Assembly (NCBI RefSeq): GCF_005144475.1
Contig: NZ_SWJZ01000053.1
Location: forward strand, 1 to 47,504
Length of the DNA: 47,504 nucleotides
Reading direction: 5' to 3'
From: Rhodobacter capsulatus
Lineage (GTDB): Bacteria > Pseudomonadota > Alphaproteobacteria > Rhodobacterales > Rhodobacteraceae
Shown here: in pieces, positions 1-47,504 of the stretch
How positions within the stretch are numbered: position 1 is the first letter of the stretch
Layout: every line of letters begins with the position of its first letter
Made by a program: the position numbers and the translations under genes
Notes under the pieces: model-generated
Told to the model about the DNA's origin: nothing
What the model saw: only the letters and a program-made list of their open reading frames with translations
Database searches by the model: none

Positions 1-1
1 C

Positions 2-655
2 GCCGTCACGGTGGCGCGGCCGGGCGGCGGCTTGGCGCCCGCCGCGGCAGAGGCGACGGGGGCGGCGCCGCGCGGCGGCGAGCAGGTCCGCACCCTGACG
101 CTGGAGGAATTTCAGGCGGAACAGTCGATCCTGCTCTGGATCGAGGGGATCAAGGCCTTCCGCGATGATCCAGCGCGGGCGCTTGGCTATGGTCTGCGAC
201 CGCAGTCGGTCGCCGATCTGGTGGCGGAGCTGATCCATGCCGCCCGCCGGACCGGCCTGTCCGGGCGGATGGCAGAGCGGCTTGCAGAGCTGAATTTCGG
301 CCTGACGGTGGAGCGGCTGGCGCCCACCGCCGCGGTGCTGACCGCGGAAATGATCAATGATTTCGTCGCCACGCTGGGCATGTCGGCGCTGCCCGAGACG
401 GCGCGTCCGACGGTGACGCCGCAAGACGGGCCGCCGCGTCCCGCCTTTGCGCGCCGTCGCGGGCAGGATGACGTGGCCGGGCTGCCCGCGACGCCGCGCG
501 CCACCGCCAGCGACATGTGGGAGGATTGGGCCTTCGCGCTGGACGCGGTGATGGATGCGAATGCGCGCGACGGGCTGGGCGGCGACATCGACATCGAACA
601 GAACCTGCGTCTGGGCGCGATCCTGGCGGGCATGCAGCGGGAGGGCGGGCGATGA
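2..655 (+). CDS. C-terminal part of a large protein, possibly SrfC-like (5' end outside window)
   Basis: The reading frame is open to the window edge, so the GTG at position 11 is probably internal and the gene begins upstream. The visible 217 or so residues are mostly helical and contain a segment ending MINDFVATLGM. That segment reminds me of the C-terminal region of putative virulence factor SrfC proteins; this rests on memory of the family and is weak. The last 70 residues are a Pro/Arg-rich linker followed by a short acidic helix. The stop overlaps the next ATG (ATGA at 652-655), so it is translationally coupled to the T6SS-signalling-like operon that follows. Function unknown; confidence is high that it is coding and low for the family. 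Confidence 0.6.
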   Translation, partial: AVTVARPGGGLAPAAAEATGAAPRGGEQVRTLTLEEFQAEQSILLWIEGIKAFRDDPARALGYGLRPQSVADLVAELIHAARRTGLSGRMAERLAELNFGLTVERLAPTAAVLTAEMINDFVATLGMSALPETARPTVTPQDGPPRPAFARRRGQDDVAGLPATPRATASDMWEDWAFALDAVMDANARDGLGGDIDIEQNLRLGAILAGMQREGGR

Positions 656-1740
656 CGCTGACGGTCCTGTGCGATCCGTCCCGCAGCGCCGGCGGGCATG
701 CGCTTGTGCGCGTTGACGGCGGGGCGGAGCTGCCCGACGAGGTGACGGTTTCGGTGTTCGAAACCTATTCCGAACGCTGGCTTGCGCCCTCGGCGCAGGA
801 CGGCCCGGCGGGGATTTCCGTCGGCGCGCCGAACTGGCAGGCCGGGCGGCACCAGTTCGGCCCCTACCGGGTGCAGCGCCGCGACGGCGGGGCGGAAATC
901 GCGATCGGCCCGGAAATCGTCAACAAGATCGAGGGCTATACCCAGGTCAGGATCGTCGCGGGCCCGGTCGAGGGCCAGCTGTTCTGGCCCAACGACATCG
1001 AGCCGCTCGATCTGGCGAGGCAGCGCATCGGCCTGCAGGTCGCGCGCAAGACCGCCACGTCGGCATCGGAGCCCGCCTTGCGCCGCCCCGATGCCGCCGA
1101 GGCAAACCCGCCGCCGCTGCCGCCCGAAGTGCCGATGGCAGAGCAGGACAGCGCCGGGATCGCGGCCCCCGACCCAAGGCGCCGCCGCTGGCTCTGGCTG
1201 GTCCTCGCGCTGGCGCTGGTGCTTTTGCTGGCGCTGCTCGGGCTCGGCTATTCCCGATACCTGCAGCAGCAATGGCCGTTTTCGGCCGCGGTGGAGACCC
1301 CGCCAGCCCCGGAACCGACGCCAGAACCGACACCGACACCGGCCGCCGCGACGCCACCGCCGCAGGCCGATCCCTGCACGCCCGAGGCGCTGGGCGCGCT
1401 GGGCGACATCACCGCGATCACCCGGGCCGCCGGGGCCTGCGGCCAGCGGGTGGGGCGCGACCAGATGCTTGTCTTCGTCGAGACCGCGGCGCAATCGGGC
1501 GATGCGGCGGCGCTGTTGCTGTTCGGCACGCTTTACGACGCCGCCGTCACCGATCCGACCGTCGAAACGCAACTGGGGCTGAGCTTCGCCGATGCGCCCG
1601 CGCAGGCGGCCGATTACTATTCCCGGGCCCGCGCGGCGGGCTCGGCCGAAGCGACCGGCCGGTTGACCGCGGTCTGTGCCCGGTTGCGCGCGGCGGAAGA
1701 TACCTTGTCACGGGGGGCGCTTGATGATTTTTGCCGCTAG
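652..1740 (+). CDS. Single-pass membrane protein with C-terminal Sel1/TPR-like helices
   Basis: 362 residues. The ATG at 652 overlaps the preceding stop, and the longer frame running upstream is only an overlap with gene 1. Residues 1-135 look like a compact beta-rich cytoplasmic domain. One strong transmembrane segment lies at about 179-202 (WLWLVLALALVLLLALLGLG). It is followed by a Pro/Glu/Thr-rich linker and a periplasmic helical tail with two Sel1-like motifs (GDAAALLLFGTLYDA and AADYYSRARAAGSAEA). Sel1 and TPR tails usually mediate protein contacts, so it may bridge the cytoplasm to the exported VWA protein encoded next. Its stop overlaps that gene's start by 17 bp. I do not recognise a named family; the partner role is inferred from context. 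Confidence 0.75.
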   Translation: MTLTVLCDPSRSAGGHALVRVDGGAELPDEVTVSVFETYSERWLAPSAQDGPAGISVGAPNWQAGRHQFGPYRVQRRDGGAEIAIGPEIVNKIEGYTQVRIVAGPVEGQLFWPNDIEPLDLARQRIGLQVARKTATSASEPALRRPDAAEANPPPLPPEVPMAEQDSAGIAAPDPRRRRWLWLVLALALVLLLALLGLGYSRYLQQQWPFSAAVETPPAPEPTPEPTPTPAAATPPPQADPCTPEALGALGDITAITRAAGACGQRVGRDQMLVFVETAAQSGDAAALLLFGTLYDAAVTDPTVETQLGLSFADAPAQAADYYSRARAAGSAEATGRLTAVCARLRAAEDTLSRGALDDFCR

Positions 1741-3637
1741 GACCGCTCTGGTCGCGCTCGGGCTCGCCCTCGGACTGGCCGGGGCGGAGCTGCAGGCCCG
1801 TCCGCTGCTGATGGAGGGCAAGCAGGCGACGTTTCAGCGGGTGCTGACCCGGCCCGCGACGCAGGTCTTTGCCGCCCCCGACGGCGCAGTTCTGCAGACC
1901 GAAGCCGCCTTTCACCCGTTTTACGTCTATGAACGCCGGGGGGACTGGCTGCGGATCGGCACCTCGGCCTCGGCGGGGCCGACCGGCTGGGTCAAGGCCG
2001 GGTCGGTGGTCGACTGGAAGCAGAACATCACCGCCGCCTTCACCAATGCCGCCGGACGCAGCCGCCAGGTGATGCTTGAGGACCGCGCGACGCTGGAAGC
2101 CCTGATGCAGGACGAGGACGTCCGCGCCCGGCTGGCCGATCTGGTGGCGCAAAGCGACAGCGGCCATGTCGATCCGGCGCAAAAGGTGGTGTCGGTGGAA
2201 CCGGCCGAATTCCTCAACATCCGCGAGAAGCTTTACCTGATGCCGATCCTCTCCTTCGAGGAGATCCTGCATCCGCTGACCTATGAACCCGACCTGCTGC
2301 TGGAACTGGCCTCGATCCCGCAGCGGGCGCAATCGCAGCCCGCGGCCGCGCCGCCCTCGCCCTTTGATGCCGGGGTGGTCTTCGTCATCGACACCACCCG
2401 CTCGATGCGGCCCTATATCGACCGCACCCGCGCCGCGGTGGCGCGGATCGTGCAGTCGCTGCGCGCCACCGATCTGGGCGCGCGGGTGCAGTTCGGGGTG
2501 ATCGGCTTTCGCGACAACCCCGCCAGCGATCCGGCCGGGATCGGCTACCGCACCCGCACGCTCGCCCCGCTGGCGCGGCGGGCCGATCAGGCCGAGGTGC
2601 TGGCGGCGCTGGATGCGGCGGCCGAGGTGGCGACGGTCTCGACGCCCGGCTTCAACGAGGACAGCATGGCCGGGGTCGAGGATGCGGTGAGCACGATCGA
2701 CTGGACCGGCGGCGGCGCCGATCCGTTCGAGGGGCGCTACGTGATCCTGATCACCGATGCCGGGCCCGATGCGCAGGACGACCCCGATGCCCGCTCGCAG
2801 ATCGGCCCGGCGGAATTGCGCGCCGATGCCGAAGCGCATGGCATCGCGGTGCTGACGCTGCATCTGCGCACCCCCGCCGGGGGCGAAGCGCAGCACGGCT
2901 ATGCCGAGGCCGCCTATCGCCAGCTCTCGGGCTTTGGCGGCCGGGATTTCTACTATCCGATCGAAAATGGCGACGAAGCGGTCTTTGCCGCCACGGTCGA
3001 GCGCATGGTGGTGGCGCTGACCGACACGATCCGCACCGCGATGGGTCGGCAACCCGCCCTGCCGCCCGAAGCGGGGGGCGATGCGCGGATTGCCGAACTG
3101 GGTCTGGCGATGCAGCTGGCCTGGCTGGGCGGGCAGCCCGGGGTGGCGCCGCCCGACATGCTGCGCGGCTGGATGTCGGAAAAGGCCGTCGAAGACCCGC
3201 GTCGGCTGGCGGTCGAACCGCGGCTGCTGGTCAGCAAGAACGAGATGGCGACGATGGCGGAGCTGTTGACCGAAATCGGCACCGCGGGCGAGCGCAACCG
3301 CAGCGCCGAGGAGACCGACGCCTTTTTCGACCAGATCCAGTCGGTGATCGCGCGGATGGCCCAAAACCCGGACCGGCTGATCGATGCCGAGGCCGGATCG
3401 CTGGGCGGCGCGCTGGAATTTCTGGAGGATCTGCCCTATCGCAGCCAGCTTCTGTCGATCGACCGCACGATCTGGGCGCAAAGCGCGGTGCAGCGCCGCG
3501 AGATCCTGGACGGGTTGCACCGCAAGATCGTGCAATATCGCAAATGGCTGCTGGATCCGACGGTCTGGACCCCGCTGGAGCCGGGGGCGCCGGACGGGGA
3601 ATATGTCTTTGCCATGCCCTTCGACGTCCTGCCCTGA
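1724..3637 (+). CDS. Exported von Willebrand A protein resembling the periplasmic domain of T6SS kinase PpkA
   Basis: 637 residues. The start at 1724 gives a clean signal peptide (MIFAARTALVALGLALGLAG, cut near AELQA). Residues 25-105 look like an SH3-type domain (GWVKAGSVVDW). A VWA domain spans about 216-400, with a MIDAS motif DTTRS near residue 223 and a later ILITDAGPD strand carrying another metal-site Asp. The C-terminal 230 residues are helical. The mature N-terminus (RPLLMEGKQATFQRVLTRP) and the VWA arrangement resemble, from memory, the extracytoplasmic half of PpkA, the Ser/Thr kinase of the type VI secretion threonine-phosphorylation pathway. No kinase domain is present in this ORF. 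The following ABC/FtsX/FGE genes support that pathway. A generic periplasmic VWA protein is the alternative. Confidence 0.85.
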   Translation: MIFAARTALVALGLALGLAGAELQARPLLMEGKQATFQRVLTRPATQVFAAPDGAVLQTEAAFHPFYVYERRGDWLRIGTSASAGPTGWVKAGSVVDWKQNITAAFTNAAGRSRQVMLEDRATLEALMQDEDVRARLADLVAQSDSGHVDPAQKVVSVEPAEFLNIREKLYLMPILSFEEILHPLTYEPDLLLELASIPQRAQSQPAAAPPSPFDAGVVFVIDTTRSMRPYIDRTRAAVARIVQSLRATDLGARVQFGVIGFRDNPASDPAGIGYRTRTLAPLARRADQAEVLAALDAAAEVATVSTPGFNEDSMAGVEDAVSTIDWTGGGADPFEGRYVILITDAGPDAQDDPDARSQIGPAELRADAEAHGIAVLTLHLRTPAGGEAQHGYAEAAYRQLSGFGGRDFYYPIENGDEAVFAATVERMVVALTDTIRTAMGRQPALPPEAGGDARIAELGLAMQLAWLGGQPGVAPPDMLRGWMSEKAVEDPRRLAVEPRLLVSKNEMATMAELLTEIGTAGERNRSAEETDAFFDQIQSVIARMAQNPDRLIDAEAGSLGGALEFLEDLPYRSQLLSIDRTIWAQSAVQRREILDGLHRKIVQYRKWLLDPTVWTPLEPGAPDGEYVFAMPFDVLP

Positions 3638-3638
3638 G

Positions 3639-4379
3639 ATGCGGCAACGGGGGGTGCTCGGGATCGACCAGCTCGCGACGACCCTGTCGAAGGGGGGGCG
3701 CAGCTTCACCCTGCGCGTCGAGGCGCTGGAGCTGGTCTCGGGCGAGGTGCTTTGCGTCACCGGCGCCAGCGGCACCGGCAAGACGCTGTTTCTGGAACTG
3801 CTGAGCCTTCTGCGCGCGCCCGAGCCCCCGGCCCGGTATCGCTGGACCGACCTTGACCTTCGGCAGACCGATCTGGCGCGGCTGTGGCTTTCGGGGCCGC
3901 GCGGCACCGGGCTTGCGCGGATGCGCGGCGCGCTTTTCGGCTTCGTGCCGCAGGCGGGGGCGCTGGTGCCGTTCCTGTCGGTCCGGGCCAATGTGGCGCT
4001 GACGCAGGAGATCAGCGGGCGGCGCGATCCCGCCCGGGTCGCGGCGCTGCTGGACCGGCTCGGGCTGACGGCGCTGGCCGATCTGCCGCCCTCGGCGCTG
4101 TCGATCGGGCAGCGGCAGCGGGTCTCGATCGCGCGGGCGCTGGCGCATTGCCCGGCCTTCGTGATCGCCGACGAGCCGACGGCGGCGCTGGATCCCGACG
4201 CGGCCGATGCGGTGATGCAGCTGCTTCTGGACACCGCGCGCGAGGACGGCGCGGGGGTGGTGCTGTCGTCGCATGATCTGGCCCGGGTGGAGCGGCTGGG
4301 CACGCGGCGGCTTGAGTTCGTCGCCCGCGAGCTGCGGCCGGGGCTGGTGCGGTCCGAGGCACGGGAGGTCGGATGCTGA
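3639..4379 (+). CDS. ABC transporter ATPase, LolD/MacB type, TagT-like
   Basis: 246 residues. The ATG at 3639 lies 1 bp after the VWA stop. All ABC motifs are present: Walker A GASGTGKT at residues 42-49, a Q-loop in GFVPQAGAL, a signature LSIGQRQRVSIARAL, Walker B FVIADEP and an H-loop SSHD. ATPases of this class pair with FtsX-like permeases and drive mechanical work on periplasmic partners or lipoproteins rather than simple import. In the P. aeruginosa H1-T6SS the equivalent pair is TagT/TagS, acting upstream of PpkA. The gene overlaps the permease gene by 7 bp, so the two are coupled. ATPase identity is certain; the Tag assignment is inferred from the neighbours. Confidence 0.93.
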   Translation: MRQRGVLGIDQLATTLSKGGRSFTLRVEALELVSGEVLCVTGASGTGKTLFLELLSLLRAPEPPARYRWTDLDLRQTDLARLWLSGPRGTGLARMRGALFGFVPQAGALVPFLSVRANVALTQEISGRRDPARVAALLDRLGLTALADLPPSALSIGQRQRVSIARALAHCPAFVIADEPTAALDPDAADAVMQLLLDTAREDGAGVVLSSHDLARVERLGTRRLEFVARELRPGLVRSEAREVGC

Positions 4380-5572
4380 TCGTTTCTCTGGCGCTGCGCG
4401 ACCTGTTCCGCGACCGGCTGTTTCTGCTGTGCAACGTCGCGGTGATGGTGGGGGTTCTGGTGCCGCTCCTGATCCTGTTCGGGGTCAAGAACGGCGTCTA
4501 TGCCGCGCTGATCGGCCAGATGATGGCCAATCCCGCCAGCCTGCAGATCGACAGCCGGGGCAATGCCGAGCTGACCGAGGCGCAGATCGCGCCGCTGCGC
4601 CGCTGGCCCGAGGTCGCCTTCGTGACGCCGAAGGTCCGCAGCCAGTTCGATTACGTGACCGTCCATCACGCCGGGTCTGCGGTCTCGCTGCGCGCGGCCC
4701 TGCTGATCCCCTCGGGGGCGGGCGATCCGAACCTGCCGCCGGGGCTGGGGCTTGGTCCCGCAGAGGTCGCGGTCTCGGCGGGGCTTGCCCGGCAGATGCA
4801 GATCGTGACCGGCGACACGGTCGATCTGGTGACCCAGGCCGAGACCCGGCCGAAACAGCTGCGCCTGCCGATGACGGTGCGGGCGGTGCTGCCCGAAACG
4901 GTGAGCGAGGGGCGCAGCGTCTTTGCGCCCTTTGCCGCGCTGGAGACGGTCGAGGCCTTCTATGACGCCTATGCCCTGCCCGAACACGGCATTTCCGAGG
5001 GGCGGCCGCTGGCGGAACGAGTTGCGACCTATGCGGGGGTGCGGCTTTATGCGCGCCGGCTGGAAGATCTGGGACCGCTGCAGCAACGGGTCGAGACGGC
5101 GCTGGGGCTGGCGACCTCGGCGCGCAGCCGCGAGGTGGCGATGCTGCTCGGGCTGGGGCGCAATCTGGATCTGGCGCTGGGGCTGACCACGGCGCTGGCC
5201 TGTTGCGGGCTGGCGGCGGCGCTGCTGTTCGGCTTCTGGTCGGATGCGATGCGCAAGCGGGGCACGCTGGCCGCGCTGGCGATGCTCGGCCTGCCCGCCC
5301 GGGCGCTGGCGCTGCTGCCGCTGGTGCAGGCGCTGGCGACGGCGCTGATCGGGATCGCGGTGTCCTTCCTGCTTTATGCGCTGGCCGCCCGGGTCGCCAC
5401 CCGGATGTTCGGCGCGGATCTGGCCGCCGGGGGCAGCATCGCAAGCATCAGCCCGGCGCAGGCGGGGGCGATCATCCTGTCGGTTCTGGCGCTGGTTCTG
5501 GTGTCGGCGACGCTCTCGGCCTGGGCGGCGCAGCGGGTCGATCCGGCCCGGACCCTGCGGGAAGGAGCCTGA
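4373..5572 (+). CDS. FtsX/LolC-type ABC permease, TagS-like
   Basis: 399 residues with the FtsX-family layout. One N-terminal transmembrane helix (about 17-40) precedes a large periplasmic domain (about 41-255). Three C-terminal helices follow, at about 265-290, 310-340 and 365-388. The protein ends in the typical short tail (AAQRVDPARTLREGA). It starts inside the ATPase gene's end and stops 3 bp before the next gene. With the ATPase it should form an inner-membrane mechanotransmission complex. Context next to a VWA/PpkA-like protein and an FGE-fold protein suggests the TagST role in T6SS activation. A LolCDE or macrolide-export role is less likely, because no matching adaptor or lipoprotein chaperone is seen. 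Confidence 0.9.
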   Translation: MLIVSLALRDLFRDRLFLLCNVAVMVGVLVPLLILFGVKNGVYAALIGQMMANPASLQIDSRGNAELTEAQIAPLRRWPEVAFVTPKVRSQFDYVTVHHAGSAVSLRAALLIPSGAGDPNLPPGLGLGPAEVAVSAGLARQMQIVTGDTVDLVTQAETRPKQLRLPMTVRAVLPETVSEGRSVFAPFAALETVEAFYDAYALPEHGISEGRPLAERVATYAGVRLYARRLEDLGPLQQRVETALGLATSARSREVAMLLGLGRNLDLALGLTTALACCGLAAALLFGFWSDAMRKRGTLAALAMLGLPARALALLPLVQALATALIGIAVSFLLYALAARVATRMFGADLAAGGSIASISPAQAGAIILSVLALVLVSATLSAWAAQRVDPARTLREGA

Positions 5573-5575
5573 GCG

Positions 5576-7207
5576 ATGCGGTTGGTGCCAATCCCGGCTT
5601 TTGCGCTGGCACTTGCGGTTCTGGCCGCGCCGCAGCCGGGCGGGGCCGATCCGGCAACCGAGGGTCCCGCAACCGAGGTTCCGGCGATTGACTGGCCGGT
5701 CGCGCTTTACGACCCCGGCGCGGCGGCGCCCGGTGGCAGCCCGGCCGATCTGGTGCTGCCGATGCCCTGCGGCGGGGCGATGGCGTTCCAGCGCGTCGAC
5801 GTGCCCTCGGATGCGGGCGATCCGCTGTCGGATCTGCGGATCCGGCTGGGCCGGTCGGACCCGGAAAAGGGCTATGCGGAATATCTGCGCCAGACCTGGC
5901 TGCGCGGCGGCTTTGCCGGGGCGACCCCGGCCAGCACGCATTATTTCATCGCCCGTTACGAGCTGACCGAGGGGCAGTTCAACGCCCTGACCCGGCCCTG
6001 CGGCGCGGCCGGACGCAAGGACCGGCTGGCGCAGGGCGGGCTGAGCTGGCTTGCCGCAGTCGATCTGGCCGGGCGCTACACCGAATGGCTTTACGGACAT
6101 GCCGCCGCGGCCCTGCCCCGGCAGGATGGCGCGCTGCCGCATCTGCGTCTGCCGACCGAGACGGAATGGGAATTTGCCGCCCGTGGCGGCGCGCGGGTCG
6201 ATGCGAACCAGTTCGGCGCCGCGCGCTTTTTCACCGAAGGCGCGCTGGACGATTACGCCCTCCATTTCGCCCCCGGCTCGGCGCGCGGGACGATCGGCCC
6301 GGTCGGGCTGCGGCGGCCAAACCCGCTCGGGCTTTTCGACATCTATGGCAATGTCGAGGAGCTGATGCTGGACCCCTTTCATGTCAACCTGTTCGGCCGT
6401 GATCAGGGACAGGTGGGCGGGCTGGTGACGCGCGGCGGCTCGGTCCTGTCGAGCGCCGAGCAGATCTATTCGGCCGCGCGCACCGAATATCCGCCGTTTC
6501 AGGCCCGGACCGGCAAGGCCACCGCGCCCGAGACTTTCGGGCTGCGGCTGGTGCTGTCGATGCATGTCGCCACCTCGGATGCGGAGCTGACGCGGCTGCG
6601 CGATCACTGGCTGGCGCGGGCGACCGAAGGGGAAGGCGGCGGCGGGCAAGGCGGGACGCAGCCGCCAGATCAGGCCGGGGCGCTGGCGGAGATCATCGAG
6701 AACGAGCTGGATCCGCAGCGCCGCACCGCCCTTGTGGCGCTGCAGGCCGATCTGCGGGCGGCGCGCGACGCCGAAACCGCGGCGCGGCGGCAGTCGGCCG
6801 GTTCGACGCTGCTGGCGGGCACGATCTTCAAGGCCTCGCTGATCCAGACCGAGGCGGAGATCGGGCGGCTTGTCTACAACGTCAAGACACTGATCGATCT
6901 GCAGGCGGTCGCGCCCGATCCGCAGCGGCAGGTCCAGATCGAGACGCTGGGCGCGCGGCTGCGCGCGACCCGGGCGCGGCAGCACGAATTCCTGTTGTCG
7001 ATGTCGCGCGCCCTGACCACGCTGTCCGCCGACATCTCCGAAACCGATGCCCGCGCCGGATACCGGGAGCTGCGCGAGTCGCTTCTGCTCTCGGCGGAAC
7101 AGGCGCTGGTGGTCGGGCTGGATCAGTTCTGGCGCGATCTGGCGCGCTACAGGCTGCGTCCTGACATGGATCAGGCCGAACTTCTGTCGCTGGCACTGAC
7201 GAAATGA
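5576..7207 (+). CDS. Exported SUMF1/FGE-fold protein without catalytic cysteines, TagR-like
   Basis: 543 residues. A signal peptide occupies about residues 1-25 and ends near PGGADPA. An FGE-sulfatase (SUMF1) fold covers about 80-330, with typical landmarks: FIARYELTEGQFNAL, LRLPTETEWEFAARGG, NPLGLFDIYGNVEELMLDPF and VTRGGSV. In true formylglycine-generating enzymes the segment after GGS carries two cysteines; here it reads GGSVLSSAEQIYSAAR, with none, so enzymatic activity is unlikely. Residues 340-543 are a helical, coiled-coil-prone extension. TagR, which promotes PpkA activation in P. aeruginosa, is a periplasmic protein of this fold, and the location after an ABC/FtsX pair and a VWA protein fits. 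The stop overlaps an upstream ATG of the next frame. Confidence 0.85.
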   Translation: MRLVPIPAFALALAVLAAPQPGGADPATEGPATEVPAIDWPVALYDPGAAAPGGSPADLVLPMPCGGAMAFQRVDVPSDAGDPLSDLRIRLGRSDPEKGYAEYLRQTWLRGGFAGATPASTHYFIARYELTEGQFNALTRPCGAAGRKDRLAQGGLSWLAAVDLAGRYTEWLYGHAAAALPRQDGALPHLRLPTETEWEFAARGGARVDANQFGAARFFTEGALDDYALHFAPGSARGTIGPVGLRRPNPLGLFDIYGNVEELMLDPFHVNLFGRDQGQVGGLVTRGGSVLSSAEQIYSAARTEYPPFQARTGKATAPETFGLRLVLSMHVATSDAELTRLRDHWLARATEGEGGGGQGGTQPPDQAGALAEIIENELDPQRRTALVALQADLRAARDAETAARRQSAGSTLLAGTIFKASLIQTEAEIGRLVYNVKTLIDLQAVAPDPQRQVQIETLGARLRATRARQHEFLLSMSRALTTLSADISETDARAGYRELRESLLLSAEQALVVGLDQFWRDLARYRLRPDMDQAELLSLALTK

Positions 7208-7221
7208 CATCAAGGAGAGGC

Positions 7222-8022
7222 ATGATGACCCCGGTTCTTCGCACGACCCTGATGGCGATGCTGCTGGGGACCATGGGCGGCGGCGTTCCGGCGCGGGCCG
7301 AGATGACCGGGGAATTCGGCAGCGTGATCCGGATCCAGCGCGCGGCCTTCGGCCCCGATGCCGGAGAGATCACCTTTGACGAATTGCCGCCGGGCAGCCG
7401 GAACCCGATCTATGCGCCGCCCACCTATGGCGCCCCCGAGGGCGGGGTGATCGTGGGCTTTGGCGGTTTCTTCGAAGGTCAGGCGATCGGCACCGCCGCG
7501 ACCTGTCCGCCCGGGGCCGCCCTGACCGGCTGCGTGATCGGCACGCCGCTGGCGCCGCTGCGCCTGGCGCAGACCGCGCCCGCGACGCAGATCAAGCAAG
7601 ACGGGGCGAACCCGCACAGCCCCTCGCTGTCGGGAACGCCGGTGTTCAACGGCCCGGTCACGATGATCTTCGATCGCGACGTCGCCGGGGTCGGGCTGGC
7701 CGGGGGCTATTTCAACACCCCGCAATCGACCGCGATCCAGGCCTTTGACCGGCAGGGACGGCTGATCGGCGGCGTGCGCAACATCGGCACCGGGATGGAA
7801 TATCTGGCGCTGGTCACCGGCGACGGATCGGACCGGATCGCCGGGGTTCAATTCTCGCTGGTGGGGGCGGAACAGGCCGGATTCGCGATCGACGACCTGT
7901 CCTTCGGCAAGTCCTCGCAGCTCCTCAGGGAAAACATCGCGGAGCTTGCCGCGCAGGCGGCACAGCCGCGCACCCCCGCTCTGGAGGCGGGGATCCAGCT
8001 CAGCCAGCCGCGTTCGGAGTGA
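7222..8022 (+). CDS. Exported beta-rich protein of unknown function
   Basis: About 266 residues, last gene of the operon. An AAGGAG at 7212-7217 favours ATG 7222 or 7225 over an upstream ATG at 7204 that overlaps the previous gene. The signal peptide ends near GGVPARAE. The body alternates short beta strands and ends with GFAIDDLSFG, a pattern I associate with jelly-roll, carbohydrate-binding-like domains in PEP-CTERM and choice-of-anchor proteins (ITFDELPPG near the start, AGVQFSL near the end). There is no sorting signal, transmembrane helix or lipobox. Its position would suit a periplasmic sensor or accessory to the VWA/FGE proteins, in the place where P. aeruginosa has the TagQ lipoprotein. 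That is inference only. Confidence 0.75.
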   Translation: MMTPVLRTTLMAMLLGTMGGGVPARAEMTGEFGSVIRIQRAAFGPDAGEITFDELPPGSRNPIYAPPTYGAPEGGVIVGFGGFFEGQAIGTAATCPPGAALTGCVIGTPLAPLRLAQTAPATQIKQDGANPHSPSLSGTPVFNGPVTMIFDRDVAGVGLAGGYFNTPQSTAIQAFDRQGRLIGGVRNIGTGMEYLALVTGDGSDRIAGVQFSLVGAEQAGFAIDDLSFGKSSQLLRENIAELAAQAAQPRTPALEAGIQLSQPRSE

Positions 8023-8024
8023 TC

Positions 8025-8058
8025 CGGCCCCCGGCCTTGCCGGGCCCGGCGGCATTTT
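8025..8058 (+). terminator. Hairpin after the VWA/ABC/FGE operon
   Basis: A GC-rich stem (GGCCCCCGGC against GCCGGGCC, with one bulged C) sits 2-28 bp past the last stop and is followed by a short ATTTT. The weak T-run makes it a moderate intrinsic terminator candidate. It separates the operon from the giant repeat gene. Confidence 0.4.
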
Positions 8059-8198
8059 CCGCCCCGACATCGGCGCAAGCGCAACGGATTTAAGGCTTCT
8101 TTCACTCCCCTGCCCGATGATCGGCCAGCGGCATTCCAGAATGGCGGTGCCTGAAACAGATCCGGGCCCCGACGGGCCCCTTCAGGGTGAGTGGCAGA

Positions 8199-11100
8199 AT
8201 GTCCCTTCTCAGCACGATGACGACGGCCGAAATCGCGGCTTTGTCGACCTCGGTCATGTCCGGTCTGACGACGGGCGACATCGTCGGCGTCAGCCCGGAA
8301 CAGATGCGGGCGCTGGGCGCGGCACAGATCCAGGCGCTGTCGACCGATTTCGTCTCGGGGCTGACGCCGCTGCAGATGCAGATGCTGACCACCGACCAGT
8401 TCGCCGCGCTGCTGTTTCCGCAGATCGCCGTGCTGAACACCGTCGCGCTGCGCGGCCTTTCGACCGAGGCGATCGTCGCACTGACCACCGAACAGGCGGC
8501 GGCGCTGACCTCGGCGCAGGTCGCGGCGCTCTCGACGCTGCAGATCAGCGCCTTTGAAACCGCCGATCTGGCGATGCTGGGACCGGATGCGGTGATCGGC
8601 CTCACCTCGGCGCAGATGCGGGCGCTGGCCACGCGGCAGATGGCGGCGCTGACCGTCGATCAGCTCAATGTGCTGACCGCGACCGCCGCCGCCGCCGTCA
8701 GTTCGGCGCAGTTGGCGGCGCTGGGCACGGCGCAGATCGCCGCGCTGAACGAGCCTGCGGTGGCGGCGCTGGGCACGGCGGCGCTGCGCGGGCTGGCGAC
8801 CGAGGATATCGTGGCGCTGAGCGCCGACGCGGCGGCGGCGCTGACCGCGACGCAGGTCGCCTCGCTGAGCACCGAGCAGCTGGCGGCCTTCGAGACGGTC
8901 GATTTCGCGCATCTGGGCACCGCGGCTCTGGCCGGGCTCGGCTCGGCGCAGATCCGCAGCCTGTCCACCGACAAGCTGGCGGCGCTGGCGACCGAGCAGA
9001 TGGCGGGGCTGTCGAGCGGCCTGATCCAGGCGCTGGGCACCGATCAGATCGGCGCCTTTTCGACGGCGCAGATCCGCGCGCTGGGCAGCCGGGCGGCGCC
9101 CGCGCTGAGTTCGGCGCAGCTGGCGGCGCTGTCCGCCGCGCAGATCGGCGCCTTTTCCGGCGCGACCTTTGCGGCGATCGGCACCGCCGCGCTGAAGGGG
9201 CTTTCGACCGAGGACATGGCGGGGCTCAGCACGCTCGAACTTGCGGCGCTGACCGGAACGCAGATGGCGGCGCTGAGCACTGCGCAGCTGGGGGCGCTGG
9301 GCACGCCGCAGATCGCCGCGCTGTCCGAGGCGGCCGCCGAGGCGCTGAGTTCGGCGCAGATCGACGCCTTGTCCACCGCGCAGATCGCGGCCCTGGGCAG
9401 TGCGGCCTTTGCCGCGCTGAGCACGGCGGCGCTGCGGGCGCTGGCGAGCGAGGATATCGTCGCGCTGACCCAGGCGCAGGCGGCGGCGATGACCGAAACG
9501 CAGGTGGCGGCGCTGAGCACCGAACAGATCGCGGCGCTGGAAGTCGAGGATTTCGCCCGGCTGTCGGGCGAGGCGGCGGCCGGGCTGGGCGCGGCGCAGA
9601 TCGGCGCGCTGAAAGAGGCGCATCTGGCGGCGATGGGCACGGCGATCCTGTCGGGTCTGGGCAGTGCGGCGGTGGCGGGGTTCAGCACGGCGCAGGTCAG
9701 CGCGCTCAGCACGACGCAGCTGGCGGCGATCAGCGCGACCGGCGCGGCGGGGTTCGGCTCGGCGCAGCTGGCGGCGCTGGAGACCGGGCAGATCGCGGCG
9801 CTGGCCACCGCGGCGATCGCGGGGCTGTCGACGGCGGGGCTGCGCGGGCTTTCGGCCGAGGATATCGCGGCGCTGACGACGGCGCAGGCGCGGGCGTTGA
9901 AATCGGCGCAGGTCGCGGCGCTGTCGACGGCGCAGATCGCCGCGTTGGAGACCGAGGACATGGCCGTGCTCGGGTCGGCCGCGCTGTCCGGGCTGGGCTC
10001 GGCGCAGGCGCGGGCGCTGAGCACGGCGCAGATCGCGACGCTGGGCACGGCGCAGATCGCCGGGCTGACCGGCGCGGCCGTTTCGGGGCTGAGCACGACG
10101 CAGATCGGCAAGCTGAGCACCGAACAGATCGGCGCGCTCTCCAGCCTTGCGGTGGCCGGGCTCGGCTCGGCGCAGGCGGCGGCGCTGAGCACGGCGCAGA
10201 TCGCGGCGCTGGCCTCGGCGACGGTGGCGGCGCTGGGCACGGCGGCGATCCGCGGCCTTGGGACCGATGACATCGTGGCGCTGACGACGGCGCAGGCGGC
10301 GCGGCTGGGCTCGGCGCAGGTCAGCGCGCTGACCAGCACGCAGATCGCGGCCTTCGAGGCGGCGGATCTGGCGCAGATCAGCGCGACGGCGCTGGCCGGG
10401 CTCGGTTCGGCCACGATTGCCGGGCTTTCGGGCGCGCAGATCGCGGGGCTTTCGACGCGGCAGATCGCGGGCCTGACGAACACCGCGATCCCGGGGCTGA
10501 GCGCGACGCAGATCGCCAGTTTCGGCACCGCGCAGATCCGCGCGCTGTCGAGCAGTGCGGTGCGCGGGCTGACCTCGGCGCAGATGGCGGCGCTGAGCAC
10601 GACGCAGCTGGCGGCGCTGAGCACCGCCAGCCTGACGGCGTTGAGCGCGAATGCGATCAAGGGCCTCGGCACCGATGATATCGTGGCGCTGACGACGGCG
10701 CAGGCGGCGGCGCTGGGCTCGGCGCAGCTTCTGGCGCTGTCGAGCACGCAGGTGGCGGCGCTGGAAACCGCCGATCTGGTGCGGCTCGGGGTCGAGGCGC
10801 TGGCAGGTTTCGGCGCGACGCAGATCAAGGGGCTGTCGACGCGGCAGATCGCGGCGCTGCTGGCCGATCAGGTCGCCGCCCTGTCGCAGGAGGCGGTGAC
10901 GGCGCTGGGCACGACGCAGCTGGCCAGTCTGGGCACCGATCAGGTCGCGGCGCTGACCAGTGCCGCCGTCGGCGGGCTGGGCTCGGCGCAGATCGCGGCG
11001 CTGAGCACGGCGCAGATCGCGGCGCTGGCCACCGACAGCTTTGCCGCGCTGGGCAGTGCCGCGCTGAAAGGGCTTGCGACCGGTGACATCGTGGCCTTGA

Positions 11101-14100
11101 CCGGCGATCAGATGGCGGCGATGACCTCGCAGCAGGTCGCGGCGCTGAGCACGGCGCAGCTTGCGGCGATCGAGGTCGAGGATCTGACCCGGTTGTCGAC
11201 GACGGCGCTGGCCGGGCTCGGCTCGGCGCAGATCAAATGCCTGAGCGGCGCGCAGATCGGCGTCCTTGGCACCGATCTGATCGCCAGCCTGTCGAGCGCG
11301 GCGATCGCCGGGCTGACCACCGGCCAGATCACCGGCCTGACCGCCGATCAGGTGGCGGCGCTGTCAAGCACCGCCGCCGGGGCGCTGAGTTCGGCGCAGA
11401 TCGCGGCGCTTGACACGGCGCAGATCGCGGCCTTCAGCACGGCGGCGATGGCGGCGCTAGGCACGGCGGCGCTCAAGGGGCTGAGCGGTGCGGCGGTGAC
11501 GGCGCTGAGCGGCGATCAGGTCGGCGCGATGACCTCGACGCAGGTCGCGGCGCTCAGTTCGCAGCAGATCGCGGCGCTGGAAGCGGGCGATCTGGCGCGG
11601 CTGACCACCACCGCGATGCCCGGGCTTGGCTCCGCCCAGGTCAAGGGGCTGAGCCTGACGCAGATGGCGGCGCTTGGCACCGAACAGGTGGCCTGCCTGA
11701 GCAGCACGGCGCTGGGCGCGCTCTCTACGGCGCAGGTTGCGGCACTGGCGGGCGATCAGCTGGCGGCGCTTTCGGCCGGCGGCGGCGCCGGGATGGGCTC
11801 GGCGCAGATCGCCGCGCTCTCCACCGCGCAGATCGCCGCGCTGTCGACGGCGGCGCTTTCGGCGCTGAGCACCTCGGCGCTGGCGGGCCTTGGCACGAAT
11901 GACATCGTCGCGCTGACCGCCGAGGCGGCGGCGGCGCTGGTCTCGCGGCAGATCGCCGCCCTGACGACGACACAGATCGCCGCCTTCCAGACCGAGGATC
12001 TGGCGCAGATCGCCAGCACCGCGATCCGGGGTCTGACCTCGGCGCAGGCACGGGCGCTGTCGATGGCGCAGCTGGCCAGCCTTTCAGCCGATCAGGTCAC
12101 CGCGCTGTCCAGTGCCGCGCTGGCGGGATTTGGCACGGCGCAGGTCGCCAGCTTGTCTCTGGAACAGCTGGACGCGCTCTCGGCCACGGCCGCGCGCGGC
12201 CTGAGCGCGGCGCAGCTGACGGCGCTGAGCACGGCGCAGGTCGCGGCGCTGTCGACGGCGGCGATCGGCGGGCTGGGCACCGCCGCGCTGACCGGGCTGG
12301 GCACCAATGACATCGTCGCGCTGGGGGGCGAGGCGGTGGCGGCGCTGACCTCGTCTCAGATCGCGGCGCTGAGCACGGCGCAGATCCGCGCGATCGAAAC
12401 CGCGGATCTGGGCCAGCTGGGCACGCTGGCGCTGCAGGGGCTCGGTTCGGATCAGATCGTCGGGCTGAGCACGGCGCAGATCGCGGCGCTGAGCCTTGCG
12501 CAGGTGGCACGGCTGAGCACGGCGGCCATCCTCGGGCTGAGCACGGCGCAGCTGGCGGGGTTCACGGTCGAGCAGATCGGCGCGCTGTCGGCCACCGCGG
12601 CCCGGACGCTGACCGCGACGCAGGTGGCGGGCTTCGCCACCGAGCAGATCGCGGCGCTGGGCACGGCGGCGGTGGCGGCCCTGGGCACGACGGCGCTGGC
12701 GGGGCTGGGCACGGCGGACATGGCCGCGCTGAACGATGCGGCGGTCGCGGCCCTGACCTCGGTGCAGCTGGCGGCCCTGAGTTCGACCCAGATCGGCGCG
12801 CTTGAGACCGACGATTTCGGCCGTCTGTCCAGCACGGCGATGGCGGGCTTCGGGGCGGCGCAGGTTGCGGGGCTGGGCACGGCGCAGATCGTCGCGCTGG
12901 GCGCGACGCGGATCGGGCAGCTGGGCACGGCGGCGATCGCGGCCTTTTCGACCGGGCAGATCGCGGCGCTCTCGACCGATCAGGCGCGGGCGATTTCCGG
13001 CGCGGCGGCCCGCGGCTTCAGCGCGGTGCAGGTGGCCGCCTTCACCACCGGCCAGATCGAGGCGCTGAGCACGGCGGCGGTGGCGGCCTTGGGCACGGCC
13101 GCGCTGGCGGGCCTTGCCACCGAGGATATCGCGGCGTTGACCACGGCACAGGCGGCGCGGCTGACCTCGGCGCAGATCGGGGCGCTCTCGACCGCGCAGA
13201 TCGCCGCGCTGGAGACCGAAGATCTGGCGCAGATCGCCCCCTCGTCGCTGCAGGCGCTGGGGTCGGCGCAGCTTGCCGCGCTCTCGACGCGGCAGGTGGC
13301 GGCGCTGTCGACCGGGGCGATCGGCGCGCTGAGCACGGCCGCGCTGAAGGGGCTGGGCACGAATGACATCGTCGCCCTGACCACGGCGCAGGCGGCACGG
13401 CTGAGTGCGGCGCAGATCGCGGCGCTCGGCACGGCCCAGATTGCGGCGCTGGAAACCGCGGATATCGCACAGCTTTCGGTCTCGGCCATGGCGGGGTTCG
13501 GGACGGCGCAGATGGCCAGCCTGAGCACGGCGCAGATCCGCGCCCTCGGCACGGCGCAGATCGCCCGGCTGACCAGCGCGGCCATCGCCGGACTGACGAC
13601 GACGCAGGTCGCGGCGCTGACCACGGCGCAGGTCGCGGCGCTGTCGAGCGCGGCGGTCACCGCGCTGGGCTCGGCGCAGCTGGCGGCTTTCGGTACGGCG
13701 CAGATCGCCGCGCTGGGCAGCGCGGTCATCCCGGCGCTGACCACGGCGGCGCTGCGCGGGATGGAAACCGCCGATGTCGCGGCCCTGACCGGGGCGCAGG
13801 TCGCGCGGCTCGGCTCGGCGCAGATCCGGGCGCTCTCGGCGGCGCAGATCGCCGCCATCGACAGCGCGGATGTGGCGCAACTGGCCCCGGCGGCGATCTC
13901 CGGGATCGGCGCGGTGCAGATGGCGGCCTTTGCCAGCGGGCAGATCGCCGCGCTGACCGAGATGCAGGTGGCGCGGCTCGGATCGGCGGCGATCGCGGGG
14001 CTGAGCGCCGCGCAGATCGCCGCGATGACGACCGCGCAGATCCGCGCCCTTGCGGCGGCGGCGGCCCCCGCTTTCGGCTCGGCGCAACTGGCGGCCTTCG

Positions 14101-15044
14101 AGACCGAACAGATCGCGGCGCTGAGTTCCGGCACGGTGGCGGCGCTGGGCACCGCGGCCCTGCGCGGCCTTTCGACGGCGCAGATCGCCGCCCTGACCAC
14201 GGCGCAGGCGCCGGTTCTGAGTTCGGCGCAGATCGCCGCGCTGAGTGCCGCGCAGATCGCCGGTTTCGAGACCGAAGATCTGGCGCGGCTCTCGGCGACG
14301 GCCTTTGGCGGCCTTGGTTCGGCGCAGCTCGCCAGCCTTGACACCGCACAGATCGCCGCGATCAGCGCGGCGCAGATCGCCCGGCTTTCCGCCACCGCGA
14401 TCACCGGGCTGACCACGGCGCAGGCCGCGGCGCTCTCGACCGATCAGGTGCGCGGCATCTCCTCCACCGCGATCCGCGCGCTCAGCGCGACGCAGATCGC
14501 CGCGCTGTCGACCGATCAGGTGGCTTCGATCGGCACTTCGGCGCTGGCGGCACTTTCGACCGCGGCCCTGGGCGGGCTTGGCACCGAGGATGTGCGGGCG
14601 CTGACAACCGCGCAGGCCGCAAGCCTGACGCTGAGCCAGATGGCGGCGCTGACCACGGCGCAGGTGCGGGCGCTGGAAGCGCAGGATCTTGCCCGGATCA
14701 GCGCCGCGGCGATCGTCGGCCTTGGCACGGCGCAGATCGGCAGCCTGGCCAGCGCGCAGGCGGCGGCGCTGATGACCGCGCAGGTCGCCAGCCTGACCAC
14801 GGCGCAGATCCACGCGCTGAGCACCGCCGCCGTCGCGGCGCTGAGCACGGCGGCGATCCGCGCCCTGCGCTCGACACAGATGGGGGGCTGGACCACGGCG
14901 CAGATCGCGGCCTTCACGCTCGATCAGATCACCGCGCTGGAAACCGCCGACATCCGCGCCCTGACCGGAACGCAGGTGGCCGCCTTCACCGAGACGCAGC
15001 GCGACGCGATGACGGCGGCACAGATCGCGGCGCTGTCGCTTTAA
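8199..15044 (+). CDS. Giant protein made of 284 octapeptide repeats in a 17-octad superrepeat
   Basis: 2281 residues from ATG 8199, which is preceded by a GGTGAG-like ribosome site; an in-frame GTG at 8187 is the alternative start. After seven residues the whole protein is octapeptides of consensus STAQIAAL, 284 in unbroken register, ending with Ser-Leu. Ser/Thr at positions 1-2 and Gln/Asp at 4 look like helix N-caps, with Ile/Val/Leu at 5 and Leu at 8 as a hydrophobic face, so a solenoid of very short helices is plausible. A landmark octad (GTDDIVAL type) recurs every 408 bp in 13 of 17 intervals; the other four intervals are 240, 240, 288 and 336 bp, all multiples of 24. No signal peptide, transmembrane helix, lipobox or secretion domain is visible. 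Only two cysteines and one tryptophan were noticed. The function is unknown; adhesin, filament, scaffold or secreted effector are possibilities. Confidence 0.9.
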   Translation: MSLLSTMTTAEIAALSTSVMSGLTTGDIVGVSPEQMRALGAAQIQALSTDFVSGLTPLQMQMLTTDQFAALLFPQIAVLNTVALRGLSTEAIVALTTEQAAALTSAQVAALSTLQISAFETADLAMLGPDAVIGLTSAQMRALATRQMAALTVDQLNVLTATAAAAVSSAQLAALGTAQIAALNEPAVAALGTAALRGLATEDIVALSADAAAALTATQVASLSTEQLAAFETVDFAHLGTAALAGLGSAQIRSLSTDKLAALATEQMAGLSSGLIQALGTDQIGAFSTAQIRALGSRAAPALSSAQLAALSAAQIGAFSGATFAAIGTAALKGLSTEDMAGLSTLELAALTGTQMAALSTAQLGALGTPQIAALSEAAAEALSSAQIDALSTAQIAALGSAAFAALSTAALRALASEDIVALTQAQAAAMTETQVAALSTEQIAALEVEDFARLSGEAAAGLGAAQIGALKEAHLAAMGTAILSGLGSAAVAGFSTAQVSALSTTQLAAISATGAAGFGSAQLAALETGQIAALATAAIAGLSTAGLRGLSAEDIAALTTAQARALKSAQVAALSTAQIAALETEDMAVLGSAALSGLGSAQARALSTAQIATLGTAQIAGLTGAAVSGLSTTQIGKLSTEQIGALSSLAVAGLGSAQAAALSTAQIAALASATVAALGTAAIRGLGTDDIVALTTAQAARLGSAQVSALTSTQIAAFEAADLAQISATALAGLGSATIAGLSGAQIAGLSTRQIAGLTNTAIPGLSATQIASFGTAQIRALSSSAVRGLTSAQMAALSTTQLAALSTASLTALSANAIKGLGTDDIVALTTAQAAALGSAQLLALSSTQVAALETADLVRLGVEALAGFGATQIKGLSTRQIAALLADQVAALSQEAVTALGTTQLASLGTDQVAALTSAAVGGLGSAQIAALSTAQIAALATDSFAALGSAALKGLATGDIVALTGDQMAAMTSQQVAALSTAQLAAIEVEDLTRLSTTALAGLGSAQIKCLSGAQIGVLGTDLIASLSSAAIAGLTTGQITGLTADQVAALSSTAAGALSSAQIAALDTAQIAAFSTAAMAALGTAALKGLSGAAVTALSGDQVGAMTSTQVAALSSQQIAALEAGDLARLTTTAMPGLGSAQVKGLSLTQMAALGTEQVACLSSTALGALSTAQVAALAGDQLAALSAGGGAGMGSAQIAALSTAQIAALSTAALSALSTSALAGLGTNDIVALTAEAAAALVSRQIAALTTTQIAAFQTEDLAQIASTAIRGLTSAQARALSMAQLASLSADQVTALSSAALAGFGTAQVASLSLEQLDALSATAARGLSAAQLTALSTAQVAALSTAAIGGLGTAALTGLGTNDIVALGGEAVAALTSSQIAALSTAQIRAIETADLGQLGTLALQGLGSDQIVGLSTAQIAALSLAQVARLSTAAILGLSTAQLAGFTVEQIGALSATAARTLTATQVAGFATEQIAALGTAAVAALGTTALAGLGTADMAALNDAAVAALTSVQLAALSSTQIGALETDDFGRLSSTAMAGFGAAQVAGLGTAQIVALGATRIGQLGTAAIAAFSTGQIAALSTDQARAISGAAARGFSAVQVAAFTTGQIEALSTAAVAALGTAALAGLATEDIAALTTAQAARLTSAQIGALSTAQIAALETEDLAQIAPSSLQALGSAQLAALSTRQVAALSTGAIGALSTAALKGLGTNDIVALTTAQAARLSAAQIAALGTAQIAALETADIAQLSVSAMAGFGTAQMASLSTAQIRALGTAQIARLTSAAIAGLTTTQVAALTTAQVAALSSAAVTALGSAQLAAFGTAQIAALGSAVIPALTTAALRGMETADVAALTGAQVARLGSAQIRALSAAQIAAIDSADVAQLAPAAISGIGAVQMAAFASGQIAALTEMQVARLGSAAIAGLSAAQIAAMTTAQIRALAAAAAPAFGSAQLAAFETEQIAALSSGTVAALGTAALRGLSTAQIAALTTAQAPVLSSAQIAALSAAQIAGFETEDLARLSATAFGGLGSAQLASLDTAQIAAISAAQIARLSATAITGLTTAQAAALSTDQVRGISSTAIRALSATQIAALSTDQVASIGTSALAALSTAALGGLGTEDVRALTTAQAASLTLSQMAALTTAQVRALEAQDLARISAAAIVGLGTAQIGSLASAQAAALMTAQVASLTTAQIHALSTAAVAALSTAAIRALRSTQMGGWTTAQIAAFTLDQITALETADIRALTGTQVAAFTETQRDAMTAAQIAALSL
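8451..14858 (+). repeat. 408-bp (17 x 24 bp) tandem superrepeat within the giant gene
   Basis: Landmark octads begin at 8451, 8787, 9195, 9435, 9843, 10251, 10659, 11067, 11475, 11883, 12291, 12699, 13107, 13347, 13755, 14163, 14571 and 14859, measured at the codon before the Gly-Leu that precedes each octad. Thirteen intervals are exactly 408 bp. Within a unit, residue 4 of successive octads follows the order D Q Q Q D A Q Q Q A Q Q A Q Q A A. Shortened units lack whole octads only, so both the reading frame and the 8-residue phase survive. Confidence 0.93.
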
Positions 15045-15766
15045 GCGGCGGCCGCGGGCCGGTCGAGCAGATAGCGGCGGCTCTGACGGTCGAAGCCGGT
15101 GATCGCCAGACCGGCGGCGAAGGCCTCTTGCAGGGCGGCGCGCAGGCGCATCCGTTCGGCCAGGGCGCGGGCCGGATCGGCCTGCAGGAGCGCATCGATA
15201 TCGGCCGGGATCCCGGCCTCGACCGCGGTCTGCGGCGCGGGCAGCGGCTGGCCCGCGGCCCGGGCGACGACCCACGGCGCATCGAGCTGCCAGACCGCCA
15301 TCACCCGGTCCGAGGGCAGCCCGGCATTGATCCCCGGCATCGGCCCGTAATAATCGGGCAGATACTCCTGCGCCGTCGCGCCCAGAACCGCGATGTTCAG
15401 CCCGGCATTGATCGCGCGCAGGGGATCATAGGTCCAGCGCACAAGCCGGATGCCGCGCGCCAGACACCAGTCGCGCTGGAACCATTTCAGCCGCGCCCCC
15501 AGACCCAGACCGCGCGCCTTTTGCGACACCGCCAGCCGGTGCGAATGCTGCACCCCGGGCGTGGCGCTGGGAAAGCCGAACAGAAAGCCCAGCATCTCCT
15601 CCCCGGCGAAGGCCCCGGCAACCAGCGCGCCTTCGTGCTGCAGCGCCAGCATGATGTCGCTGTTGTCGGGCCGCTCGCCCTCGCCCCAGACCTCGACCTG
15701 AAAGCGCTCGGCCAGTTGCAGCTCGGCGACGCCTTCAAGCTCGCGCAGGATCACCGCGGCGTTCAT
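15041..15766 (-). CDS. GNAT-family acyltransferase, candidate amino-acid N-succinyltransferase
   Basis: 241 residues. The ATG at 15766 overlaps the stop of the enolase-superfamily gene (ATGA), so the two are coupled. The acyl-CoA-binding motif of GNAT enzymes is seen as QKARGLGLGARL around residues 86-97, and the protein looks like the COG3375 group of predicted acetyltransferases. Genes of this group sit beside N-succinylamino acid racemase in Geobacillus-type pathways, where a GNAT enzyme succinylates D-amino acids before racemisation and desuccinylation to the L form. The same role is inferred here; no desuccinylase is in the window. The stop overlaps the giant repeat gene's stop tail to tail by two bases. 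Confidence 0.82.
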   Translation of the reverse strand: MNAAVILRELEGVAELQLAERFQVEVWGEGERPDNSDIMLALQHEGALVAGAFAGEEMLGFLFGFPSATPGVQHSHRLAVSQKARGLGLGARLKWFQRDWCLARGIRLVRWTYDPLRAINAGLNIAVLGATAQEYLPDYYGPMPGINAGLPSDRVMAVWQLDAPWVVARAAGQPLPAPQTAVEAGIPADIDALLQADPARALAERMRLRAALQEAFAAGLAITGFDRQSRRYLLDRPAAAA

Positions 15767-16890
15767 GGCCGGATCTCCTCGGTCGAGCGGGTGACGCTGT
15801 TCAGGAACGGCCGATCCAGCGTCACCCCGATCCCCGCGCCGTTCCCCGGCACCGGCATCAGCCCGCCCGTGGCCTCCAACGGTTCGGCGATGATGTCGCG
15901 GTGGAAGTAGCGGCTGGCCGAGGAGGTGTCGCCCGGTTTGGTGAAATTCGGCAGCGTCGCCAGATGGATGTTGTGCGCCCGGCCGATCCCGCTTTCCAGC
16001 ATGCCGCCGCACCAGACCGGGGCGCCGAAAGCCTCGGACACGTCATGGATCGCCTTCGCCGCCGTGTAGCCGCCGACCCGGCCGACCTTGATGTTGATCA
16101 CCCGCGCCGCCCCCGCCGCCAGCGCCTTGCGGCAATCGGCGGGCGTGCGGATCGATTCATCGAGACAGATCGCCGTGGCGATTTCGCGTTGCACCAGCGC
16201 GTGATCGTGGATGTCATCGACGGCCAGCGGCTGCTCGATGTAATCCAGATCGAAACGGTCCATCGCCCGCAGCGTCGACAGATCGGCCAGACCGTAAGCC
16301 GTGTTCGCATCGACCGTCAGCTTGACGGCGGGAAAATCGCGCCGCACCGCCTCGAGCAGCTTCAGGTCATGCCCCTGCGCCACCTTCAGCTTGATGCGCT
16401 TATAGCCCGCGGCCTCGGCCTCGGCGATGCGCTCAAGCGTGCGGTCGATCGGCGTGATGCCGAGCGACACCCCCACCGGCACGGCCGCGCGCACGCCGCC
16501 CAAAGCCGCGCAAAGCGGCAGGTTCAGCGCCTTCGTCCACAGATCCCAGAACGCCAGTTCGACCAGCGCCTTGCTCATCTTGTGCCCGCGCCAGGGGGCG
16601 AGCAGCGCCGTCAGCTCGGCCGGGTTGCCGATCCGCTTGCCGACGATCTGCGGCAGGATCAGCTCGCGCAGGAAAGCCAGCGCCCCGGGCAGGGTCTCCT
16701 CCAGATAATCGGGATAGGGATCCATCACCCCCTCGCCATAGCCCTCGACCCCCTCGGCGCGCAAAGTCAGCAGCGGAAAGGTCTTGTCGGTCTGGGTCTG
16801 GTTCGACACGGTGAAAGGGGTGATCAGCGGAAGGTTGACGACGCGCAGCTCGGCGCTGTCGATCGTCAGCCCGGCAAAGGCTTGGGTCAT
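15763..16890 (-). CDS. Enolase-superfamily NSAR/OSBS enzyme, probably N-succinylamino acid racemase
   Basis: 375 residues, the normal length. The two catalytic lysines are seen in IKLKV and NIKVGRVGG, and the metal ligands in VDANTAY, YIEQPL and LDESI. The late signature GGMLESGIGRAHN, followed by LATLPNFTKPGDTSSASRYF, is typical of the NSAR/OSBS branch (muconate lactonizing subgroup). Members either make o-succinylbenzoate for menaquinone or racemise N-acylamino acids. Rhodobacter-type bacteria generally use ubiquinone, no men gene is nearby, and the gene is locked by 4-bp overlaps between an amino acid ABC ATPase and a GNAT acyltransferase. Racemisation is therefore the better call. A dipeptide epimerase is the main alternative. 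Confidence 0.88.
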   Translation of the reverse strand: MTQAFAGLTIDSAELRVVNLPLITPFTVSNQTQTDKTFPLLTLRAEGVEGYGEGVMDPYPDYLEETLPGALAFLRELILPQIVGKRIGNPAELTALLAPWRGHKMSKALVELAFWDLWTKALNLPLCAALGGVRAAVPVGVSLGITPIDRTLERIAEAEAAGYKRIKLKVAQGHDLKLLEAVRRDFPAVKLTVDANTAYGLADLSTLRAMDRFDLDYIEQPLAVDDIHDHALVQREIATAICLDESIRTPADCRKALAAGAARVINIKVGRVGGYTAAKAIHDVSEAFGAPVWCGGMLESGIGRAHNIHLATLPNFTKPGDTSSASRYFHRDIIAEPLEATGGLMPVPGNGAGIGVTLDRPFLNSVTRSTEEIRP

Positions 16891-17666
16891 GCGATGTCTC
16901 GGCGGGTTTTGGAGATGAAACGGGCGAACACCTCGGTTTCGGGGTGATCGAAAAGCTTGTCGGGCGGGCCCTGTTCGGCGATCCGGCCTTCGTTGAGGAA
17001 GACAACCTCGGTCGAGACGTCGCGGGCGAAGGCCATCTCGTGGGTGACGACGATCATCGTGCGCCCCTCGGCGGCCAGATCCTGCATCACCTTGAGGACC
17101 TCGCCCACCAGTTCCGGGTCCAGCGCCGAAGTGGGTTCGTCAAACAGGATCACGTCGGGTTCCATCGCCAGCGCGCGGGCGATGGCCACGCGCTGCTGCT
17201 GCCCGCCCGAGAGCATCGCCGGGTAATGGTGCATCCGGTCGGCCAGACCGACGCGGGCCAGAAGCGCTTCGGCCAGATCGCGGGCCTCGGCCTTGGCCAT
17301 GCGCTTGACCTGCACCGGGCCTTCCATGACGTTTTCCAGAACGGTGCGATGGGTCCAGAGGTTGAACTGCTGAAACACCATGCCCAGATGGCGGCGCATC
17401 CGCTCGATCTGGCGCTGATCGCCGATGCGGCCGTTGCGGAAGACGATCTCCTCGCCATGCACGGCGACGGAACCCGAATTCGGAATTTCCAGACAGTTCA
17501 GGCAGCGCAGAAAGGTCGATTTGCCGGACCCCGAGGTGCCAAGGATCGAGATCACGTCATGGTTGCGCGCGCCAAGGGTGATGCCCTTGAGCACCTCCTG
17601 CGCGCCGAAGCTCTTGTGGATGTCCTGCGCGCTCAGCACCAGATCGGTTGCGGTTTTCGGGGGCAT
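16887..17666 (-). CDS. Polar amino acid ABC transporter ATPase, HisP/GlnQ type
   Basis: 259 residues. Walker A is GTSGSGKS, the Q-loop is VFQQFNLW, the signature is LSGGQQQRVAIARALAM, Walker B is VILFDEPTSALDP and the H-loop is VVTHEM. The insert around VFRNGRIGDQRQIERMRR after strand 3 is typical of the HisP/OccP branch serving basic or opine-type amino acids. It follows the permease genes with a 3-bp gap and overlaps the racemase gene by 4 bp. It energises the importer formed with the two permeases and the binding protein of the same operon. Confidence 0.95.
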   Translation of the reverse strand: MPPKTATDLVLSAQDIHKSFGAQEVLKGITLGARNHDVISILGTSGSGKSTFLRCLNCLEIPNSGSVAVHGEEIVFRNGRIGDQRQIERMRRHLGMVFQQFNLWTHRTVLENVMEGPVQVKRMAKAEARDLAEALLARVGLADRMHHYPAMLSGGQQQRVAIARALAMEPDVILFDEPTSALDPELVGEVLKVMQDLAAEGRTMIVVTHEMAFARDVSTEVVFLNEGRIAEQGPPDKLFDHPETEVFARFISKTRRDIA

Positions 17667-17669
17667 GGC

Positions 17670-18368
17670 TCAGTTTCCTTGCGTGCGGCGCATCGGGCGG
17701 GTCAGACGGCGTTCGACTTGCCGCCACAGAAAGACGAAGAGGACGGTGATCAGCAGATAAAGCGCGGCGGCTTCGAAATAGACGGAAAATTCGAAACTGC
17801 GCGAAAAGATCTGTCGCGTCCGTCCCATCAGGTCGAAGACGGTGACGATCGAGGCGAGCGCCGAGGCTTTCATCAGCAAGATCACCTCGTTGCCCAAAGC
17901 CGGCCAGGCGATGCGATAGGCATGGGGAAAGGTGACGCGGGCCAGCACCTGCGCCCGGGTCATGCCGATGGCGCGGGCGGCCTCGATCTCTCCGGGCGGC
18001 ACCGCCTGCAACCCGCCGCGCAGGATTTCGGTCTGATAGGCGCAGGAATTCAGCACGAAGACCAGCACGGCGCAGTTGAACGGATCGCGGAAAAACGACC
18101 ACAGCCCCAGCGCGGTCAGCTCGGCGCGGAATTGCCCCGAGCCGTAGAAGACCAGAAACAGCTGCGCCAGCAAGGGCGTGCCGCGCATGAAGGAGATGTA
18201 GATCCGCAACAGCACCTTGGCCGGGGTGGGGCCATCGAGGCGGATCAGCGCAAGGCCGGGCGAGAAGACGGCGGCCAGCGCGGCGCCAAGGCCGGTCAGC
18301 AGCAGCGTCGTTTCCAGGCCGTCGAGCAGTTTCGGCAGATTGGCGGAGAGGCTCTCGATCAGGCTCAT
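17670..18368 (-). CDS. Polar amino acid ABC transporter permease, HisM-like
   Basis: 232 residues from the ATG at 18368; an upstream extension would overlap the other permease gene. About five hydrophobic helices are visible. The EAA loop that contacts the ATPase reads EAARAIGMTRAQVLARVTFP. The frequent FMRGTPLLAQLFLVFYG motif of the HisMQ family is present near residues 60-78. It pairs with the second permease to form a heterodimeric channel in the inner membrane. Only one base separates it from the preceding gene, so the two must be co-expressed. Confidence 0.93.
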   Translation of the reverse strand: MSLIESLSANLPKLLDGLETTLLLTGLGAALAAVFSPGLALIRLDGPTPAKVLLRIYISFMRGTPLLAQLFLVFYGSGQFRAELTALGLWSFFRDPFNCAVLVFVLNSCAYQTEILRGGLQAVPPGEIEAARAIGMTRAQVLARVTFPHAYRIAWPALGNEVILLMKASALASIVTVFDLMGRTRQIFSRSFEFSVYFEAAALYLLITVLFVFLWRQVERRLTRPMRRTQGN

Positions 18369-18369
18369 C

Positions 18370-19080
18370 TCAGACCCTCCGCAGGCCGCGGTTCGCCCGC
18401 GCCTCAAGCCGCGCCAGCACCAGTTCCGACCCAAGGCACAGGCCCCAGTAGATCAGGCAGGCGGCCAGATAAAAGGTGAAGGGCTGTTTCGTCACGCCGA
18501 CCGCGACCTTGGTGGCCCGCATCAGATCATCGAGCGCAATGACCGAGACAAGCGCCGTATCTTTCAACAGGTTGAGCCAGAGGTTCCCCATGCCCGGCAG
18601 GGCAAAGCGCCACAATTGCGGCAGCTTGATGCGCCAGAACACCTGTCGCCCGGTCATGCCGATGGCGAGACCGGCAAGGATCTGCCCCTCGGGCACGGAT
18701 TGAAAGGCGCCGCGCAGCACCTCGGCGGCGAAGGCGGCAAAGACAAGGGCCAGCGCGATGACGCCCGCCGCGAAGGGCGGGAAATCGACCGCGCCGATCT
18801 GCGGGGCGAAGGCGTCCAAAAGCCGGTTCAGGCCAAGACCAAGCCCGTTGTAGACGATGAACAGCGTCAGGATTTCCGGCATCCCGCGCATCACCGTCGT
18901 GTAGCCCCAGCCCATCGCCCGCAGCCCGGGGCGGCGCGAGAGCGAGAGCGCCGCCACGAAAAAGCCCAGCAAAAGCCCCAGCGGCAGGGTGGCCGCCGCA
19001 AGTTGCAGCGTCACCCCAAGCCCCGCGAGGAGCTCGTCGCCCCAGCCTTGGGGGCCATATGAGAACAGCGTTTCCATCAT
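18370..19080 (-). CDS. Polar amino acid ABC transporter permease, HisQ-like
   Basis: 236 residues; two adjacent ATG codons (19080 and 19077) can start it. Five hydrophobic helices are visible, with the motif VMRGMPEILTLFIVYNG and an EAA-type loop (GLAIGMTGRQVFWRIKLPQ). It is a typical partner of the downstream HisM-like permease. It follows the binding-protein gene by 24 bp. The sequence cannot tell whether the substrate is a cationic amino acid, an opine or another polar amino acid. Confidence 0.93.
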   Translation of the reverse strand: MMETLFSYGPQGWGDELLAGLGVTLQLAAATLPLGLLLGFFVAALSLSRRPGLRAMGWGYTTVMRGMPEILTLFIVYNGLGLGLNRLLDAFAPQIGAVDFPPFAAGVIALALVFAAFAAEVLRGAFQSVPEGQILAGLAIGMTGRQVFWRIKLPQLWRFALPGMGNLWLNLLKDTALVSVIALDDLMRATKVAVGVTKQPFTFYLAACLIYWGLCLGSELVLARLEARANRGLRRV

Positions 19081-19104
19081 CTGCCGCCTCGGCCGGGGCC
19101 GTGA

Positions 19105-19881
19105 TCACTTCATCGAATAGATGTCGATCGAGAAGTATTTGTCGTTGATCTTCTTGTAGGTGCCGTCGGCGCGGATCTCGGCCAGGGCCTTGTTCAGCCG
19201 CTCGCGCAGCGCGTTGTCTTCCTGCCGCACGGCAATGCCCACGCCCTCGCCGACAAAGGCCGGATCGGTGATCGGCGCACCCGCCAGCTTGCAGCATTTG
19301 CCGTCTTCGGATTTCTCGACGAAATCAAGCAGCGGCAGCATGTCGCCCACCATCACGTCAAGCCGACCCGACGCCATGTCGAGGCTCGCCTCGTCCTGGG
19401 TCGGATAGAGCCGCACATCGGCATCCGGATACATCTTCACCGCATAATCGGCCTGCGTCGTGCCCGATTGCGCGCCGACGACCTTGCCCGACAGGGTCTC
19501 GTTCGAAAATTCGGAAATTTCGGAGTCTTTCGGCACGACATGGGTCATCGCCGCCATGTAATAGGGGTTGGTGAAGGCCACCTGCTGCTTGCGTTCCTCG
19601 GTGATGAACATCGAGGCGATGACGAAATCGTATTTCTGCGCGATTAGGCCGGGGATGATGCCGTCCCAATCCTGCGCCACCACCTCGCAGTCGGCGCCGA
19701 TGCGCTTGCACAGTTCCAGCCCGATATCGAGATCGAAGCCCGCGATCGTGCCGTCGGGCTGCACGAAGTTGAAGGGCGGATAGGCGCCCTCGGTGCCCAG
19801 CCGCAGTTTCTCGGCCTGCGCGGCGCCCGTCATCGCGACAAGGGCCAGCGTGCAGGCCAGAAGTTTCGAACGCAGTGTCAT
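19105..19881 (-). CDS. Periplasmic amino acid-binding protein, HisJ/ArgT type
   Basis: 258 residues. The signal peptide is MTLRSKLLACTLALVAMTGA, cut after AQA. The mature protein opens with the family hallmark LRLGTEGAYPPFNF and has the GFDLDIGLELCKRIGADCE segment that lines the ligand cleft. Further landmarks are SMFITEERKQQVAFTNPYY and GAQSGTTQADY. The acidic residues after the cleft resemble lysine/arginine/ornithine- or opine-binding members, but specificity is not provable here. A ribosome site (GGGGAAAG) sits upstream, 25 bp after the RpiR-type regulator gene, so regulator, importer and enzymes form one operon. Confidence 0.93.
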   Translation of the reverse strand: MTLRSKLLACTLALVAMTGAAQAEKLRLGTEGAYPPFNFVQPDGTIAGFDLDIGLELCKRIGADCEVVAQDWDGIIPGLIAQKYDFVIASMFITEERKQQVAFTNPYYMAAMTHVVPKDSEISEFSNETLSGKVVGAQSGTTQADYAVKMYPDADVRLYPTQDEASLDMASGRLDVMVGDMLPLLDFVEKSEDGKCCKLAGAPITDPAFVGEGVGIAVRQEDNALRERLNKALAEIRADGTYKKINDKYFSIDIYSMK

Positions 19882-19906
19882 GGTGTCTTTCCCCTGTTGG
19901 TGGTGG

Positions 19907-20737
19907 TCATTGCGCGACCGGTGTCAGCGGGTTGCCGACATGGCCGCTGAACGCGCCGTAAAGCCGCGCGATTTCATTCAGACGGGTCTCGGCGCCCTCG
20001 CCCAGCGCCAGAAAGATGTCGTTGATCAGAAGGTTGCCCAAAAGCGCCAGATGCGCGGTGGAATCCCAGAACTGGTTCACCTCGGTCGCCACGCTGAAGA
20101 CCTCGTCGGCGTGATCGGCGCCCCAGCTGCAATAGCGGTCGGTGAAAAGCGTCACCGCAATGCCCCGCGCCCGCGCCTCGCGCGCCAGAACCAGCGCCTG
20201 CCGGGCGTAACGACGCGCCTCGAAAATCGCCAGACAGGTGTCTTCGGGCGCGTCGGATTCGGCCAGAACCTCGGCGAAATTGCCCGTCGAAAGATCGACG
20301 CCTTGCACCCCGGGGCGGACATATTGCATCTGCGCGGCGAAATATTGCGCCAGACCGCGTTCGGTCTGGAAGCCCGCCACCAGCACCCGCCGGGTCCGGG
20401 CAAACCGCAAGGCCACCCGCTGCCAAGCCTCGGTCCGGGCCAGTTCGTAAACCCCCACCAGCCCGCCGATCTCGGCTTTCAGCCCCTGCGAGAGCCGTTC
20501 GTCGCGCTGATCCGAGGCACGGCGCAGCGCGTCCAGCCGGTCCTTGATCAGCCAGGGCTGATCGCCGATGTCATCGCGCAGATGGTCCTTGAGATCCTTG
20601 AAATTCGCATAGCCGATGGCGCGGCAGAACCGCCCGATGCTGACCTCGCTGACCTGAACCCTGGCCGCCAGCGTCGCCGCCGTCTCGAAGGGCAGGTCCT
20701 GAAACTGCGCCAGCATGAAATGCGCAATCGCCCGCAT
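19907..20737 (-). CDS. RpiR-type (HTH-SIS) transcriptional regulator
   Basis: 276 residues from the first ATG. The N-terminal HTH_6 segment includes ETAATLAARVQVSEVSIGRFCRAIGYANFKDLK. A SIS sugar-isomerase-like ligand domain spans about 110-250 (VLVAGFQTERGLAQYF, VTLFTDRYCSWGADHADE). The family's first helix appears to be encoded before this ATG (LRARLATAAETGSPS), with no ATG, GTG or TTG in that stretch. CTG codons at 20782 and 20806 are possible true starts, and the frame closes at a TGA just beyond. As first gene of the amino acid importer/racemase operon it is probably the local regulator; the inducer is unknown. Confidence 0.88.
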   Translation of the reverse strand: MRAIAHFMLAQFQDLPFETAATLAARVQVSEVSIGRFCRAIGYANFKDLKDHLRDDIGDQPWLIKDRLDALRRASDQRDERLSQGLKAEIGGLVGVYELARTEAWQRVALRFARTRRVLVAGFQTERGLAQYFAAQMQYVRPGVQGVDLSTGNFAEVLAESDAPEDTCLAIFEARRYARQALVLAREARARGIAVTLFTDRYCSWGADHADEVFSVATEVNQFWDSTAHLALLGNLLINDIFLALGEGAETRLNEIARLYGAFSGHVGNPLTPVAQ

Positions 20738-20840
20738 CGACGGCGAGCCGGTCTCGGCGGCCGTCGCAAGCCGCGCACGCAGGGGCTGTTGGTCGGTCTC
20801 GGTCAGGGTCGGCTCCGCGAATCAATGTCAGCTTTCTGTC

Positions 20841-21170
20841 ACAAAGACGTCGGTTGCATTTATCTTGCAAGCGCCAAGCCGGGACCGGGGCGGAAAAATC
20901 GCGCTCCGGCACGGCCTTTGCCGCGATTGCAGGCAGCGGCGCGCAAACGGGCGCCGCCTGCGAAACCCGATTTCCCGCGCAAGGCGAAGAATATCGCAAG
21001 CAGAGCAGGTTGACCTTCCGCCGCGCCGGTCCGATGCTCGCCGCGGGCTGCGGCGCGGCGCCCCTCGCGTCCGATCCCGCCGCAGGCCCCGACCGGGATG
21101 GTTTCCACCCCGCTTTTTCCGGCCCGCCGCACCGCAAGCGGCGCCCGGTCCGACACGAAAGGAACGGCAG
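20841..21170. other. Intergenic region between the divergent rpiR-type gene and moeA
   Basis: No convincing gene; the frames covering it have no family resemblance. The AT-richer part at about 20821-20875 probably holds the divergent promoters, but I cannot fix -10/-35 boxes. A GC-rich hairpin at 20929-20961 (GCAGGC...GCCTGC arms with a GCAAACG-like loop and one internal bulge) may lie in the moeA leader. I see no match to the Moco riboswitch that I could defend. Confidence 0.45.
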
Positions 21171-22415
21171 ATGCCCGCACTCGATCACCCGGCATCCGCG
21201 ATGCTCGACCTCGATTCCGCCCGCCGCCTGGCCTGCGGTCTGGTCGCGCCGATCGGCGACAGCGAAAGCCTCGATCTGGCGCAGGCGACGGGCCGCACCT
21301 CGGCCAGCAGCCTGCGCGCCGAGATCGCCCTGCCCCGCACCGCCCGCGCGGCGATGGACGGTTTTGCCCTGCGCACCGCCGATCTCGACGCCGGTCTGAC
21401 GCTGGCCGTCGCGGGCACGGTCGCGGCCGGGATGCAGGCGCCCCCCCTGCCCGAAGGCGCCGCGCTGCGCATCTTCACCGGCGCGCAGATCCCCGCGGGG
21501 GCGGATGCCGTCGTGCCGGTCGAAGAGGTGACCGAGACCGGCGCCGAGGTGCAGCTGACCGCCGCCCCCGCGCCGGGGTCGCATATCCGCGCCGTGGGCT
21601 CGGAACAGCCGGCGGGCGGGCTTTTGCTGCGCCGCGGCACCCGCCTTCGGGCGCATCACATCGGCCTTCTGGCCTCGAACGGCGTGGCCCGGGTCGAGGT
21701 CGTGCGCCGTCCGCGGCTGGCGATCCTATCCACCGGCGACGAGCTGCACCGGCCGGAGGCCGCAGGATCGGCGCGGGACACGATGCCGGATGTGAACCGG
21801 CCGATGCTGATCGCGCTGGCGCAAGGCGCGGGCGCCGAGGTCGACGATCACGGCATCCTGCCCGACGAGGCCGAGGCGACGGTGGCGAAATTCGCCAGCC
21901 TGCAGGGGCGCTATGATCTGATCGTGACCACCGGCGCGGTGTCGATGGGCGGGCGCGATCACCTGCGCCCGGCGCTGCTCGCGGCGGGGGGGCAGATCGA
22001 CGGCTGGAAAGTGGCGCTCAAACCCGGCAAGCCGGTGATGTTCGGCCGTCTGGGCACTGCGGCGGTGACCGGCCTGCCCGGCAATCCGTTCTCGGCGATG
22101 GTCGGCTTCACCCTCTTCGTCTCGGCGCAGATCGCCCGGCTGAAGGGCGCGGTTCCGGCGCCGCTGTTCCATTGCGCGGGGCGAGCTGGGTTCGACTGGA
22201 CCCGCAAGCCGGGCCGGGCCGAGATCTTCCCGATCCGGCTTGGGAACCGGGAAATCGACGGGTTGCCAGTGGTGCACCGTCTGGGCGAGGGCACCTCGGC
22301 CACGCTCTTTCCGCTGGCCGAGGCGGATGGTCTGGGCTTCGTATCAGCCGAGACCACCCGGGTCGGCGTCGGCACGCCGATCTGCTGGCAGACCTTCGAG
22401 GCCGGAGCCCGCTGA
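21171..22415 (+). CDS. moeA: Molybdopterin molybdenumtransferase MoeA
   Basis: 414 residues. ATG 21171 has AAAGGA eight bases upstream. MoeA inserts molybdate into adenylated molybdopterin in the cytoplasm to complete Moco. Conserved segments appear in order: PRTARAAMDGFAL (substrate-site region, family consensus SAMDGYA), TGAQIPAGADAVVPVEE, LLASNGVARVEV, ILSTGDELH, TTGAVSMGGRDHLRPAL and GLPGNPFSAMVGF. The length matches family members of about 400 residues. No other Moco gene is nearby. It ends 4 bp from the convergent histidine kinase gene. Confidence 0.95.
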   Translation: MPALDHPASAMLDLDSARRLACGLVAPIGDSESLDLAQATGRTSASSLRAEIALPRTARAAMDGFALRTADLDAGLTLAVAGTVAAGMQAPPLPEGAALRIFTGAQIPAGADAVVPVEEVTETGAEVQLTAAPAPGSHIRAVGSEQPAGGLLLRRGTRLRAHHIGLLASNGVARVEVVRRPRLAILSTGDELHRPEAAGSARDTMPDVNRPMLIALAQGAGAEVDDHGILPDEAEATVAKFASLQGRYDLIVTTGAVSMGGRDHLRPALLAAGGQIDGWKVALKPGKPVMFGRLGTAAVTGLPGNPFSAMVGFTLFVSAQIARLKGAVPAPLFHCAGRAGFDWTRKPGRAEIFPIRLGNREIDGLPVVHRLGEGTSATLFPLAEADGLGFVSAETTRVGVGTPICWQTFEAGAR

Positions 22416-22419
22416 GCGC

Positions 22420-24279
22420 TCAGCCCGCCGGGCGCACCCGCCCGGCCGAGGCCTCGGTCAGCGGCAGATCGAGGCAGGCCACCGCCCCCAGCCCCTTGCC
22501 GGGGCTGGTCAGCGTCACCGCGCCGCCCAGCGCCGAGAGCGTGTTGGCGCACCAATGCAACCCCAGCCCGCCGTGCTTGTCGGTGCGGGTGGAAAAGCCG
22601 CGCTCGAAGAGCCGCGCCCCGGTGGCGGCGTCAAAGCCGTCGCCATCATCGGCCAGCGTGACGCTGCAGCGCGCGCCGTCTTCGGACAGGGTCACGCCGA
22701 TCGCGATCCGGCCCTGCGCCCGGCCGCTGGCAGCGATCGCCTCGGTGGCGTTGACCACCAGATTTTCCAGGATCTGCGCCAGCAGAACCCGGTTGCCGCG
22801 CACCTGCAGCCCCGGCGGACAGTCGATCGACAGATCGATCTTCGGCCCCTCCACGAAGCGCGCCGCCGTCGCGGCCCGGCCCAACGCCCGCGTCAGATCG
22901 CAGGCCTCGTCGCGGTTCACCCGGGCGGGATCGCGCGGCGCCCGCATCGCCTCGAGCGCCTCGGTCAGGCAGCGCCCCGCCTCCTGCAACAGCGCCCGGG
23001 CCTCCGCCCCGCGCTGGTCCCGGTCGGCGTCAAGCGCCTCGAGATAGGCGACCAGGCGCTCTCGGCGGTCCGCGGCGGTCTGCGGATCGGCCAGTTCACG
23101 CCGCGCCCGCCCCGCCTCGGGCGGCAGGTCCGGGCGCAGATGACTTGCCAGATCAGCCAGGATCACCCGCACCGGGCTGAGACTGTTGCGCAGGTTGTGC
23201 AGCAGCCCGGTCGCATTCTGCTCGCGGCCGAGCGCAAAGGACTGTTCTGCATGAGAGAGCCGCAAGGCTTCGAGTTCCGAAGCCATCGCATTGAATTCCC
23301 ATTGCAAGGCGCCGATTTCATCGGTCCGCGGCGGGCCCTCGAACGGCACCAGCTCGCCCGCATGCCGGATCCGCACCACATGCTGACGAAAGGCGAGGAT
23401 CGGTGCCAGAACCTGCGTGGACAGCCGCCGCCCGAGCAGCGCCATCAGCGCCGCCAGCAGGCCCAGCAGCGCGACGACGGTCAGATCGCGCAGCCGTTCG
23501 CCCGCAGCGAGCACAAGCCGCGGCAGCTGAAAGCGCAGCATCGCCACCGGCGGGCCGTCCGCCATCGCAACGGGAACCGCGACATCCAGCAGATCGTCCG
23601 CGCCGAGCACCACCGGCACCGTCGAAAAATCCGAGAAATCAAGCCGGACCGGAACCTGCAGGGTCTTTGCCAGGGTCTCCGCCTCGATCAGATGCAGGAA
23701 GACCAGAACCCCCTCGGGCGTGCCCGACCCGTCGCTGCGCCGCACCGGGGCGCTGGCGACGGTGTAAAGGCGCCCGCCCTGCTGCCAATAGCCCGCCGAG
23801 GCGGTCTTGCCATCGCGCGAGGGCTGCAGCGCCATGGTATCGACATCGGCCAGGAAGGTGGCGGCCAGATCGGGGTCGGGCGCCTCGGTCTCGGGATCGA
23901 AACAGAAGGCGCGTTGTGCGGACCGGTCCAGCCGCACAAAGGCGGCACAGGAGATTTCGGCATTGACGAAGGAGATGGCGTTGATGTTGCGGTCTTCATA
24001 AGCGCGGTCGAAATTGCGCAGATAAAAGAAGGTCTCGTCCCAAAGCCCCCAGTCAAGCACATGCGCCTCGTTGGCGACAAGATCGGCACTCAGCGCCGCC
24101 CGGGCGCGGTCGACGTCCCGACCGATCTCGGCGCTTTCCAGCGTGCCGAAGCTGCTCTGGATCATCACGCCAAGCACCACGGCAAACAGCGTCGCCGCGC
24201 TGATGCCGATCGCCGTCAGCTCGAAGATCAGGGCGGCGCGGAGGCTTTTGGCGCGCAGTTTGGGCAGACGCAGGCGCAT
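22420..24279 (-). CDS. Membrane sensor histidine kinase with CHASE4 domain
   Basis: 619 residues. A transmembrane helix at about 17-40 precedes an extracytoplasmic CHASE4 sensor carrying its hallmark DWGLWDETFFYL. A second membrane helix lies near 262-285, followed by a HAMP-like linker. The phosphoacceptor is likely the His in LLHNLRNSLSPV near residue 359. The HATPase domain has an N-box LENLVVNATEAI near 503, DDGDGFD, and a G2-like GGLGLHW. The H-box differs from the common HELRxPL form, and a long Arg/Glu-rich segment separates it from the ATPase. The gene follows the REC-GGDEF-EAL gene by 9 bp, so that protein is its probable phosphorelay partner. Stimulus unknown. Confidence 0.92.
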   Translation of the reverse strand: MRLRLPKLRAKSLRAALIFELTAIGISAATLFAVVLGVMIQSSFGTLESAEIGRDVDRARAALSADLVANEAHVLDWGLWDETFFYLRNFDRAYEDRNINAISFVNAEISCAAFVRLDRSAQRAFCFDPETEAPDPDLAATFLADVDTMALQPSRDGKTASAGYWQQGGRLYTVASAPVRRSDGSGTPEGVLVFLHLIEAETLAKTLQVPVRLDFSDFSTVPVVLGADDLLDVAVPVAMADGPPVAMLRFQLPRLVLAAGERLRDLTVVALLGLLAALMALLGRRLSTQVLAPILAFRQHVVRIRHAGELVPFEGPPRTDEIGALQWEFNAMASELEALRLSHAEQSFALGREQNATGLLHNLRNSLSPVRVILADLASHLRPDLPPEAGRARRELADPQTAADRRERLVAYLEALDADRDQRGAEARALLQEAGRCLTEALEAMRAPRDPARVNRDEACDLTRALGRAATAARFVEGPKIDLSIDCPPGLQVRGNRVLLAQILENLVVNATEAIAASGRAQGRIAIGVTLSEDGARCSVTLADDGDGFDAATGARLFERGFSTRTDKHGGLGLHWCANTLSALGGAVTLTSPGKGLGAVACLDLPLTEASAGRVRPAG

Positions 24280-24288
24280 CGCGGCGCC

Positions 24289-26121
24289 TTACCCTGCGGC
24301 GCTGCGGGTCGGCCCGACCCCGGAGGCGGAGAGAACGCGGTCCACCGCCTGACCCTGGCCGAACAGGAAGCCCTGCAGATGCGTGCAGCCGAGCTGGCGC
24401 AACACATCGCGCTGGCTGATCCGCTCCACTCCCTCGGCGACGATGTCAAGGCCCAGCCCCGCGGCCAGATGCGACAGGGCGGTGACGATGGCGGCCGAGG
24501 GGCGGTCGCGGTCCATCCCCTCGATGAAACTGCGGTCGATCTTGATCGCATCGACGGCAAGATCCTGCAGATGGGTGATGCTGGAGGCGCCGGTGCCGAA
24601 ATCGTCGATCGCCACCCGGAAGCCCTGGGCGCGAAGGTCGTCGACGATCTTGCGGCTTTGCCGGGCATGCGCGCGCAGCGTGCTTTCGGTCACCTCGATC
24701 TGGATCAGCGCCGGGGCAAGGCCGTTCTGCCGCGCCTCGGCGGCGAGGCGCGCCACGAAATCCTGGCGCTGGAATTGCCGCGGCGAAAAATTGATCGCGG
24801 TGAACTTTCCCGGCCAGCCGCGGGCATCGCGCAGCACCCGTTCCACCACCCAGTCGCCCAGAAGCAGCGTCACCGGGCTTTCCTCGGCGATCGGCATGAA
24901 GACGCCGGGCGGCACGGTGCCGTAATCGCGGCTGTTCCAGCGCAAGAGCGCCTCGTAGCCCACCACGTCCAGCGTGTCCGAGGCGACGATGGGCTGGTAA
25001 TGGATCGACAATTCCTCGCTGGCGAGCGCGTAGAACAGCCCCGCCTCGATGCGCTGGCGAAACTGCTGGCTGGCGTCGAGCTGCTTGTCGAACACCCGCA
25101 CCGTCTGGCCGCCATCCTGTTTCGCGGCGAACAGCGCCAGATCGGCAAAGCGCATCAGATCGGCGGCATCGCAATCGGGATGGCACGAGCCATCGACCAG
25201 CCCGCAGGAGGCGCCGATGAACACCGAATTGCCGAAAACCGAGAAATCCCCCGAACAGGTCTCCAGAAGCCCCTGACAGGTGGCCACCGCCGTCTCCCGG
25301 TCGATCCCGGTCAGCAGCACGCCGAATTCGTCACCGCCCAGACGCGCCACCATCGTCCCCTTGGGGGCGCGGGCGACAAAGGCGGCACAGGCCATGCGAA
25401 TCACCTCGTCGCCCGCGTCATGGCCGAAGGTGTCGTTCACATGCTTGAAATGATCGAGATCGAGGAAGGCGACGAAAAGATCGTTCGTCCCGGCCTCGAG
25501 CCGTTCGATCAGCCGGTTCTGAAACGCCATCCGGTTCGCCGCGCCGGTCAGGAAATCATGGCTGGCGATGTGCTGGGCGCGGGCCTCGCTCGCGGCCAGT
25601 TCGGCGATCTTGGCGCGCAGGAACATCAGCTGCCGGGTGTCGTTGTCCCATCTTTCGCACAGCGCCCGGGCCATCTGCCGCACTTCATCGGGCTCGAAGG
25701 GCTTGCAGATGTAAAAGATCTTGTCAGCCGGCCCGGCCACGGCGGCGATGTCGGTCACCGAATGGTCCGACCAGGCCGAGACGATGACGATATGCAGATC
25801 GGGATCCAGCGCGCGCAACCGGCGGGCGGTTTCCTTGCCGTCGATCCCCGGCGGCATCCGCACATCGACGAAGGCGACCTTGAAGGGCATGCCCTCCTGC
25901 AGCGCCCGCGCCGCCAGCTCGACGCCTTCCAGCCCTTGCGCCGCAAAGCTGACCTCGACGGCCGGGGCTTCGCCCGATGCGGCCTGCGGCACTGCGGCGC
26001 CGAACAATTCCTCGGCCAGCGCATCGGCGCGGGACACGGGACGGGAGGTGGCGGGGCTGGAAAACAAAAGGCGATAGGCGTCGCGAACGGCGGCTTCGTC
26101 ATCGATGACGAGAATGGTCAT
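24289..26121 (-). CDS. REC-GGDEF-EAL response regulator (cyclic-di-GMP turnover)
   Basis: 610 residues from ATG 26121, which has GGGAGG upstream; a longer frame adds 13 implausible residues. The receiver domain opens with ILVIDDE, and the phosphoacceptor Asp is in AFVDVRMPP near residue 85. It has an extra segment of some 25-30 residues before that strand. The diguanylate cyclase domain carries an intact RLGGDEF near 262, with no RxxD inhibitory site before it. The phosphodiesterase domain has YEALLRW near 390, EVTES, IDDFGTG, KIDRSFI and AEGVE, so both catalytic centres look intact. The downstream CHASE4 kinase probably phosphorylates it, coupling an external signal to c-di-GMP level. Net direction of activity is not predictable. 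Confidence 0.94.
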   Translation of the reverse strand: MTILVIDDEAAVRDAYRLLFSSPATSRPVSRADALAEELFGAAVPQAASGEAPAVEVSFAAQGLEGVELAARALQEGMPFKVAFVDVRMPPGIDGKETARRLRALDPDLHIVIVSAWSDHSVTDIAAVAGPADKIFYICKPFEPDEVRQMARALCERWDNDTRQLMFLRAKIAELAASEARAQHIASHDFLTGAANRMAFQNRLIERLEAGTNDLFVAFLDLDHFKHVNDTFGHDAGDEVIRMACAAFVARAPKGTMVARLGGDEFGVLLTGIDRETAVATCQGLLETCSGDFSVFGNSVFIGASCGLVDGSCHPDCDAADLMRFADLALFAAKQDGGQTVRVFDKQLDASQQFRQRIEAGLFYALASEELSIHYQPIVASDTLDVVGYEALLRWNSRDYGTVPPGVFMPIAEESPVTLLLGDWVVERVLRDARGWPGKFTAINFSPRQFQRQDFVARLAAEARQNGLAPALIQIEVTESTLRAHARQSRKIVDDLRAQGFRVAIDDFGTGASSITHLQDLAVDAIKIDRSFIEGMDRDRPSAAIVTALSHLAAGLGLDIVAEGVERISQRDVLRQLGCTHLQGFLFGQGQAVDRVLSASGVGPTRSAAG

Positions 26122-26197
26122 GCGGCCCTCCCGAAGGGTTTGGGCAGACACTAGCGGCAAGTCGTTAAGGATCGGTTTGCCCGGTCAAGCACGGCGT

Positions 26198-27316
26198 TCA
26201 GCCCGCCAGAACCTTGCGAAACCGCGCCAGAACGATCGCCACCGCCACCGCCGCCATGCCCGCCATCACCGCCATTTCCGGCCAGACAAGCGCCAGCCCC
26301 GCGCCGCGGTAAAGCACCGCCTGCGCGAAGATGACGAAATGCGTCGCGGGGGAAATCGCCCGCATCGTGACCTGCAGCCAGCCGGGCATCGATTCCAGCG
26401 GCGTCATCCCCCCCGACAAAAGGATCATCAGCACGATCACCGGAATGACCAGAAGCCCGAACTGCCCCATCGTCCGGGTGAAGGACGCCAAAAGCAGACC
26501 AAGGCTGGCCACCGCCACCACATAGATCGCCGCCCCGCCGGCATAAAGCGCCAGCGAGCCCGCCACCGGCACGCCCATCGCGCCCTCGACCACCACGACA
26601 AGGCTGAAGAGCGACGCCAACAGGATCACCGCCCCCGAGGCGAGGATCTTTGCCGCGACGATCTCGTGCGGGCGCACGGGCATCACCAGAACATGCTCGA
26701 TCGTGCCATGTTCGCGCTCGCGGATCATCGAGGCGCCCGACAGGATCAGCATCAGGATGGTGACGTTGTTCATCAGCTGCATCACCGCGCTGAACCAGCT
26801 CGAGGTCAGGTTCGGGTTGAAGGCGTTGCGAAACACCACCCGGACCGGATCGGCGCTGGCCGCGCCGGGGGACAGCGCGGCGGAAAGCTCCTGCGACAGG
26901 GTCTGGCGCAGGAAACTGGCGCCATTGCCCGCCTGCGCCACCGCCGTCGCATCGACGAGGATCTGCAGCGTGACATCCCGCCCGGCATGCAGGTCGCGCT
27001 CGAAATCCGGCGGGATGGTCAGCACCAGGATCGCCTCGCCCGCGCGCTGGGCGGCGGCGGCCTCGGTCGCGGTCATCGGCACCGGCTCGGCGAAAAGCGG
27101 CGGGCGGATCGCATCGGTCAGCCGGGCGGAAAGCTGGCTGCGGTCCTCGTCCACCACGGCGGTGGCCAGATGATCAACCTCGGTGCTGGCGGCGTCGGAC
27201 ACCAGCCAGACCGCCAGCGTGAACACGTAAGCGATCAGCACCAGCATGACCCGGTCGGTGCGGATCGCCCGCAGTTCCTTGCCGGTCAGCCACAGAATGT
27301 TGCGAAGGCTGCGCAT
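26198..27316 (-). CDS. ABC-2 type export permease, YhhJ-like
   Basis: 372 residues. An N-terminal membrane helix (VMLVLIAYVFTLAVWLV) is followed by an extracytoplasmic domain of about 140 residues and then five C-terminal helices. The motif REREHGTIEHVLVMPV marks ABC-2 exporters of the YhhJ/YbhS group. Its start follows the RbbA-like stop directly (27316/27317). In E. coli the order yhiI-rbbA-yhhJ is the same. The product would be one half of an inner-membrane drug- or solute-exporting channel; the substrate is not known. Confidence 0.92.
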   Translation of the reverse strand: MRSLRNILWLTGKELRAIRTDRVMLVLIAYVFTLAVWLVSDAASTEVDHLATAVVDEDRSQLSARLTDAIRPPLFAEPVPMTATEAAAAQRAGEAILVLTIPPDFERDLHAGRDVTLQILVDATAVAQAGNGASFLRQTLSQELSAALSPGAASADPVRVVFRNAFNPNLTSSWFSAVMQLMNNVTILMLILSGASMIREREHGTIEHVLVMPVRPHEIVAAKILASGAVILLASLFSLVVVVEGAMGVPVAGSLALYAGGAAIYVVAVASLGLLLASFTRTMGQFGLLVIPVIVLMILLSGGMTPLESMPGWLQVTMRAISPATHFVIFAQAVLYRGAGLALVWPEMAVMAGMAAVAVAIVLARFRKVLAG

Positions 27317-30025
27317 TCACCGCTCCTGCTTGGGAAGGGACAGGATCGCCAGCGCCAGATAGGCCGCCGCGAAAAGCCCAAGGACGGCGGCGGCCGAAAG
27401 CGCCTCGGGCCAGCCGAAGCCTTTCAGGAAAGCGCCGACCGAGACCGGCTGAAACCATGCGCCCGGAAAGGCCAGACCGAAGATCCGCCCGCCTTCGCCC
27501 AGAGACGACACCGGCACGATCAGCCCGGAAAAGTTCACCGTGGGGATGATCGCGACGACGGCGGTGGCAAAGACCGCCGCCACCTGCGTCCGGGTGAAGG
27601 CCGAGATCAGCTGGCCAAAGCCCGTCGTCGCGGCGACATAGACGAGCGCGGCAAAGCCCAGCGCGGGCAGGCTGCCCGAGAGCGGCACGCCAAAGACCGT
27701 CACCCCAAGCGTCACCAGCACCCAGAAGCTGACCCAGGCCAGCGCCAGATAGGGCAGCTGCTTGCCGACCAGAAACTCGATCCGGCTGACCGGGGTGGAC
27801 TGGAAATTCGCGATCGTGCCGGTTTCCTTTTCCCGCACGACGCTGACCGCCGCCATCACCGCGGGCACCAGCATCAGGATCAGCATGAGCACCGAGGGCA
27901 CCATGGCATTGGCGCTTTCAAACGCCTGATTGAACAGATAGCGGGTCTCGAAACCCACCTTGGCCGTGCGCCCGATCCCCTCCTCGGCGGCGATCTTGTC
28001 GCTGAAATCCTGCAGCACGCCAAGGGCATAGCCCTGCGCGGTCTGGGCGCGAAACGGCATCGCGCCGTCAAAGGTCAGACCGATTTCCGGCACGGCGCCG
28101 CGGTGCAGATCGCGCCCGAACCCCTCGGGGATATCGAGCGCGAGCGTCACGCCCCCCAGCCCCATCCGGCCCTGCAGCTCGCTCGGGCTGGCAAAGGGTG
28201 CGGCTTCGGCGAATTGCGGGATCGAGGTGAACCCCTCGGTCAGGCGGCGGCTTTCGGCGCTTTGATCCTGATCCAGCACCGCGAAGGACAGCCGGTCGAC
28301 GTCAAAGGAAATCCCGAACCCCATGGCGAGCATCAGGATGACGGGGCCCAGAAGCGCGAAGAACAGCCGGATCGGATCGCGGGCCAGTTCCAGCGTCTCG
28401 CGCCAGGAATAGGCGTAAAGCCGGGTGAGGGCCGCAAGCCCCCTGCCCTTCGGCGCCGCGACGGGCGCGGGCATCCGGGCCTCGGGCGGGGCATCGTCGG
28501 TATCGCTCTCGGCCTCCAGCACGGCGATGAAGGCGGCTTCCAGCGTGTCCGCGCCGCGCCGGGTGACGATCTCGGCGGGCGTGCCCAGCTCCAGCACGCG
28601 CCCCGCATGCATGAGCGAGATCCGGTCGCAGCGCGCCGCCTCGTTCATGAAATGGGTCGAGATGAAGATGGTCACGCCCTTCTCGCGCGAGAGCCGCATC
28701 AGCACCGTCCAGAACCCGTCGCGCGCCACCGGATCGACGCCCGAGGTGGGCTCGTCCAGGATCAGGATCGGCGGTTCATGGATCATCGCGACGGCCAGTT
28801 GCAACCGCTGCCGGATGCCCAGGGGCAGGCTTTCGGGCATCGCCCCGGCGACCTCGGCCAGATCGAATTCGGCCATCACCTCGGCCACGCGGGCCGCGCG
28901 CCGGTCGGGCGCGACGCCGTAAAGCCGCGCATGCAGGATCAGGTTTTGCCGCACCGTCAGCTCGCCATAAAGCGAAAACGCCTGCGACATGTAGCCGATG
29001 CCCAGCCGCGCCGTCATGTCGGACCGGCCCAGTTCGCGGCCGAACAGCTTCGTCACCCCCTCGGTCGGGTCCAGAAGCCCGGTCAGCATCTTCATCGTCG
29101 TGGTCTTGCCGCAGCCGTTCGAGCCCAGAAAGCCGAAGATCTCGCCCTCGGGGATCGAAAAGCCGACGTGATCGACCGCGGTGAAGGCGCCGAAGCGTTT
29201 CACCAGCCCCTCGGCCTCGATGGCGATGCGGCCCTGATTTGCGGGGCGGGGCAGCATCGGCACCGGCGCGTGCCGGGCGCGGATTTCCGCGGGCAGAAGC
29301 GCAACGAAAGCCTCTTCCAGACTTTGCGCCCCGGTGCGGGCGCGCAGATCGGCGGGCGTGCCGGTGGCGATGACCCGGCCTCCGTCCATCGCGGCGATCC
29401 AGTCGAAGCGGTCGGCCTCTTCCATATAGGCGGTGGCGGTCAGCACGCTCATGCCGGGCCGGGTGGCGCGGACGCGGGCGATCAGTTCCCAGAATTGCCG
29501 CCGGGACAGCGGATCGACGCCGGTCGTGGGTTCATCCAGGATCAAAAGGTCCGGGTCATGGATCAGCGCGGCGCAAAGACCCAGTTTCTGCTTCATCCCG
29601 CCCGAGAGCTTGCCCGCCGGACGGTCGGGAAAGGGCGCAAGGCCGGTGGCGTCGAGCAGCATCGCGATGCGCTCGGCCCGTTCGGCCGCGCCCTGACCGA
29701 AGAGCCGCCCGAAGAACTGCAGGTTCTCGGTCACCGTCAGCGTCGGATAAAGGTTCCGCCCCAACCCCTGCGGCATATAGGCGATGCGCGGCGCGACGGC
29801 GGCGCGGTGGGCGCGGTCGGCCATCGGCCCACCCAGGCTTTCGACCCGGCCGGTCTGGCCGCGCCGCACCCCGGCCACCAGTGCCATCAGGGTCGATTTG
29901 CCGACGCCATCGGGGCCGATCAGCCCGGCCATCACGCCTGCGGGAATATCCAGCGTCACCGCGTCAAGCGCGCGCACCGCGCCGTAGCGATGGGAAACGC
30001 CAATCAGCCGGGCGACGGGCTGCAT
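27317..30025 (-). CDS. rbbA: RbbA-like fusion: two ABC ATPases plus ABC-2 permease
   Basis: 902 residues, close to the size of E. coli RbbA/YhiH. ATPase 1 has Walker A GPDGVGKST (37-45), signature LSGGMKQKL and Walker B LLILDEPTTG. ATPase 2 has GSNGCGKTT near residue 300, Walker B ILILDEPTSG and a divergent signature LPLGIRQRLQL. From about residue 530 an ABC-2 permease follows, with helices such as FALLGPVILMLAMGFGISF, a periplasmic domain and REKETGTIANFQSTPV. RbbA was described in E. coli as ribosome-associated, but the flanking adaptor and permease genes argue for an efflux role. It lies 4 bp after the HlyD-type gene. Confidence 0.93.
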   Translation of the reverse strand: MQPVARLIGVSHRYGAVRALDAVTLDIPAGVMAGLIGPDGVGKSTLMALVAGVRRGQTGRVESLGGPMADRAHRAAVAPRIAYMPQGLGRNLYPTLTVTENLQFFGRLFGQGAAERAERIAMLLDATGLAPFPDRPAGKLSGGMKQKLGLCAALIHDPDLLILDEPTTGVDPLSRRQFWELIARVRATRPGMSVLTATAYMEEADRFDWIAAMDGGRVIATGTPADLRARTGAQSLEEAFVALLPAEIRARHAPVPMLPRPANQGRIAIEAEGLVKRFGAFTAVDHVGFSIPEGEIFGFLGSNGCGKTTTMKMLTGLLDPTEGVTKLFGRELGRSDMTARLGIGYMSQAFSLYGELTVRQNLILHARLYGVAPDRRAARVAEVMAEFDLAEVAGAMPESLPLGIRQRLQLAVAMIHEPPILILDEPTSGVDPVARDGFWTVLMRLSREKGVTIFISTHFMNEAARCDRISLMHAGRVLELGTPAEIVTRRGADTLEAAFIAVLEAESDTDDAPPEARMPAPVAAPKGRGLAALTRLYAYSWRETLELARDPIRLFFALLGPVILMLAMGFGISFDVDRLSFAVLDQDQSAESRRLTEGFTSIPQFAEAAPFASPSELQGRMGLGGVTLALDIPEGFGRDLHRGAVPEIGLTFDGAMPFRAQTAQGYALGVLQDFSDKIAAEEGIGRTAKVGFETRYLFNQAFESANAMVPSVLMLILMLVPAVMAAVSVVREKETGTIANFQSTPVSRIEFLVGKQLPYLALAWVSFWVLVTLGVTVFGVPLSGSLPALGFAALVYVAATTGFGQLISAFTRTQVAAVFATAVVAIIPTVNFSGLIVPVSSLGEGGRIFGLAFPGAWFQPVSVGAFLKGFGWPEALSAAAVLGLFAAAYLALAILSLPKQER

Positions 30026-30029
30026 CGGC

Positions 30030-31034
30030 TTACTCGGGCAGCTTCACCGCCAGATCGGCGGGCCAGGGCGTGTCGGGCGTCGCGCGCACGAAACCGATGC
30101 CGCGCACGCCGACCTTGACGCTGTCGGCAAAGCGCAACAGCAGATCGCGCGGGATCGCCAGCTTGACGCGGAACACGAGGTCCGCGCGCTCGGTGCTGGT
30201 TTCGACCGATTTCGGGGTGAATTGCGCTTGGGGTGCGACGAAACTGACCCGCGCCGGGATCACATATTGCGGCACCGGGTCCAGCACCAGCCGCGCCTCG
30301 TCGTTCAGCGCCAAGGTGCCCACGACCGCGGCGGGCAGATACAGCACCATGTAAACATCGGTCAGATCAAGCAGCGTCACCACCGGGGTTCCCGCCGCGA
30401 TCACCTCGCCCGGCTCGTGCAGCCGGTACAGCACCCGGCCACGCAGGGGCGCGCGGATCACCAGATCTTCCAGCGCGATCCTTGCCTGTTCGCGGCTGGC
30501 TTCCGCGGCCGCGATCAGCGCGGTGGCGTTTTGCACCTGCGCCCGCGCCGAGGCGAGCGAGGCCGCCGCCGCCGTCGCCCCGTTCACCGCATCGTCCAAG
30601 GCCGCCTGCGCCGCGTGGCCTTCGGCATGCAGCGTGGTGACCCGGGTCCGGGTTGTCACCGCCACGTCGAGCGCGCTTTGCGCCTGCATCACCGCCGCTT
30701 CGGCGCCCGCCTTGGCCGCCTCGGCCTGCAGCACCGCCGCCTCGGCCGCCAGCAGTTTCGCCTGCGCATCGCGGTCATCAATCCGCGCCAGCACCGCCCC
30801 CGCCTCGACCATCTGCCCCTCGGCGGCCGTGACCTCGGTCAGGCGCCCGGCATATTTCCCGGCAACATCGATGCTTTGCGCCTCCAGCCGCCCGTTCGAG
30901 GCGGTCACGCCGGTCTGATCCCCCGCGCCTTCAAGCCGCGACAGCAGCCCGGCAAAGGGCGATTGCGCCTGCGCGGGCAGGCCAAGGGCCAAAAGCAGCA
31001 CAAGGGCGAGGCGGCAGGCGGCAGGCAGGGACAT
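30030..31034 (-). CDS. HlyD-family periplasmic adaptor (YhiI-like)
   Basis: 334 residues. The ATG at 31034 gives a signal peptide (LALVLLLALGLPAQAQ); longer frames run into promoter sequence. After a short lipoyl-like half-motif (GKYAGRLTEVTAAEGQMVEAG) there is a long Ala-rich coiled-coil hairpin at about 95-190, the second lipoyl half (IRAPLRGRVLYRLHEPGEV) and a beta-barrel domain. It is the adaptor for the RbbA/YhhJ-like ABC exporter downstream, bridging the inner membrane to an outer membrane channel. It is the first gene of that operon. A palindrome in its promoter suggests TetR-type control. Confidence 0.92.
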   Translation of the reverse strand: MSLPAACRLALVLLLALGLPAQAQSPFAGLLSRLEGAGDQTGVTASNGRLEAQSIDVAGKYAGRLTEVTAAEGQMVEAGAVLARIDDRDAQAKLLAAEAAVLQAEAAKAGAEAAVMQAQSALDVAVTTRTRVTTLHAEGHAAQAALDDAVNGATAAAASLASARAQVQNATALIAAAEASREQARIALEDLVIRAPLRGRVLYRLHEPGEVIAAGTPVVTLLDLTDVYMVLYLPAAVVGTLALNDEARLVLDPVPQYVIPARVSFVAPQAQFTPKSVETSTERADLVFRVKLAIPRDLLLRFADSVKVGVRGIGFVRATPDTPWPADLAVKLPE

Positions 31035-31056
31035 GGCTTCAGCTCCGAAACGACTC

Positions 31057-31093
31057 TGAACCGTATGGTTCACCTGTGGCGGGGCGGCGTCAA
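31057..31093 (-). promoter_or_regulatory. Promoter and palindromic operator of the HlyD/RbbA/YhhJ operon
   Basis: On the minus strand a TTGACG box (31088-31093) is followed after 17 bp by AACCAT (31065-31070). An exact inverted repeat, TGAACC-N4-GGTTCA, lies at 31057-31072 and covers the -10 region, the usual place for a TetR-type repressor. Boxes and symmetry are seen directly; the regulator is not identified. Confidence 0.6.
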
Positions 31094-31154
31094 GCGCACA
31101 GTGCGCCCCGGACGGGCGGGGCAGCGCGTATTTGCGCCAAGAAGAAACGGCGGT

Positions 31155-31180
31155 GGCAGGGGCGCGGAAACGCCCCTGCC
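31155..31180 (-). terminator. Intrinsic terminator of the RND efflux operon
   Basis: Perfect 10-bp stem GGCAGGGGCG / CGCCCCTGCC with a 6-base loop, 9 bp past the RND pump stop. On the minus strand it is followed, after a few bases, by GTTTCTTC. It also insulates the next operon's promoter. Confidence 0.65.
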
Positions 31181-31188
31181 GGCCATGC

Positions 31189-34100
31189 TCAGGCGGCGGC
31201 CGGGCTCTTGCGCCGCGTGAACATCGCATTCGTCAGCCGGAAGAAGAGCGGCACGAAGAAGATCGCGAGCCCCGTCCCCGTCAGCGTGCCGAAGAGCGTG
31301 GTGTAGCCGATCGCCTCGCGCGCGCCCGCCCCCGCGCCGGTCGACAGGATCAGCGGCACGACGCCAAGGGTAAAGGCCAGCGAGGTCATCAGGATCGGGC
31401 GGAACCGAAGCCGGGCGGCCTCGACCGCGGCGGTCAGCGCGTCTTCGCCAAGGCTGCGCATCCGCTCGCGGGCGAATTCGACGATCATGATGCCGTTCTT
31501 GCCGGTCAGACCGACGACGGTCAGCAGCCCGACCTGGAAATAGACCCCGTTCGCCTGACCGCCAAGCCAGGCGCCCAGAAGCGCGCCGATGATGCCCACC
31601 GGCATCGCCAGAATGACCGCCACCGGAATGACCCAGCTTTCATAAAGCGCCGCAAGGCACAGGAAGACCGCGGCGAGCGAGAGCGCATAAAGCGCCATCG
31701 CGCCGTTGCCCGCGTCTTTCTCCTCCAGCGACAGACCCGACCATTGCAGGGCAAACCCGGGCGGCAGTTGCTTGGCCAAGGTCTCCATTTCCGTCATCGC
31801 CGCGCCCGAGGACAGGCCCGGCACCGGCGAGCCCTGGATCTCCATCGCGGGCAGCGCGTCATAGCGCACGATCTGCTGCGGCCCGTAGACCCATTTCTCG
31901 GTGGCAAAGGTCGAGAGCGAGACGAAATCGCCATTCGCATTCGGCACCCGCCAGAGCGCGAAATCGGCGGGCGTCGCGCGGGCCCAGGGTTCGCCCTGCA
32001 CATAGACGCGCTTCACCCGGCCTTCATGCAAGAAGTCGTTCACATAGGCCGAAGACCAGATCGTGTTCAGGAAATCGCCGACATCCGCCGCGGTCAGCCC
32101 CACCGCCCCCGCCTTGGCCCAGTCGATATCCAGACGGAACTGCGCCGCATCCTCGACCCCGTTCGGGCGCACGGCCATCAGTTTCGGGCTTTGCCCGGCC
32201 ATGCCCAGAAGCTGGTTGCGGGCGGCCAGAAGCTCTTCGTGGGTCTGGCCCGAGCGCGCCTGCAGGAAGGCGGTGAAGCCGTTCGAATTGCCCAGTTCCA
32301 GCACCGGCGGCGGCACGATCGGAATGACGATCGCTTCCTTGATGCCGCCCATCAGCGGCCCGAAGGCCCGGCCCGCAATCGCCTGCGCGCCGTTTTGCGG
32401 GCCTTGACGGTCTTCCCAGTCCTTCAGCTTGATGAACATCATCGCCATGTTCTGGCCTTGGCCCGCAAAGGAGAAGCCGACGACGGAAAAGAGCGCGTCG
32501 ATATTGTCCGCCTCGGCACTGCGCCAGTAGCCCTCGACCTGTTCGACGACCTTTTTCGTCTGGGCCGCGGTGGTGCCCGAGGGGGTCTGAACGAGCGTCA
32601 TCAGAACGCCCTGATCCTCGTCGGGCAGAAAGGCGGTGGGGGTGCGGACATAAAGCGCGCCCATCGCCGCCACCAGACAGGCATAGACGACCAGACCCTT
32701 GAGCGGATTGGCGACGACCCAGCGGGTGATGCCGCCGTAGCCATTCGTCAGCCGCCCGAAACGGGTCTCGAAATGACCGCCGAACCAGTTCGCGAAACCG
32801 CCCTTGGCCTCGGCATGGGGTTTCAGGATCGTGGCGCAAAGCGCGGGCGTGAAGACCAGCGCGACCAGAACCGAGAGCCCCATGGCCGAGACGATGGTGA
32901 CCGAGAACTGCTTGTAGATCTCGCCGGTCGAGCCGCCAAAGAAGGCCATCGGCACGAAGACGGCAGACAGCACCAACGCGATGCCGACCAGCGCGCCCGA
33001 GATTTCCCCCATCGACTTGCGGGTGGCGTCGCGGGGCGACAGGTGTTCTTCCGCCATGATCCGCTCGACGTTCTCGACGACGACGATGGCGTCATCGACC
33101 AGAAGCCCGATCGCCAGAACCATGGCCAGCATGGTCAAGGTGTTGATCGAAAAGCCGAAAGCCGCCATGACGCCGAAGGTGCCCAAAAGCACCACCGGCA
33201 CGGCAAGCGTCGGGATCAGCGTCGCGCGCAGATTGTGCAGGAAGACGAGCATCACCAGCACGACCAGCACGATCGCCTCGAAAAGGGTCTTGATCACCTC
33301 TTCGATCGAGAGCGTGACAAAGGGCGTCGTGTCATAGGGAATGACGTATTCCATCCCCGAGGGGAAATAGGGCGCCAGTTCCGCCAGCTTATCCTTGACC
33401 AGCTTCGCCGTATCGAGCGCATTCGCCCCCGAGGCCAGCTGAATCGCCATCCCCGCCGAGGGGGTGCCGTTGTAAAACGCATTGATGTCATAGGTTTCCG
33501 CGCCCAGCTCCACCCGCGCCACATCGCGCAAGAGCACCAGCCCGCCATCGGTATCGGCGCGCAGCACGATGCGCTCGAAATCCGCGGGCGTGGTCAAGAG
33601 CGATTGCGCGGTGATCGTCGCGTTCAGCATCTGCCCCTCGGGCGCGGGCAATGCCCCGAACGACCCGGCCGAGATCTGCGCATTCTGCCCCTTCACCGCG
33701 GCGATCACCGCGGCGGGCGCCATGTCATAGGCCTTGAGCTTGCCCGGATCGAGCCAGATCCGCATCGCATGTTCCGAGCCGAAGACGGTGACCGCGCCGA
33801 CGCCCTTGAGCCGCGAAAAACTCTCGACCATCGAGGCGTTCATGTAATCGGACAGCTCGACCGAGGACCGCGACTTGTCGGGCGAGATCAGCGCCGCCAC
33901 CATCAGGAAGCCGGTCGTCGATTTCTCGACCGTCACGCCCTGCCGGGTGACGGTTTCGGGCAGGCTCGCCTCGGCTTGCGCCAGCTTGTTTTGCACCTGC
34001 ACCTGCGCGATGTCGGGATCGGTGCCCAGCGCGAAAGTCAGCGTGATCGTCGCCCGCCCGGTCGCGGTGGTGTCGGATTTGATGTAGCGCAGCCCGTCCA

Positions 34101-34314
34101 GGCCGGTCATCTGCTTTTCGATCACCTGCACCACGGTATCGGTGACGGTTTCCGCCGAAGCGCCCGGATAGGCGGCGGAAATGACGACGGCGGGCGAGGC
34201 GATCGAGGGATATTGCGACACCGGCAGGCGCAGGATCGCAAGCGCCCCCACCCCCATGATCACCAGCGCGATGACCCAGGCGAAGATCGGCCGGTCGATG
34301 AAGAAACGTGCCAT
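31189..34314 (-). CDS. RND multidrug efflux pump, HAE1/AcrB family
   Basis: 1041 residues, the normal size for AcrB-type pumps. It opens with the family start MARFFIDRPIFAWVIALVIM. The proton-relay aspartates are in LAIGLLVDDAIVVVENVER, and the partner lysine is in GLTGKNGIMIVEFA. Two large periplasmic loops and twelve helices are expected; PIVPPPVLELGNSNGF lies in the second loop as in AcrB. It works with the adaptor and outer membrane protein encoded just upstream to pump hydrophobic or cationic drugs from the periplasm. It starts 1 bp after the adaptor stop. Substrate range cannot be read from sequence. Confidence 0.96.
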   Translation of the reverse strand: MARFFIDRPIFAWVIALVIMGVGALAILRLPVSQYPSIASPAVVISAAYPGASAETVTDTVVQVIEKQMTGLDGLRYIKSDTTATGRATITLTFALGTDPDIAQVQVQNKLAQAEASLPETVTRQGVTVEKSTTGFLMVAALISPDKSRSSVELSDYMNASMVESFSRLKGVGAVTVFGSEHAMRIWLDPGKLKAYDMAPAAVIAAVKGQNAQISAGSFGALPAPEGQMLNATITAQSLLTTPADFERIVLRADTDGGLVLLRDVARVELGAETYDINAFYNGTPSAGMAIQLASGANALDTAKLVKDKLAELAPYFPSGMEYVIPYDTTPFVTLSIEEVIKTLFEAIVLVVLVMLVFLHNLRATLIPTLAVPVVLLGTFGVMAAFGFSINTLTMLAMVLAIGLLVDDAIVVVENVERIMAEEHLSPRDATRKSMGEISGALVGIALVLSAVFVPMAFFGGSTGEIYKQFSVTIVSAMGLSVLVALVFTPALCATILKPHAEAKGGFANWFGGHFETRFGRLTNGYGGITRWVVANPLKGLVVYACLVAAMGALYVRTPTAFLPDEDQGVLMTLVQTPSGTTAAQTKKVVEQVEGYWRSAEADNIDALFSVVGFSFAGQGQNMAMMFIKLKDWEDRQGPQNGAQAIAGRAFGPLMGGIKEAIVIPIVPPPVLELGNSNGFTAFLQARSGQTHEELLAARNQLLGMAGQSPKLMAVRPNGVEDAAQFRLDIDWAKAGAVGLTAADVGDFLNTIWSSAYVNDFLHEGRVKRVYVQGEPWARATPADFALWRVPNANGDFVSLSTFATEKWVYGPQQIVRYDALPAMEIQGSPVPGLSSGAAMTEMETLAKQLPPGFALQWSGLSLEEKDAGNGAMALYALSLAAVFLCLAALYESWVIPVAVILAMPVGIIGALLGAWLGGQANGVYFQVGLLTVVGLTGKNGIMIVEFARERMRSLGEDALTAAVEAARLRFRPILMTSLAFTLGVVPLILSTGAGAGAREAIGYTTLFGTLTGTGLAIFFVPLFFRLTNAMFTRRKSPAAA

Positions 34315-34315
34315 G

Positions 34316-35416
34316 TTATTGCCCCTCGGCCGGAACGACGGTCACCGGCGCGCCCGGCCCGGTCTTCTGGAAGCCCGAGGAAATCACCTGATCGCCGTCT
34401 TTCAGCCCCCCGGTCACGATCCAGTCAGAGCCGCGCGCGGTCGCCACCGTGACCGGCTTTTGCGCCACCTTGCCCGCTTCGACGACCCAGACATAGGCCC
34501 CGCCCGAGGGCTCGCGCATCACCACGTTTTGCGGCAGCGCAAAGGCGCCCCGGGCCAGCGCCTGCGGCAGGTCCACCTCGACATACATGCCGGGCAGAAG
34601 GATGTGGTCGGGGTTCGGGAAGCTCATCCGCAAGGTCACCATGCCGGTCGTCGGCTCCACCCGCGGCTCGGCCGCTTCCAGCTTGCCCTTGATCGGATAG
34701 ACCGAGCCATCGGCCAGGATCAGCCCGGCCTCGCCCAGCGCCCGCATCGCCCGGCCCTCGGGGGTCGAGGTCAGGCGCAGGATGTCGGTCGCCGATTGCG
34801 TCACGTCGACATGCACCGGATCGAGCGCCCGGATCGTCGCCAGCGGGCTGGCCTGTTGCGCCGCAACCAGCGCCCCGGGCGTCGCCTGCGTCAGCCCGAT
34901 CACCCCGGCGATCGGGGCGCGGATCGTGGTGCGGTCAAGCTCGATCGTGGCGCTTTGCAGCTGCGCCTCGGCCGCCTGCACCGCCGCATCGGCCGCCGCC
35001 CGCGTCGCCACCGCGGAATCGCGGTTCTGCGCCGAGCCGGCCTTCGAGGCGAACAAGTCGAGCGCCCGTTTTTCTTCCAGCACCGCCAGATCGCGCGACG
35101 CCTTGGCCTGCGCCACCGCGGCTTTCGCGGCGGCCACGGCGGCCAGATAGCTGTCATCCTCGATCTTGTAGAGCGGCTGGCCCTCGGTCACCGGGACGCC
35201 CTCCTCGAACAGCCGCCCGCGCAGGATGCCCGAGACCTGCGGGCGCACCTCCGCCTCGATCGAGGCCTTGATCCGGCCAGGCAGACGGGCGTTCAGCGTC
35301 AGATCCTGCGCATGGGCGATGACGGTGGTGACGGGGGCCGGGCCCTGCGCCTCTTGCGCAAGGACGGACGTGGGCAGCAGCAGCAGCAAAAGCCCGAGCG
35401 ATTTCGGAAACGACAT
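34316..35416 (-). CDS. RND periplasmic adaptor (AcrA/MexA family)
   Basis: 366 residues from ATG 35416, with signal peptide SLGLLLLLLPTSVLAQEA. The lipoyl halves are seen around GILRGRLFEEGVPVTEGQ and TTIRAPIAGVIG, flanking a coiled-coil hairpin (about 80-160). The beta-barrel and membrane-proximal domains follow (DPVHVDVTQSATDIL, GMYVEVDLPQA). There is no lipobox cysteine, so it is probably a soluble periplasmic protein. It sits between the outer membrane factor gene (26 bp upstream) and the pump gene (1 bp downstream), giving a complete tripartite pump operon. Confidence 0.94.
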   Translation of the reverse strand: MSFPKSLGLLLLLLPTSVLAQEAQGPAPVTTVIAHAQDLTLNARLPGRIKASIEAEVRPQVSGILRGRLFEEGVPVTEGQPLYKIEDDSYLAAVAAAKAAVAQAKASRDLAVLEEKRALDLFASKAGSAQNRDSAVATRAAADAAVQAAEAQLQSATIELDRTTIRAPIAGVIGLTQATPGALVAAQQASPLATIRALDPVHVDVTQSATDILRLTSTPEGRAMRALGEAGLILADGSVYPIKGKLEAAEPRVEPTTGMVTLRMSFPNPDHILLPGMYVEVDLPQALARGAFALPQNVVMREPSGGAYVWVVEAGKVAQKPVTVATARGSDWIVTGGLKDGDQVISSGFQKTGPGAPVTVVPAEGQ

Positions 35417-35442
35417 GGGAAACCTGTCTGAAGGGGGAAGGG

Positions 35443-36795
35443 TCAGCGGATCCCGCCCGCGGCGGCAATGCTGAGGGTGATGAAATCGGCGGCGCGGCTC
35501 CATTCGGCCGAAGCGCGGCTTTGTTGTGCCGAAAGGTAACTGCGTTCGGCGTCAAGGACGGCCATGAAGTCGCCCTCGCCCAAGCTGTAATTGGTGCGCG
35601 ACAGCTCCAGCGTCTCGGCGCTGGTGTCGACCAGATGCGCCTGCGCGGCGATGTTGCGACCATCGCGGTTATAGGCGGCCAGCGCGCTTTCGACCTCGTC
35701 GATGGCGGTCAGCACGGCCTTTTCCCAGGCCAGTTTCGCCTGCACCGCCCGCGCCTCGGCGCCGCGCAGGTTCGCCCGGTTCGCGCCGCCGGTGAAGATC
35801 GGCAGATCAAGCGCGGGGCCGACCGCCCAGTAGCGAATGGTGCTGGCGTCGCGCAGATGGGTCGGCGTGACCGACCCCGAGAGCGTGACCGAAGGATAGA
35901 AGGCCGCCTTGGCGACGCCGATGTCATAGACCGCGGCGGCATAATTGCGTTCGGCCAGACGCACGTCGGGACGGGCGCGCAGCACATCGGCGGGCACGCC
36001 GACGCTGGCCTTGAAGCGCGGCCGCGGCTGACCCGCGCCCTTCGTCAGCTGCGGGCGCAAGGCCGAAACCGGCTGCGCCGTCAGCGTCGCCAGCGTCACC
36101 AGCGCCTGATCGAAGGCGGTCTCATAGCCCGGCAATTGCGCCTCGCCCTCGGCCACCAGCTGTTCCGCCTGCAGCAGTTCAAGCCGCCCCGCGGAGCCGC
36201 TCTCCACCTGCGCCCGCGTCAGTTCCAGACTTTTGCGACGGCTTTCCAGGGATTTGCGCGTCAGCGCGATCGAGGCCTGCTGATAGCGCAGCTCCGCATA
36301 GGCCTGGGCGATCGCGCCTTCCATCACCAGCCGCGCCACATCGGCCGAGGCATAGGCCGCATCCAGCCGCGCCGAGGCCGCGGCGCGACCCGCCCGGTTC
36401 GCCCCGAACAGATCCGCCGTCCAGCCCACCGAAAGCGCGCCCGAGCGGGATTCCGTCACGCCCGCGCCGGTGGTGTTGCCGCGCGTGCCCTTCACCGTGC
36501 CCGAGAGCTGCGGCAGATCGGCCGCGTCACTGCCCGCAACACTCGCCCGGGCCTCCTCGATCGCCGCGATGGCCTGCAGCACATCAAGGTTGCGCGCCTG
36601 CCCCGCCGCGATCAGCTGATCCAGCGTCGGATCGCGGAAGGCCGACCACCACGGCCCCGCGGCCTGCCGCCCCGGCGCCGCCGCGTCGAAACGGGCCGGG
36701 CCCTTGGCCACCGGCGCCGCATAGTCGACCTGCGCACAGCCCGCGAGCACCGCCGTCGCCCCCAGAAGAAATCCCCGCCGCCCGATCCGCGCCAT
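35443..36795 (-). CDS. Outer membrane efflux lipoprotein, NodT/OprM family
   Basis: 450 residues from ATG 36795, with AAGGACAGG upstream. Signal peptide with lipobox LAGC (residues 17-20), so it is a lipidated TolC-type channel. The two repeated outer membrane efflux domains are visible (LDQLIAAGQARNLDVLQA for the first, ADVLRARPDVRLAERNYAAA for the second). The C-terminal hallmark YSLGEGDFMAVLDAERSYL is present. It is the first gene of the pump operon and is transcribed away from the TetR-type regulator gene across a shared 165-bp control region. Confidence 0.94.
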   Translation of the reverse strand: MARIGRRGFLLGATAVLAGCAQVDYAAPVAKGPARFDAAAPGRQAAGPWWSAFRDPTLDQLIAAGQARNLDVLQAIAAIEEARASVAGSDAADLPQLSGTVKGTRGNTTGAGVTESRSGALSVGWTADLFGANRAGRAAASARLDAAYASADVARLVMEGAIAQAYAELRYQQASIALTRKSLESRRKSLELTRAQVESGSAGRLELLQAEQLVAEGEAQLPGYETAFDQALVTLATLTAQPVSALRPQLTKGAGQPRPRFKASVGVPADVLRARPDVRLAERNYAAAVYDIGVAKAAFYPSVTLSGSVTPTHLRDASTIRYWAVGPALDLPIFTGGANRANLRGAEARAVQAKLAWEKAVLTAIDEVESALAAYNRDGRNIAAQAHLVDTSAETLELSRTNYSLGEGDFMAVLDAERSYLSAQQSRASAEWSRAADFITLSIAAAGGIR

Positions 36796-36844
36796 GCCCT
36801 GTCCTTCGCATTTGGGTCCGACCGACCGGACCGACTGATCCGGG

Positions 36845-36872
36845 TTTACATACATGCGCGTATGTTTGTAAA
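36845..36872. promoter_or_regulatory. AcrR-type 28-bp palindromic operator between the RND operon and its TetR regulator
   Basis: A 28-bp inverted repeat with arms TTTACATACATG and TATGTTTGTAAA around a CGCG-containing centre has only two mismatched pairs. The TACATACAT arm matches the left arm of the E. coli AcrR operator as I remember it. It lies midway between the divergent starts at 36795 and 36961, so one dimer pair could repress both directions. Confidence 0.8.
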
Positions 36873-36960
36873 GAGGGCAGATGCAAGGCTTGACCGAGGC
36901 CATCCAAGGCGAAACAAGGCGGCAGGAGCGGTGGGCGGGCCCATCGGGGAGACAGCACGG

Positions 36961-37605
36961 ATGCGGCGCAGCAAGGCGGACGCGGAACAGACGCGACTGA
37001 ACATTCTCGACGCGGCGGAACGGCTGTTCTGCACGCGCGGCATCGCGCAGACGACGCTGGAGCAGATCGCCCGCGAGGCGGGCGCGACGCGGGGCGCTTT
37101 CTACTGGTATTTCAAGGACAAGTCGGATGTTCTGAGCGCGATTTATCAGCGCTACGAGACGCCCCAGCTGTGCCGGATCGAAACCGCCGCCGCGGGCGAA
37201 TTGCCCGATGATCCGCTGGAGGTCCTCGCGGTGACCGGCGCCGAATATCTGGCGATGGTCGAGAGCGATCCGGTGCAGCAGCGGCTGCATCTGATTCTGA
37301 TCTCGGGGACGCCGGGTGACGATGCCGCGGCCTGGCGCGAATCGAAGAATGCGGAAATCTACCGGCTGCTCTTGCGGCTGATGGAACGCGCCCGCGACGA
37401 GGGGCGGATGAACGCGGATCTGACCCCGCAAGAGGCGGCGGTCGCGCAGATGGTGTTCATGAACGGGCTGATCGGCGAATGGCACCGCTCGGGTCAGGCG
37501 TTTTCGCTGCACAAGACCGGCACGAAGCTGCTGAACCATCTGATCGGCTCGATGCGGCGCAAGCCCGCCCCCGAAAGGACCGCCCCCGAAAGGACTGAGG
37601 CATGA
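36961..37605 (+). CDS. TetR/AcrR-family repressor of the RND efflux operon
   Basis: 214 residues from ATG 36961. The TetR helix-turn-helix reads [27 protein letters not shown] (residues about 35-61), very close to AcrR/TtgR. The ligand domain follows, with a family-typical helix after the recognition helix. It is divergent from the outer membrane factor gene, with an AcrR-like palindrome between them, so local repression relieved by pump substrates is likely. The last 30 bp hold two copies of a 15-bp unit giving [12 protein letters not shown], which may vary between strains. It overlaps the next gene by 4 bp. Confidence 0.93.
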
Positions 37606-38048
37606 CGATTTATGTGGATGCCGACGCCTGCCCGGTGAAGGCCGAGATCGAGCGGGTCGGCACAAGGCACGGCATGCGGATGGTGGTGGTGTCGAATGGC
37701 GGCATCCGGCCCTCGCCCCATCCGCTGATCGAGACGGTGATCGTCGCGCAGGGCCCCGATGAGGCCGACAAATGGATCGCCGAACGGGCCGGGCCAGGCG
37801 ATGTCGTGGTGACCTCGGACATTCCGCTGGCGGCGAAATGCGTCGCGGCCGGGGCGCAGGTGCTGCGCCCGACCGGCGCGCCGCTGACGGCGGACAATAT
37901 CGGCAATGTGCTGGCCACCCGCGATCTGATGGCCGATCTGCGCGCCGCCGATCCGTTCCTGCAAGGCCGCGGCGGCGGCTTCACCAAGGCGGACCGGACG
38001 CGGTTTCTGGACGCGCTCGAACGCGTGCTGCGCAAGATCCCCCGCTGA
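37602..38048 (+). CDS. YaiI/YqxD family protein (UPF0178)
   Basis: 148 residues, the usual size. It starts with the family signature [16 protein letters not shown] and contains [31 protein letters not shown] and the C-terminal [16 protein letters not shown]. The conserved aspartates (DAD, TSD) suggest a PIN/NYN-like nuclease fold, but the biochemical function is not established. The ATG overlaps the stop of the TetR gene, and the duplicated unit there supplies its AAAGGA ribosome site. It ends 3 bp from the convergent NikR-like gene. Confidence 0.93.
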
Positions 38049-38051
38049 GGC

Positions 38052-38522
38052 TCAGGGTTTCCAGCGCTCCTGCACGCGCAGATGTTCATGGGTATGGGCG
38101 CGGGTGCCGTGCAGATGGAACTCGATCTCGGTCTTGACCGGGATCAGCGCGGTCTGCCCGTGCAGCACGCCGCGTTGCAGGAACAGCGAATTGGCATAGG
38201 CCTGCACCGAGCCGACCGTGCCGCGCATCACCGCCACTTCGACCGCCGCATGATGGTCGAGCGGCACCGACAGCGCGGCAATCGTGGTGTCGTGATGGCG
38301 CTGGCGGCTTTCGGGCACCGCCCGGCCCAGATCGCGCTGCGACGGATCGAGCGCATAGGTGATCACGCCGACGCATTCGGCGCCGTCGGGGGTGTCTTCG
38401 GCAAGGCCGCGGCGGACGAGATCGCGCAGCGCCTCGGAGCGGTTCGAGGCCCCGGAACGCGCCATGAACCCGTCAAGCGCGGCCAGAAGATCGTCTTCGA
38501 TGGTGATGGTGATGCGCTGCAT
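38052..38522 (-). CDS. NikR-fold ribbon-helix-helix regulator lacking the canonical nickel site
   Basis: 156 residues; ATG 38522 matches the E. coli NikR start (MQRITITIEDDLL against MQRVTITLDDDLL). The DNA-binding ribbon-helix-helix covers residues 1-45 (SNRSEALRDLVRRGL). The ACT-like domain aligns without gaps to NikR from QRDL through QRGVLHG. At the four nickel ligands of E. coli NikR (His76, His87, His89, Cys95) this protein has Gln, Ser, Pro and Ala. A C-terminal extension contains LHGTRAHTHEH, which could bind another ligand. No nickel transporter or hydrogenase gene is nearby. It is a regulator with unknown effector; annotating it as nickel-responsive would be unsafe. Confidence 0.88.
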   Translation of the reverse strand: MQRITITIEDDLLAALDGFMARSGASNRSEALRDLVRRGLAEDTPDGAECVGVITYALDPSQRDLGRAVPESRQRHHDTTIAALSVPLDHHAAVEVAVMRGTVGSVQAYANSLFLQRGVLHGQTALIPVKTEIEFHLHGTRAHTHEHLRVQERWKP

Positions 38523-38591
38523 GGGGCCCTCCTGCGGCGACCCTTGCATGGCGGGGCCGCAGGCACAAGCGCCCGCCCGGCCCGTGGCGGG

Positions 38592-38609
38592 GGGCCGGTT
38601 TCCCGGCCC
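38592..38609 (-). terminator. Hairpin after the cold-shock/small-ORF cluster
   Basis: Seven-bp stem GGGCCGG / CCGGCCC with a GAAA loop on the minus strand, starting 26 bp after the stop of the 58-residue ORF. No T-run follows, so it may be a processing or stability hairpin rather than an efficient terminator. Confidence 0.4.
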
Positions 38610-38634
38610 GCCCGGCCCCGGATCGGGGCGCGGG

Positions 38635-38811
38635 TCAGCTCTCTTGCGCGCCGTCGGAGGTCTTGGCCGTCGTCGTGGCGGGCACGGTGCTGCCGCGCGC
38701 CTGCGTGCCGGCCTTACGGAAGGAAAGACCGTTGCGATACGGCGGCTTCTTTGCCGGCTGCGCCAGAAATTCCTTCAGATCCAGTTGTTTCTTCGGCGTG
38801 GAATAGCCCAT
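38635..38811 (-). CDS. 58-residue basic protein, unknown
   Basis: ATG 38811 has AAGGAG seven bases upstream, which sets the start; a longer frame runs back through a strong hairpin and is unlikely. The sequence begins MGYSTPKKQLDLKEFLAQPA, then Lys/Arg-rich and Ser/Thr/Ala-rich disordered stretches. There is no signal peptide, helix bundle or cysteine. It is the last of three tiny ORFs behind a cold-shock gene. A terminator-like hairpin 27 bp upstream of its start means it is expressed by read-through or from its own promoter. I do not recognise a family. Confidence 0.6.
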   Translation of the reverse strand: MGYSTPKKQLDLKEFLAQPAKKPPYRNGLSFRKAGTQARGSTVPATTTAKTSDGAQES

Positions 38812-38837
38812 GTTCTGGCTCCTTGAGATAAAAGGGC

Positions 38838-38867
38838 GGAAGCGGCGCAGAGGACTGCGCCGCTTCC
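38838..38867 (-). terminator. Strong intrinsic terminator or attenuator inside the small-ORF cluster
   Basis: Perfect 13-bp stem GGAAGCGGCGCAG / CTGCGCCGCTTCC with loop TCCT, followed on the minus strand by GCCCTTTTAT. It lies between the 68-residue ORF (stop 38932) and the ribosome site of the 58-residue ORF (start 38811). Confidence 0.8.
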
Positions 38868-38931
38868 CCTCCCGGTGAGAAACCCGGCAGAAGCGGACCC
38901 GCGGCACCGCCGCCGTCCCGCCTCGATACCG

Positions 38932-39138
38932 TCACCGGGAAACGGGTCGGATCGCCTGTCCGTTGAAGGACCGGATCGGATCCTGCGCCGGGCGGTCGGA
39001 ACGCCGCGTGCCTTGCGGCAGCGTGCCCTGACCGAGGCGTTCGAAGAAATCCCGCCAGCCCAGACCGGACTGGTCCGGACGGCTGCGCGGGAAAGAGACC
39101 ATGGGCGCGGGGCCCACGGCAGATTGGGTATGCGTCAT
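38932..39138 (-). CDS. 68-residue protein, unknown
   Basis: ATG 39138 has GGAAAG six bases upstream. Sequence landmarks are MTHTQSAVGPAPMVSFPRSR, a short amphipathic WRDFFERLGQG and an Arg/Gln-rich end. It is predicted largely disordered, with no membrane segment. It follows the previous small ORF by 45 bp on the same strand and precedes the strong hairpin at 38838-38867. Coding status rests on the ribosome site, strand and operon-like spacing, not on a recognised family. Confidence 0.5.
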   Translation of the reverse strand: MTHTQSAVGPAPMVSFPRSRPDQSGLGWRDFFERLGQGTLPQGTRRSDRPAQDPIRSFNGQAIRPVSR

Positions 39139-39183
39139 TCGGATCTTTCCGCCGTGCCCGGAGGTCCCGGGACGGCAAGCGGG

Positions 39184-39390
39184 TCATCGGGCGGGCGGAA
39201 CGTCCGGCAGGTCCGTCGCATCGCGCGCCAGACGGGCCGCCTTGAGCGCCGCGGTGCGATCCGCGCGCTTCGTGGCTTCCGTCTCGATGATCAGTTTCGC
39301 CGCGGCCGCCGTCTTGTCGTGCGGCGTTTGCGGCGCAAGAGGCATCTCCCGGAACAGGCCGGGAGACGAAGACTTGCGTGGGGGGGACAT
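39184..39390 (-). CDS. 68-residue basic protein downstream of the cold-shock gene
   Basis: ATG 39390 (MSPPRKSSSPGLFREMPLAP) lies 25 bp after the cold-shock stop; the ribosome site is weak (GGACG). The first third is disordered. The rest forms a charged helix, with segments AAAAKLIIETEATKRADRT and AALKAARLARDA, ending in a Pro-rich tail. Its basic character and tight position behind a cold-shock gene suggest a partner acting on RNA or translation, which is speculative. Not a family I can name. Confidence 0.55.
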   Translation of the reverse strand: MSPPRKSSSPGLFREMPLAPQTPHDKTAAAAKLIIETEATKRADRTAALKAARLARDATDLPDVPPAR

Positions 39391-39415
39391 GGCTGTCGTC
39401 CGCGCGCGTGGCGGA

Positions 39416-39622
39416 TCAGACCAGAGCCAGATCGCAGGCCGACTTGCGGCCATCGCGACCGGATTCGATCTGGAACGTCACCTTGGCGCCATCGACGAGG
39501 CGCGAGATCCCGGCGCGTTCAACGGCCGAGATGTGCACGAACACGTCCTGCGCGCCACCTTCCGGCTCGATGAAACCGAAACCTTTGTTCTGGTTGAAAA
39601 ACTTCACGGTGCCATTGGCCAT
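39416..39622 (-). CDS. Cold-shock domain protein, CspA family
   Basis: 68 residues from ATG 39622, chosen because AAGGAG sits eight bases upstream; an ATG three codons earlier is also in frame. RNP-1 (NKGFGFIEPEGG) and RNP-2 (DVFVHISAV) are intact after the usual opening MANGTVKFFNQNK. It is a single-domain RNA chaperone that melts mRNA structure in the cytoplasm. The 219-bp region upstream to the lipoprotein gene probably holds its promoter and a long leader, as is common for cold-shock genes. Confidence 0.95.
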   Translation of the reverse strand: MANGTVKFFNQNKGFGFIEPEGGAQDVFVHISAVERAGISRLVDGAKVTFQIESGRDGRKSACDLALV

Positions 39623-39841
39623 CGTGATCACTCCTTCATGGGAATGCTGCCCACGGAATGCGGCAGCTCGGCTTGGTCAGAACTAAAAGCAGACTGAAGC
39701 CGATGAAGGAGACAGGGTGCGGTCAGAAAAACTTCGCTGTCCCCTGCATACCAGAGTTTGCAGGTTTTGCACTGATTCGTTTCGGGTTTTCAAAACAATC
39801 CTGCGGCGACGGCAAGATCGCGGTTTCCCCTGACGGTCGGC

Positions 39842-40297
39842 TCAGAACAGCAGCTTGTAGCTGTTGCCGAGCGTGTCGGTCACGGTGCCGGTGCCGCTTT
39901 GCGTGCCCGAGCCCATGATGAAGGTGCCCTGCAGCCGGGTGCCGTCCTTGCACACGGCATAGACCTCGCCGGTGTTCACGCCGCCGACATCCTCGGTCGA
40001 ATTCTTGTAGCTGCCGCCCAGATCCTTGAGCTTCAGCGACAGGCCGCGCTCATGCGTCTTCACCCGCGGCTGCACGCTCGACCAGGTGCCGCTGCATTTG
40101 GTCTTGTTCGGCTTCGGCAGCTTGAACCAGATCTGCCCCGAGGTCTCGCTGTCCTCGGTGATCGAGATCGGGATCGCCGTCGAGGGGTTCTGCTCGGCGA
40201 TCGGCCCGCTCAGCGGATAAAGCCGGAACGAGCTGTTCGCGCCGCAGGCGGACAGCGCGGTGACGGTGATCAGGGCAAGCGCAAGACGCGAGGTCAC
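39842..40297 (-). CDS. Small lipoprotein of unknown function
   Basis: 151 residues. The start is the GTG at 40297 with GGAGAG upstream; it gives a signal peptide with lipobox LSAC (residues 15-18), whereas longer frames overlap the Kup gene. The mature part is about 130 residues, beta-rich, with a central pair of cysteines (KTKCSGTW and VYAVCKDG) that could form a disulfide. It ends in GTVTDTLGNSYKLLF. I do not recognise the family. It is probably an outer or inner membrane-anchored periplasmic protein with its own promoter. Confidence 0.82.
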   Translation of the reverse strand: MTSRLALALITVTALSACGANSSFRLYPLSGPIAEQNPSTAIPISITEDSETSGQIWFKLPKPNKTKCSGTWSSVQPRVKTHERGLSLKLKDLGGSYKNSTEDVGGVNTGEVYAVCKDGTRLQGTFIMGSGTQSGTGTVTDTLGNSYKLLF

Positions 40298-40366
40298 GGG
40301 AATCTCTCCAGAGGCGGTGCACCGGGCAGGACGGAGGAACGGCGCGGGGCGCCATTGACCGCGGGC

Positions 40367-40395
40367 GTTAGAATGGATTTGGCCGCCCCCGTCAA
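40367..40395 (-). promoter_or_regulatory. Candidate promoter of the small lipoprotein gene
   Basis: Minus-strand TTGACG (40390-40395), a 17-bp spacer, then TCTAAC (40367-40372), about 70 bp before the GTG start. The -35 box lies within the kup terminator hairpin. Confidence 0.4.
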
Positions 40396-40423
40396 CCCGC
40401 GATCTGCCGGGCCGCGGGGGCGG
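40383..40423 (-). terminator. Hairpin downstream of kup
   Basis: Nine-bp stem CCGCCCCCG / CGGGGGCGG with a 23-base loop begins 6 bp after the kup stop. There is no long T-run. It overlaps the next gene's candidate -35 box. Confidence 0.4.
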
Positions 40424-40428
40424 TCTGA

Positions 40429-42342
40429 TCACACGTTCACGAGCGTCCCCAGCTCCACCACGCGCGAGGCCGGGATGCGGAAGTAATCCGACGACCGGGT
40501 GGCGTTGCGGGCCAGATAGAAGAAGAACAGGCTTTGCCAGGCAGGCATCCGGCGCTGCCCCGACAATTTCAGCGAGCGTTGCGACAGGATGAACGAGGTC
40601 GCCATGATGTCGAACTTCCAGCCCAGCTTGCGGCACTGCAGCAGCGCCTTCGGCACGTCGGGTTCCTCGGCATAGCCGAAGCGCAGCTCGACGCGGCGGA
40701 AGCGCTCGTTCAGCTCTTCCATGTTGACCCGGTCTTGCGGGGCGACGCGGGGCACATCCTCGGTGACGATGGTCAGGATCACGATATGCTCGTGCAGCGC
40801 CTTGAAGTGCTTGAGGCTGTGCAGCATCGCCGCGGGCACCATGTCGGGCGTGCCGGTCAGATAGATCGCCGTGCCCGGCACCGTCGAGATCGATTTCGAA
40901 TCCATCTGCCGGAAGATCATGTCGAGCGGCACGTCGTTTTCGCGTTCCAGCTTGAGGATGATCGCCGCGCCGCGCCGCCAGGTCCACATCAGCAGGATCA
41001 TCCCCCCGGCGATCGCCAGCGACACATACCCGCCCGAGAAGATCTTCATCGAATTGGCGCCGAAGAACACCAGATCCAGCGCGAGGAACGGCACCATCAT
41101 GCCGATCGCCAGCACCAGCGGCATCTTCCACAGCTTGCGCGCCACCACCATCACCAGGATCGAGGTGATGCACATCTCGCCGGTGACGGAAATCCCGTAG
41201 GCCGCCGCCAGCGCCGAGGAGGAGCCGAAGACCACGATCAGCATCAACACGCCGAGCATCAGCCAGAAGTTCACCTCGGGCATGTAGATCTGCCCCTGCT
41301 GGGTGTCCGAGGTCTGCCGGATCCGCAGCCGCGGGATCAGCTTCAGCTGCACCCCCTGCTGGGTCAGCGAATAGGCGCCCGAAATCACCGCCTGGCTGGC
41401 GATCACCGTCGCGGCCGCCGCCAGAACGATCATCGGCAGAAGCGCCCAATCGGGATAAAGCCGGAAGAACGGGTTCTCGATCGCGCCGGGATTGGTCATC
41501 AGCAGCGCGCCCTGCCCGTAGTAGTTCAAGAGCAGCGCGGGCATCACGACGAAAAGCCAGGACACCTGGATCGGACGGCGGCCGAAATGGCCGAGGTCGG
41601 CATAAAGCGCCTCGGCCCCGGTCACCGCCAGGAAGGCCGCGCCCAGAATGGCAAGGCCCAGCGGACCGTTCGAGGTCACCAGTTCCGCCGCGCGGATCGG
41701 GTTGAGCGCCTCGAACACCACCGGCGCCTGAATGAGGTTCATCACCCCGCCCACCGCCAGCGCGGCGAACCAGACCATCATCACCGGCCCGAAGAATTTC
41801 GCCACGGCCGAGGTGCCCTTGCTCTGGAACACGAACAGGAACACGATGATGACGACGGCCAATGGCACGATGAAGGGCTCGAAGGCGGGGGTGACAAGCT
41901 TCAGCCCCTCGATCGCGCCCAGAACCGACACCGCGGGCGTCACCGCGGCATCGCCGTAAAACAGCCCCGCGCCAAGCATGCCCAGCGCCAGCACGATCGG
42001 CGTCGGCCGCCCCATCGCGCGCTGCACCAGCGCCAGAAGCGAGAAGGTGCCGCCCTCGCCGTCATTGTCGGCCATCATCAGGATGATGACATATTTGATC
42101 GTGACGACGATGATCAGCGCCCAGGTGATGACGGACAGCACGCCCAGAACATGTTCAGGGTCGACGCCGCCGCCATGGGCGCCCGACGCCACCATCGCTT
42201 CGCGATAGGCGTAAAGCGGAGAGGTGCCGATATCGCCATAGACGACACCGATCGCGGCGAGGGAGGTCAGCGCGAGTCCCGTCTTGGCGTGGCTCTGGCT
42301 GCGATCTCCCTGCTCGGGGATCTCGGATTCGTTTTTGGTCAT
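40429..42342 (-). CDS. kup: Kup low-affinity potassium uptake protein
   Basis: 637 residues from ATG 42342; earlier frame extensions are intergenic. Twelve transmembrane helices are expected. The hallmark N-terminal IGVVYGDIGTSPLYAYREA is present, with FYGDAAVTPAVSVLGAIEG and ADLGHFGRRPIQVSW. The C-terminal cytoplasmic domain (HIVILTIVTEDVPRV) follows the helices. Kup is a K+/H+ symporter important at low pH or under osmotic stress. It is divergent from the TerC-family gene across 330 bp. Confidence 0.96.
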   Translation of the reverse strand: MTKNESEIPEQGDRSQSHAKTGLALTSLAAIGVVYGDIGTSPLYAYREAMVASGAHGGGVDPEHVLGVLSVITWALIIVVTIKYVIILMMADNDGEGGTFSLLALVQRAMGRPTPIVLALGMLGAGLFYGDAAVTPAVSVLGAIEGLKLVTPAFEPFIVPLAVVIIVFLFVFQSKGTSAVAKFFGPVMMVWFAALAVGGVMNLIQAPVVFEALNPIRAAELVTSNGPLGLAILGAAFLAVTGAEALYADLGHFGRRPIQVSWLFVVMPALLLNYYGQGALLMTNPGAIENPFFRLYPDWALLPMIVLAAAATVIASQAVISGAYSLTQQGVQLKLIPRLRIRQTSDTQQGQIYMPEVNFWLMLGVLMLIVVFGSSSALAAAYGISVTGEMCITSILVMVVARKLWKMPLVLAIGMMVPFLALDLVFFGANSMKIFSGGYVSLAIAGGMILLMWTWRRGAAIILKLERENDVPLDMIFRQMDSKSISTVPGTAIYLTGTPDMVPAAMLHSLKHFKALHEHIVILTIVTEDVPRVAPQDRVNMEELNERFRRVELRFGYAEEPDVPKALLQCRKLGWKFDIMATSFILSQRSLKLSGQRRMPAWQSLFFFYLARNATRSSDYFRIPASRVVELGTLVNV

Positions 42343-42672
42343 GCAGTTGTGACTCGGGTCACCGGAACGTGATCTCCGGCCTTGGCTTCTTAACGCTGCG
42401 TGGCGGCATGCGCCACCGGATTCGTATCTGCCCCGGCGTCGCCCGAAAACCACCCGGCAAAAAATGGAAAAAATGTCGCACCCGGGGGGTTGAACTCCCG
42501 CTTGCCCTGCCCAAAATATGAGGAGCGGGCCGGGCCCCTCTGGCGTCGGAAGTTCCTCCAAGCTTCCACGTGATGTCGGACCGCATCGACACCCGCTCGA
42601 TGGTCGTGCCCGGCAGATGGTCTGTCATCAGCCGGGCGACCAGACGGCGGCAAACCGCAAGAGGTCGCCCCC
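42343..42672. other. Intergenic control region between kup and the TerC-family gene
   Basis: No gene supported. AT-richer tracts near 42455-42475 may hold promoter elements. A stretch at 42475-42500 resembles a tRNA T-arm on the minus strand, but no 5' acceptor partner is found. I cannot recognise a yybP-ykoY manganese riboswitch, which I looked for because TerC genes often carry one. Confidence 0.5.
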
Positions 42673-43662
42673 GTGGAACTCATTTTTCTGTCTTTTCTTG
42701 GTCAGCCGCTGTGGATGTGGCTGGTCTTCGTCGGCCTTGTCCTGACCCTTCTCGCGCTTGATCTGGGCGTGCTGAACAAGGACGATCACGAAATCGGCAT
42801 CGCGGAAAGCCTGAAGCTTTCGGCGATGTATATCGCGCTTGGCCTTGGCTTTGCCGGCTTCGTCTTCTGGCAGATGGGCGCCACCGCGACGGCGCAATAT
42901 CTGACCGCCTTCGTGGTCGAGAAATCGCTCTCGATCGACAACATCTTCGTCATCGCGCTGATCTTCGGCTTCTTCGCCGTGCCGCGGCAATATCAGCGCC
43001 GGGTGCTGTTCTGGGGTATCCTGGGCGTGATCGTGCTGCGCGGGCTGATGATCGGCCTGGGCGCGACGCTGGTCGCCGAATACCACTGGCTGCTTTACAT
43101 CTTCGCCGCCTTCCTGATCCTGACCGGGATCAAGATGCTGTTTTCGGCCGACAAGGACCACGAGATCACCGAAAACGGCCTGATCCGCTTCCTGCGCCGC
43201 CGCCTGCGCGTCACCGACGGCCCCCGCGGCCATGCCTTCTTCGTGACCGAACCCGACAGCAAGACCGGCCGCCTTGTCCGCCATGCGACGCCGCTCTTCC
43301 TTGCCCTGGTGATGATCGAGCTGGCCGACCTCATCTTTGCGGTCGATTCCGTGCCCGCGGTCTTCACCATCACCACCGATCCCTACATCGTCTACACCTC
43401 GAACATCTTCGCGATCCTCGGCCTGCGGGCGCTTTACTTCGCGCTCTCCGCGATCCTCGCCCGCTTCGCCTATCTGAAATACGCGCTCTCGGTGCTTCTG
43501 GTGTTCATCGGCTCCAAGGTCTTCGTGGCCGAGGCGCTGGGTTGGGAAAAATTCCCTCCGGCCTGGTCGCTTGGCATCACCTTCGCGATCCTGGCCGCAG
43601 GTATCCTTTTCTCGCTGTGGAAGACGGGCACAGCGAGAGGGCCGGCTCATCCGGCTGAATGA
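42673..43662 (+). CDS. TerC-family integral membrane protein (Alx/TerC type)
   Basis: 329 residues; the GTG at 42673 has AAGAGG upstream. About nine membrane helices. The TerC motif EKSLSIDNIFVIALIFGFF (near residue 90) and the second acidic motif MIELADLIFAVDSVPAVF (near 215) carry the aspartates thought to bind metal. Alx-type members export manganese or protect secreted metalloproteins; others are linked to tellurite resistance. No other tellurite gene is present, while kup and mntH are close, so metal or ion homeostasis fits best. Confidence 0.93.
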   Translation: MELIFLSFLGQPLWMWLVFVGLVLTLLALDLGVLNKDDHEIGIAESLKLSAMYIALGLGFAGFVFWQMGATATAQYLTAFVVEKSLSIDNIFVIALIFGFFAVPRQYQRRVLFWGILGVIVLRGLMIGLGATLVAEYHWLLYIFAAFLILTGIKMLFSADKDHEITENGLIRFLRRRLRVTDGPRGHAFFVTEPDSKTGRLVRHATPLFLALVMIELADLIFAVDSVPAVFTITTDPYIVYTSNIFAILGLRALYFALSAILARFAYLKYALSVLLVFIGSKVFVAEALGWEKFPPAWSLGITFAILAAGILFSLWKTGTARGPAHPAE

Positions 43663-43700
43663 CGACGTCCCCGTCAATCCTCCAAAACTGCGAACGCGGT

Positions 43701-43722
43701 GCCCCGATCCTCCGGTCGGGGC
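43701..43722 (+). terminator. Hairpin after the TerC-family gene
   Basis: Seven-bp stem GCCCCGA / TCGGGGC with an 8-base loop, 38 bp past the stop, with no clear T-run. It supports a later start for the following hydrolase gene. Confidence 0.45.
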
Positions 43723-43806
43723 ATCGCACTTTCGGGGCCATGCGTCGCCTTGATCGGCCGGGACTTTGCCGCACATAAAAGGCATCAGGTTTTCCCGAGG
43801 TTCCCG

Positions 43807-45291
43807 TTGCGCCATCCCCGCCGCCATCTTGCCACCTTCGCTCTTGCCCTGGTCCTGATCCTGACCTCGGTCTTCATGCTGGAACGCGACCGGGCCGGGC
43901 TCGTCCTCTCCGATGTCCGCGTCGGCGCGACCCCGGTGACGCTTTACGAACAGCCCGGCGCGACCGGCCCCGCCGTCGTCATCGCGCATGGTTTCGCCGG
44001 ATCGCGGCAGATCATGCAGGCCTATTCCTTGCGGCTGGCGCAGGCGGGGTATCGAGTCCTCGCCTTCGACAGCGAGGGTCACGGCCGCAATCCGCAGCCG
44101 ATGCGCGGCGATGTGACGAAGATCGACGGCACGACGGTGTTTCTGGTGGACGAGCTGCGCCGGGTGATCGCGGCCGCCCGCGCCCTGCCCGGCGCCCCCG
44201 GCGTGTCGCTGCTCGGGCACTCGATGGCCACCGACATTCTGGTCCGCGCCGCCGAACAGGAGGCCGCAGCCGGGCGTCCCGTCGATGCCGTGGTGGCGAT
44301 CTCGATGTTTTCGCAGGCGGTCACGGCCACCGAACCGCCGCGGCTGCTGGTGATCTCGGGCGAATGGGAGGGGGGCTTGCGCGGCTTTGCGCTCGATTAC
44401 CTGCATCAGGTCGACCCGAGCAAGGGCGAGGGCGAACTGGCCACCGCCGGTCCCGTGGCGCGGATGGCCGTCGTGGCCCCGCATGTGGAACATGTCGGCG
44501 TGCTTTACAGCCCGAACGCGGTCGTGGCGGCGCGCGACTGGATCGACGCCACCTACAGCCGCGTTTCGGGCGGTGCGGTGTCGTCGATGGGCCTCTGGAT
44601 CCTGGTGCTGCTGATCGGCCTTGTTCTGGCGGTGCATCCGCTGGCGGTGCTGCAGCCCAAGCGCGCCGATCCCGCGCCGGTGCCGGTGCGGCGGTTCCTG
44701 CTGGCCTCCGTGCTGCCCGCGCTGATCGTGCCGGTCGTGCTGACCCGGTTTCACATCGATTTCCTGCCGGTGCTGGTCGCCGATTACCTGATGGTGCATC
44801 TGGCCTGTTACGGGCTGTTGCAGATCACGCTTCTGAACGGCTGGCGGAATTTGCGCGCCGGGCTGTCGCTGGTGCCGGTGGTGCTGTTCCTGATCTGGGG
44901 GCTCGGCGCCTTCGGCCTGGCGCTCGATCGTTACGCCGCCAGCTACTGGCCCTCGCCCGAGCGGCTGGTGCTGATCGCGGTTCTGGCCTTTGGCACCGTG
45001 CCCGCGCTCATTGCCGATGCGCAGCTGACCGAGGCCGGACATGCGGCGCTTTGGCGCCGGATCGTCGGGCGGGTGTTCCTGTTCGGGTCCTTTGCCCTCG
45101 CCGCGGCGCTGGATTTCGACCGGCTGATGTTCCTTCTGATCGCGCTGCCGCTTTTGCTGCTGTTCTTCTTCGTCCACGGGCTGATGGGCCGCTGGATCGC
45201 GCGCCGCTCCGGGGCGACGGTGGCGGGGCTGGGGCTTGGGCTGTGTCTGGCCTGGGTGCTGGGCGTCTGCTTCCCGCTGTTCAGCCCGTGA
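43807..45291 (+). CDS. Membrane-anchored alpha/beta hydrolase with polytopic C-terminus
   Basis: 494 residues if the TTG at 43807 is the start (GAGG six bases upstream); a frame from 43699 would run through the terminator hairpin. An N-terminal membrane anchor (about 8-24) precedes an alpha/beta hydrolase domain (about 45-250). The oxyanion segment is AHGFAGSRQIMQAY, and the nucleophile elbow is LLGHSMATD, with Ala replacing the last Gly of GxSxG. A late His in APHVEHVGVLY is the probable acid-base residue. The C-terminal half has about seven hydrophobic helices. The hydrolase domain probably faces the periplasm; substrate unknown. It is not in an obvious operon. Confidence 0.85.
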   Translation: MRHPRRHLATFALALVLILTSVFMLERDRAGLVLSDVRVGATPVTLYEQPGATGPAVVIAHGFAGSRQIMQAYSLRLAQAGYRVLAFDSEGHGRNPQPMRGDVTKIDGTTVFLVDELRRVIAAARALPGAPGVSLLGHSMATDILVRAAEQEAAAGRPVDAVVAISMFSQAVTATEPPRLLVISGEWEGGLRGFALDYLHQVDPSKGEGELATAGPVARMAVVAPHVEHVGVLYSPNAVVAARDWIDATYSRVSGGAVSSMGLWILVLLIGLVLAVHPLAVLQPKRADPAPVPVRRFLLASVLPALIVPVVLTRFHIDFLPVLVADYLMVHLACYGLLQITLLNGWRNLRAGLSLVPVVLFLIWGLGAFGLALDRYAASYWPSPERLVLIAVLAFGTVPALIADAQLTEAGHAALWRRIVGRVFLFGSFALAAALDFDRLMFLLIALPLLLLFFFVHGLMGRWIARRSGATVAGLGLGLCLAWVLGVCFPLFSP

Positions 45292-45389
45292 CGCATCCCT
45301 TGGCCGAGGCCATCGCCGAGGCCAGGCGCGCCAGATGCCCCATGGACGCCGAGTGCATCAAGCACTCGGCCAGCGCCCGCCCCGCCCAT

Positions 45390-45410
45390 GGCGGGCGCTT
45401 CTCGCCCGCC
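45390..45410. repeat. GC hairpin between convergent hydrolase and mntR genes
   Basis: Perfect 8-bp stem GGCGGGCG / CGCCCGCC with a 5-base loop. One of two hairpins in this 230-bp convergent intergenic region. Confidence 0.4.
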
Positions 45411-45470
45411 GGGGCAGGCGCCGGCCTCTGTCACGCTTGCGGACACGGTCCTGGCAACACCGGATCGTGA

Positions 45471-45507
45471 CGGGCGGGGAAAGGCGATGCCTTTCCTTCT
45501 CCGCCCG
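45471..45507. terminator. Bidirectional terminator between convergent hydrolase and mntR genes
   Basis: Nested stem: outer CGGGCGG / CCGCCCG and inner GGAAAGGC / GCCTTTCC with a 3-base loop, a TTCT bulge on one side. It begins 16 bp after the mntR stop on the minus strand. Confidence 0.6.
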
Positions 45508-45522
45508 AACAAACGCAGGGTG

Positions 45523-45972
45523 TCAGCCCCGCTGCGCCAGATAGGCCTCGAACGCCTTCAGCGTCGCCTCCGACACGTGATGCTCCAGCCCCTCGGCATC
45601 GATCTCGGCGGTCTCGGCGGGCACCCCCACCGCGATCAGCAGATCGACCACGACGCGGTGGCGCATCCGCACCCGCGCCGCCATCTCGGTGCCAAGTTCG
45701 GTCAGGAACACGCCGCGATAGGGCCGCGACACCGCCAGCCCCTCGCGCTTGAGCCGCGCCACCGCCTTCGTCGCCGTCGGATGCGTCACCCCCATCCGCG
45801 CCGCGATGTCGGTGATCCGCGCCTCGCCCATCTGCCGCGCCAGATCGTCGATCATTTCGGCGTAATCTTCCAGCACCGCCATGGCCTGCGCCTCCCTGGC
45901 CCGGGAAAAGCGCATCGTCGTCAGGTCGGCAGGGGCGGTATCTTCGGGCATCTTGGGTCCTTTTCGCGCCAT
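45523..45972 (-). CDS. mntR: Manganese-responsive regulator MntR (DtxR family)
   Basis: 149 residues from ATG 45972. The DtxR winged helix is visible (ITDIAARMGVTHPTATKAVARLKREGLAVSRPYRGVFLT). The metal-binding helices follow, with RMRHRVVVDLLIAVGV and EIDAEGLEHHVSEATL, whose His/Glu pattern matches the MntR binuclear Mn site. The SH3 domain of larger DtxR members is absent, as in MntR. It is divergent from mntH and should repress it when Mn(II) is plentiful, via the palindrome at 46058-46077. Confidence 0.94.
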   Translation of the reverse strand: MARKGPKMPEDTAPADLTTMRFSRAREAQAMAVLEDYAEMIDDLARQMGEARITDIAARMGVTHPTATKAVARLKREGLAVSRPYRGVFLTELGTEMAARVRMRHRVVVDLLIAVGVPAETAEIDAEGLEHHVSEATLKAFEAYLAQRG

Positions 45973-46049
45973 TTTATCGCCTTGGCCCGGATTTGGAAAC
46001 GCCCCCCGGCGCCGCAGCGTGGTTCCGGCGCATTTTGCCGGGAAGCCGC

Positions 46050-46077
46050 TTGACAGAAGTATAGCCAAGGCTACACT
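46050..46077 (+). promoter_or_regulatory. mntH promoter with embedded MntR operator
   Basis: TTGACA (46050-46055), a 16-bp spacer and TACACT (46072-46077). A 20-bp inverted repeat, AGT-N-TAGCC-AA-GGCTA-N-ACT, fills 46058-46077, covering the spacer and -10. TAGCC/GGCTA half-sites resemble known MntR boxes (E. coli ATAGCC-type). Confidence 0.85.
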
Positions 46078-46105
46078 TTGCAGCAACAGGTTCCGGGGGC
46101 GCAGG

Positions 46106-47401
46106 ATGATCCAGGAAAACTCCATGTCCGGACGGGCGCGGGCGACGATGTCCGCGGTGATCGGCGGCGAACGGCGCGGCCCGCTGGCGATGCTCGCCTT
46201 CGTCGGCCCGGCGGTGATCGCCTCGGTCGCCTACATGGACCCCGGCAATTACGCGACCAACATCCAGGCCGGGGCGGGCTACGGCTATGCGCTGCTTTGG
46301 GTGGTGCTGATGGCGAACCTGATCGCGATGCTGTTTCAGGCGCTCTCGGCGCGGCTGGGCATCGTCACCGGGCGCAATCTGGCGGAACTGAGCCGCGATC
46401 ACCTGCCCCGCCCGCTGGTCCTCGTCATGTGGGCGGTCAGCGAGGTCGCGGCGATGGCCACCGATCTGGCCGAATTTCTGGGCGGTGCCATCGGCTTTTC
46501 GCTGCTGCTGGGCATTCCGCTTCTGTGGGGCATGGCGCTGACCGCGGTCATCACCTATGCGATCCTGCTGTTCGAGGCGCAGGGCTTCCGGCCGATGGAA
46601 CTGGCGATCGGGTCGATGGTCGGCGTGATCGGGCTGAGCTACCTCGCCGAAGTCCTCATCGCGCCGATCGACTGGGGCCAGGCGGTGGGCGGCCTCACCA
46701 CCCCCAGCCTGCCCGATGCGGGCGCGCTGACGATCGCGGTCGGCATCATCGGCGCCACCGTCATGCCGCATGCGATCTTCCTGCATTCCGGCCTGACGCA
46801 GAACCGCGCCATTCTGGGCAGCGATGGCGACCGGCGCCGGATGGTGCGGATCTCCAACATCGAGGTGATCGTGGCGCTGGCGGGCGCCGGTCTGATCAAC
46901 ATGGCGATGGTGATGATGGCGGCTTCGGCCTTCCACAATGGCCATGCCGAAGTGGCGGAAATCGAGACCGCCTATCACACGCTGACCCCGCTTCTGGGCG
47001 GCTTCGCGGCGGCGGCCTTCCTTTTGTCGCTGATCGCCTCGGGGATTTCATCCTCGGTCGTTGGCACGATGGCGGGACAGATGATCATGCAGGGCTTCCT
47101 GCGGGTGAGCCTGCCGCTCTGGCTGCGCCGGGCGGTGACGATGGTGCCCGCTTTCGTCGTCGTCGCCTCGGGCGCCAATGCCACCGATGCGCTGGTGATG
47201 AGCCAGGTCGTGCTCTCGATCGCCCTGCCGGTGCCGATGCTCGCCCTGCTGTGGCTGATCCGCAAACCCGAGGTGATGGGCGCCTTCGTCCCCACGCGCA
47301 AGGTTCAGGCGGCGGCGGCCCTGGGCGCCTGTGTCGTCCTGTCGCTCAACATGGTCCTGCTGCTCGGCGCCTTCGGCATCGAAATGCCCTTCCTCTCCTG
47401 A
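46106..47401 (+). CDS. mntH: NRAMP-family manganese/divalent metal transporter MntH
   Basis: 431 residues from ATG 46106; ATG 46124 has a better AGGA site and is equally likely. Eleven helices are expected. The metal-binding DPGN motif of helix 1 is in GPAVIASVAYMDPGNYATN. The helix-6 motif is in GATVMPHAIFLHSGL, with the conserved Met-Pro-His. It imports Mn(II) (and some Fe(II)) with protons across the inner membrane. Regulation by the divergent MntR is indicated by the operator in its promoter. Confidence 0.96.
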   Translation: MIQENSMSGRARATMSAVIGGERRGPLAMLAFVGPAVIASVAYMDPGNYATNIQAGAGYGYALLWVVLMANLIAMLFQALSARLGIVTGRNLAELSRDHLPRPLVLVMWAVSEVAAMATDLAEFLGGAIGFSLLLGIPLLWGMALTAVITYAILLFEAQGFRPMELAIGSMVGVIGLSYLAEVLIAPIDWGQAVGGLTTPSLPDAGALTIAVGIIGATVMPHAIFLHSGLTQNRAILGSDGDRRRMVRISNIEVIVALAGAGLINMAMVMMAASAFHNGHAEVAEIETAYHTLTPLLGGFAAAAFLLSLIASGISSSVVGTMAGQMIMQGFLRVSLPLWLRRAVTMVPAFVVVASGANATDALVMSQVVLSIALPVPMLALLWLIRKPEVMGAFVPTRKVQAAAALGACVVLSLNMVLLLGAFGIEMPFLS

Positions 47402-47425
47402 TCCCTTTCACCTTGGTTCAAATAT

Positions 47426-47501
47426 CCCGGGGGGTGTGGGGGGGCGAGCCCCCCCCGGGGGGGCGCGGGCGCGACCCCCGGGGAAAAAAACACCCCCCGG
47501 G
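47426..47501. repeat. GC-rich inverted-repeat element downstream of mntH
   Basis: An exact 12-bp inverted repeat (CCCGGGGGGTGT at 47426-47437 and its complement at 47490-47501) encloses a C/G-run hairpin near 47437-47460 and, on the minus strand, a run of seven T. It may end mntH transcription. The adjoining AAATATCCCGG resembles intergenic repeats I associate with Rhodobacteraceae genomes (recollection only). Confidence 0.5.
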
Positions 47502-47504
47502 TTT

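What the first reader, a model, noticed from the sequence alone, without database searches (positions are those of the whole stretch)
8199..15044. A 2281-residue protein made of 284 octapeptides with a 408-bp second-order repeat
The octad STAQIAAL-type repeat runs without a single break of register from residue 8 to the end. Superimposed on it is a 17-octad unit (136 residues, 408 bp), repeated exactly in 13 of 17 intervals. Residue 4 of the octads follows a fixed order within each unit: D Q Q Q D A Q Q Q A Q Q A Q Q A A. A two-level repeat of this precision implies a long solenoid with a defined superhelical repeat, with acidic and alanine octads forming stripes on one face. I know of hierarchical repeats in ice-nucleation proteins, but not this motif or this 8/136 scheme.
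Basis: partly seen in the sequence, partly recalled or inferred. Interest (0 to 1): 0.88.

Follow-up and report, generated by a model that had tools for sequence, protein, structure and literature searches.

The report
Giant octapeptide rod protein, probably secreted

Summary
In detail: 2281 aa, 284 octads in one register, best self-match at 136 aa/408 bp, position-4 order as stated. The motif is known: Pfam PF20080, for which I found no function. New is the meaning of 136. In 87 such arrays (10,966 octads) sequence features recur every 3.40 octads; 71 of 87 beat shuffles. The best second-order lag is within an eighth of a turn of a whole number of 3.4-octad turns in 52 of 53 long arrays; 11 of 39 lags qualify. 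AlphaFold2 predicts about one short helix per octad. I read an alpha-solenoid with 3.4 octads per turn; 17 octads are five turns. Acidic and alanine octads lie on opposite faces. A second array in this genome lies beside a GT41 glycosyltransferase and a type I exporter; 26 of 50 array stretches hold GT41, 17 also the exporter (some chosen knowing GT41 places). In Rhodobacter the same 5 of 18 genomes hold arrays and GT41. The window gene lacks such neighbours but ends like most exporter-linked arrays. Export and O-glycosylation are inferred.

The parts
8199..15044 (+). ALTTAQ (PF20080) octad-repeat protein, 2281 aa, 284 octads; no signal-peptide-like N-terminus by inspection
   Evidence: dN/dS about 0.24 against R. 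capsulatus DSM 1710 and 0.27 against R. viridis (ratios of the values)
8199..8219 (+). N-terminal cap MSLLSTM, leading straight into the first octad; many relatives begin in a similar way
9444..13115 (+). nine consecutive 17-octad (408-bp) units, octads 51-203
13116..13355 (+). short unit of 10 octads (about three turns)
10692..11099 (+). 17-octad unit that the orthologue in L053 (G010) lacks; placement within the repeat is ambiguous
   Evidence: 104 octads match, 17 missing, 164 match
10668..11891 (+). 408-aa stretch folded by AlphaFold2: 50 helices of four or more residues for 51 octads, mean pLDDT 93.3
15009..15041 (+). C-terminus MTAAQIAALSL, ending two residues after octad position 8, as in 8 of 11 readable exporter-linked array stretches; candidate export signal

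Best explanation
The gene encodes a giant alpha-solenoid rod. Each octad [S/T-S/T-x-Q/A/D-I-x-x-L] makes one short helix capped by Ser/Thr, with residues 5 and 8 in the core. About 3.40 octads (27.2 residues) make one turn, so 284 octads give about 84 turns. Because 17/5 = 3.400, a 17-octad unit closes on the superhelix after five turns; gains or losses of that size keep every face in phase, which is why the second-order repeat is 136 residues. One face carries Thr/Gln/Asp/Glu, the opposite face Ala/Gly/Ser. Inferred function: like the cassette-borne paralogue in the same genome, the rod is exported without a signal peptide by a type I secretion system (ABC + HlyD), O-glycosylated on Ser/Thr by the GT41 enzyme encoded beside the exporter, and serves as a surface or extracellular fibre or adhesin. 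Shown: repeat, sequence period, conservation, gene association. Inferred: the winding in three dimensions, handedness, core and cap roles of residues, export, glycosylation, adhesion.
For: Period: window peak 3.396 octads, 0 of 200 shuffles. Over 87 arrays/10,966 octads the pooled spectrum has, beside a peak at 2.0, one at 3.398 and its aliased harmonics 2.44, 8.7 and 5.6; 71 of 87 arrays significant. Best second-order lag near a whole number of turns in 52 of 53 arrays of at least 80 octads, where 11 of 39 lags would qualify. A 17-octad gap separates L053 from the window; L051 and L055 match 285 of 285 octads. AF2: about one helix per octad, pLDDT 93.3, pTM 0.78; Foldseek's six PDB matches with E <= 0.001 are all mesothelin, described as a compact right-handed solenoid of short helices. 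Association: GT41 in 26 of 50 array stretches, T1SS ABC + HlyD in 17 of 50, every one of the 17 also with GT41; Pfam/NCBIfam confirm GT41, HlyD_3, ABC_membrane and TIGR01842 in sampled ones. In Rhodobacter arrays and GT41 occur in the same 5 of 18 genomes, the best GT41 hit of each beside an array. The window array's C-terminal ending matches 8 of 11 readable exporter-linked stretches.
Against: The window contig has no match to the cassette GT41, HlyD or methyltransferase, and only ATPase-domain matches of other ABC transporters; its orthologues L051, L053 and L055 likewise lack the cassette. 24 of 50 stretches lack GT41, and several of those that have it were chosen with GT41 positions known. 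Three exporter-linked arrays (L092, L104, L116) end in a different extra domain; six others are cut before the end. TM-scores of the six mesothelin matches are 0.18-0.21 by query and 0.23-0.30 by target. 16 of 87 arrays show no significant 3.4 signal; the second frame of L076 (45 octads) repeats at 8/16/24 octads with 0.87-0.90 identity and shows none. S+T content does not differ between GT41-linked and other arrays (p = 0.94), although T alone is slightly higher (p = 0.006).
Confidence: 0.55

Rival explanations
1. The 136-residue period is only a record of how the array grew: a 17-octad block was amplified by unequal crossing-over, and the 3.4 period is inherited from the first block, with no structural meaning.
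For: A block-size gap between orthologues; some arrays are strongly homogenised (L050 lag-136 identity 0.81; L128 lag 24, 0.912). The lag test and the Fourier test use the same data and are not independent.
Against: Arrays whose best lags differ (10, 17, 24, 27, 34) share the same 3.4 period. 51-octad stretches of the window are about half identical to each other (52-53%) yet 62-96% identical to the same place in R. capsulatus DSM 1710 and R. viridis, so the pattern has been held without recent homogenisation; dN/dS about 0.24-0.27.
Confidence: 0.2
2. It is a cytoplasmic scaffold or ruler rather than an exported fibre; the GT41/T1SS cassette serves only the short paralogue.
For: No signal peptide by inspection, no cassette genes on the window contig, conserved neighbours of another kind (VWA, ABC, FtsX-like, FGE-sulfatase and others).
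Against: All four Rhodobacter genomes of the draw with the long array also carry a cassette; the C-terminus ends like most readable exporter-linked arrays; T1SS substrates as a rule lack N-terminal signal peptides (established knowledge).
Confidence: 0.25
3. An ice-nucleation or heme-utilisation exoprotein, as some relatives are annotated.
For: Names 'ICE nucleation protein', 'heme utilization protein' and 'large exoprotein involved in heme utilization or adhesion' on Cereibacter or Pseudomonas records.
Against: Predicted helical, no strands in the model; Tyr 0.0% and His 0.1% when rounded; no ice-nucleation or haemagglutinin family among the six Pfam families listed up to E = 1. The names are most likely inherited from repeat similarity.
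Confidence: 0.02

Closest known systems
Pfam PF20080 ALTTAQ repeat proteins
   Same: Same octad motif; 1331 bits, 85 stretches in P0001.
   Different: Pfam's model is 38 positions long (4.75 octads), so it cannot show the 3.4-octad turn or the 17-octad unit.
HeliScrew4 (PDB 9zem)
   Same: Octad series of LTPEQIAA type, E = 2.9e-14 with one window unit; the name suggests a helical screw.
   Different: 120 aa; origin unknown to me (perhaps designed); no paper found; its structure could not be read here and it is not among the 50 Foldseek rows shown.
Mesothelin (PDB 8cx3)
   Same: Right-handed solenoid of short helices in layers (PMC10035497, abstract and passages seen); all six Foldseek PDB hits with E <= 0.001.
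   Different: 24 helices in nine layers, about 2.7 per layer; irregular; sequence identity 12-16%; TM 0.18-0.21 by query.
RTX-type giant proteins exported by type I secretion
   Same: Giant repeat protein without signal peptide; relatives linked to ABC + HlyD exporters.
   Different: No RTX calcium-repeat family among the Pfam hits of the window protein; repeat is alpha, not beta; partner glycosyltransferase is GT41.

Membership tests
PF20080 ALTTAQ repeat | Profile match above the curated cut-off | tested here: met
   1331.4 bits against 26.4; 85 stretches. LRR_EndoS (66.6 bits, cut-off 27.9) and HTH_25 (37.9, cut-off 24.6) also pass as whole-protein sums but with no single stretch passing, so I take them for cross-hits.
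Type I secretion substrate | No cleaved N-terminal signal peptide | tested here: met
   N-terminus MSLLSTMTTAEIAAL is already repeat; by inspection, no predictor run
Type I secretion substrate | C-terminal export signal | tested here: inconclusive
   Ends two residues after octad position 8 like 8 of 11 readable exporter-linked stretches; not a functional test
Type I secretion substrate | Exporter genes adjacent (common, not obligatory) | tested here: not met
   No cassette exporter on the window contig; present beside the paralogue in the same genome
ARM/HEAT/mesothelin-like solenoids | Turn of two or three helices; ARM repeats of about 30-40 residues (as given in PMC10035497) | tested here: not met
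   Inferred 3.4 one-helix octads, 27.2 aa per turn; no ARM, HEAT or mesothelin family in the Pfam list up to E = 1
Ice-nucleation protein | Beta-solenoid octapeptide/16-mer with TxT and Tyr (recalled definition) | tested here: not met
   Helical model without strands; Tyr rounds to 0.0%
GT41 glycoprotein | O-linked sugar on Ser/Thr | not testable with these tools
   Only gene association

The most novel reading that the evidence does not exclude
ALTTAQ proteins form a distinct class of secreted glyco-rods: a 3.4-octad alpha-solenoid exported by type I secretion and sugar-coated by a GT41 enzyme, whose arrays mostly grow or shrink in blocks that make a near-whole number of superhelical turns (10, 17, 24, 27, 34 octads), so that the genome sequence records the pitch of the fibre.
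Probability: 0.35. Interest if true: 0.78.

Novelty: new variant of a known kind. Interest (0 to 1): 0.62.

Why it matters
A Pfam repeat family for which I found no function gains a structural rule that can be tested with one set of coordinates (3.40 octads per turn) and a functional hypothesis (T1SS-exported, GT41-glycosylated rod). A non-integer helical repeat that selects the size of duplication blocks would be a clean example of geometry constraining genome change, useful for repeat-protein design. It would also give bacterial O-GlcNAc-transferase-like enzymes a candidate natural substrate.

Tried and rejected
Alignment-based scans for relatives did not run because no stretch of A1 was conserved enough; a single-protein scan gave R. 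capsulatus DSM 1710, R. viridis and one distant Chloroflexi MAG contig. Phage records held no match at E 1e-5; E. coli genomes held none by megablast. BFVD's best match was an uncharacterised phage protein, E 1.5e-6, TM 0.22 by query; not followed. phmmer also matched LRR proteins in the PDB (best 7wrq, E 3.4e-8), which I take for repeat and composition similarity. A 3.4 period in AF2 helix lengths was looked for and not found. No difference in S+T content between GT41-linked and other arrays. Neither library gave an export-domain match over its cut-off in the extra C-terminal parts of the Pseudomonas and G467 arrays. The Rhizobium leguminosarum secretome paper (PMC2275737, 12 passages by find) showed no ALTTAQ protein in those passages. 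The second AF2 job, on the C-terminus, had three rows and gave pLDDT 76.3 with stretches below 50 between residues 150 and 178; I draw nothing from it.

Statistics not relied on: the figure for 22 genomes (15 observed, 1.13 expected) is biased, since stretches were chosen after GT41 positions were known. For the best array place per genome I examined 13 of the 27 other array-bearing genomes (the rest were not fetched): 6 of 13 hold GT41, about 0.6 expected at most. For G141, G169, G131 and G173 the side of the array was chosen with the GT41 position known, so the expectation should be roughly doubled. Firmer are the named plasmids, chosen by array only (21 of 56 records; 11 with GT41), and the genus test. 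Within the genus the five genomes are related, so 1 in 8568 is not a true probability. The 87 arrays are not all independent (orthologues, split arrays), and the 50 stretches include L103 and L104, which flank one array, and a few pairs from one genome.

Full report
What is there. The ORF at 8199-15044 (+) of a 47,504-base contig encodes 2281 aa. It is 284 full octads in one register, with best self-identity at 136 aa and 408 bp. Orthologues L051 and L055 match octad for octad, 285 of 285; L053 lacks exactly 17 octads. Nine of ten neighbouring genes tested are found around the array in L053; the tenth, the SrfC end, lies beyond that stretch. The coding sequence is under purifying selection: dN 0.042 and dS 0.174 against DSM 1710, dN 0.196 and dS 0.718 against R. 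viridis.

Known family. The motif belongs to Pfam PF20080, ALTTAQ repeat. I found no paper naming it: searches for ALTTAQ, HeliScrew and PF20080 gave nothing, and seven wider searches listed nothing that I recognised as describing it from titles and abstract starts. The library holds open-licence PubMed Central papers only. The closest sequence in the PDB is 9zem, HeliScrew4. Plasmid relatives number 56 records, 41 of them Rhizobium, Shinella or Cereibacter; some are annotated 'heme utilization protein' or 'ICE nucleation protein'.

The 3.4-octad turn. Lags preferred by many arrays looked like multiples of 3.4. A Fourier test on octads, with octad shuffles as control, gave 3.396 for the window and a peak near 3.4 among the listed peaks of most other arrays; a band test on 31 arrays found 25 with at most 2 of 200 shuffles as strong. 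With more loci, 87 arrays and 10,966 octads, 71 of 87 were significant at 1 of 30 shuffles or better, and the strongest period longer than 2.13 octads fell in 3.3-3.5 in 52 of 87. The pooled spectrum peaks at 2.0 (carried mainly, as I read, by the unnamed family f83) and at 3.398, with peaks at 2.44, 8.7 and 5.6, which are harmonics 2, 3 and 4 of 3.4 folded back by sampling at whole octads; smaller peaks at 4.81, 2.11 and 2.05 are also listed. In the 53 arrays of at least 80 octads, the best lag is 17 in 17, 10 in 13, 24 in 9, 27 in 5, 34 in 4, 14 in 2, and 20, 37 and 6 in one each. In turns of 3.4 these are 5.0, 2.94, 7.06, 7.94, 10.0, 4.12, 5.88, 10.88 and, the one misfit, 1.76. Of the 39 lags from 2 to 40, 11 lie within an eighth of a turn of a whole turn. 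Mean lag strength falls with distance from a whole turn (Spearman -0.74; lags and arrays are not independent). Within the window, short units of 10 and 14 octads are about three and four turns. Against: 16 of 87 arrays are not significant, and the second frame of L076 (45 octads, lags 8/16/24) breaks the rule.

Faces. On a 3.4 wheel the D octads average 244 degrees and the A octads 50 degrees; Q octads are spread. Acidic residues peak at 1.29 per octad in one eighth of the wheel, and A4, G7 and S2 are enriched roughly opposite. Thr and Ser at position 2 are roughly in antiphase in the window, L050, L072 and L077.

Structure. AlphaFold2 on 408 aa with 12 rows (window, R. capsulatus, R. viridis only) gave pLDDT 93.3 and 50 helices of four or more residues for 51 octads. 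Foldseek's six PDB matches with E <= 0.001 are all mesothelin, but with TM 0.18-0.21 by query. The mesothelin paper (PMC10035497, abstract and passages) describes a right-handed solenoid of 24 short helices in nine layers. Handedness of the present protein is therefore inferred.

Gene association. The own genome's second array (C85, 963-aa frame, L057) has a divergent TPR-GT41 glycosyltransferase on one side and methyltransferase, HlyD and ABC exporter on the other. tblastn with these and the Pseudomonas L092 counterparts over 50 stretches fetched around PF20080 places (33, not counting L088 and L089, which repeat L055 and L051; 17) found GT41 in 26 and ABC + HlyD in 17, every one of the 17 also with GT41. 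Of the 20 stretches, several were chosen with GT41 positions already known. By source: named plasmids, chosen by array alone (21 of 56 records), GT41 11 of 21 and exporter 6 of 21; Rhodobacter stretches, GT41 5 of 8 and exporter 4 of 8, with none at the three long orthologues; the window contig has neither (its only matches are to ATPase domains of other ABC transporters). Best array place per genome in the phylum draw: GT41 in 6 of 13 examined (of 27 other genomes), about 0.6 expected at most, or about twice that if the chosen side is allowed for. In the genus draw of 18, PF20080, the A3 profile and PF13844 all ring in the same five genomes, the best GT41 hit of each lying beside an array. 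In the phylum draw PF13844 rings in 133 of 398 genomes and PF20080 in 28 of 398; by my comparison of the two lists, 19 of those 28 also have GT41, 16 of them in the one family f83, so GT41 is commoner than the arrays and must have other roles. The Pseudomonas L116 exporter is TIGR01842 (759.8 bits, cut-off 510); the L057 one is nearest TIGR01846 but below its cut-off (556 against 726).

Ends. Many readable N-termini start M-T/S-x-I/L-..-S-L/M-S/T and run straight into the repeat, with no signal peptide to the eye. The window protein ends two residues after octad position 8. Of 11 exporter-linked stretches with a readable C-terminus, 8 end the same way (L052, L054, L056, L057, L091, L123, L128, L131) and 3 do not (L092, L104, L116, which carry an extra domain); L095-L100 are cut. 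L050, with GT41 but no exporter in its stretch, also ends so; the Rhizobium-type ends L118, L122 and L125 stop seven residues after it (I chose 13 ends from those printed).

Reading. A rod with 3.4 one-helix octads per turn explains the 8-residue register, the 136-residue unit, the other block sizes and the shared face pattern by one number. Export by type I secretion and O-glycosylation by GT41 are the simplest reading of the cassette, extended to the window protein by its ending and by the presence of a cassette in all four genomes of the genus draw that hold the long array; no experiment supports them yet.

Noticed in passing
window 11-655 and G000:C136:17-1999: The contig starts inside a SrfC (PF10139, putative virulence factor) gene; the matching N-terminal part is on contig C136. 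It is followed on the same strand by VWA, ABC, FtsX-like and FGE-sulfatase genes that look like one operon.
   Followed up: partly
L076/L112 (G197:C78): Three consecutive ALTTAQ frames; the one of 371 aa in L076 repeats at 8/16/24 octads with 0.87-0.90 identity and shows no 3.4 signal.
   Followed up: partly
L060-L077 and L105-L114, chiefly unnamed family f83: A strong second period of 2.0 octads (16 aa) beside 3.4 in many of these arrays; open frames up to 6436 aa.
   Followed up: no
L123 11350-16470: The Pseudoroseomonas cervicalis array is spread over several frames on the same strand, as after frameshifts or sequencing errors.
   Followed up: no
L125, L093: Arrays on Pseudorhizobium flavum and Rhodovastum plasmids lie near flagellin/hook or flagellar export genes as well as GT41.
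   Followed up: no
L050 12663-13835, L094 19920-21008, L125 21567-22658: UDP-galactopyranose mutase near arrays with GT41 but without the exporter in the stretch, hinting at a galactofuranose-containing glycan.
   Followed up: no
L131 16411-19500 (Cereibacter sphaeroides plasmid pA): A Calx-beta/RTX calcium-repeat protein lies next to the array on the other side, perhaps a second substrate of the same exporter.
   Followed up: no
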